Below, in pieces: positions 1-64,000 of a stretch of 64,000 bases of DNA. This DNA is from Lyophyllum atratum. Taxonomy: Eukaryota > Basidiomycota > Agaricomycetes > Agaricales > Lyophyllaceae. Numbering within the stretch: the first letter of the stretch is position 1; each line of letters begins with the position of its first letter. The stretch is taken from NCBI GenBank assembly GCA_014905825.1, contig JACGCN010000002.1:2108001-2172000 (forward strand), given 5' to 3'. Made by a program: the position numbers and the translations under genes. Below the pieces are notes generated by a model. The model ran no database searches. It worked only from the letters and a program-made list of their open reading frames with translations, and had not been told where the DNA came from.

Positions 1-2862
1 GAATATCGTCGAATGACAATGGTCTCAGAGTCCGACGACATAGGAGAGAAGATGCCTTTGACAGATGCCGTTGACGATCTGCGGCTGAGTGGATCCCGGT
101 CCTGCCTCCATGCGAAATCCTGCCTAGGAGACTTCCTCTGCTTTGTGTCGGTTCCGAAGGCGACGGACGATTCGGTTAGCCCTGGAGGCTCAGTGTTTGG
201 GACACGCTCGGGAATGGATTGGACAGCAGGTAGGGTGTTGACAAGCTCAAAGAGGCCGTCGTCAAGGGTGGAGGGAATGAGCTCCCCCTTTCCGTCAAAT
301 CGTAAGCTGGAGGTGGGTTCGCTTATCCAGTTAGGGTTGTGATTACGTGACTCTCGAATGGAACTCAGCCATGCGTCCTTCTCTCGCTGACATGCGGCGG
401 CCAGTTCGAATCGATGTTCCTTGGAAGACAGATGAATGGAACAGGGGAGCATGGCTGGAGCGACAGATCACGATGAGTCAGAGCAATATGATTAAGGGAA
501 CAAATACATACCATCCACTTCGTCCACATCGAGGATATCAAAGTCGGCAAGAGAAAACCAGTACTTAGGCTCATACGTCTTGCCTTTTGAGACCTTCACG
601 AGGATCAGGTAGCCGCCGAGGTAGAGAAACGCCCCTAGGTACTTGGCCGTGATATTGGAGCCTGATGGTTTAGAGGTGTGGTTGTGTACGACGTCCAGGG
701 AGCCTGCAAGGAGGCAAGTGCCAAGCGAGGAAAGGAAAGGCTGGGTCAAGATCTGAAATGATGAATACAGAGATGACATTTGTGACATGGCTGGACTGGC
801 GAGGGATATCCTCGAAGCAATGAGGGCAGACTGCATTGCAACATCTTGACGGTGACGAGCTTCGTCCACAGCACCAGCAACATGCTTCATGGCTTGCGTG
901 GCACTTTCCACGACAACGTCTACATCCAGACGGGGAAGAGCAGGGAAGAGCGAGCGTATGGATTTACCAAGCTTCAGCTGGTCGAGTATCAGGGGATACT
1001 TGCAGATCCTCTGTACAGGCTTGATCATGTAGTCGATGAATGCGAGCCGTCCGCTTTTCTCCCTGCGCGCTACTTCGGTGGGGAATGCTAGGGCCTCCTT
1101 GGGTGGTATATTGCTCGCCCGGGAATGCAGGGTACGGACGGCACCTTCGATAGACGACATAGACGCGGCCCGACTTCTGTTCTTGGTCAGAACGACGTTA
1201 ATGGGTGTGTCGTGCTCTTCCGGGATGACGGTCTCTGAAGGATCAGGAGCGGTGGTCGTACAGAGCTCCAGCTCGCTAACAAGGGAGGAACAGCGTTGCT
1301 CGAAAGCATCCCACTCAAGGGGGTGCTGGGACGTAACCTTTCTGATAAGGTCAAGAGCTTCTGGATGGCCGGCACAAAAAGATTGATAGGAAGCGAACCG
1401 CGAGGCCTGATACTTCGTTGAATAACCAGTGATATGAGCATAAGCAAGGGGCGCGTACCTCAGTGGCAAACTTCGTTGAGACGACGCGAATTGCGGCATC
1501 CGTGTTCTGTAGAGCTTGGCTATGTGTTTTCTCCAAATCTTCCGACCGCTGACACGCCGCCATATCGAAACCAAGGGGATTCATGTCTGCCCGGAGTTCC
1601 CGCACGAACTGCTCGTGAAGCTGAAGGATCTCTTCAGCATTTCGTGTCAGTAGCTCTACTTCCTGGCTGGTGAACAGATATCGCTGGATAGATTTGTGTG
1701 ACTCCTTTGTTTGAGATGAGCTGGGAGACTGCGAGGCCGAGGAATCGGAGATAGTGACAGACGAAGCCGAAAGGGCAACCGCGTGTATATGGGTGTAAGA
1801 GTTGACCCAAGGACTTGACGTAAATGACGACGAAGCGCGACTAAAGGTGGTCGAGGGCGGCGGCCGGCAAACAAGGGTCGGAAGGATACGAAGGTAGACC
1901 TAAATAACGCGTGTCAGCAAATAAGGGTAGACTCAGGGAAAAATACGGACTGTGACTAATGCCCTCAAGTCCAACAGGTAACCGACCTCGGTATCAAGGA
2001 GCTCTTTGAGAGCATGATACTTCCGAATATCATCTTTTGCCTTCTCAAAATTCCTGGACTCGTCTGAATCGTTGTCGCTCCAACTTCCTTCAACACTCGC
2101 GTCTTCGTTCATCCGCTCCGGGCTGTCCGTCATGCAAGGAATGCTGTCCTCTGGATCTGTGCAAGCATCGTTCGGAATGTGGAAGAGCGGTTTTGAACGG
2201 GATAACAGAGGTCCCTTTGGTGTTGCACTACTTTCAGTCGCGTCGCTCGACGTGGCGACCAGATTTCCCCGGCAGGATGTGAGGTCGGCAAAGCTGTCGC
2301 GACCATGAAATCGTTGTGAGCGAGAGGATGTACTGGTTGGAGGCCGCTGTGGCATTGAAGATACCGAATGGGAGCGTTTCATGATATAACCTGTCTCATG
2401 TGGAAAGGTCGAGGCAGGGAACGAGGCCGATGGCAAAAGCGGTGATGTTAAGCGTGTCGAAGAGGTGACGGAGCGCCTAACCATCTTGGGCGGTGGCGTT
2501 GGCGGCGTAGATATCCACGTGGGGGGAGAAGATACTCGGCAAGATAAACTAGAAGGCGAGCTGGGCGCCGTGGTATAATCCTCGAGGCTCCTAAGGACTG
2601 CCTCTTCTGAAAGTGGTTCCTGTTGAGAGACAGATGTGGTTGGAGTACAAACGGGCGATGCAGAGATGGAAGGAAGGGGTAGGAAACCTCCTATAGCGAA
2701 TTTGCGAGGGCTATCCGCCGAAATCGGAAGGGAACTATTCGCTAGAGTCGCCCCCAATAGTCGGCGGGAGTTCATTCTGCGCGAGACGATGGTCGGCGCG
2801 GTGACTCCGGGTAGTCGACGCAGATCCAACAAGTCCGAAGATGACGCTACCATGTAATCCAT
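1..2862 (-). CDS. Rho guanine-nucleotide exchange factor (DH-PH), 3' end cut by window
   Basis: The product is a Dbl-family exchange factor expected to activate Rho-type GTPases. Translation starts at 2862 (MDYMVASSSD). The first ~260 residues are Ser/Pro-rich and disordered, then the DH domain begins with KYHALKELLDTEVGYLLDL. It continues after introns through EVELLTRNAEEIL and ends with the typical FIDYMIKPVQRICKYPLIL helix near 1030. A PH domain follows: the strands YLGAFLYLGGYLILV lie near 600-640, and the helix FELAAACQREKDAWL near 370-410 comes after an intron near 510. The reading frame stays open to base 1, so the C-terminus is outside the window. Introns near 1945-1880 and 1455-1410 also change frame cleanly. 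The DH-PH call is secure; the exact GTPase target cannot be read from sequence. Confidence 0.9.
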
Positions 2863-3913
2863 GGCAGGAGCGCACGCTTCCAGTCACCTCGGGCACCAAC
2901 GAGCCGACTGGAGCAGACCTGCCAACTACTGCGAGTGAGAAAGGTAGGGGTATGAAAAAAGAAGCAGACAAAACACACGATCTTGGTAGTGTGAAAGGAA
3001 AGGAACAACAGCCTTAGCCAGGGGTATGGACAACCCGCTTTGCGGGTTGTGACCAGTGTGGTGGTGGTATGGGGACAAGGCACAAGGGGAGGAGGCAGGA
3101 GAAGGGGATGGAAGTACGTTATAAAGGCGAGCTATCTCAGACTACCGTAGCGGAGATTTCACGTCTCCTCCGCGTCAGACCGTGGTTTTGCTAAAACATG
3201 GAAGGTTTCAAACCAATTATTGTAGCTCTCGCACCAGCGTTTCGTCGCAAACTCCCAGGTACCCTCGATATCAATGAAATTATGAAAGCGATATTACAAC
3301 AACACCACTTTCATCCACAGCGCTTACGGCGCCGCGCCAGGGACTATTCATGCCGCTCGCGCATGCCCTCGAGTCTAGCCCCTGTGCTCACGCTTGATGA
3401 TGCCATCCAAAACATAATCATCCCAAACTCCTTTCACGAGCAACGCGTGTCTCAGACATCCGTGCCTTCAATCGTGCTGTCAGTACTGGGATAAGGTGGT
3501 CGATGACGACCTTTGCGGGATTAATATTTCTTCATGGGGTTGTGGGTAAACCAAATTGCGCCCGAGCACCAAATCAGGCAGCATCAGGAACGGGAGGTAG
3601 ATGACGATTCGGATGATGCTGGTATTTTCGTTCGTATATACGGGTCATGTGGTCCCTTGTTATCGCTATTTATAACAGCGCTGCATTAACCAGTCCCATA
3701 CATATTACCAGAGAACGCTCACCGTCATGACGGAAGCAAAATTAGAAGAGTCGCGACCTTGTTAATGGGCACCGCAACCTAGAGCAGTCAACGCCGAGCG
3801 CCCGATCACTATCGATGGATGTCCAACGTTTAGACTCTTGCCTTACCTGCGTCAGCTTTGACTCACCGGGTCCACACCAAGCGAATCTGTGAACACACAA
3901 CATTGAGGAAACT
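2863..3913. other. Intergenic region, about 1 kb, no convincing gene
   Basis: This stretch separates the RhoGEF promoter side from the 3' end of the GRR1-like gene. It holds one plus-strand open frame of 98 codons (3198-3494, MEGFKPIIVALAP...) with no recognisable domain, no obvious introns and no neighbour-based support. It may be chance. Nothing else is evident. Confidence 0.5.
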
Positions 3914-5435
3914 CTAGTAGAGATCGAGTTTGTCGTCGGATCGGGGCACAAACGGGATGTTCTGGGATTCAGCATCGCGCCTACGCTGATCTTCTTTGTC
4001 CAAGAATTTGCGAAGACCATAGACATTGTCACCGCTGAACACCCGAAAAGCGGCTTGCTGGTCACTATCGTAAGTCTAGCCATACACGTCAGAGCCAGCT
4101 GTACTTCGATGCAGTCGGTAGGACATACAGCCGGTGGAGGATCCGAAAATCGCTGAATCCCACTCCTTTTGAACGAGGGGATACCGGTTGCGGTGAGGTG
4201 CTGCAGGTTCCTCCGCTTCCTTAGAAGGAGATGCATAGCATCGAGAGAAAGCCGGTCGCAGTACGAGAGATGAAGGCGCTCTAGGCACTCCGCGTGTTCA
4301 GCGATAGAAAAGATAGCGATGTCCGTAAGTTTTTGTACCCGCACCAGGCTCAGCCGGCGGAGACCCTTCAGGGCAGCGAACTCGAACACGGACATATCTG
4401 TTAGATTGCGGCAAACTTTATAGGAGGGGGTGAATCGATTTCAGATGTGATATGAGCCTCAGAAATTGAAGCTTACAAGCTACGTCCACACATCGAAGGT
4501 TCCAGCATAACCGGGCAACCTTAACAACTGCACGATCCGTGATATTGTGGACGTGTGCTAGGATCAACACGTCAAGATGCTCTCCGAGGTTGCAGATAGA
4601 TTCCAAAGCCCGGTCCGTCAGCATCGTGCATCCCGAAAGGATTAAGCTTTGAATCTTTGGTGCATGGTTCACAATACCATCTACGGCGTCATCGGTGATC
4701 TTACAGGACGTCAAATCCAGTACCCGCAGATTCTCGGCAGTGTGGCGTAAGATGAGGGGCGGCAGCTTATCTATCCATGTGACAGGCCGCGGTGGCAATG
4801 GCTTCTCGTCTTCACTATCTAGAAGCTCGGGCTCTAATGTTGATGGAAAGGACTTGTCTGTTAGGAGTGGACAGCGAGCTAATCGAAGGGTGCGCAATTT
4901 CCTAAATCCCGATTAGGTATGAGGGGTATCTGCCGTAATGATAGGCTCACCTGGAGAACGACCAGATATCCCTCGCTGATAAGGGCGTAAGCAGAGGAAG
5001 GTCACAAAGTTCGAGTTCGACAAGACGTGAGCAAGTTTTCGCAATAGCCGATACGGAAGGGTCAGTAATACCGGTGACTCCGTTCAACTGAATCCATTGC
5101 AGTGGAAGTGATTTGTTTGACAGTTCGAAAACGCCAACGTCGGTAACCTGGTCACATCCAGTCAAATTAATGCCTTGCAGGTTTATCGCCTCCCCTGCGA
5201 GGATAACAATTGTCCTGTCGGTGACGTCGGGGGCGCCGCAGAGGACGACGGTTTCCAGATGAGGACAAGCGCCAAGCGTTGAAGCGAGTTGGTCATCTGT
5301 TATAGGTGGTTCACTTGGTCTCTGGATAACTAGATGTCTAACACGCCGGTATTCTTCTTCCATGGGTAAGCGATCAACGATTGTAATCATGTCTTCATGG
5401 AACGATGAGGCTTCTTCGGCGTCCAGTTCGTACAT
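3914..5435 (-). CDS. GRR1-like leucine-rich-repeat protein lacking the F-box
   Basis: The protein is a string of AMN1/GRR1-type cysteine-containing LRRs: INLTGCDQVTDVGVFEL, LDLTSCKITDDAVDGI, LILSGCTMLTDRALESI, LHLSYCDRLSLDAMHLL. Four exons fit consensus splice sites (5435-4951, 4901-4477, 4415-4129, 4057-3914) and total 447 codons. The C-terminal exon gives AFRVFSGDNVYGLRKFL, the conserved tail block of GRR1 proteins. The nearest relative in the window is the full GRR1 at 59192-61989, whose matching exon is also exactly 287 nt long. Unlike that gene, this one starts within the LRRs at MYELDAEEAS, and no F-box exon can be found upstream before the divergent gene at 5685. Without an F-box it should not join an SCF ligase. 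It may be a decoy, a neofunctionalised copy or a decaying duplicate. Confidence 0.82.
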
Positions 5436-5684
5436 TTCGAAGGGTATAGAGTGGTATTAACTTTGAGGTATATGGCACTGTGGGATGTCAGCGGTTGCTA
5501 CAGTCTCATTTCCTAAGATACTCACATGGGGCTGCGATGAAAGCTGGCGGAGTTGAGGATTCCAAAATTTGCTCGACAGTGCTAGAAATTGCACGGGTCC
5601 ATCATCATCAACACGCGCCAAAAGTACATACATAAACATCACGCGACCGTGACTAGCAACTACCGCGACGAGTCGGACGACAAC

Positions 5685-6022
5685 ATGTCTTCCTCGACAT
5701 CCACTACCTCGACTCGCACAGCTCGGCCTTCGCACCCAACACCTAACCAACAGTCCCTTTCGGACTCTACGAGCCGTATCCCAGTCACACCTGCTGTCCT
5801 TCGTTCCATATTTGCATCCTCACGAACTCCGCACGAGGAGCGTTCCATTTCTCGCGTTGCGTTCTTCCGGTATTTTGTGCAATAACCTTCGTACTCGTGA
5901 CACCCCTCATTTTTTCTTATCTTAGGTTTGCTGGGTTTCTGCTCAGCTGTGTTGGGATAAGCCTAGCTGCTGCGAGAGGACGCGGGATCAAAACCGGTGC
6001 CGCCCTTCTTGGTGTTGTTTAA
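5685..6022 (+). CDS. Small predicted membrane protein, 93 aa
   Basis: Two exons (5685-5869 and 5926-6022) join through a consensus intron to give 93 codons plus stop. The N-terminal ~50 residues are Ser/Thr/Pro-rich. The C-terminal exon encodes one hydrophobic segment, FAGFLLSCVGISLAAA, followed by a short basic and glycine-rich tail. The shape (short cytosolic domain plus C-terminal anchor) resembles small tail-anchored organelle proteins, but I recognise no family. It diverges from the F-box-less GRR1-like gene; the 249 bp between the start codons must hold both promoters. Confidence 0.6.
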
Positions 6023-6152
6023 AACTCCATTTATCGACTTGAAATTCTTCCTTGGTCTTACGGGAAAAGAAGTTAGATTCAAGCAACTACACGACATCAT
6101 AGAATATCCAACATCCAAGAATTATAATATGTATCACAGTTCATAAGAAGAT

Positions 6153-9100
6153 TCAGAACAAGTCCACCAGTTGCCGTTCAGGAGAAATCACAGCGACAGC
6201 TTTACTAGAAAGATCGAAAACCCCACCCCCATCATATGCGACCATATCCACCGCACCTTGGTTTTCGTCGTCAACTTCCCGGACACCCAAAAGCTTCGGC
6301 AGGTTCGTGTAGGCCAGTGCATGCATCTCCCGCTGGTTGATTCTCCCATTAGATTCAAGGACGGCCTGGAAGTCTCGTGAGCTTGAGCGGCGCATATGAG
6401 AGACTAATCACAGCTGACCCATTGAATGTCAAAACGCGTATTACGCGCTTCCCAGGCTTCTCGTACCCCAAGCCCCACAACTACACCGTGGTGCATGAGT
6501 TTGACCAAAGCGGTGTCGTTCGTCAATGGTGGACCAGGCAAACTGGAAATTACATCTTGTCAGCACTTTTTTGCGTATCTGGAGAACCCATGATTACATT
6601 CTTCGTTGGTCCCAGGTGGAAGGGAAGGGTCTAACTGGCCGCAAAATGACACCTACACCCGCATCCGCTGTAAACAGAGGGTGAATACCGCCGACGCTAG
6701 CTAGGAAAATTAGTCGCACCAATCTCTTTTGCCAGCAGATGCGCTTCAGATGCGCCGCTGAACACCATACGCATCCTCGAGCCAATTCTATCTTCCACCT
6801 CGATCTTCAAAATTAACAACGTGGCCATGATATCAACATTCTCCACCTCGATTACTAACGGCACCACCCCCTGTCGCGAAATGGGTCAGTGGAGGTGTTC
6901 ACGATAAATGATGATGTGCATACCTCCGCAGCTTGCCTGAACCAGTACCCCGTTTCCTTGTCCTGTGTCTCCCATCCGAACAGCAGCCGCCTCAATGCCA
7001 GTATTTGCGTACTTACACTGACCCCCTTGCCCGTCAGAGGATGAGGTCGTCCCACATGGATGTGCAACGCAGCTATATCCTGGACAATGGCCCCTCGCTC
7101 CATAGCATGTGCGGAACCCGTGCGGAAAGTTGCAGACAGACCAGAAATGACGTGTGCACCGGTGCCGTCCAAATAGTAGGCTTTGGCCAAAGATGAAGTC
7201 GCGAGTGTGATCCCAGAGCGGTATGCTATTCTGTTATATCCTTGTCAAATTGCAATTGTTGAGCGGACTTTGGGCGACGTACAATGCATTACGTGTACCA
7301 AACCTTAGAGCGTCCATAGCTCTTACGACGGCACCAGAGTCATCAAGAATATCTGGAACATTGCGAGCAAATGCGTCGTATGGTTTGCCGTCACCAGTGG
7401 AAGGTTCTCCAGCGATCTCTTCAAGCCCTAAAGGTGATCCATAGGTCATGAGACCAGGCGAGATGGAGCCACCGTGCAGGTCAACAATGTCTGCAGCGTC
7501 GAAAGATGCCAGACCACAAGACGTTCCAATACAGGACATTTGCCCGTTCTCGACGACGACGGCGCCCAGCTGGTCCTGAGATTTCGCGATGAACGCTTCC
7601 TGGACATCGTCATTCGATTTTCTTGTCCAAACTGTCTTGACGTTGGAAAAGATGATCGTATCCTTCTTCTGCTTGGGTTGGAGCGGAGGAAGGCCTTCCC
7701 ACTTGAGGGCTTCCTTCCTTTCCTTGTCCCAGTTCGGCACATCTGGCTGCTCTCTCCATTCGCCGTCTTCCTTTCCCTTCCCTACCTCAATTCTGGTAGG
7801 GGTGTCGGTCTTGGAAGGTACTGGAATCTGGAGTATTCCGTCAATCCATACTTTGACGGGCGTAGCACCCAGTTGGAGCGGGTGCGAGTCCCACAGGACA
7901 ACATCTGCGTCGGCGCCTTCTCTTAGGAACCCAATTCGATGAGAGAGTCCTGCAATCTTTGCGGGAGTAGACGTCACCGCAGCGAGTGATAAATTTGCCG
8001 GAAGGCTGAAATAGTGAGCTTGCTGTGCCTCATATAATAGGTATCGAGAGTTGATGACAGGGTGGTCCGACTATGTTTGACTTCAGTGATGATTGGACAA
8101 AAGCTTCACCGCGCGGATTTACCTTCATGATGACTGGAATGCCTGCATCAGCGAGGACTCTTGGAGCAAATTCTGACCCTCGGAAAGATTCGCGTGTGTA
8201 TCTGGATGCACGGTGAGCTTATATCCACCGATAGATAGATACACACACCCACCGATGATTGGTTGCAAACAAGGCTACTCCGGGAGCGCCTCCCCATGTT
8301 TTCTTCAGCAGTTCTGGGACTAGCCACGCCTCGGATGCATGATGGAACGAAGCGATCGGAAACTGGAACTCAATCCCCAACTATTCACGCAAAATATGAG
8401 TGACTAATCGAGAGACCCAGGAGTCATATACACACCCGGACTATATCGTCCAGATCCACAACCTCATGGCAATGATTCGATATCTGCACGAACATTCAAC
8501 AAGGCCTGTGAAAAAATGTATCAAGGTCCATACCTTAACCTTTCCCCGCAGCACATCGACTAGCGCCTCCCATTTGAGGCTTTCGGGGAACTCACTACCA
8601 GCAATGTCCCAAAGACCTGCTTCAGCTTTTGCGCAAAACGCATCCTGAGCAAACTTGATTTTGCGTGCTTCGTTGTAAGCAGAACGTAGCGACCACATCG
8701 TGTCCATCCGATTTCCATATCGACGGGTGTTCTCGCCGCAAGCTTGCCTGGAGGAACAGCTGTCACCTAAGAGAAAGACAATGAGAGTATCCTCAATGCT
8801 TACTGCAAATATCGCCAGCGAACACCCTTATCCTGAGATTTACCCCCGGTAAATGAATGCGGTGGTTCTATGATCATCGAGGACGGGGAGCCTTCAGAGG
8901 TTTTGCGAAGTTTGATCATAAATGCTTGTCCGCCTGTCAAGATAGGTTAGAAGAAAGGCGACAAGGCAACGGAAAAGCACTGACCGATTGCATTTCCACT
9001 GCCAGGAAGCACTTGCGCAGATGTTATGCCCCCCGCAATCGAAAGTTCGAAAGAATCGTCATGAGTGTTGAATCCGTCAATGCTCCGGAGCCACGGTACA

Positions 9101-9753
9101 ACAGGCCCATGCACAGAATTTAGGTCGTATGCCCCTATATGGTATAGAATTAGCATGTAGCTTTCCACAGAGCTGATAGGCAAATGAAAACCTGCGGAGA
9201 CGGGCGCGCTCAAAACACCAAGATGGGAATGAAGATCCACTGAACGCGTAAAATCAGTCTCATGCTTGAGAATAGTGATAGACGTGTCCTCACCAAGACC
9301 TGGCGTGACCCATGCTCTTTTGGCATCCACCACTGTAACATTCGGCGCCCCAAGAAGGTACCGCGGGACTTTCCCTATGCTCTTGACAATTCCTTTGTCC
9401 AGGAAGATATTTCCATGGATCACCACCCTTCCGTTGTTCTCTCCCGTGAAGATCATTGCATTTTTTATCAGAGTTGCGTTTGTTCCCCGCTCGTACCGGT
9501 CTGATTCCTCACGAGAGTAGAAATCCTCAGAAGGTCCAGGAGTAGCCTTAAAAGACATGCATTGAGCTAGAATTTCCTGCGCGTTGACGGGCACATTCTG
9601 GATGCTGGAGGACGCGTGAAGACGAGTTGATAATATCGTCGATGTCGATGTCCAAATTGCCAGGGTGGAAGCTATAGCAAGCAGAGCAACTAGAGTTGGC
9701 ACCGACCTTGACGACGGGAATATGTTTGGCAATCGCGCCTTAGAAGAAGCCAT
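6153..9753 (-). CDS. Amidohydrolase-superfamily enzyme with N-terminal membrane anchor
   Basis: This is a large metallo-dependent hydrolase of the imidazolonepropionase-like type often annotated in fungi as carbohydrate esterase family 9. I chose the start at 9753 (MASSKARLPN) rather than 9816 because it directly precedes a signal-anchor segment, VPTLVALLAIASTLAIW. The first metal-binding strand reads VDLHSHLGV once an intron (donor GGTGAGG, near 9290-9240) is removed. Later come HCYEAVDLDDI, FHHASEAW and IPVIMKSDHPVINSRY, then the family's C-terminal block GFLREGADADVVLWDSHPLQ. The protein carries on with a second half (GGSISPGLMTYGSPLGLEEI) and ends at PERQLVDLF. There are many introns, and their exact borders between 8000 and 8800 are approximate. 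The substrate is unknown. Confidence 0.8.
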
Positions 9754-10166
9754 AACGGTGGGGAGCAATGGGGTCGCATGGGTTTCGTACAAGTACCATG
9801 CACTTGAAGTGCACACTGCAACTGCGTGCCATTCTACATGTCGATAGTTAATCTCCGGAAGAGCCTCAAGGTTACCTTGTGGATTTCATATCAATGTATT
9901 AGTACGCGCTATTGATGAGGCCTCAGGCCTCATCGACGAATGGTGTGGTGTGGCTGGCGTTGCACGCAGTGAAAGTACGAAATTCAATTGACCAGGATGT
10001 TCACATTCAAAATATCCATCGTTGTTGGCGGATCAATTGAAATTGGAACCCAGCTGGGTGGTGTAGTGGTACTACTGTACCCAGTGCTACTTTCTACCTG
10101 TAGAGTTTATGTACTGTATGATCTATGCTGTTCACTCCATACATGTTTTTCTAAGCGTAGAACGCG
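9754..10166. other. Intergenic, 413 bp, with a 21-nt near-perfect palindrome
   Basis: This lies between the amidohydrolase start and the 3' end of the Reb1-like gene. The only structure seen is the palindrome at 9914-9934, GATGAGGCCT-C-AGGCCTCATC, with a single central base. Confidence 0.6.
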
Positions 10167-12589
10167 TTAATCTGAATCGGACGAGGAGCTATCACTGTCA
10201 CTATCTTCAACGACGGCCTTTGAGACCACAGTACCCGCAAGTGTGCCTCGCCCAGTGCTTGATCCTGCAGGTGCAGGAGCGCTTATAGGTCCATCTTCCA
10301 CGACCGAAGCAGCGCTGGTAACTTTTCGTTCTTTCCGTTTCTTAGTGACGACTGGGGGAGGCATAGGCATGTGCGCTTTTTTGAGTCGTAGGATATCCAT
10401 AATTTCTACGTGTTGCGAAGTTAGGGAGGGACACAATTGGAGTTTGTAGGGTGTAGTCAACTAAACTAACCTTGGTGAGTCATGTCCTCAAATCCCTTGA
10501 TGCCCCGCTTCATGGTCAGCCATCGTCGTTGCAGGGTATGAGCGCTCCACAGGTTCCATTGTGGATCAGCAATCGTCTTCCAGTCAATTTCAGTGTCATC
10601 CCGGACGTTCAAAGAGTCCACCCTACCCATGAGCTGTCAGAGGCAGGACAACAGGTCAAAGCATAACCGCTTACTTATGGACAAGGATGTATGCATCTTG
10701 CTGACTCCATCGTGGCTTCTGTCCTTCGTTCTTGATAGTTTTACTCAATGCGTCGGTCCTGTGATATCAATGAGTTAATGCTGTGCTGTCAAACAAATGG
10801 AAAATAGAATAGTGATACCATTTTATCCTGCACTGTTGTCGGCCGCGTTTGCCTCCCATCAGCTCGCTCACTCGACCCCAAAAAACTTCATTGTCGGTGT
10901 CGAGTCCTTGCTTAATTTTGATATCGGTCACGATCCGAGTGAGTTCCTCCTCTTCCGCCTTCGACCACGGACCTAAAGGTTATAGAACATAAATCTCAAG
11001 CCGTTTCAAGGTCGAAAAGGTGCTCACCTGTCACTCGAACATCCCTATTGACCATATGGTTGCGATAGCGGTCCCTGCAATCAGCGGACCTTCTTCCAAC
11101 TCTAGTGCTGACCTTCTCCCATTGCTGGCCTAAGTCAGTTACTGCTCTGTGAAGGATGTCACCACCATGGAAGGCTAGGAGAAAAATTGCGAATAGCGTA
11201 CTGGACAAGTGCGGCGTCCTCCTGAGAAGACCATTTTCCTAGTTTCTGCAGTGGGTGGTGGAGTCGACGGACGTGATGATAGACAGCTATGATCGGACGC
11301 TGCGGTACAGCAGAGGCTAAATAAAAATGAGTTGCAAGATGTTCCAAATTAATAACAAAGCCACTAACTGAGTTCAGACCAAAAGGCATTGTCCCGATTC
11401 TTTTCAGAAGTCGGGTAGATGAGCTCCATCATTTGCTCTTCTGCGAGTCCTTTCATCTGCGAGACAGTGCCGCGTCAACTGAGGCGTAAAGAAAATAAGG
11501 GGGACCCTACAATCCGGTAGTTCTCCATCGCGGTCTGGATCTGTTGCTCCTCGATCGCTGAGAACTTACCTTTTTTGTAAACAAGACCTACGACGCGGTT
11601 TAACAAGATATCTCTGAGATAAGAAGCAACATACCTTCAGTCTTGACAAGGTCGGCCAATTTGGCAGCGTTCAACCACTTATTCGCGAGAAGATACGCAT
11701 GATCAGGACTCGTGTGATGCTCCGTTCCAGGCAAACTCATGTCAATCGTCCGTCTATGGTGAGCAGGAGGGCCCTGCCCTTCTGACGGAAGACCCAAGAT
11801 CGCACCAGATCCAACAGGAACCTGTCCTAGAGGTGTCAGAAGTTGCTGCATTGCAGAGCCGGCGGGTTCATTTGCTGTAGCAGCCGCTTCCCCTAGAGTT
11901 TTGAGAACATTCGTAATTTTGGACATGTCCAGTGCCTGTAATGCACGCAGGACATCGTCATTGGACGCAAAGTTCAGTTCAGAGAACGGAAGATTCGTCT
12001 GAGTCGGAAAGAACGTCGGTGACATTGCGTGTGGAGGCATGTAGGGTGGGGCGCCATATCCATATGGCATGAAAGGATATGGCATGAAATGCTGCGAAGG
12101 GTGAGGAACCATAGTTGGATCGAATTGGGGTTCCAATGGTGGGGGTTGCGCCTCCTCTACGGGTATGGAGTTATCTGGGGCACCCGTGGCCGCAGCGACA
12201 ATTGCCGAAATCAAAGCCGCCGCCGATGCCTGAGTATTCGACGCGAGGGTTGGGTCGATCTCTGGCTGAGGAGACTCGCGTTGCTTGCCTTTATCCCTCT
12301 TCTTGGATTTTTTGTGTTTCACCGGCACGGTATCAGCAAGCTGTACTTGGGGAGGATCGACCACGCTTTCTTCTTGAACTGCCTCCTGCTCAGTGTGATG
12401 CCGCTTTTTCTTCTTCTTCTTCTTCTCCCTCAGCCCCCCAGCGTCCTCTGCCTCATGCTCCTCTTCACGGCGGCGTTTCTTCTTCTTTCTCTTCGGAGCA
12501 TCTGGGTCCTGAAATTGTGAGGGCTGAATACCCGAGTCGACTGACACAAGATGTAGCGCAGCGCTAGCTGGCGGAGGGATGATTGACAT
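10167..12589 (-). CDS. Reb1/TTF1-like Myb-domain DNA-binding protein
   Basis: Translation starts at 12589 (MSIIPPPASAALHL). The N-terminal ~130 residues are very basic (KRKKKKRRREEE, then REKKKKKKKRHH), as expected of a nucleolar protein. A Pro/Tyr-rich linker follows. The C-terminal half, spread over several exons, has Myb/SANT-like repeats: GKWSSQEDAALVQAV...WEKVSTRVGRRSADCRDRY, then PWSKAEEEELTRIV...FWGRVSELMGGKRGRQQC, then PRWSQQDAYILVHKV...DWKTIADPQW. The tail is acidic (DSDSDSSSSDSD). The arrangement of consecutive divergent Myb repeats matches fungal Reb1 and animal TTF1, which bind rDNA terminators and stop RNA polymerase I and replication forks. Function is inferred from this architecture. 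The upstream CCDC97-like gene begins a tandem minus-strand pair 101 bp away. Confidence 0.72.
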
Positions 12590-12690
12590 TTAGGGTGGGC
12601 AGTTTGGCGTTCTTAAGAAAAAGTTGATTTCATTGTGACGTGCGTAATCGGCCGTCACACTCTCCCTATTAATATTATTACAATTTTAGT

Positions 12691-13435
12691 TTACAGATCG
12701 TCGTCTTCATCAAACCACCGGTCCTCTGCCTCTCTGTCGTCTTCGTCCAGTGATTCGTCCCAATCAACGCTATCATAGTCAAATGGCTGCGGAAAAGTGT
12801 AAGGATTGACGGTTTGGATGTCAAATTTCATGACAACTTGCCTCAAGTAACCCGTATATGAAACGTTCTCGTATGGAGCGTTCGAATAGTAACTTGGCAT
12901 CCTCTGGGCTCTCATCAACCGCACCCGAGATCTCTACCCCTTCTTCATCACTGCTCTCATCTTCTTCGGGAATAAATTGCTCAGCAGCTGCGCGTTCTCG
13001 CCTCAGTGTTCTAAACCGTTCGGCTTCACGATCCTCTTCATACCCTCCCAAGAGACCGCCTAGTTTTCCAACATATTTGGTTGAGCCTCCTAGAAAATCA
13101 CTCTCCGCCCAAGCCTTCTCCTCTGCGCCGTCTTGTATTCCCCGGCGCTCGGGTCCTTGCCATAAGTTGGGCCATTTCCTCTTCGCGACGTCAAAATGAA
13201 GTTCAGGAGGGCCCCCACTAACATATTTGAGACGTCGATTGCGAACGACCGGAAGAACAGTCCGCTCCTTGGCAGAGGTGATGCCGCTGAAATGTAGCAG
13301 CAAATGGGGTGGTAGTTGACTTAGATGTTTGTTCAAGAACGTGATAGCTTCTTTTTCCGGTGAAGGTGCATAGTCATCGGGTAAGCCAAGATACGAAAGG
13401 GAAAAAGATTTGTCGAAGGGAGGTCCTGACGACAT
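12691..13435 (-). CDS. CCDC97-like protein (CCDC97 C-terminal domain family)
   Basis: Two exons, 13435-12842 and 12786-12691, give 229 codons plus stop. The protein starts MSSGPPFDKSFSLSYLGLP. It has a conserved mid-region (VVRNRRLKYVSGG...YFSELEM-like spacing) and ends in a very acidic block (FDYDSVDWDESLDEDD, then DRWFDEDDDL), which is the hallmark of the CCDC97/DUF2052 family. CCDC97 is known as an SF3B-associated splicing factor. The intron is unusual: it begins GCAAGT and ends TTTTCCGCAG, a GC-AG intron of 55 nt. Splicing there joins GLLE to PFDYDSV. Reading through instead gives a stop or an unrelated frame, so I consider the intron real. Confidence 0.75.
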
Positions 13436-13938
13436 TGCTTGCGAGTTCTGGAGGAAAGCTCACAAATCTTATGCGAGTCACGTCACATGACCGTGACATG
13501 AGCATCTGAAACAAGCATATGCAAAGAACCACATGATCTCCAATAATGGTTCTTGTCTTAGTCTAAGTCTTGAGCAGTGTCTTGTTCGAAGCCTGCGGCT
13601 GAAGCGCTGACTTCTCAGTGCCGCAATTCGTCGAACACAGCGTGTGCCATTTGAATGGCATTTCCATATTGAAATCCTGTCTGCCGTATGTAAGTCGTCG
13701 TCCTAACGTCTTACAGTCGCTCATTTGATTTATCAACAGGAAATCTTTTTACGATGGCCGAAAATCCGATCCAGCAGAGGCACCTATCCCCGTAAGCTGG
13801 AACGGCCATGAAGTAAAACTCCAAATTTACTCGGAATCTGTTAGGACGAAAAGGGCAGCCAAACTGAACAAGAGAACTGACTACCATAAGCGGACGTACC
13901 AGAGAACGGAGGTACAAGGCAGAACTACTGACAGGGCG
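13436..13938. promoter_or_regulatory. Divergent intergenic region (503 bp) between CCDC97-like and C2H2 genes
   Basis: Two start codons point away from each other across this stretch, so it should contain both promoters. No specific element could be assigned. Confidence 0.4.
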
Positions 13939-15275
13939 ATGCCGAGCATCATTGCAGCCTCTCCCCCAATGCCCGCTGTCGACAGAGAGACATTGCGGGA
14001 CCGTCCGTCAACCAATGCCACAGATTCCATGCCACGCTTTTCGTCTCTCTCGCAAAGCCAAAATCATCCCGAGATACATTCCTGCAGATGGTCCTGGTGC
14101 CGCCTCACATTCGACACCAATGCAGGTCTTGAGCACCATGTCATTCATGACCACGTGCTGACGGCTGTCCCGGTTAGGCGTGACGATATAGCGATATATA
14201 GGAGAGTAGAAGAAGGCATTGGGGAGAGCTTGACCTTATCTGGCCTTGGAATGTCCACTTCAAGTCATGTCATAGCAAGTGGATCGAAGCCCAGGACAAT
14301 CGAGGGTAAGTGGAGAGCCGCTTGGTATCAGCTATAGTCATCTTACTGTCGATTATTCGTCTTTCGACAGAAAATACCGTCGAACTCGAACTGACCTCTT
14401 CACTCCCATCTCCGCCAGCATCGAGCCCTACATCCGCTACTTTTGAGGATGTGGGACAGTACCCATATGATTATGCGTCAGCATTTGCTCCAGAAGCACC
14501 CTTGCGAAATCCTTTCCCTCCATCACACTTGAATGACATCGTTCATGAAGATTCGACCACACCAAAACGAAGACAGACACCTCCTAGTTTTGCCTCCCTT
14601 TCCTCGCCCCTCGATTATCAGTTCGACATGTTGGCCGACCCACCCATGCCGACTTTTGATTCACTCGTGGAAAGTGCAATAGGTGCTAACCGGAGGCGCA
14701 CAGAAGACAGTCCTGCTAAACCTTCTCCTTCATCCCAACCCGGATGCGGTGGAACCCAAGGCTCCCAAGTCTCATCAACTTCTTCCAGCTCATATGACTC
14801 CGTGGAGAAACAGCTCACTCAAAGCATGGACGTAGACGATGATATTGACCTGAACTCAGAACCTATGTTCCAACCAGCGTTTCATTCCACTGCTCTCGGC
14901 GCCGTGAACGACACAACTCCATTACGAGGTACACCAGTCCGAGCCAAACAGGCGTGGTACGGAACTTGGTCAGCCCGAAGCCTTACATCGCCCTTGGTTG
15001 ATGCCAGTGTTCGAAATGCACTGCCCACAGCATCACAACTCTCAAATAAAGAAACGCAAGCCGAAACACATTCGGGGCATATATTTCACTCTGGCATGTT
15101 GCGAATAACGCCTGCGGCATCACCGTCAATGGACGATGGCGGGAGATCCCGACAATGGCAAGCTGACCCTTCGACACAATCGCAATCGCAATCTCAAGGT
15201 AGCTCCTTGGAATATGTATCATATCCGCCTCTACAAACCCAAGCTCCTTACCGGAGTCAGAGCTTAAGCCAGTAA
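13939..15275 (+). CDS. Single C2H2 zinc-finger protein, mostly disordered
   Basis: Two exons (13939-14305 and 14371-15275, intron GTAAGT...TTTCGACAG) give 423 residues. Near residue 48 there is one C2H2 finger, CRWSWCRLTFDTNAGLEHHV, completed by IHDH. The rest is rich in Ser, Pro, Gln and Thr with repeated QSQ/SQ runs near the end (STQSQSQSQGS), typical of a fungal transcription or chromatin factor with long disordered regions. No further domain is visible. It is the last cellular gene before the transposon block. Function beyond probable nucleic-acid binding is unknown. Confidence 0.7.
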
Positions 15276-15719
15276 TGGGTTTTATCTTTATCGCTTGTTT
15301 CTGTAGTTAAGCTTTTGTATCATTGATCGCGGTTTAAATGTTTATTCACGCTAGTCCAATGCAGCCAAACTGGTGCCCTGGTTACACGGCGCGTGCTCCG
15401 GCACACCCAAAACAATCACACACAGAACGCCGCGCGTTTTTGTGATTGGTTCGATGATGCGGTGATCCATCTTGGGTCACGCGTGGGGTGGTTTCACGAA
15501 GGAGAGACTTATCCTGCCTAGAAGAGGAGGAAAGAATATGAGACGTCCCCAGGGATCTTCTCATTGACTTTCCTTCGCTAGGTGGGATTTATTTTCTCTC
15601 TTCCCTCCTCAGGGATCTTCGTATTGACGACTTCGCATAGCTCGTTGAACCAGGCACCGTTCATTTTCGTGTCTAATCAACCAATACATCGCTTTCACTC
15701 ATCAAAGTCATCCTGAGTT
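15276..15719. other. Intergenic/5' edge of Ngaro-1, boundary unresolved
   Basis: No gene is visible. A 19-nt imperfect direct repeat occurs at 15550 and 15610 (CAGGGATCTTC, two bases, then ATTGAC), spaced exactly 60 bp. Its position just before the first Ngaro-1 frame suggests it may belong to that element's 5' terminal repeat, but I found no matching copy at the 3' end, so the element's left border stays open. Confidence 0.4.
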
Positions 15720-16909
15720 GTGAAACTTTTTATTATGAGCCATAATGCCCATGGAGCCTCCCGTCGTGCTGCCCCGTCTACTGGACAGACTGGAGCCCGT
15801 GCAGTCAATCAAGGAATTTCCTTCACAGGTGCAACTAGCACTGGAGCCGAACCCGAAACTCCCTCTTCTGGATCGTCTCAGTTGCCCCACAACGGTCCCC
15901 CTAATCAGCCGAATAGCACCCAGGCCAGCACTGAGCCCATCTCCTCCAGTGCTACTGGATCGACTCTCCCTTCCCAATCCACCGGAAATCCTCCCGGTGA
16001 AATCGGATTCCAGTTTGCACTCTCTAAACAAGTCGAAGGCATTCTCGAGGACTTCAGACATGAGAAACTCGAAAAAGGGAGCGCCGCTTTATCAATCTTC
16101 CAAATTCTCAGCGCTGCACCAGGGGAAGACTTGGCGAAAGAGCTCGCCATCAAGGAGTACTTTTCTTCCCTTGACGACATTCAAAGAGAGCTTGATTCCT
16201 CCATCCGTCGCGGTACAGCAGCCGGTTCGGCACTCGCGGGGGCGGTTGCAGGGGCAGAGATTCCTCAGAACCGACCCGACGACCCCGATCCACAAGACGG
16301 ACAAGATCTCGAAGATTTCCTCAACCAAGCTCACGCCAGAGCGTTACTCAGACCACGTTCAGCCTCACCAATCGACAGTAGTGCAGGAGATCCCAAGAGG
16401 CGCAAACTTACCTCTAACGATATGCCGTGGTCTAAAAAGGAAGCCGTCGCGCAGCAGATCCAGCGACCGCAATGCAAAATCACGCAAGCTATCCTCGCTA
16501 GATTTGCCAGAGATCCCCCATATGTCAAGCGAAGCATCATGTCGAGTTGTTCAGCCCCCCCCGGCTTCCCGGAATGGGACGCGATCATCAGAGGAACGGC
16601 CGTCAACCTCCATTCAGTCTTCTCCTCAATCCATTCAATCATCCCTCCTAAAGAGGAGTCTGGCCGCGTGGGAGATACTGAGATCAGATTCTCAAGAACT
16701 GAGCCCGCTAAGAAGATTCTCACCTCGCAGGACTGGTCTCTCGCCTGGCGTTTTGCCGTCGAGGCCTATACTTTCACCTTCGAGGAGCGCGCATCAGAGC
16801 TTAACGCGTGGGCCAAACACATCGAAGAGATGTTTGCGTCCATCCAGGTATCCTACCACAACCGGATCATCTTATACGACATCGCAGCCAGAAACTTGGT
16901 CGGGGGTGG
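15720..16909 (+). CDS. Ngaro-1 gag-like ORF, 5' part (interrupted by Gypsy-1)
   Basis: This is the first ORF of Ngaro-1. It runs from a Ser/Thr/Pro-rich start (MKLFIMSHNAHGAS or, six codons in, MSHNAHGAS) through a helical region (ALSKQVEGILEDFRHEKLEK) and a basic patch (DPKRRKLTS). It ends in AYTFTFEERASELNAWAKHI. It is cut after LVGG by Gypsy-1 at 16910. The continuation, 24826-25108, holds the zinc-binding end. A second frame on the same strand (15745-16914) is open over the same length. Confidence 0.75.
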
Positions 16910-17120
16910 TGTAATCCTGGATTACGTACACTATTGACACATGCTTGGCGGCGTCCCCATTTATACCCGCCGCTTTACCTCTCCCTTCCTTCTTCCCTTT
17001 TTCCCCCATCTTTCATACCGCCACACGTATTCTCGCACAGACTCAACTCAAATAGAACTCGTTCCTGTTTTGGTGCGTCTGATTTCAGTGTTGCTCGCCC
17101 CGTACCAGGGCAAGCTTCCA
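16910..17120 (+). repeat. Gypsy-1 5' LTR
   Basis: 211 bp, TG...CA ends. It begins with a short palindrome (GTAATCC-T-GGATTAC). Directly downstream stands CTTTTTTTTAAAC in the place where a primer-binding site is expected. Confidence 0.93.
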
Positions 17121-17230
17121 CTTTTTTTTAAACTACGAACGTTACCTACTGCGACCGCCGCCGCCTGATCGCTTAGCGCGATTTTTTTCTCCTTTCGTCG
17201 TTATCTCCGTTAGCGAGTGCCTGGCGCCTA
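17121..17230 (+). other. Gypsy-1 leader, first part
   Basis: Noncoding leader between the 5' LTR and the Tc1/mariner insertion; it starts with CTTTTTTTTAAAC. The TA at 17229-17230 is the mariner target site. Confidence 0.7.
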
Positions 17231-17275
17231 CTCGTGCCTGGGAAAAGTAACCGGTGGGCACGTGATCAGGTCGCG
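17231..17275 (+). repeat. Tc1/mariner left TIR
   Basis: Begins CTCGTGCCTGGGAAAAG and reaches GATCAGGTCGCG. It pairs with the inverted copy at 18510-18554 with one mismatch. Confidence 0.9.
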
Positions 17276-17387
17276 AGTCGCGACTTTGAACAAGAAGCGC
17301 GTCGCTCACTGTGGGTCAACGGCGTAGCAGAAAAAACTGGAATTATTGGTATAGTACGGTATATAATAGGTATCCATGAATATGTAC

Positions 17388-18443
17388 TCAGTATCTGGTA
17401 TGAGAACCCTTGGTATCAATAATAGCAGAAACACGTTCTGACATGGTAGAAGTATACTTGTCAATTTGGGAGATGTCCAGAGAGTCCCATGCAGCTTTAC
17501 AGGCCACGATAAGCTTCGGAACAGTCGAAGGGTGATCTGGCAAAGCTCGTATAATGGACTTGAGCTCGTGCCAGACCGGCTCGATGGGGTTTATGTCGGG
17601 AGAAGATGGTGGGTGAGGGAACAGTGGTATCTTGTGATCCGCAAACCATTTCTTCGTCAATTTCGCAGTGTGGCTGGGTGCGCCGTCCTGCATAGATACT
17701 ACCCCTGGCCTCTCTTTCTTCATTTCTCGATAGAACTCGAGGAGCTGACCATCAAGGACTTGAGAAATGTACCTTTCTTTGGTCATCCCCCCTCCTTTAC
17801 CCCCCGGATATTCCAACACTATCAATGGCCCTTTTTTCCCTCGCATGATGCAACCCCAGACCATAATCCGGACCGAGGACTGCTTAAAGGTTGGCACGAC
17901 ACAGTTCTCGTCATATTCTTCATCTGGGCGTCGAGTTACCCAGATCTTCCCATGCGTGTCATCCATGTGCACATAGCACTCATCCGACCAAATCACATTC
18001 TTCCAGTCACTGTCCTCAAACCCTTTGTGTTCCTCTGCCCATGCCAGCCTTTTCTTCTTCTGGAGTGGGGTGAGGAAGGGCACCTTCCTCGCAGCTTGTC
18101 TGTGGTACCCCTGCCTCGCAGCGACGTCGCGAACAAGATTCTCGCTTATGTCATCAGCTGCTTCTTGCGCGACGCGCTGAAAGGGTTTTCTTCGGTTTTT
18201 CTTGACATTGCGCATTATCACGCGCTCGTCCCGATCCGTAAGCTTCGTGGGACGACCAGATCGGGGTCGATTTGTGGCTGAGCCCGTCGTTTGAAACTTC
18301 TTCCAGATGTCGGAGGCGGATTGTTGGGGAATGCCGGCAAGCCGTGCAGATTCACAGAGCTTTCCTGAAGCCTGCATGGCACCGATAAATCGGTTTTTTC
18401 TCGGAGTTCCATGCTGGATGCGGGAGGTCTTTTTGGCAACCAT
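17388..18443 (-). CDS. Tc1/mariner-type DDE transposase (DD34E), 351 aa
   Basis: The 351-residue protein has the usual length for a Tc1-like transposase. The N-terminal ~120 residues form helix-turn-helix DNA-binding units (SARLAGIPQQSASDIWKKF, then a basic GRPTKLT linker). The catalytic core shows all three acidic residues: VIWSDECYVHMDD, MQDGAPSHTA and PSSPDINPIEPVWHEL. The second Asp and the Glu are separated by 34 residues, the DD34E spacing. No stops or frameshifts are seen, and the TIRs and TA sites are intact, so this copy could be functional. It lies antisense to the host gypsy element, in the leader where it does not break gag-pol. Confidence 0.95.
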   Translation of the reverse strand: MVAKKTSRIQHGTPRKNRFIGAMQASGKLCESARLAGIPQQSASDIWKKFQTTGSATNRPRSGRPTKLTDRDERVIMRNVKKNRRKPFQRVAQEAADDISENLVRDVAARQGYHRQAARKVPFLTPLQKKKRLAWAEEHKGFEDSDWKNVIWSDECYVHMDDTHGKIWVTRRPDEEYDENCVVPTFKQSSVRIMVWGCIMRGKKGPLIVLEYPGGKGGGMTKERYISQVLDGQLLEFYREMKKERPGVVSMQDGAPSHTAKLTKKWFADHKIPLFPHPPSSPDINPIEPVWHELKSIIRALPDHPSTVPKLIVACKAAWDSLDISQIDKYTSTMSERVSAIIDTKGSHTRY

Positions 18444-18509
18444 TGACAGTGGCGAGAGTTGTTGGTTACAATGTAATTACACTATTTACGAACCACCACT
18501 TCAACACGA

Positions 18510-18554
18510 CGCGACTTGATCACGTGCCCACCGGTTACTTTTCCCAGGCACGAG
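18510..18554 (-). repeat. Tc1/mariner right TIR
   Basis: Inverted partner of 17231-17275. It is followed by TA at 18555-18556. Confidence 0.9.
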
Positions 18555-18556
18555 TA

Positions 18557-18948
18557 CTGAACATTCTTGGCATCACAGAATCGCCTTTCATAGAACTGTT
18601 GAACGTTTTTGGCGCATATAGCCATCCCGCCCTGCCTTTTGGCGCATATAGCCACCCCGCCCCGCCAAGCTGTCCCGTCTCCCCTCCGTCCCCATTTCCC
18701 TCACCACGCGTAGTCGTGGGCGTAGTTCATCTGTACCGCCGTCCTCCCGTTCGCTCCCGCAAGGCTCGTCTGGAGCCGCGCCCCTGCCGCCTTTAGCCGC
18801 TTCATCCCCGCCGTTGTCACCACCCCCGCCGTCATCTGCTGCTCCGTCGCCTCCTGCTCGTCCGTCCCCACCGCCCCCGCCTCCTCCACCACCGCCGCCG
18901 CCGTTGAACGAACAACGTTCCCCGTCCCCATCTTCGTCTTCTTCCAGC
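18557..18948 (+). other. Gypsy-1 leader, second part
   Basis: Noncoding leader rich in C. It contains a tandem pair of GGCGCATATAGCCA (18611-18624 and 18641-18654), a motif found once more in the Gypsy-2 leader. The last 8 bases, CTTCCAGC, are the target duplication of the MITE that follows. Confidence 0.6.
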
Positions 18949-19554
18949 TAGTGTTAGGAGGTCGTGTTGCAGCAACCGCAAAAGACCGCAAAAAGACCGG
19001 ACTGCAACCGCGGTTGCTACAACTTCAGGTTGCAGTTGCTGGGATTTGAAATACGCACAAAGACTGCTAGCAACCGGTTGCGACCGGTCGCGGCCCGGAG
19101 GTCCGGATCAGCGGATAGCCCTTTAAAAACGCGTGAAATTGACCCCTGGATCATCAAAAATGGTTGAGAATTGAAGAAGTTATGATCAAAATAGTATCAG
19201 CATGCTCTAAAATGACATCCATTCACTATTTTAGTCATATCTCTGTCAATTTTTGGCAGTTTTGGGAGATCCAAGAATGAAAATCATCGTGAGATATATG
19301 CAAAAACGTCTGTAGCAATGGTTAGACATCAATGCTAGTGCTTCTAGTTGAAAATGCACAATAAATAAGCAATTTACATGTAAATACACATTAATTCATC
19401 CTAATTCGTCTAAATCAGTTGCAACTCGGTTGCAACCGGTTGCAACCGGTCGCAGTCGCGGTTGCTACATTTGGGAATGTGTAGCAACCGGTTGCGGTTG
19501 CGGTTGCTTAAAAAACGGTCAAAAGACCGGACCCGACACGACTTTAAAACACTA
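18949..19554. mobile_element. Non-autonomous hAT-like MITE, 606 bp
   Basis: The ends are inverted: TAGTGTT, five bases, GTCGTGT on the left, and the same pattern in reverse on the right (ending AACACTA). The 8-bp duplication CTTCCAGC stands on both sides (18941-18948 and 19555-19562), the size typical of hAT elements. The interior has no long frame but many subterminal copies of GCAACCGGTTGC-like motifs on both strands, which could be transposase-binding sites. AT content rises in the middle (about 19130-19430). Confidence 0.85.
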
Positions 19555-19610
19555 CTTCCAGCTCATCCTCTGACTCGTCACCTCGCCTCATCACCGACCC
19601 ATACTGCAAC

Positions 19611-22600
19611 ATGCCGTCCACGGCTACTCTCGAGTTCAGAGATGGAAAACTTCCTAGCTTGCTCGACGGAGACCTGACCCCTCGTCTAGTCAAGGACTGG
19701 GAACGCGGCTGCTTGGAGTACTTCAAACACAAAGCTATCAAGCCCGAGGACCAGGTTTCCAGAGCCTACACCGGTCTTCGTGACCATCGCATTCGTGACT
19801 GGATAGCTGGTGACCACGACCGCATCATGACTCTTACGTTCCCTGCATTCATGACCGAGGTTAAAACGAACTATCTTCCCAAGGACTGGGTGTCCAAACT
19901 TCGTGTTCGCATCCTTTCTCTTCGTCTCGACCCCGACAAGGGCTCCTTCTGGGACTATTGTGCCGAAATGCAAGCTATGAACTCCCTCTTGATCGGCACC
20001 CCATCCCATTTCCCTGTCACAACCGAGCTCCGCAACAAGATCGAAGCGGGACTCGACATCGAGCTTTCCCAAAAGTATTTCGACGAGAAGTTGACCGAGG
20101 TCGTCGAATGGCATGACTGGTTGGATGCAGTCCGGAGGATAGATGAATCTAGGACGCGCGCTGTGAAACGCCAACGGGAGATCGTCGAGGAGGCGATTCA
20201 ACGTGCTGCTAAACGTCCCCTTACCCAATCGCGTTTCGACAACAACGGTCGCTCATCCTCGTCCAAGAAATCTTCATCCAGCTCCAAGCCGCAGTCGTCA
20301 GACCGTTCTAAGCCGCCTCCTCTTCATGATGACGAGAAGGCCTTGCTGCGTGAGCACGAAGGGTGCTTCAAGTGCCGTCGTTTCTACTCCGGCTGCACAT
20401 CCCTTACATGCACAACGGGATTCCCTGATGGCCGTACCTACCGCACCCTCACCGCTGCTGACGCCGCTCTCGCCGCCACTGCTGCCGCCGCTGCTAAGAA
20501 GACTCCGTCTTCATCGTCGTCGTCAAAACCCCGTACCGCTAAGCCCGTCGCAGCCATCGTTCCTAATGCTGGCTCCTCTTCCTTCACTTCCTGGGGAGAC
20601 TCCCCTCAGCGTTCTGGCTTCGTCGCAGCCGTTCTCCCAGATTCTCCAATCTCCGGTGTATTGTCGGATGATTCTGCTACTGAGAGTGATGGTTCGAGCG
20701 CGTCCGACGACGATGTACGTATCGCTCCGTTTTCTGTGCCTCATTATCTATGGGATGGTCTTGTGACCGGACCTAGTATCGATCTGCCTCTTCATGTCTC
20801 CGCTTTAATTGACTGTGGCTCACACCTGGTTTTGATCAACGCAGACTTAGCAGACCACCTCGGACTCCGCCGCTTCCAGTTGAACGAACCTTTAGATGTC
20901 GGTCTCGCTATGTCTCCATCCACGTCGTCGTCGAAATCAACGAAGGGGCCCCAGACCTCAAATATTCTGACTGAGTACTGCAAGCTGTCTCTTTCCTCCC
21001 TCGATCGATCATGGACCTCGAACACTGTACGCGCTATTATTGCCCCTGGCCTCTGTACCCCCATCATTCTCGGACTGCCTTTCCTGTCCCATAACCACCT
21101 CGTTACCGATCATCACGCTCGTACCATCATTGACTCGCGCTGTAACTACAGTTTACTTAATCCTGCCTGTCCCATACCTATCCCCGCACATAAACGAATA
21201 TCAATCCGCGCTGCGTTCAATAAAACGAAGGCGTACCGTAAGGCCATGGTCAAAGAACTTAAAGTTGTGTGCAACGCACGGCGTGAACAGCTTGAAGCTG
21301 CTTGCCTCTTTGAGGTTGTGAAAGAGGTTAACGTCGTCGCCGCCGTGCGTACCCGTATAGAGGAACTGTCCACGTTGGAATCTCTAAAAGGTTTCGAGAC
21401 CAACATGAAGGTCGAATTTGAGGACATTTTCAAACCCATTCCACATGTTCGAGACCTTCCCCGCGACGTCTTGGCAGAAATTCATGTGAAGACAGCCGAC
21501 CAATCGATTCGTACACGCACATATCAGTGTCCTAGAAAATACCGTGAAGCATGGCAAACACTTATTGGCGAACATCTTGAAGCGGGCCGAATCCGTCCTT
21601 CATCGTCTCAATACGCTTCACCGGCATTTATTATTCCAAAGGCAGACCCAAAGGTTCTCCCTCGTTGGGTGAACGACTATCGCGAATTGAACGCAAACAC
21701 TGTTCCCGATAATCACCCGTTGCCCCGTGTCGATGACATTCTGCATGACTGCGGGAAGGGCAAGTTCTTCTCAACTATAGACATGACAAATTCGTTTTTC
21801 CAGACGCCTATGCACCCTGATCACGTCCACCTGACAGCTGTTTCGACGCCCTTCGGACTTTTCGAGTGGTTGGTTATGCCCATGGGACTTCGGAATGCGC
21901 CCGCGATTCATCAGCGCCGAGTCTCGACAGCGTTGAGGGACTACATCGGTAAAATATGCCATGTTTACCTGGATGATATCGTCATATATTCGCAGACACT
22001 CGAAGAACATCACATCAACGTCCGTAAAATATTGGAGGCTCTCCGAGCCGCACAGTTATACGTCAATCCGGCTAAAACGAACCTGTATTGCACGTCGATC
22101 GATTTTTTGGGTCACCACATATCCGCTGCTGGTATTGAGGCCGACGGACGCAAGGTCGATCGCATCCTGAACTGGCCCACTCCTAAATCTTCAACCGACG
22201 TTCGCTCCTTTCTGGGACTGGTCCGTTATATCGCTGCCTTTTTGCCTCATCTCGTGGACCACACCGACATCTTGACTGAACTGACTCGGAAAGAATGTGA
22301 CACTTCCTTTCCTGAGTGGCTGCCTTGTCACCAACGCGCTCTGGATGCCATCAAAAAAATCGTTGTGAGTCGCGAGTGCTTAACCACAATCGACCACGAC
22401 GACAAATCGAAAACAATTTTTGTGACCTGCGACGCAAGCGACAGACGTTCTGGTGCTGTTCTGTCATTTGGCGATAGTTGGGAGACCGCTCGTCCAGTTG
22501 CGTTCGATTCCTCAACCTTCAAGGGAGCGGAGCTGAATTACCCTGTGCATGAGAAAGAAATGCTGTCCATCATCCGAGCCTTGCGCAAATGGCGAGCTGA

Positions 22601-24452
22601 TTTGTTCGGCACTCAGTTCGTCGTCTTCACCGATCACCGCACACTCGAAAATTTCCACAAACAGCGCGATCTTTCCCGCCGTCAGGCTCGGTGGACAGAG
22701 TTTATGTCGCAGTTCGACTGCAAAATTGTATATGTCAAAGGTGAGGATAACACTGTGGCTGACGCCTTGTCGCGCCTTCCTGGTGACGACGCTCTTGACA
22801 GTGCTGCTGCCGTTGCTGAAGCCGCCCTGTTCGCCGACATGCATGATGATGACCTTGTTACTCATTGCATTAACGCTGTTCTGCCCGTGTCGCGTTCCTC
22901 ATCACCGTTTGCATCGGCACATGCTCTAGCGCACCGTGTCGCCGCGCTGGACCCGCCGACAACCTCTGTAACACCAACTGTTGACCCGACTATCGTGAAA
23001 GACATCATTGCCGGCTACGCTAAAGACCCTTGGTGCAAGAATCTGATCGCTGCCGCACCTGGGATGACTAACCTGACTTGCGTCAACGAGTTGTGGTTCC
23101 TTGGTACACGTCTCGTCGTTCCTCGCGTGGGCACTGTACGCGAAACGATATTCAGACTAGCGCACGATTCCCTGGGACATTTTGGTTTTGAAAAATCGTA
23201 TGCCGTGATTCGCGCGGCTTATTATTGGCCGAAGATGAGACGGGATTTGGAATACGGTTATATCCCGGCATGCCGCGAATGTCAACGTTTTAAATCAACG
23301 ACTAAGGCGCCGCTTGGTCCTCTTCATCCATTGCCAATACCTGATGGTCGCGGTGAGTCCGTGGCCATGGATTTCATCGGTCCTCTACCCGACGACGACG
23401 GTGCAAATTACTTGCTGACTATCACGGACCGTTTACATTCTGATATTCGCCTGGTACCGACGACTACTGACGTGACCGCTGCGATGCTTGCTGAACTCTT
23501 CTTCGAACATTGGTATTGTGAAAATGGGTTGCCGTCTAACATCGTCTGCGACCGCGACAAGCTGTTCGTCTCAAAATTTTGGAAACATCTGTCGAAGCTG
23601 GTTGGAGTAAAAATGAAAATGTCGTCGTCTTATCATCCCGAAACTGACGGCGCGAGTGAGCGTTCAAACAAGACAATCAACCAAGCGTTGCGTTTTCATG
23701 TGGATCGTAATCAACATGGCTGGCGCTGTGCTCTCGGTCGCGTGCGTTTCGATCTCATGAACACCGTAAACAAATCGACAGGATTCTCACCGTTCGAATT
23801 GCGGATGGGTCGAAGCCCGCGTATCATCCCACCGCTAATCCCCGTGGCGCGGGACGCGGAAGCCGAGGAAATTTGTGCGCGCGAGGTCATTGAAAGGCTG
23901 CGTGCTGATACTATGGCTGCTCAAGATAACTTAATGCAAGCGAAAATTCAACAAGCAGCGCAGGCTAACAACAAACGCCGAGATGAATTCCCGTTCGAAG
24001 TCGGTGGCCGAGTACGCCTATCAACGGAAGACCGTCGGAATTCATACAAGAAAAAAGGCGAAAACAGAGTGGCAAAATTCATGCCTCGGTTCGACGGTCC
24101 TTACACCATCACAGGGATCAACCCAGAAGCATCAACGGTTACAATTGACATGCCTAACAGTCCTAAAACTTACAACACCTTTCACACCTCGCAGGTTCTT
24201 CCCTTCAAGGAAAACGACAGCAATCTTTTCCCCTCACGCGAATTCGCTCAGCCGGAACCGGTTTTGACAGAGGACGGCCAAGAGGAGTGGTTCGTCGACA
24301 GCATCATCGACGAGCGAAAACGCGGGAGAGGTGTCCAATACCTTGTCCGTTACAGCGGTTATGGACCGGAACACGACCGATGGCTCGCAGGCACGGAAAT
24401 GCGCAACAACGCGGCACTTACAACCTGGTTGGCAAGGAATGGTTCGGGTTAA
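19611..24452 (+). CDS. Gypsy-1 gag-pol polyprotein with chromodomain, 1613 aa
   Basis: One frame encodes the whole polyprotein. Gag occupies the first ~250 residues and ends in a Cys cluster (CFKCRRFYSGC). The aspartic protease motif near residue 401 reads LIDCGSH, with Cys in place of the usual Ser/Thr. RT has FSTIDMTNSFFQ and YLDDIVIYS (near 785). RNase H has FVTCDASDRRSGAVL (near 937). The integrase zinc-binding HHCC region is at about 1183-1226 (HDSLGHFGF...CRECQRF), and its core follows with MDFIGPLP and SSSYHPETDGASERSNK. A C-terminal chromodomain (VDSIIDERKRGRGVQYLVRY) marks it as a chromovirus. The start at 19611 (MPSTATLEF) follows the MITE by 56 bp. Confidence 0.95.
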   Translation: MPSTATLEFRDGKLPSLLDGDLTPRLVKDWERGCLEYFKHKAIKPEDQVSRAYTGLRDHRIRDWIAGDHDRIMTLTFPAFMTEVKTNYLPKDWVSKLRVRILSLRLDPDKGSFWDYCAEMQAMNSLLIGTPSHFPVTTELRNKIEAGLDIELSQKYFDEKLTEVVEWHDWLDAVRRIDESRTRAVKRQREIVEEAIQRAAKRPLTQSRFDNNGRSSSSKKSSSSSKPQSSDRSKPPPLHDDEKALLREHEGCFKCRRFYSGCTSLTCTTGFPDGRTYRTLTAADAALAATAAAAAKKTPSSSSSSKPRTAKPVAAIVPNAGSSSFTSWGDSPQRSGFVAAVLPDSPISGVLSDDSATESDGSSASDDDVRIAPFSVPHYLWDGLVTGPSIDLPLHVSALIDCGSHLVLINADLADHLGLRRFQLNEPLDVGLAMSPSTSSSKSTKGPQTSNILTEYCKLSLSSLDRSWTSNTVRAIIAPGLCTPIILGLPFLSHNHLVTDHHARTIIDSRCNYSLLNPACPIPIPAHKRISIRAAFNKTKAYRKAMVKELKVVCNARREQLEAACLFEVVKEVNVVAAVRTRIEELSTLESLKGFETNMKVEFEDIFKPIPHVRDLPRDVLAEIHVKTADQSIRTRTYQCPRKYREAWQTLIGEHLEAGRIRPSSSQYASPAFIIPKADPKVLPRWVNDYRELNANTVPDNHPLPRVDDILHDCGKGKFFSTIDMTNSFFQTPMHPDHVHLTAVSTPFGLFEWLVMPMGLRNAPAIHQRRVSTALRDYIGKICHVYLDDIVIYSQTLEEHHINVRKILEALRAAQLYVNPAKTNLYCTSIDFLGHHISAAGIEADGRKVDRILNWPTPKSSTDVRSFLGLVRYIAAFLPHLVDHTDILTELTRKECDTSFPEWLPCHQRALDAIKKIVVSRECLTTIDHDDKSKTIFVTCDASDRRSGAVLSFGDSWETARPVAFDSSTFKGAELNYPVHEKEMLSIIRALRKWRADLFGTQFVVFTDHRTLENFHKQRDLSRRQARWTEFMSQFDCKIVYVKGEDNTVADALSRLPGDDALDSAAAVAEAALFADMHDDDLVTHCINAVLPVSRSSSPFASAHALAHRVAALDPPTTSVTPTVDPTIVKDIIAGYAKDPWCKNLIAAAPGMTNLTCVNELWFLGTRLVVPRVGTVRETIFRLAHDSLGHFGFEKSYAVIRAAYYWPKMRRDLEYGYIPACRECQRFKSTTKAPLGPLHPLPIPDGRGESVAMDFIGPLPDDDGANYLLTITDRLHSDIRLVPTTTDVTAAMLAELFFEHWYCENGLPSNIVCDRDKLFVSKFWKHLSKLVGVKMKMSSSYHPETDGASERSNKTINQALRFHVDRNQHGWRCALGRVRFDLMNTVNKSTGFSPFELRMGRSPRIIPPLIPVARDAEAEEICAREVIERLRADTMAAQDNLMQAKIQQAAQANNKRRDEFPFEVGGRVRLSTEDRRNSYKKKGENRVAKFMPRFDGPYTITGINPEASTVTIDMPNSPKTYNTFHTSQVLPFKENDSNLFPSREFAQPEPVLTEDGQEEWFVDSIIDERKRGRGVQYLVRYSGYGPEHDRWLAGTEMRNNAALTTWLARNGSG

Positions 24453-24609
24453 ATTGTCCTTTTCCCCTTCGCCATGTCCCTGCCACCGGTAGCTTTCCCA
24501 CTGGGTTTTGACGCACCCGTGTGAGCAGTTTTTTTTAAATCTTACGCTACATTCCATTCTCGCTGTCCCTTCTGCTTCGTCTACTGGCTTTTTTTTGAGC
24601 GGGGGAGGG

Positions 24610-24820
24610 TGTAATCCTGGATTACGTACACTATTGACACATGCTTGGCGGCGTCCCCATTTATACCCGCCGCTTTACCTCTCCCTTCCTTCTTCCCTTT
24701 TTCCCCCATCTTTCATACCGCCACACGTATTCTCGCACAGACTCAACTCAAATAGAACTCGTTCCTGTTTTGGTGCGTCTGATTTCAGTGTTGCTCGCCC
24801 CGTACCAGGGCAAGCTTCCA
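24610..24820 (+). repeat. Gypsy-1 3' LTR
   Basis: 211 bp, identical by eye to the 5' LTR. It is followed by GGTGG and then by the resumed Ngaro-1 gag frame. Confidence 0.93.
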
Positions 24821-24825
24821 GGTGG

Positions 24826-25108
24826 GCAGCAAAACCTCCTCACCGACGTCCATCTCTTCACCAACCTCTGGACCGCAATCGGTTCACCCATGGGTCGGCT
24901 CGTCGGGACGGACGGAAGCAAAAAAGCTTCCGCTGGATCGGGAGGTATCCGCCACGAGTTATGTAACCGATTCAACTCAGCTGATAGGCCTTGCACCAAC
25001 GCCGCCGGCAAGTGTCGATTCATTCACCAATGCAGAAGCTGTGGCTCGAAGGATCACGGGGCAGCAAAGTGCCTCAAGGAAGGAGGCGGAGCGAAGCGCG
25101 AGGCCTAG
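24826..25108 (+). CDS. Ngaro-1 gag-like ORF, 3' part with zinc knuckle
   Basis: This is the continuation of the frame broken at 16909. It reads GQQNLLTDVHLF and carries two zinc-binding patterns. The first is CCCH-like (C-x9-C-x6-C-x3-H, starting CNRFNSADRPC). The second is a classical knuckle, CRSCGSKDHGAAKC, which is C-x2-C-x4-H-x4-C. The frame ends at KREA. The zinc knuckle supports a nucleic-acid-binding gag role. The same bases also encode the start of the RT frame in another phase. Confidence 0.8.
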
Positions 25109-26061
25109 GTATCTTCGACATAATCTTTGGGAGCAGCCTAAGTCCCTCTCAAAGTCAGCTGCCGACTGGACCGAAACAGCTGAACCCCTTCCCGCCGTTC
25201 CTCTTTCCGAAATCAACAATCCTATAGTTTCCGAAACCATTGCCACCTACCCAAATCTTTTCAAGATCGTCACTCCTATCAATGTCAATTTGTTTGAATT
25301 TCTCCTTTCCGATCATCCAAATCAACCGTTCGTGGCATCCATCTGTACAGGCCTTCGTGAGGGATTCTGGCCGTGGGCCGATACTCACTGGGGGGAATAT
25401 CCGGACGTTTACGACGCTACTTTCGGGACCCCAACTCACCCGGGAGAAGCACAATTCTTACGGGATCAGAGGGACATCGAGATTAAGAAAGGACGTTTCT
25501 CAGAGTCGTTTGGACGCGACCTCTTACCGGGCATGTATAGCATGCCGATTCATGCCATTCCGAAACCCCGCACAGATACATTCCGCATGATTACAGACCA
25601 GTCCGCCGGTACCTACTCCCTCAACTCAATGATTCAACGGGAGGACATTACCGGCTACCCGCTTGACGACATGTCTTTACTCGGCAACATGCTTCTTTTC
25701 CTTCGCGACGCGATCGGAAGGGACACCGACCTCATCTTATTCAAGTCTGACGTGGCTGAAGCCTATCGCCACATGCCGATGTCGCCTTACTGGGCCATCA
25801 AGCAGGTCAATACCATTGACGGCTTTCGCTACATTGATCGCTGTAACGCTTTTGGGGGTCGCGCCGCCCAGGCAATCTGGATCTCCTTCATGTCGTTGGT
25901 CATTTGGATAGCGAAGTATGTTCGCGGAATCCACCTGCTGCTGATCTATTCCGACGATGCGTTTGGGCCCTGCCTGTCGCACGACTATACTTTCTATCGG
26001 CCATACCGAAAATCACTACCTACCAACCAAGCGAGCTTCCTAGTACTCCTCGACGACCTCG
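24826..26061 (+). CDS. Ngaro-1 reverse transcriptase, 5' part (interrupted by Gypsy-2)
   Basis: The frame overlaps the end of gag and encodes an RT of the DIRS/Ngaro clade. Recognisable blocks are MPIHAIPKPRTDTFRMITD, LFKSDVAEAYRHMPM and the catalytic LLIYSDDAFG. The sequence breaks off after LDDL at 26061, where Gypsy-2 is inserted. It resumes at 37724 with GIPHTERKQVAGAP. The true start is unclear because the frame is already open far upstream, through 15745-16914 on the other side of Gypsy-1. Confidence 0.82.
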
Positions 26062-26262
26062 TGAGAGCCTGGCCCGGAGGGGACAAGGCTACACTAAACT
26101 GATCACACACCTGAATAGGACCTTGATATATTTCGTATACGAGGGACCAGATATGAGAGTAGGTGGTGGTGGTAGTTAGAGGTAAGAAGGTAAGTGGACG
26201 ACGTGTGGCCAGGTATGGCCACACAAACGTAAACAGACGGAATAGGTAATCGTAGGATTACA
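26062..26262 (-). repeat. Gypsy-2 3' LTR
   Basis: 201 bp; preceded by CCTCG. It is the downstream LTR in element orientation, next to the polypurine tract at 26263-26275. Confidence 0.92.
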
Positions 26263-26423
26263 CCCCCCCCCGCCCAAAAAAATTGACGCCATGTAAGTAG
26301 GAAAGAAGGCAGGATAACAAGGGGTCATGAAAAAATAAAACTGCTCACACGGGGGCGTTAAAAACCCAGTGGGAAAAGCTACCGGTGGCAGGAACATTGA
26401 GAAGGAGAACTGTACAATTCACC

Positions 26424-27758
26424 CTAACCGTTCCTAGCCAACCAGACGTCGAGGGCTTCGTTTTCGTCCATGTTCTTGCCGGCGATCCAGCGGTCGTGTT
26501 CCTGGCCGTATCCTGCGTACCGTACGAGGTACTGACGGCCCCTTCCACGTCGGCGCTCCGCGATGATTTCATCGACCAACCATTCCTCTTCACCGTCTTC
26601 CGTCACCACGGGCGGCGGTTCTGCGAACTTGCGAGAAGGAAACAGCGTGTCGTCGTTTTCATGGAAAGGAAGTAGCTCCGACGCGTGGAACGTGTTGTAC
26701 GTCTGTGGGGAATTAGGCATGGAAATAGTAACGTTTGACGTCGCCTCATGAATCCCAGTTATCTCATAGGGACCGTCATACCGAGGCATGAATTTCGCTG
26801 CGTGCTTTTCGCCTTTCTCTTTGTAGAGCTTGCGACGATTCTTGGTTGAAAGCCGCACGCGATCTCCGATTGCGAACGGAAACTTGGAAGAACGAGAAGA
26901 GTTCGCCTGGGCAGCTTGTTGGATCTTGGCCTGTATCATGTTGTCGGAGGCGCACGATGTTGCTACTGCGATCCGCTTCGCAATGTCATATGCGTCGATT
27001 TCGTCAGTGGACGCCGACTTTTCCGGTGGGACAAGAGGAGGTATCACGCGCGGGCAACGACCCGTGCGTAGGTAGAAAGGTGAAAACCCTGTGGATTTGT
27101 TAACTGTGTTCATGATATCGAAACGCACCCGCCTCAGCGCGGAGGACCATCCTTTCTGGTTCCGGTCGACGTGATAGCGGAGGCATTGGTTAATCGTTTT
27201 GTTGGAGCGTTCGCTGGCACCATCTGTCTGCGGGTGAAAGGCCGATGACATCTTGACCTTGACGCCAATGAGCTTTGTGAGATGCTTCCAAAATTTGGAT
27301 ACGAAGAGTTTGTCTCGATCGCAGATGATGTTTAAGGGCAACCCGTTTTCGCAGTACCAGTTGTCGAAAAATAGTTCGGCCAGCCCGCGGGCAGTCAGGT
27401 CAGTACGAGTCGCCACAATCTGGACGTCGGAATTAAGACGGTCGGTCATTGACAGGATACAATTAAGCCCGTTCTCCTCAGGCAGCGGTCCGACAAAGTC
27501 GATTGCCACCGAATCGCAACGCGCATCGGGCACGGGCAGCGGGTGCAAGGGCCCGAGAGGAGATGCAGTAGTAGCTTTGAAACGTTGGCAGTCGCGACAC
27601 GCGGGGATGTAGCTGAGTTCGAGGTCACGCCTCATCTTGGGCCAGTAGTATGCGTCCCGCAGCATAGCGTAGGACTTATCAAATCCGAAGTGACCCAGCG
27701 CGTCATGCGCGGCCTGGAAGATGGATTCGCGAATTGAACCGACGCGAGGAATCACAAG
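26424..27758 (-). pseudogene. Gypsy-2 pol, integrase and chromodomain part after a premature stop
   Basis: The frame continues directly after the TGA at 27759-27761. It holds the HHCC zinc region (HDALGHFGF...CRDCQRF), the integrase core (IDFVGPLP, MSSAFHPQTDGASERSNK) and a C-terminal chromodomain (VDEIIAERRRGRGRQYLVRY). Compared with Gypsy-1 the two frames align without gaps around the stop, so the break is a single nonsense change and not a boundary between two genes. Confidence 0.9.
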
Positions 27759-30700
27759 TCAATTCCCAAGGAACCATAACTCGTTTTCAAAACGGAGCAA
27801 GGGCATGCCCGGAGCGGCGGCCACGAGGTTCTTGCACCAGGTGTCGGTTTTGTAGCCCGCCTTTATTTCCTCGAGGATTTTCTTGTCCACGGAAACAGTC
27901 ATGGACGTTTGAGGCACTGGTGATAGTGCATTAATGCGGTGTGCCAAGGAAAATGCAGATGAGAAGGGACAAGAAACGGATACTGGCAGGATGGCGTTTA
28001 TACAATGCGACACGACATCGTCGTCATGCATGTTGGCAAAGTCCGGAGCGTCTTTCACGGTGTCCGAGGAACTTTGGAATTCCTCAGGTAGACGCGAAAG
28101 TGCGTCGGCTACGCTGTTGTCTTCGCCCTTAACATAGACGATTTTGAAATCGAACTGTGATAGGAACTCCACCCATCGTGATTGTCGACGGGATAAGTCG
28201 CGTTGGTCATGGAAGTTCTCGAGCGTCTTGTGGTCTGTGAATACGACGAAACGCGTTCCGAACAGATCTGCCCGCCATTTCCTCAGAGCGCGAATTATGC
28301 CAAGCATTTCTTTCTCGTGAACAGGATAGTTCAGCTCCGCTCCCTTGAATGTCATGGAGTCGAAAGCCACGGGACGCGCGGATTCCCAATCATCGCCGAA
28401 CGACAATACTGCTCCTGAACGCTTGTCGCTTGCGTCGCAGGTAACGAAGATTGTCTTTGTCGGGTCGTCGTGGTCTATAGTCGTCAAGCATTCGCAACTG
28501 ACAACCAAGGCTTTTATCGAGTCGAATGCAGACTGATGGCGAGGAAGCCATGCTGGGAAGAGTTTGTCACACTCGTGAGTGGTGAGTTCGTTCAGAACAC
28601 TGGTGTGATCCGCCAATCTCGGCAAGAAAACTGCGAGGTATCTAACCAGACCGATGAAGGCACGAACATCGGTAGCAGTCTTTGGTCGCGGCCAAGCCAG
28701 AATACGGTCAATTTTGTTGCCGTCAGGTTCGATGCCGTTGGCGGAGATGTGGTGCCCGAGGAAGTTGATGCTTGTACAGTAAAGGTGTGTTTTCTTGGGG
28801 TTGACGTAAAGTCGAGCCGTGCGCAAGGCTTCGAGAACGGCACGAACATGTTCATGATGTTCTTCAATGGAATTCGACCAGATGACGATGTCATCAAGGT
28901 AGACATGGCAGATTTTCCCTATCAGATGCCTGAGCGCCGCTGTAACCCGACGCTGATGAATCGCCGGTGCGTTGCGCAATCCCATCGGCATCACGAGCCA
29001 TTCGTATAAGCCGAAAGGCGTGCTAACTGCAGTCAAGGGTACGTGGTCGGGATGCATTGGTGTTTGAAAAAAGGAATTGGTCATGTCAATTGTTGCAAAG
29101 TACTTCCCCTTCGCGCAGTCATGCAAGATGTCGTCGACGCGAGGGATGGGATGATTATCCGGGACTGTCACTGCATTCAATTTCCTGTAGTCGTTGACCC
29201 AGCGTGGTAAGACAGTCGGGTCCGCTTTTGGGATGATGAATGCGGGAGACGCGAATTGCGAGGAAGAAGGCTGGATGCGTCCAGCATCCAAATGTTGACC
29301 AATGAGGGTTTTCCATGCCTCTCGATATTTTCGAGGGCACTGATATGTTCGGGTCTTAATATTATGGTCGGCGGTCTTTAGATGAATCTCAGCAAGGACA
29401 TCGCGAGGAAGCTCGCGTGCATGTGGAATGGGCTCGAAAATGTCCTTAAACTCCTCCTTGAAGTTGTGTTCATGCTTCTTAAGCTCCTCCTCGGAAGATA
29501 ATTCGATGATGCGGTCGCGGACAGCCGCCGCAACGTTCATATGTTCAGACTCGTGAAGGAGGCCATTCGATACTAAAACATGGAGGCGCGTCGCACACGC
29601 TGCTTTTAGCTCACGCAACATAGTCTTCCGCAGGACCTTAACACGCGCAACCGTCTTCTTGAAAGAATTGAATTTACGTGCAGTAGGTGGCGGGGTTACA
29701 GGTGCTGGTGCTAAGAGATTATAATTACAACGCGTATCGATGACGGAACGATGGAAGTGATCGGAGACGATGTGGTTCGCATGCAGGAATGGAAGACCGA
29801 GAATGATTGGGGAACAAAGATTAGGCGCGATAATAGCGCGTACAGTCGTAGAAGTCCAAGCTTGATCTAAAGACGTGAGGGACAGTTTGCAGTATTCTGT
29901 AAGGGACGTTGCTTGAGAGGTAGCGTTCGATAAGGCGACATCAACTAGAATAGGTTCATGCAGGCGGCGGCGTTGAAGACCCAGATGAGTTACTAAATCT
30001 GCGTTGATGAGGACAAGGTGTGAGCCCGAGTCAATCAAAGTCGCGACAGGGACAGGACGCTCTACGTTTGGTCCAGCCGCAAGGCCTCGCCAAATGTAGT
30101 GGGGCATGGAGAAGGGGATGTGACTTACGTCGGAGTTCTCGTCAACAGATTCATCCGTGTCGGTTTCCTCGTCAGAGGATGACGACGTGGGCATGACGAC
30201 GGCGATAGACGAACCGGTGCCGCTCTGGTTCCAATCACCGATGGCGGCCACAGGTTCGCCTTGCTTCCGAGTAGTCCCCTGCATGCCGGAACTGGACGTC
30301 CCGCGAGCCTTCGCAGCGGCGACGTCAGCAGCGGTAAGATGTTTGTAGGTAGCACCGTCCGGGAAATCGAAAAGACAGTTGCATGGTTTGCACGCGACGA
30401 AACATTGGCGACACTTGGTGCATCCGGAGTTGGCTAGAAGAAGTGCTCTCTCGTCGTCTTGAAGAGGTGGCAGCGGAACGAAGGGTCTGGAGGAGCGCGA
30501 AGCGTTGGCAGCTGTGCTCCCCTTCCCCTTTGATGAGTAGGAGGTGTTGTAGGAACGAGAATTGGTCACGAGCGTGCGTTCGCGCTTGTGGGCGTGGGCT
30601 GCAGCTTCCTCCGCCTCCTCGCGGAGACGTTTGGACTTCTCATGGCGCTTCTCATCAAGTCGACGGATCTCGTGGAGCCAGGCGTCGAAGGCTTCGACGT

Positions 30701-31084
30701 TGGCGATCTCCTTATCGTCGTACTTGCGGCGAAGCACGGGATCGAGGTTCGCCTCGATCAGGTTTCGCAGGGCATTGGTTTTGGGATCGAGGTAAGACGA
30801 GGTGCCGAAAAGGAATGTGTTCATGGACTGCACATGGGCAGACCAATCCCAGAACGACCACAAGGCGGGATCTAATCGGAGGCTCCCGATTTCGCCTCGC
30901 AGTTTGTTCTCCCAGTTGAGAGGCAGATACTTCTTCTTGAGCTCGGTGATGAACTCTGAGAAGGTCAGGGCGACGATGTGTTCGCGGTCGCCATCGTACC
31001 AATCCCGGATACGGTTGTCGCGAACCCCCTGCATAGCACGACGAACGCGGTTGGCCTCAGCGACTTCCGAAGTTTGGAAGAAGT
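27759..31084 (-). pseudogene. Gypsy-2 gag (3' part), protease, RT and RNase H
   Basis: The frame starts abruptly at the Gypsy-3 junction with DFFQTSEVAEANRV and runs about 1100 codons. It has a gag Cys cluster (CTKCRQCFVACKPC), a protease with the canonical LIDSGSH, RT with YLDDIVIWS, and RNase H with FVTCDASDKRSGAVL. It ends at FLGN followed by TGA; Gypsy-1 has an Arg codon at the matching place. Missing N-terminal gag lies beyond Gypsy-3 at 36785-37061. Confidence 0.9.
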
Positions 31085-31089
31085 CGTTG

Positions 31090-31298
31090 TGTAAGCATGG
31101 CACGCTTACCTCCAACTTACTGACAACCACGTCATGGTGACAAGATCACGTTACCGTTATGGTCACACCTATATATATAGACAGAGAACGCGCCTTTGTA
31201 TCTTCACCTTACTTTTCAATACAGACTTCGTTACTGTTTTGTCTGCGCGTCTCTGTATCATCAACGCTCTAGTGGTCAGACACCAGCGTCTGATTACA
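31090..31298 (+). repeat. Gypsy-3 5' LTR
   Basis: 209 bp. It begins with the interrupted palindrome GTAAGC...GCTTAC and is followed by CTTTTTTTTAAAC, the same 13 bases found after the Gypsy-1 LTR. Confidence 0.93.
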
Positions 31299-31731
31299 CT
31301 TTTTTTTAAACATCTGCGACTGTATAATCGCGCGGGATTGCCCACGAGATTACCATATTCCTTCTCGCTTCTCCCGTGCCACCCCTGTCACGTCAAGAAC
31401 CCCGAACCAAGGATCAGCGCTCCCGCCTTGTATAAAGGAAACTTGTAGCGCGTCCCCACACGCGTCCGAACACAAACGCTCCCAAATCAACCTTCCCGCC
31501 AATACCGTCTCCCCGCCGCTCCCGCCAAGCCGACGTTTATTCACGTCCTGGTAATCCCATCGTCACGCCCTGGCGATCCTCACCCGTGCTCAACAGGCAG
31601 CAGGCCCAGTAGCATCCGCATCCGCGTCCGCCTCACAAAGAGCGGATTCTCCACCTCCGCCACCACCGTCGCCCCCGCCACCACCTCCATCTCCACCGCC
31701 TCCACCGCCTTTATCAGATCCTCCTTCGCCA
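31299..31731 (+). other. Gypsy-3 leader
   Basis: Noncoding leader of 433 bp between the 5' LTR and the first ATG of gag-pol. The last 140 bp are C-rich, with runs of CCACC and CTCC, and no gene is seen. Confidence 0.6.
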
Positions 31732-34700
31732 TTGACTTCCCTGGATTCTAATTCCGGTCTCGCGGGAGGTGATAAACCACAGCCGAAGAACACAGGTATA
31801 AAACATATTGCGACGGCCTCGGACTCCGATTCAGACACCCCCCTGCAACCCTCGTTCTTGTACCGCCCTACCGCCATGTCTGCCAACACTGGGAAGCTTG
31901 CCAGCGTTACTCAGTCCTCCCCTTCACACGCGCCTACAGTCTCCGAGGGGGAACTCACCGTCGATTCCCTTCGTGCTTTCGAAACCGGCGCTAAGCGTTT
32001 TTTTCGTGCCAAGAAGATCGCTACCGACGAGCAGGTGGCGCAAGTTATCTATAGCTTCGAGGGACATGCCATCCAAGACTGGGTTTCCGCCGTGGAGGCC
32101 GAGCTCGTCACGCTCACGTTCAGCGCCTTCATGGGCCGCCTACGCACCAAGTGGTTACGCGACGGTTGGGACTATGAATATGGGCAGATCTTACATAGTT
32201 TCCAGGGCGAACAGGTGTTCAACGATTGGGTGCATAAAATTCAGGAAGCCAACAGCGTCCTCGCGTCCATCACCAACGTCCATCTCCCATCCGAACGTCT
32301 CCGCCCTCACATCCGCATGCACCTCAACGCCGACCTCGACGCCGAATACCGTCTCGTCAACGGGGAGAAGCCGGGGAAGCTAGACTCCATCGCCGATCTC
32401 GAGGACTGGATCACATCCGTCTCTCGTCTAGACCAGGCGATCAAGGCCAAGTCTGCGAGAGATCGCAAGGCTTACATCGCTCAGCTTGCCGCCCTTGGGA
32501 ACGAGGCGAAGAAATTTGGGAAGAATGTTTCCAACTTCACATCCGGCAATTCCACCACCACCGGATCGACTGCCAACTCTTCCACCGCCACCAACGCGAG
32601 TTTCACTAGGAAGTTCGCTAAGAAGCTCACAGACGACGAGAGGGAACTCTTGAAGAAGAACGACGGTTGTACTAGTTGCCGCAAACCTTTTGTGGGCGCC
32701 AAACATGTATGCGAATACGCCACCAAACCACTACCTTTCGACAATGCCCCGGTCGTGACCCAGCAGTATATCGACAAGTGTCGTGGGGCAAAGCCAACAC
32801 AAATCGCGGCAGTGTTCGAAGAGGTGGACGAGTCGTCGGATGACACTGACAATGACGAGGAATTCGACCACGCAAACGAGTATGTTTTCCCTCGCCATCT
32901 ATCCTGGTTGTGCCTTCTATCCGCCCCTTCCGCTATGCCTACCTCCGTTACCGCGCTTATTGACCACGGCGCACCCCCAGCTCTGATTTCTAGTGACCTT
33001 GTTGCAAGACTCAAACTCCCGACCCGAACCTTACGCAAATCGTTACGTGTAGCCGGCGCCTTCTCGTCTCCTTCTCAAACGGACGCCTATAACTGTAGTT
33101 CTGAAGACCTTCTCCTTACGTCTTTCGTCTCCGCCTCTGTACTATCGCCCTGTTCTCAATGGCAATCTCGTTCGCAAGTTTTCGTTGTCTGCCCAAATCT
33201 AAGATCCGACGTGATACTCGGACTGGATTTCTTGTCGCGTAACGACATCGTCGTCGACGCCGCAGAGCGGTCCGCCGTGGATAAGAAGACCAATTTTGAT
33301 CTTCTTAACCCACCCGATCCGATTAAGGCACGAAAACCCGTTAAGACGACCCCATATAAAAGGAGGAAAGCAGAGAGAGATGCGATTAAGGAAGGTCAGA
33401 AGAAGACCCAGGAGAAGCGACGGCTCGTTTTTTTTGAGCTGGAAGCGAAGTTCCAGCGCGAAAAAGGACGATTCAACAACGCCGCAAACGTCACGGAAAC
33501 TACGCCCACGCAGATTATTGGGTTGATCCGCGCACACATCGATATCCTCGCCGACGCTGAATTTTTGAGAGAAATGGACCGGAAGTTTAAATCCGAATTC
33601 GAGGATTGTTTCCCCGTCGATATTCCCCATGTGCGCGACCTCCCGAGCGACGTTTACCATCGGATCGAGGTCAAGCCGAACGCACGCATTTCCGTTGCGC
33701 GCGCGTACTCCTGCCCTAAGAAATACCGCGATGGTTGGAAGACGTTGATCGACCAGCATTACGCGGCAGGGAGGATAAGACCGTCCAACTCGCAATACAC
33801 ATCACCGTCTTTCATTATCCCCAAGGCCGACAAAACCGCTCTTCCGCGTTGGGTGAACGACTACCGCGCCCTGAACAGCCACACAATTCCTGACAGCTAC
33901 CCGCTACCGCGTGTCGAAGACATTCTCGCAGATTGCGGTAAAGGAAAAATTTGGGGGAAGATCGACATGACCAACGCCTTTTTCCAAACCCTCGTACATC
34001 CAGACGACGTTAAATACACGGCGACCCTGACCCCGTTCGGACTCTGGGAGTGGGTGGTAATGCCCATGGGCTTGAGGAACGCGCCTGCAACTCACCAGCG
34101 CCGGGTCACCTTAGCGTTGCGAGATCTGATCGGAAAAATCTGCCATGTCTATTTGGACGACATCGTCATCTGGTCTAACTCCCTTGAGGAACACGAGATC
34201 AACGTCGCGCGTGTGCTAAACGCGCTCCGTGCCGCGAATCTTTACTGCTCGATTAAGAAAAGCATTCTATTCACCACCGAACTCGATTTCCTTGGACACC
34301 ACATCTCCGCGCGCGGTATCGAGCCTGACGGGGAGAAGGTGGACAAAATCCTAAACTGGCCGGTTCCCGAGCGCGCAAAACATGTGCGACAGTTTCTTGG
34401 CCTCGTCCGCTACATCTCTTCATTCTTACCGACACTCGCCGAACATACCGCGATCCTGACTCCCTTGACGAGGAAAGAGTGCAACAAAGATTTCCCGCCG
34501 TGGACCGACGACCACCAGACGGCTTTCGACGCGATTAAGCAGTTAGTGATCAGTAGCGACTGCCTAACGACCATCGACCACGTAAACCCTGGCAACAACA
34601 AGATATTTTTGACTTGCGATGCAAGCAAGAGGCGGACCGGGGGGGTACTCGCTTTCGGGGAGACCTGGGAAAGCGCCCGGCCGGTAGCGTTCGACTCGAA

Positions 34701-36513
34701 ACAACACACAGGTGCCGAACGCAACTACCCTACGCATGAGCAAGAATTATTGGCGATCCTTCGGGGCTTAAAGAAATGGAGAAACGACTTACTCGGCACG
34801 CATATACACATCTATACAGATCACAAAACCCTTGAAAACTTCGATACTCAGCGAGACCTCTCCTCGCGCCAAGCGCGTTGGATGGAATACCTGTCCCAAT
34901 ACGACTATACTATACATTATATCCGCGGTGAGGACAACACCGTCGCCGATGCCTTGTCACGTCTTCCCAACTCCTTCTCGGACCCGCCCGCAGTCACCCA
35001 CATCTCAGCGATTTTCGACGTCTCCGATAAGTCAAACATTCTCAAAAACATCAAGCGGGGATACAAGATCGACACCTATACAAAACGAATTTTGGACGAC
35101 CACGAAGCCGGCACGCTTTCTTTCGGAGTCGAGGTCCGCAAGGGTCTAATCTACGTAGGGGAGCGTCTCGTCATCCCGAAATACAAAGATCTTCGGGAAA
35201 ACCTATTTCGCATGGCCCACGACAGCCTTGGTCATTTTGGGGGGGACAAGTGTTACGCCACCCTGCGTGAATCATACTACTGGCCTAATATGCGGCGAAA
35301 CCTAGTGGACGCATACATCCCGTCGTGTCGAGACTGCCAACGCAACAAGAACTCAACAACCAAACCGCGTGGGCCACTTCACCCTCTTCCCATTCCCGAT
35401 GCCCGATTCTCGTCCGTGACTCTTGATTTCGTCGGACCGCTCCCCCTCGACGACGGTTTCGACCAGCTGTGCACTATGACATGTCGCGCAGGAGCCGAGA
35501 TTCGGATTGCGCCTTGCAAGACTACGCAGACAGCCGAGGACTTCGCCTTGGTTTTCTTTAACGCGTGGTACTGTGAGAACGGCCTCCCGGACAACATCAT
35601 CACGGACCGCGACAAGCTTTTTGTTAGCAAATTCTGGGCAGCTCTTCTCGATCTCGCCGGCGTCAAACATAAACGCTCGTCGGCTTACCACCCGCAAACA
35701 GATGGTCTCTCAGAACGGTCGAACAAAACGGTTATCCAATGCGTTCGTTTCCATGTCGACCGAAACCAAGCTGGATGGGTTCGAGCCTTACCGGTCATAC
35801 GTTTCCACATCATGAACACCGTTAACGCGTCAACGGGTTTCTCACCTTTCCAGCTTCGTTCTGGTTTCTCGCCAAAAGTCTTGCCTAGCCTTGCATCCGT
35901 AGACGTTCCTACCAAAGACAAAGACCGGAAAGCGGCACTGGCCCTGATCGAAAACATACAGATGGATTTCCTGGAGGCGATGGACAACATGACCGCAGCG
36001 AAGATGGTTCAAGCGCATTATGCGAACCTGGGTCGCGCTCCCGAGATTCCTTACAAGACAGGCGACAAAGTTTTGTTGTCCACTGTGAATAGGCGTCGCG
36101 AATACGTTCAGAAGGAAGACGGACGGGCCGCTAAGTTCATGCCACGCTTCGACGGGCCTTTCACGGTGATTACGGCTCATCCAGAATCGTCTTCTTATAC
36201 ATTGGAACTACCAGAACATATGACTATTCATCCGACATTCCACGCCGCTCTTCTGCGGCCATATAAGGAGAATGACGACGACCTTTTCCCGTCTCGGACT
36301 CTCGCGAAACCTGGACCGGTGGTGACGCAAGACGGTGTCGAAGAATATTTCGTCGACCGGATCGTTGACGAGCGGATGTACCGAAGACAAAAACAATATC
36401 TGATTCGATGGACCGGTTACGGACCCGAATACGATCTATGGCGTCCCGCAAAGGACATGGAGGAGACTGCGGCGCTGGATAGATGGGAACGTAGCAAGAT
36501 TAAGGACAACTAA
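31732..36513 (+). CDS. Gypsy-3 gag-pol polyprotein with chromodomain, 1593 aa
   Basis: Gag starts either at 31732 or at the internal MSANTGKLASVTQ (31876). It ends in a reduced Cys cluster (CTSCRKPFVGAKHVC). The protease motif near residue 411 reads LIDHGAP, with His where Ser/Thr is usual. RT has WGKIDMTNAFFQ and YLDDIVIWS (near 806). RNase H shows FLTCDASKRRTGGVL. Integrase shows HDSLGHFGG...CRDCQRN and SSAYHPQTDGLSERSNK. The chromodomain (VDRIVDERMYRRQKQYLIRW) closes the protein at about residues 1536-1586. There are no stops. It is related to, but clearly diverged from, Gypsy-1 and Gypsy-2. Confidence 0.95.
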   Translation: MTSLDSNSGLAGGDKPQPKNTGIKHIATASDSDSDTPLQPSFLYRPTAMSANTGKLASVTQSSPSHAPTVSEGELTVDSLRAFETGAKRFFRAKKIATDEQVAQVIYSFEGHAIQDWVSAVEAELVTLTFSAFMGRLRTKWLRDGWDYEYGQILHSFQGEQVFNDWVHKIQEANSVLASITNVHLPSERLRPHIRMHLNADLDAEYRLVNGEKPGKLDSIADLEDWITSVSRLDQAIKAKSARDRKAYIAQLAALGNEAKKFGKNVSNFTSGNSTTTGSTANSSTATNASFTRKFAKKLTDDERELLKKNDGCTSCRKPFVGAKHVCEYATKPLPFDNAPVVTQQYIDKCRGAKPTQIAAVFEEVDESSDDTDNDEEFDHANEYVFPRHLSWLCLLSAPSAMPTSVTALIDHGAPPALISSDLVARLKLPTRTLRKSLRVAGAFSSPSQTDAYNCSSEDLLLTSFVSASVLSPCSQWQSRSQVFVVCPNLRSDVILGLDFLSRNDIVVDAAERSAVDKKTNFDLLNPPDPIKARKPVKTTPYKRRKAERDAIKEGQKKTQEKRRLVFFELEAKFQREKGRFNNAANVTETTPTQIIGLIRAHIDILADAEFLREMDRKFKSEFEDCFPVDIPHVRDLPSDVYHRIEVKPNARISVARAYSCPKKYRDGWKTLIDQHYAAGRIRPSNSQYTSPSFIIPKADKTALPRWVNDYRALNSHTIPDSYPLPRVEDILADCGKGKIWGKIDMTNAFFQTLVHPDDVKYTATLTPFGLWEWVVMPMGLRNAPATHQRRVTLALRDLIGKICHVYLDDIVIWSNSLEEHEINVARVLNALRAANLYCSIKKSILFTTELDFLGHHISARGIEPDGEKVDKILNWPVPERAKHVRQFLGLVRYISSFLPTLAEHTAILTPLTRKECNKDFPPWTDDHQTAFDAIKQLVISSDCLTTIDHVNPGNNKIFLTCDASKRRTGGVLAFGETWESARPVAFDSKQHTGAERNYPTHEQELLAILRGLKKWRNDLLGTHIHIYTDHKTLENFDTQRDLSSRQARWMEYLSQYDYTIHYIRGEDNTVADALSRLPNSFSDPPAVTHISAIFDVSDKSNILKNIKRGYKIDTYTKRILDDHEAGTLSFGVEVRKGLIYVGERLVIPKYKDLRENLFRMAHDSLGHFGGDKCYATLRESYYWPNMRRNLVDAYIPSCRDCQRNKNSTTKPRGPLHPLPIPDARFSSVTLDFVGPLPLDDGFDQLCTMTCRAGAEIRIAPCKTTQTAEDFALVFFNAWYCENGLPDNIITDRDKLFVSKFWAALLDLAGVKHKRSSAYHPQTDGLSERSNKTVIQCVRFHVDRNQAGWVRALPVIRFHIMNTVNASTGFSPFQLRSGFSPKVLPSLASVDVPTKDKDRKAALALIENIQMDFLEAMDNMTAAKMVQAHYANLGRAPEIPYKTGDKVLLSTVNRRREYVQKEDGRAAKFMPRFDGPFTVITAHPESSSYTLELPEHMTIHPTFHAALLRPYKENDDDLFPSRTLAKPGPVVTQDGVEEYFVDRIVDERMYRRQKQYLIRWTGYGPEYDLWRPAKDMEETAALDRWERSKIKDN

Positions 36514-36575
36514 CGAACATCTGACCTTTGGTTCTTCTCCACACGGGGGGAATTTTTTGGGGGAGGATGGGCGAG

Positions 36576-36784
36576 TGTAAGCATGGCACGCTTACCTCCA
36601 ACTTACTGACAACCACGTCATGGTGACAAGATCACGTTACCGTTATGGTCACACCTATATATATAGACAGAGAACGCGCCTTTGTATCTTCACCTTACTT
36701 TTCAATACAGACTTCGTTACTGTTTTGTCTGCGCGTCTCTGTATCATCAACGCTCTAGTGGTCAGACACCAGCGTCTGATTACA
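36576..36784 (+). repeat. Gypsy-3 3' LTR
   Basis: 209 bp, identical by eye to the 5' LTR; followed by CGTTG. Confidence 0.93.
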
Positions 36785-37061
36785 CGTTGCAGGCGTGTTC
36801 GAATTCACGAATGACGCCAGGAGTCAGGTCGCCGACGTGCAGCATCGGGAGGCGTTTGTCTTTGATCTCGACAGATGCAATGGGGACCGGTTTGATGGAG
36901 CTAGAAGTCGTAGACATGCCGCGATAATTATTTGCGAGGTGGTGTAAGAAACTGGATGTATGCGTGCCGACGTTTTCGGGCGGCGATGGAGACCAAGCGG
37001 ATGAAGATGATGACGAAGAAGAAGGAGGCGATGGGCGGACTGGCGAAACGATGAGCGACAC
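36785..37061 (-). pseudogene. Gypsy-2 gag N-terminal fragment
   Basis: The fragment ends with RLPMLHVGDLTPGVIREFEH and the Ala-Cys-Asn codons at the Gypsy-3 junction. It matches KLPSLLDGDLTPRLVKDWE at the start of Gypsy-1 gag. Start may be 37061 (MSLIVSPVRPS) or 36917 (MSTTSSSIKP). Across the insert the frame continues with DFFQTSE at 31084. Confidence 0.85.
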
Positions 37062-37517
37062 AGGAGGCGTATGAGCGCGATCGGAGTTGGTGAGAGGAGG
37101 GAGAGAGGAGAAGGAAGATGAACTGGAAGCTGGAGAGGGTGTTCGAACGGCTTGACTTCTTTCTGGAGACGGAGAAGGCGATGGCGACGCTTCCTGGTTA
37201 TGGGTTCGGCTGCGTGTCTCGAGAGAGACGGGAATGGTTGGAAGTCTACGAGACAGTTTGGCTGGCTATGCAAGTAAATGCGGCTATGGAGTGGCTAAGG
37301 CTGGCTATATGCGCTGTCAGGCGTGACGTGGCAAGGCTAGGCTAAAAAATACGCGTACAATGACGCGTCGAGGACGTTGGAAACGGTTGGGTCGTGTTTG
37401 AATGCTTGCTATATGCAGAAAAGAACGTGTAAGCGAAAAATTGCCCACGGCGAGATAGCCGAAGGTGATCTCCGCAACGAGCAGGCACAATATGCAAGGT
37501 TGATATTCAAAAAAAAG
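37062..37517 (-). other. Gypsy-2 leader
   Basis: Noncoding leader between the 5' LTR and gag. On the minus strand it begins CTTTTTTTTGAATATC. It also holds GCGCATATAGCCA (37302-37314), shared with the Gypsy-1 leader. No gene seen. Confidence 0.6.
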
Positions 37518-37718
37518 TGAGAGCCTGGCCCGGAGGGGACAAGGCTACACTAAACTGATCACACACCTGAATAGGACCTTGATATATTTCGTATACGAGG
37601 GACCAGATATGAGAGTAGGTGGTGGTGGTAGTTAGAGGTAAGAAGGTAAGTGGTCGACGTGTGGCCAGGTATGGCCACACAAACGTAAACAGACGGAATA
37701 GGTAATCGTAGGATTACA
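37518..37718 (-). repeat. Gypsy-2 5' LTR
   Basis: 201 bp; one difference to the other copy. It is followed on the plus strand by CCTCG and the resumed Ngaro-1 RT frame. Confidence 0.92.
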
Positions 37719-37723
37719 CCTCG

Positions 37724-38589
37724 GGATACCACACACGGAAAGGAAGCAGGTTGCTGGGGCACCTATTGTGATTATAGGTATCGAAGTCGACCCAAACTTA
37801 ATGACGCTTACGTTGCCGGCGGACAGCAAACTCGAGCTAATCGCCAAGATTACTCGCTTCTGTGCCACGGCGGGCGCCTCAGGTAGTTCTAGGTTCTCCC
37901 TCCGCGAGTGGCAGGGTCTAGGCGGCCACCTGAACTGGGCATTCAACGTCTTCCCGCTCCTTCGACCGTGCACATGCGAATTGTACTCGAAGATTGCCGG
38001 GAAGGACTCACCGAACGCGCGCATTTGGGTTAACTCCGATGTCCGTAAGGAGTTGCTTTGGGCCAAGGCCCATCTGCTCGACGCATCTGGGGTTAGGTTG
38101 GTACGGTCTGTGGAATGGACCTACCCTGATGCCGATGCGGTTCTTTACTGTGATGCATCCCTGGAGGGTTATGGCTTCTATCACCCGGCGAGTCACTCTG
38201 GTTTCTTCGGTCCGATTCCATCATGGGCCCCGAGAAACTTGATCTTTTATTACGAGGCGCTCTGTGTCCTATTTGCTCTTCTCCATATCGCCGACCTATC
38301 CCTCCCGATCCCAGCTAAGATCATCATATTTACCGACAACTCGAACACCGTCAACATATTCTCATCGCTGCATGCGCTCCCGATTTACAACAGCATACTC
38401 AGATCGGCATGTGACTTTCTTATCCTTACCGACCATCAGCTTCGTGTTCAACATGTCCCTGGAGTCGAGAACGGCGTCGCTGACGCCCTTTCTCGAAATC
38501 TTTTCCACGTCGCAATGCGCTTGGACCCCCTCCTGGTTATCCAGGATTTTCAACCCCCCGAGAGGTTACTGGGGGCGGTAGAAAAATGA
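37724..38589 (+). CDS. Ngaro-1 RT C-terminus and RNase H
   Basis: The frame resumes with GIPHTERKQVAGAP and IIGIEVDPNL, the end of the RT palm/thumb region. It then has RLSLREW-like spacing (SREWQGLGGHLNW) and an RNase H domain. The RNase H acidic residues are visible in VLYCDASLEGYG, the YYEALCVLFAL helix, IIFTDNSNTV and NGVADALSR. The stop codon overlaps the start of the recombinase gene as ATGA (38586-38589), a coupling seen in YR retroelements. Confidence 0.88.
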
Positions 38590-39599
38590 TCCCTTTCCCG
38601 GTACGATCCAGGCAGCCCGTCCGGCCTGTCTGGTCTCGCGAGCGCCTCATCAGGACTCGCGCTATCGCTCTCGGACAGGCTATCGATTCCACTACAGAAA
38701 ATTCTTATAACTCGGCTCTTAACTCTTACCTCGAATTCGTTCGCTCTCACGACTTCCCTGTCGAACCGACCGCGGATACCCTCAGCTTCTACGCCTGCTA
38801 TATGTCCGAATTCATTAGACCCAGCTCCGTCAATTCATACCTCTCAGGTATAGTCAGCCTTCTTGAACCCTACTTCCCCGAAGTTCGTGAAATCCGCAAC
38901 GCCTCCATCGTCCACCGTTCTCTCAAAGGCTGCAAACGCATTCGGGGTGTACCCGTCAACCGTAAACGGGTGTTGACGGTCGAGGACCTCGACGCTGTCG
39001 CGGTGGGATACGCGGAGTCTAACGACCACGACGATTTGTTATTCAAGGCACAGCTCTTCACAGGTTTCTTCTCGTTATTACGGTTGGGGGAACTTACCTA
39101 TCCCGACAACCCCGTTCTTCGCAACCCTCGTAAGGTGGTTCGGCGCAACACTCTGACCGTCAGCGCCGATGAATTCAAATTCTTCCTTCCCTCCCACAAA
39201 GCCGACGCCGTTTTCGAGGGGAATACTATTATTGTCACTCGCAAGAACGGCCTCCACGATCCTCACAACGCGTTCTTGGCTTATTTAGCCAGTCGTGACC
39301 GTCGCTTCCCATTCAGCTCCCCACTCTGGCTTCGAGCCAACGGGCGTGTCCCCGTGCGTAAATACTTTATTGACCGGCTCCGCCGCTTCTTTGGCACCGA
39401 CGTGGCGGGCGCGTCTATGCGAGCTGGTGGTGCAACCGCTCTTGCTGCAGACGGCGTCGCGCCGTCTATTATTCAAGGCATTGGCCATTGGTCGTCGGAC
39501 GCCTACCAGGTCTATATCAGAAGGCACCCCGTCATGCTACAAGCTCTCCTTTACGGTCGCCGAGGGGCCAACGTCCCGCTCTATGTCCACCACGTCTAG
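38586..39599 (+). CDS. Ngaro-1 tyrosine recombinase, 337 aa
   Basis: This is a phage-integrase-type tyrosine recombinase. It has an N-terminal SAM-like region (TTENSYNSALNSYLEFVRSH) and a catalytic domain. The first Arg is in SLLRLGELTYP. The C-terminal boxes appear as ASMRAGGATALAADGV (Arg II, with Met in place of the usual first His of HxxR), GIGHWSSDAYQVYIRRHP (His/Trp and the nucleophilic Tyr). The order RT-RNase H-YR and the ATGA overlap with the upstream frame place it in Ngaro-1. In the copy-out model such an enzyme inserts circular cDNA. The frame is intact. Confidence 0.92.
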   Translation: MIPFPVRSRQPVRPVWSRERLIRTRAIALGQAIDSTTENSYNSALNSYLEFVRSHDFPVEPTADTLSFYACYMSEFIRPSSVNSYLSGIVSLLEPYFPEVREIRNASIVHRSLKGCKRIRGVPVNRKRVLTVEDLDAVAVGYAESNDHDDLLFKAQLFTGFFSLLRLGELTYPDNPVLRNPRKVVRRNTLTVSADEFKFFLPSHKADAVFEGNTIIVTRKNGLHDPHNAFLAYLASRDRRFPFSSPLWLRANGRVPVRKYFIDRLRRFFGTDVAGASMRAGGATALAADGVAPSIIQGIGHWSSDAYQVYIRRHPVMLQALLYGRRGANVPLYVHHV

Positions 39600-39998
39600 C
39601 TTCATATTATCCCATGCCCATATTCCTTATTTTGACCACCACCGCTCAATTTCCTACCCACCCTCCTGGTCAACTCTATCACTTTTTCTGACTGCTATCG
39701 CCTAATTTCCTACCCATCAACTGCCGTGTTCTCCTCCAGCTACGTATTTCTCCTATAATTTTTTCGAATCTTTACTTTATTTCTTTCTTAACATACAACA
39801 TACACGATTATTCTTCGAACAATCCTATTCCCGCTTATTTCCTTCTCGCTCCTCACATCGTTACCTCATCTCATCTTTAGGTCTTTAGCGCTACCTCTCA
39901 TACGAAAATAATACAGGATCGGTTTTCGGCCTTCCCGGCTGGCTTTTTAGCCGCCGGATCTGGGCTGGCCCGATTTTGCTAAAAGCCCGATACTCTAA
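39600..39998 (+). other. Ngaro-1 3' noncoding region
   Basis: Contains two imperfect copies of AATTTCCTACCCA (about 39650 and 39706) and, near 39910-39990, a segment of inverted GC-rich runs (GGCTTTTTAGCC, GGGCTGGCCCG, GGGCTTTTAGC on the minus strand). These may be part of the element's terminal repeats. The final 8 bases TACTCTAA are the target duplication of the next transposon. Confidence 0.45.
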
Positions 39999-40026
39999 GG
40001 CTCATGTCTTATGTCTGTCGATGATT
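39999..40026 (+). repeat. Left TIR of the exonuclease transposon
   Basis: GGCTCATGTCTTATGTC and onward; partner of 52035-52062 in inverted orientation. Preceded by TACTCTAA. Confidence 0.78.
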
Positions 40027-40465
40027 CAAGTTTTCAAGTTGACTTTTGCGGGTAACATGATGTGTTATGTCTGCCTACATTAGCAAGGCTATGTGGTGTA
40101 ATGGGATTGAGCGTCGAGTTATGTCCGTGGCTTCTAGAAGCTGCGCGTTCGACTCTCGATAATGATTTTATTTTCTTGCGTGAAGTGAAGCCTTTAGTTG
40201 TGTCTGTTTACTTCATCCATCGATCATGAACGCCCATCGCGATCTTGAGCCCGACACAGAGTACACCGTCTTTTCACTATTCAATTCTTCCTGGAAGGCC
40301 ACGCGTGCCATGTCTATTTCACATGGTTATCTCCGTACTACTGAACTATATGAACCTCGATCAGGAATTGGAACATGAACATTCCGAGTTACAGAGGCCG
40401 TTTAACTAGGTAGGCCCATAACTATCGAGTTCTATCATTCACGTTGGCTACAGATCTACAAAGTA
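40027..40465. other. Transposon subterminal region, noncoding
   Basis: Between TIR and the stop codon of the transposase gene. It holds further TTATGTC copies in the first 100 bp. A stretch near 40084-40160 looks weakly tRNA-like but does not fold as one. Nothing else is seen. Confidence 0.5.
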
Positions 40466-43400
40466 TTAAGCCTTAACTCGTTTGCGCGGCCGTGCCGGAC
40501 CGTCGTGATCTAAGCAAGCACAGAATTTCGAACCCCCAGAACCCTTGCAACTGTCGACGCGCGCACAGTCATGATCGCGACACGCTGCACAGCGTTTCAC
40601 ACGCCTTTTTCCAGGAGCAGCCGGTGGATTTGGGTTGCGTGAACTCAGTGTGACGGAGCTGGGTCCAGGATCATTGCTGGGGGCCGCTGGGAGGAATGTC
40701 GAGGCTGGGTCTATGCGGGTGGTTACTGGGGGAGCCGGGATCGTTACTGGCGTCTCAGATCGTGTGCTGACACTTTCTGTCCCAACCTGTGTATGCTGTG
40801 CTGGCTGGATTTCGGTGGGTGGGCTTGTGTGGTGAGTCGTCGATGCATTGATTCTGGATCGGGCTGTTGCTAACCACACCGTCAATATCAATCAAACCAG
40901 TGGACAATGCGATGCTCACAGGCGATATTCCTGTCATCCCGCATCTTCCCTTTCCTGTCTTGCAATGTTGGTGTAGAATCGGGCCCGGGGAGGGTGAGCG
41001 CTGGTAATACCCGGGATCGTCGGTTTGGATCGTTCAGTACGTCAGTGATTGCTTTTCTTGCTTGAATGCTATTTGACATTGTGGCCTTCTCAGCACGATA
41101 AGCTGCCCAGACCTTGTGATGCCGTTCCAGCTGCTGGGGAATCTTGTAGTAGAGATTGTCGTTCGGACGTTCGTGTACTACTTGATTCCAGCGAATTGCA
41201 AATTTTTCGAAATTGATTGCCTTGGCTGTCTGACTCGCAACTGGTGCACGCGAAGACTGGATGGCAAATTCATAGGTACCGAGAAGCTCATTGAAGAGCC
41301 TATACTCCGTGGATGTGTGTATTGGCACCACTGCATGAGCAGTCTGCTGGCGTTGCCGGAGATATTCGTACACGCTCACGGGGGCAGTCGACAGATGTGT
41401 GAGGAGATGAACGGGTACATCCCGATAGTATGGAGTGCCCTCCTGGACTGTGTTCTCAATGCGATGCATGCCGTAACTTGAGGTCATGGATTTCGGAACC
41501 TTGATGATCCCCGAAGATTCCTTGGTCGCGATACGAGTGCCGAGGATAGCGGGTAAAGGGAATGATGGCTTGATATCCAACTGGGTTGCTAGCTCTACAA
41601 TCTCATCTGTCCGCCAAGTGTCGAAATGGTTCCGATATCGCTTGCCTGTGCGGTTGAACCATCCAACCTGTACAACCAAAGAAAATAAGCTGCAATCTTT
41701 ATCGAGGCATATATGTGGGTCATTTACCGTGGCATTTCGTCGATGACGTATATTTGCGAGCAAGGAATCAGCGAGTTCTGGAGATGCCCGAAGTGATCCA
41801 AAGGTACGACGAAGGGGCATATGGATGCCTCCCTCTATGGAGTTGGTTCCCCGCAGACAACGATAGACGGTAAGACCATCAGGATCAGTTCCTATTGCTC
41901 GATATAGGGGAAAGCCTGGGGGATCGGAAAGCAGGCCTTGTTCTGCTACACGGATTATTGCGGCTGACTGTTTCGTCGCTGCCTCCGAGAAAAGGACCCC
42001 ACGTTGGGGATCTACAGAGCACTTTACACCTGACCACCCATCAAAGAGTTTCTTCAAATCTGGAACTAGTCTCTCCGGTGGTGGGCAATATCGTCGCACA
42101 CGTCGTCGGATGGCATCAGATTCTGAGCGAAGTGCGTAAGACCAGGTAAGTCCCCGTTTTTGATAGACTGAAGAGACAGCTGCAACATCTGAGTCATCCG
42201 GAACGAGAAGAACCTGGCTAAATGCAGCTGCAAAGGCTTTAAAACCTGAGTGTCCTTTTGAAAGTAATCGAAGAAGGCGATCTTGAACATGCCACAAATC
42301 ATCAAAGAGCCGACTTGAGAGAGGGCCAGAAGCTGATTGTGGTTGATGAAGAGTATTGGCACATGCGGAATCGGTGGGATTCATATGGACCGGTGATTTC
42401 CGCCGAGGTTCAGCTGAAGAGGAGTTTTCGAGGGATGTTAAATCCACATTTCGGATGAGATCGTCAATGCTATCGTCAAAATCATACTCATCATCAGCGC
42501 CTGCTTCTGGTGATGGAACCTGAATGATTTCAGTTAGCTTAGTAAATTTGTAATAGGTTATCGACTTACAACAGAGGTGGTTTGAAGTTCAAAGTTTAGT
42601 AGTCCAGGCAGGTTCTCCTCATCACAGTCAGAACTATCTGACTCTGAGTCTGAATCATCATCTGAGTCAGACTCCCGGGCAAGAGAGCCAAAAATTGGCA
42701 GATGTTCTTCGCTATACTGTGATGGTTCTTCGAACACGAAACGGATAGTGGGATTGATAGGTTCAGTGGATGTGGGTGGTACGATGGCGCGAGTGCGGAG
42801 TGTTGATCGTGTAACGACGAGATGGAATGGTTTTAACTCTTTCGACAAGGTCTCCAAAGTTTCATGATATAGTGAAGCTATGAATCCAGGTACAACCACC
42901 GTCTCAATCAGAATTAAAGCACGCGAAGCTGTTACATTGATTTTTTGAGCTGGTTTCGACCCAAGTGGTGGAATAGAGATGGTAGGAGGTGAGGACACGA
43001 GAGATCCAAGTGCGACAAGCTTTTTCCCTGAATAGAGACTAACCAGCTGCCCAGGAACATTTTTGTCTAGATGCAGGCCAACAGAGGGAAGAGAAGATAG
43101 TTTTTTCCAGATAGACCAGCTTGCATATGCATCGAGCGCTGCGTAATCTCTCTGAGAATCCGTGAGCTGAGGAAGAGACCATCTGGAACAGCGGATAGAG
43201 TCCAGTTTACTAATGCGTTTCTGTAAAATGATTGCAGAAAGAGCAGCAAGTCCGCTAGATGCATCTGAAACTTTTCCCTTTAGTTTAGCCAGGGAACCTA
43301 GGTCAATTAAGCTGTTATCAGACTCCTGGAGAGAGGCGTGAAGCTCCGGGATAGACCAGGCTTCCGCCACCCTTTTCAGATCAGTGCGGACTGCTCGACC

Positions 43401-45543
43401 TGTCTTGATGATCTGATCTGAGATGAGGATCGAGCGAAGACAGGGAGGGACTGATGCGGGCGACTTGAATTGAGTAACCTAAAATCCTAATTAGTTGAAG
43501 TACTTGATAGGTAATGAGAAAAAGATACTTTGAATACATAGACTGCACCCTCCATCGCAATCTGAATAACATCCAATTGGCCGGTTCGAGCTCTAGGGTT
43601 TGCTCCAGGACCACCCTGACCAGTCGTCTCGACTTCATACTCAATATCAAACCCGATGACTAGACGTGAGCCATCATCGAGAATGCTGTCGAGAATATTA
43701 CCACATGCGCTATCAATGAGGTCTGGGCTATCGTAGAGCACCACTCGGATTTCTGGAGGAATACTGAGAGGTGGAAGCTTTTGATAGGGATCGAGCTCTT
43801 TATGAACCACATTCTTTGTCATTGAGCGGGTTGTCGATTCGTGAAACGCGAGCTCTCCTGATGCTTCGATAAGCGCGTTTTCACAATGACACCAGGGAAT
43901 ATCTTACCAGATGCATTGTCAGTGTACATAAATGATGTTGGAGGACAGCCATGTGCCTCAAGCCCGTCTGCAATGTCTTCATACATTTCACTAACATACG
44001 AGAGACTTTTCGTCAACGTGAAGGCTTGGGCACGAGCGTCTTCCCACTCATTTACAACTGTATACATGGCGTCATGTGTGGGCTCTCCAGAAAGCCGTGC
44101 CATGTATTTTATCACCTGAGAACAGGTGAGCTCAGCATTGATGAGATTTGGAAGCTAGTGCTTACTTTGAACGTATGGTCTCCCTTGAGAATCCCTCCTG
44201 GAAGAGAAGCCATAACTCTATCATAAAAGACACGGTGGGCTCGCATCCAGTCAACAAAGATAGAGTTACACCATTGATACGATGGATGAGTTCCTGCATA
44301 TCGGGATTTGTCTTCAAAAGTAGAAAATGGGATCGGAGCAGTTGGACTTGGTGATGAGACACACGTCGCAAGATATGTCAATTCACGGTGTGCATGATGC
44401 AGGTGGCGCATTTCACCAAGAAGTGATGCAAAGGGCTTAGGACCAAACCGACCAGCAAATAAAGTACGCATGACAGCCATGAGGTTTTTGTCAATGGCAC
44501 CACGGGCTGTGAGATATGCTTGTGAAAGAAATGCGTTCATGTGTCGATAACGTATCAGAGGATGCTACCATACCTGGAAATGCTTCCTGAACATGTCGTG
44601 GAAGTTGCGCAAGGATGTCAGGATCTGTCCCCTGATATGATGCTCCGCAGCCAGGATCAGCTGTGTTCTTGTTGCAAACGAACCGTGCCGTCAGCAGGAA
44701 ATAATCGTTGTGCATGTCCCGAATTCGCCGACAACTGGATTACTGTTCCATCCTAATTCATGATTAGTGGAGTCAGATCTCCCACAAGATTTAAAGTACA
44801 TACCGTCGCGAACAAGATTATGACGGTTGCATCGTGTGCATCGGAAACAGTCTGGGCGGTCCGGAAGGCAGTATGGCAGCCATACAAAAACTGGAAGGTG
44901 GTAAAGCCCGGCAGGTGAACAGCCCCCAAGATTGTTCTTCGTCGAGTGAAGTGCAAAAAGCGGATCTTTGGGATTGATCCAAAATGTACCTCTCTTGTAG
45001 CAGCTGGGCTGGCCAGAGGCTTTTATTTCAGCCTTCAGATTCTTCACAATCCCTCGGAGGTACTCATCATGAACTCCCTGTAAATTCTCTTCCTCCTTGG
45101 CCTCCCGTTCAGCTTGATTCATTGCATCAAGCAGGTCGTCATTTCCTTCCTCAAACAGGCTCTCTTCGACATCAGCATCTCCTCGGCCCTCATCATTTTC
45201 CAGTCCCTGAATGTCATCCCATTCTGATTGTAGTTGTGCATACGCCTCAGCGGTGAGAACGTTCGGATCTATAAGGAAGTTGCTTCGACTGTCAACACCG
45301 TCATCTGATCTGTTACACACCTGCATCCTGTCCAGGCCTGGGATTCCCTTCGGTAGCAATAATGGAATCAGCTTCCGCGGTGATGGAATCTGTTTGTGTA
45401 CGCGCTGCAAAGAACGCGCTTGGAGGGCCAGGCATTCCGGAAACTATGTTGCTCGCAAATAGGCGTTGAGTCATTTTAGATGCATTGGATTTTCTGCCTG
45501 CACCTGGCCGAGCACCGCCATGATATGAAGACGAAGACGACAT
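40466..45543 (-). CDS. DDE-transposase-like protein with embedded DEDDy 3'-5' exonuclease and zinc regions
   Basis: Start at 45543 (MSSSSSYHGGARPGAGRKSN). Next comes an acidic region. A Cys-rich module follows (RGTFWINPKDPLF, VFVWLPYCLP, CFRCTRCNRHN, then MHNDYFLLTARFVC) that resembles the domain I recall as DUF6729. A transposase-like core begins: first Asp in GILKGDHTFKV, second in FMYTDNAS. Then a complete exonuclease domain intervenes: LVIGFDIEYEV (DxE), GRAVRTDLKRV (second Asp), DYAALDAYASW (YxxxD), the RNase D/WRN signature. The core resumes with RGTNSIEGGIHMPL, supplying the presumed third acidic residue. The C-terminus has a Cys/His cluster (CAACRDHDCARVDSC) and a basic tail. Introns near 44155, 43900, 43520, 42560 and 41725 splice in frame. 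Around 44740 one base seems to be missing, and the first and last intron borders are uncertain. Function is inferred. Confidence 0.75.
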
Positions 45544-45597
45544 CGAGTGTGAGAGTGAGCTAGCGTCGCGACGACGAGTGGAACGCGTTCACTCTGT

Positions 45598-45777
45598 CAT
45601 CTTTGTAATAGCTAATTTGAAATCAAATCATGGAATCTTATTCCAGGTTTTGGGAGAAAGCGTCTGGTCTTTTAGACCCTTAAAAGGCACTTATTGATGT
45701 AATCGATTGCCGACGCTTTGAGCGCGAGCTGTAGGAATTAGAATGACCGTCTCTGAATAATAAGTCAAACTATCCCA
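45598..45777 (-). repeat. Ngaro-2 split direct repeat B2 (left arm)
   Basis: 180 bp, identical by eye to B1 at 46002-46181. On the plus strand it reads CATCTTTGTAATAG...ACTATCCCA. Confidence 0.85.
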
Positions 45778-46001
45778 AGGGTAGCTCACACTAGAAATAG
45801 GGATGGTGGGTGGGTCGAAAAATAAACTTTCTAGCTGCAGACCACTTTGTGGGATGAGAGAGAAAAACTCAAGCCACATACACGTGTCGAATCCATATCT
45901 TAGTCTTCACACGTGGCTTGGTTTTTCTAGTTCAAACCGCGCTTTCAAAGACCTTGTTCTATTCAGGGAACTCGCGGGCTCGTTTCACTGAATAGAACGA
46001 C
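45778..46001 (-). repeat. Ngaro-2 split direct repeat A2 (left arm)
   Basis: 224 bp between the two B copies. Its counterpart A stands at the far right end of the element (about 50621-50777), in the same orientation, as expected of A1. Confidence 0.8.
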
Positions 46002-46181
46002 CATCTTTGTAATAGCTAATTTGAAATCAAATCATGGAATCTTATTCCAGGTTTTGGGAGAAAGCGTCTGGTCTTTTAGACCCTTAAAAGGCACTTATTG
46101 ATGTAATCGATTGCCGACGCTTTGAGCGCGAGCTGTAGGAATTAGAATGACCGTCTCTGAATAATAAGTCAAACTATCCCA
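46002..46181 (-). repeat. Ngaro-2 split direct repeat B1 (left arm)
   Basis: 180 bp copy of B2, located after the recombinase 3' region. Confidence 0.85.
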
Positions 46182-46392
46182 TAACAGAGCACAGCTCACC
46201 ACAGTTGGACTGATTATACAGCGCCAACTCACCCAAACCGGAGTGCATGCTCGCAAGTTTTATCTATAATCGAAAGCTATAGTCCGTAAAATACACATAT
46301 ACAAAGTTCAATAGTCCGAATAATGTTCGAGTAAAGTAAATGTTCTATAGTCCAATAAGCAATACAAGTCCAAAAGTCCGAAATCAAGAAAA

Positions 46393-47766
46393 TTAATGTC
46401 CATGAGTCGAAGGTCCATAACGACGTTGAAAAGCGTGCATACTCTTCCTGGCCAGGTTCGCTCTGTCCTCGGCAAACGCGTTTGTCATGAACAAAGAAAG
46501 GATACCATCGATTCTTCGCCAATACTCCAAGAAAGCATCCGACTTCCAACGTCCTTGAGTCCGTACAATCATCGGATCAACACCCCGCAAAAGTAACTCG
46601 GTAGCTCCTCCAATGCGGAATGCATGACCAGTCAAACGAGGCATACCTGCATCTTCCCAAATCCCCTCGCATCGGTTTAAAAACCAGTCTCGTGTCATTG
46701 GAGCCCATCCCCCATCAGCTGTTGAAAACGCGAAGAAAGGAGCGGAACCGGGTACGCCTGAGTTGACATTTAAATGATGAAGAAGAGCAGCATGCGGGTC
46801 CGAGGGTTCGTCAATCTTGGTCACGACAATGGAAGCCCCTTCGAACCCGGTCGTTTTTGTCCAAGGAATATCGAAGGTAGTCGAAGTAGCAGAGGAAGAC
46901 GAACGACTGGACCTGCGTGTCGCTCGGGAAACATGTTTAGCTGGATTGAAAGTACCAGCACTAGGCACCAGAAGTTCACCAAGACGACAACAAGACCAGT
47001 AGGCTATACAAGCCAAGGCCCATACGGCAGCGTCGAAAGCGTCAGAAAGGTTGAGACCAGCACGCAAAGCATGCATGTGCTCGATAGTAACTGGTGGACG
47101 TTTAGCGCGTTTAGCATCCACGGGTACCAACTTCGACACCCCTCGCTTAACCGCTTTCAGCATCTCTGATCCCTCACCGTTCCAAACCGCCCCATTCACC
47201 AAGTGCCAAAAACGAATACCAGCTAACCAATTATCGAGAGTAGTTCGCGCGACCTTTCCTGCCGCCATTGCGGTCGAAAATCCACATAACAAGATGTCAG
47301 ATGCCGGCATCCGTTGCGATTCCGGAATCGACCGAGAATCACAATACTGGGTGAAACGAAGAAGGCCAGCCCCATAATTTGAACGAGTTTCTTCATCCAA
47401 TGAGAAAAGCATAACCTAAGGATCCCGTCAGAGGGAACATCAATGATAAATCACATTCAGAAATACCTCTAACAAAGCTCGGGCGTCACAAGACGGAAGC
47501 GCCTGCACCAGGCATTCGCGAAAAGGTAAAGTCACCGGAGTGCTCCAAGCACGGAGACGCTCAGAAGCAAGAACATGAGGACGTAAAGGGGAAGATTCAA
47601 TAACATTTTCTGGCCGAGGTTTCCTCGGCCGGCGAATTCGACCAATTGGAGGGTGCGGTGCAAAATCAGCACTAGAACTCGTCGCCATACGAGCGTAGAA
47701 CTGTTCTGCCTCCAAGGCCACGTCGACACCTGTCAACGCATGTCGTAATGCAGGTGTATCAGGCAT
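46393..47766 (-). CDS. Ngaro-2 tyrosine recombinase, left-arm copy, 444 aa
   Basis: Two exons are proposed: 47766-47455 and 47415-46393, separated by a 39-nt intron (GTGATTTATC...CCTTAG). Splicing joins LLEVFLN to VMLFSLDEETRSNY in frame. The start ATG overlaps the stop of the RNase H frame as ATGCCTGA. The catalytic domain shows the first Arg in SCCRLGELLVP, the HxxR box in LTGHAFRIGGATELL, and GRWKSDAFLEYWRRID with the nucleophilic Tyr. It differs strongly from the Ngaro-1 recombinase, so this is a separate family. Without splicing, the downstream 339 codons are open alone and hold the whole catalytic domain. Confidence 0.88.
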
Positions 47767-48211
47767 CCGAAAAGTATCGGGATAACTCTGTAGGCAGAGT
47801 GAAGGAATCGACCATCCGATGTTCATGAAGACCCAGATTACCGCGAGAAATGGGATCAGCAAGATTGTCGGCAGAAGCAACATATTCAAACGTCAGAGAA
47901 ATGCTTCGTTCCAAAGCAATGACCTCGGCACGACGGATGGAGAGATTCACCTCGAAATTCCTCCCTCGACCACGCTGCCAAGCACCAATAACACCTTGAT
48001 TGTCACTGCGAATCAAGACGTTCACGTCACAGAGACCGCGTTTATCCAAAACGCGAATCGCGAACTCCACTGCAACTCCTTCCAACCAACCAATGTCTCG
48101 AGCCGGTCCCCGCCAGTTCTCAACCAACTTCCAAGCGTCCCATGACTCCCCGTTTCCCCAAATAAGCCCAATGCCCCAATCCGTAGAAGCATCAACCCAA
48201 GTCATGAACAT
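47759..48211 (-). pseudogene. Ngaro-2 RNase H fragment spanning the palindrome loop
   Basis: The frame starts inside the palindrome junction and reads MTWVDASTDWGIGLIWG, then WLEGVAVEFAIRVL, VLIRSDNQGVIGAW and SADNLADPISRGN, a DIRS/Ngaro-type RNase H. The upstream RT has been lost; immediately before 48202 the sequence turns into the inverted arm. The domain itself looks nearly complete but lacks its RT partner, so I treat it as a remnant. It ends at FSDA, overlapping the recombinase start. Confidence 0.8.
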
Positions 48212-50432
48212 CGGATGGTCGATTCCTTCACTCTGCCTACAGAGTTATCCCGATACTTTTCGGATGCCTGATACACCTGCATTACGACATGCGTTGACAG
48301 GTGTCGACGTGGCCTTGGAGGCAGAACAGTTCTACGCTCGTATGGCGACGAGTTCTAGTGCTGATTTTGCACCGCACCCTCCAATTGGTCGAATTCGCCG
48401 GCCGAGGAAACCTCGGCCAGAAAATGTTATTGAATCTTCCCCTTTACGTCCTCATGTTCTTGCTTCTGAGCGTCTCCGTGCTTGGAGCACTCCGGTGACT
48501 TTACCTTTTCGCGAATGCCTGGTGCAGGCGCTTCCGTCTTGTGACGCCCGAGCTTTGTTAGAGGTATTTCTGAATGTGATTTATCATTGATGTTCCCTCT
48601 GACGGGATCCTTAGGTTATGCTTTTCTCATTGGATGAAGAAACTCGTTCAAATTATGGGGCTGGCCTTCTTCGTTTCACCCAGTATTGTGATTCTCGGTC
48701 GATTCCGGAATCGCAACGGATGCCGGCATCTGACATCTTGTTATGTGGATTTTCGACCGCAATGGCGGCAGGAAAGGTCGCGCGAACTACTCTCGATAAT
48801 TGGTTAGCTGGTATTCGTTTTTGGCACTTGGTGAATGGGGCGGTTTGGAACGGTGAGGGATCAGAGATGCTGAAAGCGGTTAAGCGAGGGGTGTCGAAGT
48901 TGGTACCCGTGGATGCTAAACGCGCTAAACGTCCACCAGTTACTATCGAGCACATGCATGCTTTGCGTGCTGGTCTCAACCTTTCTGACGCTTTCGACGC
49001 TGCCGTATGGGCCTTGGCTTGTATAGCCTACTGGTCTTGTTGTCGTCTTGGTGAACTTCTGGTGCCTAGTGCTGGTACTTTCAATCCAGCTAAACATGTT
49101 TCCCGAGCGACACGCAGGTCCAGTCGTTCGTCTTCCTCTGCTACTTCGACTACCTTCGATATTCCTTGGACAAAAACGACCGGGTTCGAAGGGGCTTCCA
49201 TTGTCGTGACCAAGATTGACGAACCCTCGGACCCGCATGCTGCTCTTCTTCATCATTTAAATGTCAACTCAGGCGTACCCGGTTCCGCTCCTTTCTTCGC
49301 GTTTTCAACAGCTGATGGGGGATGGGCTCCAATGACACGAGACTGGTTTTTAAACCGATGCGAGGGGATTTGGGAAGATGCAGGTATGCCTCGTTTGACT
49401 GGTCATGCATTCCGCATTGGAGGAGCTACCGAGTTACTTTTGCGGGGTGTTGATCCGATGATTGTACGGACTCAAGGACGTTGGAAGTCGGATGCTTTCT
49501 TGGAGTATTGGCGAAGAATCGATGGTATCCTTTCTTTGTTCATGACAAACGCGTTTGCCGAGGACAGAGCGAACCTGGCCAGGAAGAGTATGCACGCTTT
49601 TCAACGTCGTTATGGACCTTCGACTCATGGACATTAATTTTCTTGATTTCGGACTTTTGGACTTGTATTGCTTATTGGACTATAGAACATTTACTTTACT
49701 CGAACATTATTCGGACTATTGAACTTTGTATATGTGTATTTTACGGACTATAGCTTTCGATTATAGATAAAACTTGCGAGCATGCACTCCGGTTTGGGTG
49801 AGTTGGCGCTGTATAATCAGTCCAACTGTGGTGAGCTGTGCTCTGTTATGGGATAGTTTGACTTATTATTCAGAGACGGTCATTCTAATTCCTACAGCTC
49901 GCGCTCAAAGCGTCGGCAATCGATTACATCAATAAGTGCCTTTTAAGGGTCTAAAAGACCAGACGCTTTCTCCCAAAACCTGGAATAAGATTCCATGATT
50001 TGATTTCAAATTAGCTATTACAAAGATGGTCGTTCTATTCAGTGAAACGAGCCCGCGAGTTCCCTGAATAGAACAAGGTCTTTGAAAGCGCGGTTTGAAC
50101 TAGAAAAACCAAGCCACGTGTGAAGACTAAGATATGGATTCGACACGTGTATGTGGCTTGAGTTTTTCTCTCTCATCCCACAAAGTGGTCTGCAGCTAGA
50201 AAGTTTATTTTTCGACCCACCCACCATCCCTATTTCTAGTGTGAGCTACCCTTGGGATAGTTTGACTTATTATTCAGAGACGGTCATTCTAATTCCTACA
50301 GCTCGCGCTCAAAGCGTCGGCAATCGATTACATCAATAAGTGCCTTTTAAGGGTCTAAAAGACCAGACGCTTTCTCCCAAAACCTGGAATAAGATTCCAT
50401 GATTTGATTTCAAATTAGCTATTACAAAGATG
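48202..50432 (+). repeat. Right arm of the 2.2-kb inverted repeat
   Basis: Inverted partner of 45598-47828. Contains recombinase copy two and B1-A2-B2 at 49849-50028, 50029-50252 and 50253-50432. Confidence 0.92.
48264..49637 (+). CDS. Ngaro-2 tyrosine recombinase, right-arm copy, 444 aa
   Basis: This is the mirror copy of 46393-47766, with exons 48264-48575 and 48615-49637 and the same catalytic residues. The translated products of the two copies are identical over the regions compared. Its start codon lies only 62 bp inside the palindrome arm and there is no RNase H frame in front of it, so its transcription would depend on what remains in the 373-bp loop. Confidence 0.88.
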
Positions 50433-50620
50433 GTCGTTCTATTCAGTGAAACGAGCCCGCGAGTTCCCTGAATAGAACAAGGTCTTTGAAAGCGCGGTTT
50501 GAACTAGAAAAACCAAGCCACGTGTGAAGACTAAGATATGGATTCGACACGTGTATGTGGCTTGAGTTTTTCTCTCTCATCCCACAAAGTGGTCTGCAGC
50601 TAGAAAGTTTATTTTTCGAC
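50433..50620 (+). repeat. Partial A repeat, right arm side
   Basis: Third copy of the A repeat, in tandem after B2 of the right arm. It ends at TTTATTTTTCGAC, short of the last ~36 bases of a full A. Confidence 0.8.
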
Positions 50621-50778
50621 TTTGTGGGATGAGAGAGAAAAACTCAAGCCACATACACGTGTCGAATCCATATCTTAGTCTTCACACGTGGCTTGGTTTT
50701 TCTAGTTCAAACCGCGCTTTCAAAGACCTTGTTCTATTCAGGGAACTCGCGGGCTCGTTTCACTGAATAGAACGACCA
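50621..50778 (-). repeat. Inverted A (A1) repeat at the outer right end
   Basis: 158 bp that fold back perfectly onto 50431-50588, with a 32-nt spacer. In the orientation of the left half of the element this is the 5' A1 repeat. Confidence 0.82.
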
Positions 50779-52034
50779 GCCTGTGTCACCTCGACCACGT
50801 GATTGGCCGCTGGTGAGGTACTCAATACTGCGAATTTGATACTTGAAGATAATAAGACAAAAAAATTGGATACACCGTGAATGACAAGAGATTACTATAT
50901 TCTATCTAACTAGGAAACGGTGAAGGGAACTCAAGCACCTCAGGTGGGCAGGAAACGGCAGGAAACGGGGCCGGCGGCTAGGCTGGGCTGGTGTTGGCGC
51001 TCCAGCCGGCGTCGCGGGGATTGTGAGACGGTTGGGTTGAGGCTGGCGGCGTCGTTCATCGCTGAGGCTAGCTGGAAACCCTTGCTGAGCTGGGCTGGGC
51101 TGGGCTGGTGCTATCGTTCACACAGGCTAGCAGACGGCCGAGATCAGCTGCTGTTGCTGGCACAGACGGAGGCGCCGGCGGGTGGATGCACTGGCTGGGG
51201 TAGGGTACGCGTCCGCTGCGGATACGGCCATCGGCGACAGCCGACAGCGTAGGGATGGATTGGGGATGGCACCGCCGCATGTTGATCGGCTTGGGATTGA
51301 GGTTGAAATTCGCTCGCGGATGGGTGACACCATATGCGCAGCATCGTGACGAGAGGCTGGTGATGGGGAGCCGCGGCGATTGCGAAGTGTTTGCCTTGAG
51401 AGGAGACAGGCGTGGTGAGCGATCATTGCGAGGATGATATGGCAACGCACCTGCAGGGCTCTCCCCAGCTGGAGTCTGCCCCATTGTATCCCCTCCCTAC
51501 CATCATCCTTGTCGTGTGCAACAGATCGTCGTTCCCTTCGACAAGCCTGACCTATCAATCAATCGTCATCCGTGTCTATCCATAAGGAAGGAAAAGTCTG
51601 CAACATACAAGGAAGGTTGATTAGCAAGATATTAATACCATTGAAGTTGCATGCACTTACTTTGCAGCTCCAAGGCTTACATGGCGGCCTAGGTGATTCC
51701 GAAGAAAGGCGCTTCGCGCGAATGATGAGAATCTGCGAGAAATAAGCCTGTCACGAATGTCTGACTATAGGTATAGCGAAGAACAGTACTCACAGATTTC
51801 CGCGCCGAGGTCTTCACGCCTGCCCTGTGCTGGTCCTGCAATTGATCGATCCCGTCGTGGCCACGATTTGGTCGCGATTCAAACTGGCCGAGCGGGACTT
51901 GTGTTGAAGTTGACTACGTGGGAGTTGTGTACGAAATTAGAACCGGTTGCATGGAGCCCGAGAACCCGTGCAAGGGATGGGAATGTATTACCGGATTGGA
52001 CTGTGGCTGTACGGTTATGTGTTATGTGGGACAT
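50779..52034. other. Transposon 5' region, no recognisable gene
   Basis: About 1.25 kb between Ngaro-2 and the right TIR. It includes G-rich short tandem repeats (GCTGGGCTGG at about 50988 and 51083; GGCAGGAAACGGCAGGAAACG at about 50948). Frames of up to ~140 codons on both strands have no domain and skewed composition, so none is called. The region should hold the promoter of the transposase gene, now separated from it by Ngaro-2. Confidence 0.5.
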
Positions 52035-52062
52035 AACCATCGACTGACATAAGTTATGAGCC
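52035..52062 (-). repeat. Right TIR of the exonuclease transposon
   Basis: Inverted partner of 39999-40026; followed by TACTCTAA. Confidence 0.78.
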
Positions 52063-52193
52063 TACTCTAAGGACTCAGGACCTGCATTGGATGACGTCAA
52101 CGCGTTTCAATTGTAGTGTCAGTTATCAACATTGATAAATAACGATTATGGCAGGCTTACACTTTAACCTCATCTTGAACCATACGACTCGCG

Positions 52194-53572
52194 ATGGATA
52201 CGAATATCAACGCGGATCCTCCAGAGACTAGCAAGGAAGTGGTGAAACATATTTCAGAGCTGCTGCTGGTCATTTTTGTCCACGGCTTCAAGGGCACAGA
52301 CCAAACGTTTGGTGACTTCCCAGAGCGACTTCAACATATACTTACGGAAACCACAACGGACGTTGCGGTGGAGTGTATAGTCTTTCCCGCATACGAGGTA
52401 TGGAAACTAGCTTCCAAGAAACAGAGAAAGCTGACAGGACAATATCAATCTTAGACCAAGGGTGACCTGGTACACCTCTGAATCCTCATGCACTCGAACG
52501 CCGGCTGAACGTTCATTCAGAATGAAGCCGTTATCCGGTTTGCGGACTGGCTCACGACCCTCACAGTTCAGAGGGAGGTCGCTTCAGGTGGTGGGGCAGG
52601 CAAGGCAAACATCGTACTTTGCGGTCACAGGTAAGACAACTTCATCCGCTTCATGTTCATAGCTGAACCTAGGAAACCACAAGTATGGGAGGATTACTGA
52701 TAGCGGATACTTTACTTGAATTTTACAAGACACGACCGGACAAGACGTGCCCCCTGTGGCCCAAGATTACTGCTTGCATTGCCTTGGATACCCCTGCAAG
52801 ATAGTTTTTATTCGTATCAAGGCCGGTTCGCTGATATACGATATTCAGTATCTCGGAATACATCCGCACGTCTTCAAAAACAGCGTCACGAAGGCAGCAC
52901 AATACGCATCCGCTGCACAAACAGTCGGATCTGCCGTCTTCGGTGCTTTTGCCAGCCTCGGCGCGAAGAAAGCAACAACGCCTACAACACTCCCTCCACC
53001 TACTACGCCGGCTACTGCAGCTTCAGGTCCTAGCTGGATGAAATGGGCTGCGCCGGCTGCATATGCCGTTGGCGGTGCTATTGTGGCAGGCGCCGCGGGG
53101 AGTGCATATTACAAACGAGACGAGATCAATGTCGGTTTCACTTGGGCAACGGATCATATGAAATACGTAGGGAACCTATGGGACGAAGCGGCATTGACGA
53201 GACGCGTCGAGGCGTTAATTAACCTCGAGGAACAAGCAGGAATGATATTCCGCACGTGAGCAGAAAGGCAGAGTTCTCCGAAAGAAAAAACTAAATCGCA
53301 ATCCCAGGTTCTACACGTTTATCCCAGCCACGCCCCCGTTCAGTGTAGCTCGGACGTTCATTGTCCTTCCAAAGCGGGGATCGCGTCAACTTGCCCATTT
53401 CCAGCCAGCCAGAAATACCATGGCACCAGACGAATTACAGGCGCACACTGGAATGTTTGGCGCGAAAATGAATGATGGATATTACGAACTGGGTCTCTCC
53501 ATAGCGAAGATCATCCGCGAGTCGCTCGATTCTAAGGGAGCTACCTCTGACGAAAGGATCCATGAGAGCTAA
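52194..53572 (+). CDS. DUF676-type serine hydrolase (lipase/esterase), 370 aa
   Basis: Six exons fit in frame: 52194-52397, 52455-52469, 52521-52630, 52684-52795, 52849-53255 and 53308-53572. The fold starts with LLVIFVHGFKGTDQTFGDFP, an alpha/beta-hydrolase oxyanion region. The nucleophile elbow is created by splicing: CGHS joined to MGGLLIADTL gives GHSMGG. LDTPYLGIHPHVFKN follows, typical of the DUF676 group. Residues ~250-290 hold a hydrophobic stretch (AAYAVGGAIVAGAAGSAYY) that may be a membrane segment. The C-terminal exon is conserved-looking and ends at DERIHES. The intron at 52796-52848 starts with GC instead of GT. Substrate unknown; a membrane-associated lipid esterase is an inference. 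Confidence 0.82.
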
Positions 53573-53713
53573 CTGGGAAAACACCAGAAGAGGGAGCTTT
53601 GGATCAAATCAAGCTAAACACCTTGTGTATACCTTCCTTGTGTATACCCTGTAATTGTCTATAAGTAATTATTATCTCAGAAGCCACCTGCTGATAAACG
53701 GGTGATATCGATA

Positions 53714-54454
53714 TCAACTTTTCAGCGAAAGGTACATGTCATAGGCGTCTTCTCCGTCAGCATCTAACCAGGAGTGATTTCAGTAAACACGTTGTGTAAA
53801 AGGAAGGGTGACGTACAGTAGCCCTTCTCTATGTCTTTTACCGTAAAACCCAGTGTATCTCTGTACAGTCCTAGAGCCGCTCGGTTCGATTTTCTAACAT
53901 GTAGGGACACGTTGGAAGCCCGATATATGGACGCCATAGCTTCTTCTTCAATGGGAGTAAGCATATATAAAGTGGGAAAAGAATGAAACACGTACGAGAC
54001 TGCACCATGAGCTTCTTGGCCAGGCCTAAACGTCGATACGAACGCAGAACTGATATTGAGGTTACGTGTCCATGGGGGTCTTCGCCTTCTGCGGTTTCTT
54101 CCTCCCTGTGTCGCATCTCGTCGCGTCAAAGTCAATGATAACTGATACGTTGGAGTCGGGGGTTACATTTTGGCAAGGATATATCCCACAATCCTACCCT
54201 TGTTATCTTCTGCAACGTAGGAAAGCGATGGCCAGGTCATAGCGTGGTATAGATCTATTACGGTGAGTACGTATGGGATGCACGCGGCCTACATTGGAGA
54301 TTACACACAGTACTTCATCGTGTAGTTTTCTGGCAGGTTCTGCAGATTGCAAGCCTGCATGCCCGCGAGGTCTTCTACCTGGCCAAACAAGGTAAGCCAA
54401 GCACCATTAGAACGAGGTAAGCTTTCATACTCGTGCTGCGCGCACGTTGACCAT
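53714..54454 (-). CDS. NAA10: N-alpha-acetyltransferase catalytic subunit NAA10/Ard1, 156 aa
   Basis: Six exons (54454-54431, 54378-54309, 54254-54167, 54105-53996, 53945-53817, 53763-53714) sum to 157 codons. The protein reads [20 protein letters not shown], then [37 protein letters not shown], the acetyl-CoA loop [33 protein letters not shown] and [13 protein letters not shown], all diagnostic of the NatA catalytic subunit. NatA acetylates nascent Ser, Ala, Thr, Gly, Val and Cys N-termini on the ribosome together with NAA15. Only the disordered C-terminal tail is short compared with yeast and animal proteins. The gene ends tail-on to the DUF676 gene and stands tandem with the PAF-AH gene, 148 bp apart. 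Confidence 0.93.
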
Positions 54455-54602
54455 GCTGGAGCTTCGCTGCAAGGTCACCAAATAGCTGGGACTTGGACGT
54501 TTGACTTCAAGGCTGCAAGTGGTTTGCAAAGTTACCGGTGTTTGGTTCTTAGAATATCGGCCCGACGACAACATGCTCTTCAAGCTCGCCTGGATGGATG
54601 CT

Positions 54603-56412
54603 CTACGTTACAAGAACATCTCCTACAGTTCCTACCAATTTCCTCTTTGGTCGACCATCCTTCCTCTTCCCTACAACTTCAATCTCCATTTTTCTTGTCG
54701 AAGTTGAACTCAATACTTCCTCTAAATTTCCGTCTAGGAATGCAATCGATAGGCTAGAAAATACGTCCATGAGGGTCTGTGCTTTAGCCGTTCTAAGGAG
54801 GGGAAGAACAGGGTAGTCCGAAAAAGTTTCATGTTGGGATCCAACTAGTAGTAGTACGAAGGTTAACTAAGTTTGACATTGGATGACACCCGAGCCCACT
54901 TACCGAGGGTCAAAATACGTCTTCCCTGTGGCTCCCAAGCTTTAATGACATCTTGCAATCTTGTGTAATGATCCTTCCAAAGGGTAAACGTTTCTGAATT
55001 GATAACCAAGATCTGGGGGAGCTGGCTGTGACAAGATGGGTCGTCTAGGGCCTGGTCTCCAGTTCGATTGAGCGAGTCCGCAGTGGATGCAGATTTATCC
55101 GACAATGATGACAGTGTTCGCAATAAAGGTACGGGTCCTGGCAACGGTAAAGGCTCTAACCATGGGTCGAGGATTAGAGCGCGCGAAATGGGTATGTAGG
55201 GATATTCCGGGGGTGGATTAGTGGATAATATGGATAGCTAACGCACTGGAAATTAGGTGTCGGCTCCTCGGATATACAGGATCAACATACCACTGTACAA
55301 CCTCCGAACGAATGGCCAGCAAGAGTAACATTTGCGTCTAAGCATACTGGTCCTTTTCCGGAGGTAACGTCAACACACGACCAGCTGTTGTAGTCTATAT
55401 GACTATTATCGATGGTCTCCAGCTCTGACGAACAATTATTTTGCACAAAATCACAAAAGGTTTTGTATGCGGTATATATTTCTTCACGACGAAATTCAAG
55501 TTGGTCCGTCCGCATAGGAAATGGAGTCGGGTTATCGTGGGTACCAGTCTTTTCTAAGCTGTACAAGTTCATTGGGGACAAGAATGAAAAAAATGTGGTG
55601 ACCACACACATGACATCGGCCTCCTGGTAATAGAGGATTGGCTTGTCTTGGTATCTACCATCAGGCCCTCGTACTCGCATTACGCATGCACAACCTGTCC
55701 CGTCCCGGTGCTCTAGTGCAAGAACAACCTTGCCCGATGCTGCCATCCTTGAGCATATTTGGCTACATGTAGGGTGTCAGTCTGGGGGGAATTCTCTGAT
55801 ATGTCAAGGAGCACACCTATACGCCGTACGGCTTCCCCCGAGGCCATGAGAGAATATCACGAGAGGCCATTGTTCAATTTCTGTCTCACCCTTATCTGAA
55901 GACGCCGCCTCCTTGGGATTCGCGAGCGAAGCATTTGGGTAGACAGGTATCTATAGTCGACATGAATAATGGAAGCCATCAAATGGGCGGTGTGCTTGCC
56001 TGGATAAGGGAGCCGAAGAGATACACAATAGGCCAGAGCACCCAATGGGGGATCTCTATCGGGCCTGTTAGGCAGATGGATTGGAGTGGTAGGGCGACGT
56101 ACTTGAAAACCGGACAAAGCCACGTAATGATTCTTTCACAGGTCTATTGAAAGGTCAACAAAACGTTTAAAGCCCCTCAATAGACGTGACGCACCGTATT
56201 ACCCAGTCAAGGCCCTTCTTCGTTAATTTTGAGGCGTCAGCGGGGTAATAAGCGGTGAAGGCGACCTCCTCGAGGATGAGTGCTGATTGGGGAGCATCGG
56301 ACTGCTGATTCCGTAGCTTTATACAACCAACAGGGCGAGGAGATGGAACACGGCTCAGGAATGTCGTTGCGCCGACAGGGAAGCGGCCTGGAATTTCGGA
56401 GAGAAAGAACAT
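54603..56412 (-). CDS. PAF-acetylhydrolase-like phospholipase A2
   Basis: I set the start at 56412 (MFFLSEIPGRFPVGATTF); an upstream in-frame ATG at 56487 is less likely, as this block is where the family usually begins. Conserved segments follow: LILEEVAFTAYYPADASK, then the hydrolase elbow LAGHSFGGCTV with the nucleophilic Ser (about 55300), ALEHRDGTG before it, and ALILDPWLEPLP with a presumed catalytic Asp. The last exon has LVGSQHETFSDYP with the presumed catalytic His. It ends at GDVLVT (54603). These fit the platelet-activating-factor acetylhydrolase/Lp-PLA2 family, which removes short or oxidised acyl chains from phospholipids. No secretion signal is obvious, so the enzyme is probably intracellular. 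Internal intron borders between 55760 and 56170 were not fully resolved. Confidence 0.85.
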
Positions 56413-56675
56413 TGGCTGGTTGCCCTCGGAGCTCGTTGACCGGAAACCGTGTAGTTTACACTCCGCGACCCCGCTGAAGCGCGACACTTATTTATAATTA
56501 GAACAACCATCACTTGTACCTTGCACTTGTCTCTATGCTATACCTTCAACAGCATGCCTTATGGCATTACTGACCCATGTGGCTATCAAACACTCCGCTC
56601 ATCCCTACCCTGATTCATATAACGGACTGGGCCATATAAGACCGCATCCTGCGAGGGAGACCGCCCATCATCGCT
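56413..56675. promoter_or_regulatory. Divergent promoter region of PAF-AH-like and GH79 genes (263 bp)
   Basis: The two start codons face away from one another with 263 bp between. AT-rich TTATTTATAATT occurs at about 56489. No factor site assigned. Confidence 0.4.
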
Positions 56676-58872
56676 ATGTTCCCGTTCCCTCTCCCTGTCA
56701 CTCCTTTGAATTGTATTTTAGCTCTTACTCTGGGGCTAGGCACCGTTTTCTGCAGCGGATCCTATCAGCGTTTCCGTGCCATTGGCTGCCCCCACTCATA
56801 ATGTCGTCCAATCCAATTTTCTTGGGATCAGCTTGGAGTTGAGCTTCATGGACGAATACTGTAAGTTCTGCTCATGCTACGCATAACGACTTGAACTTGA
56901 TCCTCTTGCGCAGTTGGGAACGATACGTCGACCATCCCTGTTGCAGTCATGAACTATCTTTCGGGCATACGAAGCCGTACAGGGAATAATCCTTTGCGAC
57001 TCCGCGTCGGTGGTAACTCCATGGATAGCTCCGTCTATGTACCCGAACAGACCTCCCCCATGGTGGAGATGAAGCAAAATGCAGCGAATGCCAATAATCA
57101 GCCCGCCACCTATGGCCCAATGCTCTGGGATGTTATGAAGAAGGTCGCCGATGATGTCGGAGGGGCAGAGTATCTTATCGGTGCGTGCTCTTGTCCATTC
57201 GCGAACCTGAAACGCTGAACTCTGATCGTTCGGGCTTCCAGGCCTCTCGTTACTTGACCCTAATAATTTAAACGTGCCCGTTTTGGCTGGTATGTGACGA
57301 TCACTTGGTTTAATATCGAATACATGGACATCTCACCTGCGATGATAAGGTGCCGCTCAGGAAAAACTCGGAGATTCTCTTGATGGTTTCCTATTGGGAA
57401 ATGTACGTCTCGTACAGGCTCGAAGTTATCTTCGTAGATTGATCGCGGCTACCTTGCAGGAACCTGATCTCTACACCACTCATCAACAGCGCCCCAATAT
57501 CCAAAACTACACTACCGACATCTACATCGACGTAAGTCCCTCCAGCGCTTAGATTACGCGCCGAACTGCAACTTCCTTCCGACCAGGAATTCAAAACTGT
57601 TTCCAACCGTTTGGCCGATACATCTGCAGGCAACCTTCTCAACCTCAAGAAGATCGGCGGTCCTACAGTCTGCTGCGCTTGGGTGAGTGCATTCTCGCTT
57701 TAACTGATGTAGAACTAACATCTGCGGTCTGCGTCCACAGAACCTCGATGCTCTTCTGCAGGGCGGCTATCTAGCCAATTTCGATAATATTTTGAAATAT
57801 ATATCGTATGTATACCTTTGCAAGATATGACTGTGCGTTGACCTAATACATCATCAGGCTTCAACACTACCCACAGAATAATTGCTTTGGACGGTATGAT
57901 TTCGAGATACCTTACTACATGCAGCATGCAAATGGTGTGTGAGACATAACCGAAGTAGTGTTATCACCCCTACTCACGATCATTTTAGTCGTCCGACTTG
58001 CATCATGGCAACAACCTGGAATCGCCATAACGGCATCCAACACGTCGGCGAATCGTCCCCAGCTCATCATGTCTGAGTTCAACTCCGCATCATGCGGTGG
58101 GATCCCCAAGATCTCCGATACTTTTGCCGTTGGATCACTCTGGACCGTGGATTACGCTCTCCAAATGGCGTCTGTCGGCTACAGCGCAGCATATCTGCAT
58201 ACTCGCGAAAGGGGAATCACATACAATTTGTTCGCCCCGCCCGAAGGACCCAATGGCAACCCGGGCCCGTGGGTGACCAACCCCCCGTACTACGCACTCG
58301 TCGCGGCGGCAGAGGCACTGCAGTCTACTGACGGAAGTGTTGTCGTGGACTTGAACATCGCCGGCTCCCAGACCAACAAGGCCGCCACCGTTGCGGGGTA
58401 CGCCGTGTACGACGGGAAGGGCGCGAACGTGCAGCAATTCGTACTGTTCAACTACGCCAATACGTCCACTTCCAGCGCGACGTTCGCTCTCCCGCCCAGC
58501 GCCTTCAAATCCGTCAACAAGAAGGCCGTCCAAGTGAAATATCTGTCAGCGCAAGATCTCCACGAGACGACCAACATCGCGTGGGGCGGGCAAACGCTGG
58601 CAGGTGTCGGAAATGGGACATTCAAGGACGATAGCTCATCCTGGGTCGCGCCTAACAAGAACGTCGACTGTAGCAACGGTTGCTCCATTGACGTGCCTCC
58701 GACAGCAATGGCGGTTGTCTTTGCAAATGGGGTGAGCAAGGTCAACACTGCCCAGACCAAGCCCGTAACAGGGAAGAACACGGCATCATCGTCAGCGACA
58801 CTTTTGTCCGTGACCAGGCCTTTATTATTCATCCCCTTGGTTCTGGGAGCTATTGGCTTCCTCGGACGCTAG
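56676..58872 (+). CDS. Glycoside hydrolase family 79 (beta-glucuronidase-like), GPI-anchored, frameshift in signal peptide
   Basis: Nine exons were placed by eye. The body has ISLELSFMDEYFGNDTSTIP, LRLRVGGNSMDSSVYV, the acid/base Glu in LLGNEPDLY and the nucleophile Glu in LIMSEFNSASCGG, then a GH79 C-terminal beta domain with VDLNIAGSQTNKAATVAGY. A Ser/Thr stretch and a hydrophobic tail (LFIPLVLGAIGFLG) suggest a GPI anchor. The N-terminal frame at 56676 (MFPFPLPVTPLNCILALTLG) is a good signal peptide. It is in a different phase from the mature part (SAADPISVSVPLAAP), shifted by one base at the run TTTT (56746-56749). Exon lengths sum to 1747 nt, one more than a multiple of three, consistent with a single extra base. 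It is either a real null mutation or an assembly error. Confidence 0.85.
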
Positions 58873-59191
58873 TCCCACCATTGGACTGCACACGCCATCC
58901 TCCATAAATTATTCGTTCAAAGTATTGGTTACATATGTATTACACTGTACATCGTGTTGAGACACTGTAATTACGTTGTTACAAAGCCTTGCATATGTGT
59001 ATGAATGGCGTTGAACCATCCAATATCCTACAGTTGGTATGAGAAGTAATTGCGTGCTATGAACAGATGCAGTATCATCATCATCGTACAAGGTATTCGT
59101 CACGACTCCAAGAAAAAGAAAAATACCCTACTCCTAGTGCCTTCTTACGTCGTCGACAAATCGCTTTGCGAGGCCTCCTCCCACACTACTC
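58873..59191. other. Intergenic, 319 bp between convergent genes
   Basis: 3' regions of the GH79 gene (plus) and GRR1 (minus). No structure seen apart from AT-rich sequence. Confidence 0.6.
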
Positions 59192-61989
59192 CTAGTGCCC
59201 GCGCCCCGCATTTCCGCTTCCACTCGGGGCATTGGATCCACTGACATCGCCTGCTCTGCTTGAACCCCTTCCGAAAAGGAAAGAGTTAGCGTAGGTTTCC
59301 GCAACATGAAGGGTATTGCGCAAGTTCCGTTTAACGCTTCTTCCACGTCCATCCGCAACTGGTGTTTGTTGGGGACTTGTCCGTTGAACCTCGCTCGGGA
59401 CTTGGATCGCAGGTAGCGCGCCGTCGTTGGGCTCTCGGTAAGGCCAAGCAACGGGGCTGTTGACATTTTGAGATGATCTTCCTAAAGCCGCTGTCGGCGT
59501 TCCGTATTCCAGCACGGGTGCTGAAGGGCGAGGAACGGGGTCCGCCTCAACGACGGGTGGCCGCCAATGGAACGTTTCATCACCGACGGACCGAGTACGA
59601 TGTTGAGACGTCAGTTGCATTGGCGACGCCTGCGTCCCCCGCCCGTGACCGATCTCTGCAAAGTTGTACTCAGGTGTCATTGCCCCGTTGCCGCGAGACG
59701 ACACACCGGACGGCGTTCCCTCTTGGTATGTGCGGAAGAAGCCTGCACCGTTCGAGTGATTCGTTCCCGCGCTACGGTTGGAAGCTACATCACTAAGCGG
59801 CGGGGAGTTCGATGATTCGACAATCGGAAGCATGTCTGCCATGGACCGATGGCCTTGAGCTTGCCCCAGAGGCCGTCTCGCTGCTAAAATTTGCGCATTC
59901 AAACGGTTTGTAGCACCTTCGATGTTGACAGAGGGAGGCACATTTGACGCTGTGCTCCGGCTAGCGGGAATAGTGGCTCCTCGGATTGGGCGATCACGAC
60001 GAAAAACGAATTCATGCGATGGCGGGGGGTTTAGGGGCTGTCGGTATTCACGGGCTGAAGCGGCATACGCTGACTCTGAGCGCATTCGCTGAGATGCATT
60101 TCCATCTTCATCGTCATTGTACCCATCATCAGGCTCCGGTGTATCCTCCGCATTGTATAGGTCTTCCTCCTCATCGTCATCTTCATACTCCGTATCATCC
60201 GTCCCATTCATATCGGTGATATGGTCGAACAAGGCGCTCAAAAATGACCGAAGCTGCGATACACCTTTGCCAGAGTAGACACAGAAGGAGGATTGTTGGG
60301 TCGAATTAAAATCCTACTCAACGCTCAGCTCAAAGGTTAGGAAAAGAGATTGTTTTAGATTTACCTTTGGTGGATCGCGACAAAATTGTTGTAGCTCTGG
60401 TTGCCGGAACGCCGGAATGCCCGTAAGACTGAGATGGGTCAGCTTGTCCAGCTTCTGTAGGAGGAAATGGATGGCCAGGACCGAGATTTGGTCACAGTAA
60501 GATAGATGGATCCGCTCCAATGATGTGTGCCGCTCTCCCAAAGCGTAAATCGCCTCGTCGGTGAGGTTGTTGACCCGGACCAGGCCTATGCGTCGAAGTT
60601 TAGGCAAAGCTGCCAGTTCGAAGACAGACATGTCCGTCAATTCTACACAATCTTGGGAGGAACGTAAGTAAGTTGAAGTCAAGAGCTGATGGCGGGGAAT
60701 ACGGGCTTACTTGCGAAATCAACATATCTCAACCGAGTACATGACCGCGCGAGGGTGCGAACAGAGCCGTCTCTAATCTTCACTGCGTGCCCTAGGTGTA
60801 GATAGTGCAGATGTCTTCCGAGCTTGCACATGTTCTCTACCGACCGATCCGTCAAAAGGGAGCATTTCGACAGGACAAGATTACGGATCTTGGGAGCATA
60901 GGAGATGATTCCCTCGATAGCGTCATCTGTCACAAGCGAGCACGCGGTCAAATCCAGCATCCGCAGATGTTCTAATGGGCGCGAGAGGACGAGGGGAGGG
61001 AGCTCAGAGGGACACTCTGAGGAATAAGAGGGGAAGGGGTGGGATGCATCAGGCGACGTGAGTCCTTCTGGCCGCGGTGGGGCAGGGAATGCAGCATCGG
61101 TAAGCTCCGAACAGTGGGAGACACGCATCTCGCGCATATGAGTGGAGTGGATCCAAATCTCGCGAATTGAAATGTCGGTAATTAGGTAGCAGTGGTTGAG
61201 GTCGATTTCTAGGAGAAGAGGGCAAGATTTTGCGATGGCAGAGATGGGTGCGTCTGTGAGGGTTGTCAAACCACTCAACTTGACCCGCCGAAGCATTGGG
61301 CAGTTTTTAGCAAATGCCATGATGCCTTCGTCAGAGACGTTATCGCACCCCGCAAGGTTGATACCCTGCAGTCGCTTGGCCGCATACGCAAGGCCGATAA
61401 CGGCTTCGTTGGTCGTGTTTACGACACCGGTGAGGTCGACAGCGACTAAATTGGGGAAACAGGGGAGAACGCGGGCTAATGTGTGTTCGGTGATGTTGTC
61501 GCAGTTGATAAGGGTGAGGCGCTCGAGGCGATCGCAGGATGCAAAGGTGGATAATATATCATCCTTCACAGCTGCGCTGAGAGTAGATAGGTTCAGGCGA
61601 CGGATAAAACGGGCGTATGTGAAAGTTTTGTGGGGTGCAATGAGGCGCCTTGACATTTTCTTGAGGGTTTCGTACTTTGGGAATACGGGTTTATGCCACA
61701 AAAGTTCGACGGAGCACTCGCACCATTTGCGAGAGACACGGAGGGCACTGAGGAGATCGCGGGTAGAATGAAGGTGCCTGAGGATGTGAATGAGGATTTC
61801 CGCGGGTAGTTGGGACATTGGAGAGTCCCGGGCAGGGACTGTTTTGCTAGGGCGTACAGTGGACCATTGTGCGGGAGCGCTGGTCGCTGGATGGCGATCC
61901 TGGGGCGAGTAGAAGATGGGTTTCCGGGTGTCCTCATCGTAGTCGTCGTCGGAGAGGGATGTTGTAGAGGAGATGGGGAGCTTGTACAT
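59192..61989 (-). CDS. grr1: GRR1: F-box/LRR substrate receptor of an SCF ubiquitin ligase, 895 aa
   Basis: Three exons (61989-60711, 60651-60365, 60313-59192) total 896 codons. The F-box is at about residues 58-100 (SQLPAEILIHILRHLHSTRD, then VSRKWCECSVELLWH). A row of Cys-containing LRRs follows: LTLINCDNITEHTL, INLAGCDNVSDEGIM, LDLTACSLVTDDAIEGI, LVLSKCSLLTDRSV. The GRR1 tail FCVYSGKGVSQLRSFL comes after, then an acidic stretch (YEDDDEEEDLYNAED) and a long disordered C-terminus. In yeast GRR1 targets G1 cyclins and links nutrient sensing to transcription; the same role here is inference. The third exon would look like an independent protein (MSALFDHITDMNG) if the last intron were missed. 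The start lies 102 bp from a divergent gene. Confidence 0.93.
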
Positions 61990-62091
61990 GGTGTTTGGGG
62001 AACAAGAGGCAGCGAACGAAGCTGTTGGTCAGACGACAATCACGTGACTAACGATGGACTTGACCAGATTATCGGTCTCCCTGCAGATGCC
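61990..62091. promoter_or_regulatory. Short divergent promoter of GRR1 and the 62092 gene
   Basis: Only 102 bp separate the two start codons. It contains CACGTGA at about 62041, a sequence that includes an E-box (CACGTG). Confidence 0.4.
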
Positions 62092-62674
62092 ATGACTTGT
62101 GCTCAACCGCCGTCCACTCAGGCCTTCGACGACATTTTGGCAGCAGCCAACCTCCCACCTCCAGGGCCTGATTTATACGCGGCACGAAGAAGTCTTTGGC
62201 TTGCCCAGCGCCCAAGCACGCGCCCGACATCCGTTGTGCCGTCCACCTCACAACAACGCTTACAACACATATTAAGCCCTCCCAATGCTGTAGACGACGA
62301 CGACGTATGGAACAATGGTGTTGCGAAGGTCTGGCATACACTGTCTGCTGGTGGCAGGCTCAAGCGGAGACTCCCTATGGCCCTCATAGTAGGTTCTATC
62401 GCCTCACCATCCATCGTCTGCAGTATTCATGCTTGCCACGAAGATCAAGGTCATCCATGCAGCCTGGCTACGGGACGATACGTGGCCTGCTGGAGCTGTT
62501 GCACCCGAGCCGGATGACATTCTGCCTGACGATCTATCGCATCCACCACTACCACACATAGGCTCGCCATCACTCTCAGTGGCAGAATATTCCCCCGTAG
62601 TCACGGCGCCTTGGATGGTCGCTAATCATGATAGCGCGAAAGTCAACGACGGTGAAAGCGCAGCCACTTGCTAA
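62092..62674 (+). CDS. Protein of unknown function, 173 aa
   Basis: Two exons (62092-62388, 62450-62674) joined by a 61-nt intron (GTAGGT...ATCAAG) give 174 codons. The splice joins RLPMALI to VIHAAWLRDDTWPAGAV; the other possible acceptor at 62423 would shift into a frame with poor composition. The protein starts MTCAQPPSTQAFDDILA, has a helical YAARRSLWLAQRP segment and an acidic, proline-rich end (EPDDILPDDLSHPPLP). I do not recognise a domain. Short size and divergent position next to GRR1 are the only context. Confidence 0.6.
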
Positions 62675-62915
62675 ATGCTTCGAGGTGCTATCTATGTAGG
62701 ATCTTGTAGAAATCTTGGATACCTTAATGATGTACATGACCTGTTTGCCAGTGAAATTCATGCATGAACGAGCACGGAGACCAAAACACGGAGAAAAGAG
62801 CTTCCACCGACAAGATATACAACATAGTCCAGATGGGTCACTCCAAGTCCTGTAGACACTGCTCTAAAAGTATATTGGCAGTTTGATCGCCACAGGACGT
62901 TGTCTTGGACTTTCT

Positions 62916-63357
62916 TCAAGTTCGCGACGGAGGTGAGACCTGTAAATGGCGTTGGGAGAAGTCTGAGAGCTTTAAACCGTATCACGCACCAGGATTACAC
63001 CGTCACCTCTAACGAACAACATTTCCATTCTGCGTTTCGCCACCTAGAGGCCAGAATACTCCGTGAATTAGCAGAGGGCTGTAAGACCGCATGTGCCACA
63101 TACATTAACTGTGCCTTCAGGTGCACCCTCTACATCTACTAGCATGATTGTCTCCTCGACATCACTGAGGATCAGGTTCATATGGCCATCATACGCCTGA
63201 TAACTTCTGAGATACGGACGCGCATTTCGGATAACGCGACACGTACATGTAGGATCCCCGTTATTTCCCTGTCGCCCCTAAGCTTCACGAAAACACGCTC
63301 GCTGAGAGACAGCCTGATGAGATCGAACGGCTCTTGGATGCCTGAGGATGCGTCCAT
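62916..63357 (-). CDS. lsm3: U6 snRNA-associated Sm-like protein LSm3, 93 aa
   Basis: Four exons (63357-63247, 63196-63104, 63043-62990, 62939-62916) give 93 residues. The Sm1 motif reads [20 protein letters not shown], then [20 protein letters not shown], and Sm2 is [16 protein letters not shown]. These match LSm3, a member of the LSm1-7 (mRNA decay) and LSm2-8 (U6 snRNP) rings. The start at 63357 ([13 protein letters not shown]) agrees with the usual very short N-terminus. The last exon has only 24 nt, which automatic annotation could easily miss. The gene diverges from U1-C. Confidence 0.95.
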
Positions 63358-63476
63358 GAGATTCCAGAAACTTAAAGTCAAGGAGCAAGTTGTCACATGC
63401 CATTTCAAACTCCGACATTTATCTTCTCGTTGTGCTCGACGGTGACGACGGTTTCAGTCCATAGCCCACTCTCACA
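63358..63476. promoter_or_regulatory. 119-bp divergent promoter shared by LSM3 and U1-C
   Basis: Start codons of two spliceosomal proteins face outwards across 119 bp. No TATA box is evident. Confidence 0.5.
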
Positions 63477-64000
63477 ATGCCTGTGCGTCGTTTCCTTTCA
63501 TTTTCCGTATGATGCATGCTGACAGCCTCTGAACGCTACAGAAACACTACTGCGACTACTGTGATGTGTTCCTAACTCACGATTCAACATCAGGTACAAC
63601 TACCCCACTTGTGAAGACGCCGTGTTCTGACTTTTCTGGTTTGCAGTGCGAAAAGCCCATAACAGCGGCAGGAATCATCTCTCAAATGTTCGGGACTACT
63701 ACGCCTGTGCGATCATATCTCACACTCAGTGTTTTCTTGACTTCTGACGCTCTTTTCTGTAATAGCCCTTGGCCATGACAAAGCCCAAAGTATCATTGAC
63801 CAGATCACTTCAGCCTACGAGACAAGTGGAGGACCCCCACCAGGTGGCTTTGGATTTGGGCCTCAACACCTCGGTGGACCTCCGCCAGGCTATGGCGGGC
63901 CACCAATGGGCTTCGGCGGTCCGATGCCCCCACCAGGATTCGGCGGACGTGAGTCACTTTACCCTTGAAAATTTATCCGCTTCTGACCCACAGCATAACA
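63477..64000 (+). CDS. U1 snRNP protein C (U1-C/Yhc1), 3' end at or beyond window edge
   Basis: The first exon has only two codons (63477-63482, Met-Pro). Exon two (63542-63593) gives KHYCDYCDVFLTHDSTS, exon three (63647-63706) VRKAHNSGRNHLSNVRDYYA, and exon four starts at 63766 with LGHDKAQSIIDQITSAYE. The CxxC...HxxxxxH matrin-type zinc finger and the following helix are diagnostic of U1-C, which helps U1 snRNP recognise 5' splice sites. The C-terminal part is Gly/Pro-rich (GGPPPGYGGPPMGFGG). Another intron starts at 63950. An acceptor at 63993 would give a stop almost at once, so either the protein ends there or another acceptor lies outside the window. Confidence 0.93.

Follow-up and report, generated by a model that had tools for sequence, protein, structure and literature searches.

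Eukaryotic DDE transposons are, in the textbook account, cut-and-paste elements, and tandem dimers of bacterial IS256 are reportedly the subject of a dedicated study. In the IS256 family, ISCth4 generates 8-bp target duplications and junction spacers of 6–8 bp, with the 6-bp junction integrating best, and spacers of 5, 6, 7 and 19 are recorded for IS256 itself (PMC7780238). Elsewhere the spacer is said to be typically equal in length to the duplication (PMC9587614). IS30 also makes tandem dimers, through an equivalent reaction that involves two copies and that probably takes place on incompletely replicated DNA as well (PMC9333248). Among eukaryotic transposons, KolobokD and KolobokE encode an exonuclease (DEDDh or PD-D/ExK), and KolobokP forms tandem multimers; its authors compare excision footprints to IS3/IS256 copy-out and already raise a circular intermediate (PMC9587614). 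Accessory exonucleases (KolobokD/E, ISL2EU) and multimers (KolobokP) are already known in other DNA transposons. In the main text of a MULE survey, the word ‘exonuclease’ is absent (PMC6446971).

Here, we analyze a minus-strand gene and its surroundings in a 64,000-nucleotide stretch of the Lyophyllum atratum genome (the window). We propose, with a probability of roughly 0.68, that the gene encodes the transposase of a fungal DDE DNA transposon that joins its ends in a copy-out/paste-in-like manner and whose embedded exonuclease once processed ends. The features of the locus are as follows.

39991..39998, no strand: target-site duplication TACTCTAA, copy adjoining the element 3' end
39999..52062, minus: whole transposon, 12,064 bp with the nested insertion and 6,883 bp without it
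39999..40023, plus: 3' terminal inverted repeat GGCTCATGTCTTATGTCTGTCGATG
40466..45543, minus: transposase gene, 10 exons, rebuilt manually from the sequence and tblastn against paralogues
45543-45321, 45268-44804, 44752-44574, 44518-44166, 44115-43908, minus: transposase exons 1-5
43857-43529, 43478-42570, 42519-41728, 41667-40920, 40863-40466, minus: transposase exons 6-10
44166..44903 (approximate limits), minus: DUF6729 (PF20499) region in exons 2-4, from the match of protein P0023 (E=1.7e-16)
44730..44731, minus: one-base loss relative to the copy on contig C1, breaking the frame in exon 3
44178..44180, minus: first catalytic Asp, D403 (GDHTFK), by alignment conservation
43918..43920, minus: second catalytic Asp, D473 (MYTDN), by alignment conservation
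43062..43774, minus: WRN-type DEDDy 3'-5' exonuclease insert, about aa 505-725 (D547, E549, D619, Y698, D702)
42732..43034 (approximate, limits transferred by eye from strands 345-429 of the P0032 model), minus: small beta-rich domain 3' of the exonuclease, about aa 735-835
42289..42300, minus: DxxH motif (D963, H966) opening an alpha-helical insertion domain, by alignment
41833..41835, minus: third catalytic residue, E1118 (RGTNSIEGG), by alignment conservation
40469..40591, minus: C-terminal Cys-rich cluster, from CAACRDHDC, by sequence reading
45598..50778, no strand: nested palindromic, retroelement-like insertion of 5,181 bp, foreign to the transposon and lying in its 5' part
52038..52062, minus: 5' terminal inverted repeat GGCTCATAACTTATGTCAGTCGATG
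52063..52070, no strand: target-site duplication TACTCTAA, copy adjoining the element 5' end

The gene encodes a 1534-aa product in which D403 and D473 are followed by the exonuclease residues D547/E549, D619 and Y698/D702, and only then by E1118. A preliminary description of this DNA had named these motifs in this order within one minus-strand gene, and all are present. Its view that the exons are joined by consensus introns holds for all nine introns (each 50–60 nt, each GT...AG), but the frame of exon 3 is broken near 44730, where the window gene lacks one base and the C1 copy runs on as GWNNKPVARRVRDLHND. Similarly, the interval it gave, 40466..45543, delimits the gene but not the transposon, which is larger and is split by the nested insertion. 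A GenBank protein of L. atratum, FPV67DRAFT_1559024 (P0023), is 98% identical to the window gene and is evidently the public model of the same gene; its annotation bypasses the exon 3 lesion by an alternative splice. With one base lost from exon 3 and 5.2 kb inserted into its 5' region, the window copy has probably lost activity. Comparison of the window gene with its C1 relative gives a dN/dS of 0.10 (1297 codons), and of 0.12 in the exonuclease part; both ratios are rough because dS (1.16) is near saturation.

The ends of the element, defined by comparing copies on contig C1, read GGCTCATGTC... from 39999 and, on the minus strand, GGCTCATAAC... from 52062, with an identical 8 nt outside both inverted repeats. 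A complete relative (C1:2077691-2084049) spans 6,359 bp, as against 6,883 bp for the window element without its insertion. Target duplications of 8 bp are present at all seven loci with both ends readable, with the same behaviour in two subfamilies whose ends differ (GGCTCATG and GGTTT/GGCTT). These duplications are seven different sequences, none of the TTAA type, and membership in Kolobok, which duplicates TTAA, was accordingly rejected. Four further places have ends that are broken, single or not located: at C141 (L062) the 3' end is broken and at C108 (L076) one end alone is seen, so that neither yielded a target duplication. For two members of the RGTNMTEGG subgroup, one on C75 and one on C1 at 1.91 Mb, no inverted repeats or target duplications were found in 10.2 kb each when identical 8-mers separated by 3.5 kb or more were required to adjoin 16-mers with no fewer than 11 matching positions.

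Several lines of evidence support reading the protein as a DDE transposase. In a 48-row alignment, Asp occupies the first acidic position in all 45 rows that cover it and the second in all 46, and Glu occupies the third in 42 of 43, bearing out the earlier assignment of GDHTFKV, TDNA and TNSIEGG as catalytic sites; in alignment A2, the Asp and the His of the DxxH motif are each found in 65 of 66 rows. The predicted model of relative P0032 returned exonucleases among the matches listed in both structural match lists, and the insert is predicted to have a WRN-type DEDDy fold. Because exonuclease matches filled the listed part of both, we modeled P0075, which lacks the exonuclease, for the DDE part. 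Its best structural match is the DDE transposase of ISCth4, followed by Hermes and the P element. The convergence of the acidic motifs on one RNase H fold, which the preliminary description had put forward for checking, is thus reproduced in the predicted structure of P0075, and the alpha-helical insertion domain with its C/DxxH motif, present in the alignment, is likewise predicted.

Profile searches of the segments were informative for only part of the protein. Pfam recognized DNA_pol_A_exo1 (E=2.1e-6) and DUF6729 in P0023, but no DDE family was matched with or without the exonuclease, so the transposase family cannot be named from sequence alone. The IS256 Transposase_mut, MULE and hAT models matched none of 29 members at E≤0.1, and Transposase_mut and MULE matched none of three proteins with the exonuclease removed at E≤10; the Pfam scan showed no KDZ-type family. 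The inverted repeats and 8-bp duplication around the gene, the near-invariant D, D, E and DxxH residues and the ISCth4-like predicted fold support the first suggestion, a DDE transposase in which a DEDDy exonuclease separates acidic residues two and three.

Copies with inverted repeats and the same domain order, which had been named as a check, are found in the genome, and the order recurs in other fungi. Two copies share 75–76% DNA identity with the window gene, and about 12 divergent paralogue loci in the same genome are 29–40% identical where aligned; not every locus spans every domain, and order was judged as far as covered. Relatives in the databases come from Agaricales, from Mucoromycota (Mucor, Parasitella, Circinella, Phascolomyces, Zychaea) and from Melanogaster, Ganoderma, Tulasnella (D1 not covered) and Phenoliferia, a minimum list, as both searches scored only the candidates with most shared words. 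Recurrence in copies, paralogues, Mucoromycota and Basidiomycota means that the motif order is not chance, and the exonuclease-in-core architecture is old.

In a tree of 32 relatives, in which P0023 stands for the window translation, 25 lack at least two of the four exonuclease carboxylates and seven keep all four. Rows without the exonuclease were excluded, as were P0013 (internal gap), P0018 and P0054 (misaligned), and P0001-P0003, P0008, P0009, P0053 and P0055 (partial domain). Loss or retention requires at least three changes on the tree, and two rows beyond the midpoint root, on long branches, have intact exonuclease residues; exonuclease activity was therefore probably ancestral and repeatedly lost. 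The earlier suggestion that the exonuclease might trim ends or block repair is weakened as a general rule, because so many relatives lack the carboxylates. The insert might instead take no enzymatic part in the reaction and act within the insertion domain as a folded spacer or a DNA-binding element, an alternative that we consider tenable but somewhat short of an even bet. The widespread loss of carboxylates, also seen in P0071 and P0072, alongside retention of D, D and E in most covered rows would fit this idea, as would the helical insertion domains in the cores of Hermes, Transib and the P element (PMC7780238). By contrast, D-x-E, D and Y-x3-D are intact in the window and in every own-genome copy read, as well as in most rows of the second set, and the exonuclease dN/dS of 0.12 in the window lineage also speaks against it. 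We read the exonuclease as a useful but dispensable end-processing activity that may be structural where dead.

Pattern searches located 57 end sites (28 + 29) with no control matches in either scan, and 52 of them lie in head-to-tail arrays. By locus, six arrays (two being alleles) stand against the window, C119, C141 and C108. The arrays, with duplications and joints in gene orientation, are:

T1, contig C1: two autonomous copies; outer duplication AATTTCTA; joint TTTCTA
C97: ten identical 1,297-bp non-autonomous copies; outer duplication GGTCATCC; TCATCC at 9 joints
T2: two autonomous copies of another subfamily; outer duplication AGATTTTC; joint ATTTTC
T3: two autonomous copies of the T2 subfamily; outer duplication TGTCAATT; joint TCAATT
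C95 (allele on C130): twelve units of about 815 bp; outer duplication CCTATCTC; TATCTC at 11 joints each

All 34 joints, in five of five independent arrays, are 6 nt long, and in four of the five arrays the two bases adjoining the right end are clearly missing from the joints. 8-bp target duplications coexist with end-to-end joints carrying a short flank-derived spacer. The outer duplications are intact and agree with the joints, so the simplest account is that each array arose in place from one insertion. Assembly copying is an unlikely origin, because a 20.8-kb insertion with identical 672-bp direct repeats on either side interrupts one of the T1 copies, and because C95 and C130 are different contigs whose units differ slightly; their end stretches are 99.3% and 99.5% identical, and one C130 joint has a one-base change in the element end. 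Two joint scans with a variable gap of 0–25 nt gave 15 matches (control pattern, 4) and 25 matches (control, 1); five of the former, with 18- or 24-nt gaps, and two of the latter, with 16-nt gaps, were taken for chance or other repeats. A fixed-gap scan allowing two mismatches gave 51 matches (control, 24), of which 24 are the T2, T3, C95 and C130 joints; the remaining 27 comprise T2 and T3 read in reverse and 25 matches with two mismatches.

A 6-nt joint is the residue expected when the right end becomes linked to the left flank at a point 6 nt beyond the left end. We propose that the transposase would join the right (gene 3') end to this position, as in copy-out/paste-in. On one molecule, this strand transfer would create a circle, whereas joining between sister chromatids would create a head-to-tail dimer, and we infer that such dimers could grow into arrays. 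Ancestrally, the exonuclease would probably have processed 3' ends released at the donor site; catalysis would then have been lost in many lineages, where the domain stayed within the insertion domain to give structure or hold DNA. The structural and joint evidence, independently obtained, point to the same bacterial family. More broadly, we give even odds to the fuller proposal of a superfamily in Mucoromycota and Basidiomycota that combines an IS256-type DDE transposase and an in-core WRN-type exonuclease with copy-out, circles and sister-chromatid dimers.

An ordinary cut-and-paste transposon of hAT- or MULE-like type, with arrays built by host repair or unequal recombination between the target duplications of sister copies, seems to us unlikely. 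Duplications of 8 bp are usual in hAT elements (PMC12730594) and fall within the 8–11 bp range of MULEs (PMC6446971), Hermes and the P element rank next among the structural matches, and growth from 2 to 10–12 copies requires recombination or repeated events anyway. Recombination at 8-bp duplications, however, should give 8-bp joints, in conflict with the constant 6-bp length and the bases missing beside the right end, and the best structural match is ISCth4. A domesticated, immobile host gene comprising an exonuclease and a dead transposase is very improbable: the domain order is old and conserved and some members are annotated as single genes, but inverted repeats with exact 8-bp duplications, non-autonomous copies sharing the same ends, several insertion loci per genome and a contig that looks allelic but lacks the surrounding block all speak for mobility. 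Least probable is a gene-model artefact in which exonuclease exons of a separate gene were spliced in silico into the transposase, for although exon joining is predicted from sequence, in distant paralogues such as L038 a single open frame spans the D2 region and the exonuclease's first half, L035, L036 and L038 have its second half and E3 in another, and the same order occurs in Mucoromycota and several basidiomycete orders.

In the literature searched, with Repbase outside the search, we came across no account of an exonuclease lying within a DDE core, in agreement with the initial statement that no described transposon class has this layout, and none of a eukaryotic DDE transposon whose in-place joints are constantly 6 bp; DUF6729 is not mentioned in the literature searched. 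As far as found, this proposed fungal transposon superfamily has no name. If our copy-out/paste-in reading is true, a eukaryotic DDE transposon would use a bacterial copy-out pathway and record its events as tandem arrays, which would explain a path from DNA transposons to such arrays. The 6-bp joint beside an 8-bp duplication in divergent subfamilies, together with the ISCth4-like predicted fold, makes eukaryotic copy-out directly testable. Moreover, retention of a large enzymatic domain in a DDE core, with its catalytic residues repeatedly stripped, offers a natural experiment on the function of transposase insertion domains.

The insert shares fold and catalytic residues with WRN, MUT-7 and RNase D, but is embedded in a transposase and in many relatives lacks those residues. 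ISL2EU (PHIS) is also a DNA transposon with an exonuclease (YqaJ ORF), described as a separate ORF of another nuclease family (PMC4482050). KolobokD/E are likewise DDE transposons that encode an exonuclease, but theirs is an accessory of another family, placed downstream of the transposase domain in KolobokE (PMC9587614), whereas the fungal exonuclease is DEDDy and lies inside the catalytic core. The multimers of KolobokP have a long terminal direct repeat in common (PMC9587614), in contrast to the 6-bp fungal joints, and the fungal duplication is 8 bp rather than TTAA. Like hAT elements (Hermes), the fungal element has 8-bp duplications and an RNase H core with a helical insertion between acidic residues two and three. 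With MULEs, the eukaryotic relatives of IS256, it shares an IS256-like core and a duplication length within their range, but no MULE or Mutator Pfam match. With the IS256 family, the element has in common a core whose best structural match is ISCth4, similar spacing of the first two acidic residues (D175-D241, 66 apart, versus D403-D473, 70 apart), C/DxxH in an alpha-helical insertion domain, 8-bp duplications, end-to-end junctions with a 6-bp spacer, and tandem dimers. In contrast to that family, the fungal element is eukaryotic, intron-bearing and 6–7 kb long, its transposase adds DUF6729 and a WRN-type exonuclease and has no Pfam sequence match, and its arrays reach 12 copies. Its 6-nt joint beside an 8-bp duplication does not agree with the statement that spacer and duplication are typically equal in length (PMC9587614). 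Finally, the right end is always the inferred donor in the fungal arrays seen, whereas either end serves in ISCth4.

The 5′ part of the element, a DDE DNA transposon on the minus strand of the window (39999-52062), is itself interrupted, and a further stretch with retroelement-like reading frames lies nearby:

45598-50778: nested insertion, inside the 5′ part of the element
37702-39599, plus strand: ORFs, putative end of a DIRS-like retroelement, by eye

The nested insertion has inverted arms of 2,231 nt (45598-47828 and 48202-50432) that are 100% identical, and these could represent either a genuine palindrome or an assembly fold-back. Judged by eye, its ORFs resemble a DIRS-like retroelement in its RNase H and tyrosine-recombinase regions, and those at 37702-39599 look like the RNase H/tyrosine-recombinase end of another such element; a Pfam scan of both sets of ORFs returned no match at E ≤ 0.01.

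A 36.8-kb block that includes the element (window 15327-52084) is missing from an allelic-looking contig (C121, locus L093), where window position 15326 is joined directly to 52085. Both edges of this block carry CATTG(A/G). Elsewhere in the genome (G000), the first of two autonomous copies in a head-to-tail array on contig C1 is interrupted by a 20.8-kb insertion (C1:2052060-2072849), whose ends are identical direct repeats of 672 bp with a 5-6-bp duplication (ACCTT), which suggests a recent LTR retroelement.

Among database relatives, P0075 (Apophysomyces ossiformis EC973_007053) has a D2-to-DxxH interval without the exonuclease and the small beta-rich domain; the protein may naturally lack the exonuclease, or its gene model may have skipped this stretch. 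P0096, a distant metagenomic relative, has a PHD finger near its C-terminus, together with the exonuclease and a weak DUF6729 match.

A short non-autonomous relative forms two allelic arrays in G000:

C95:320775-330621: 12-copy array
C130:917884-927741: 12-copy array, allelic with that on C95

We regard both as satellite-like arrays arising from DNA transposons.
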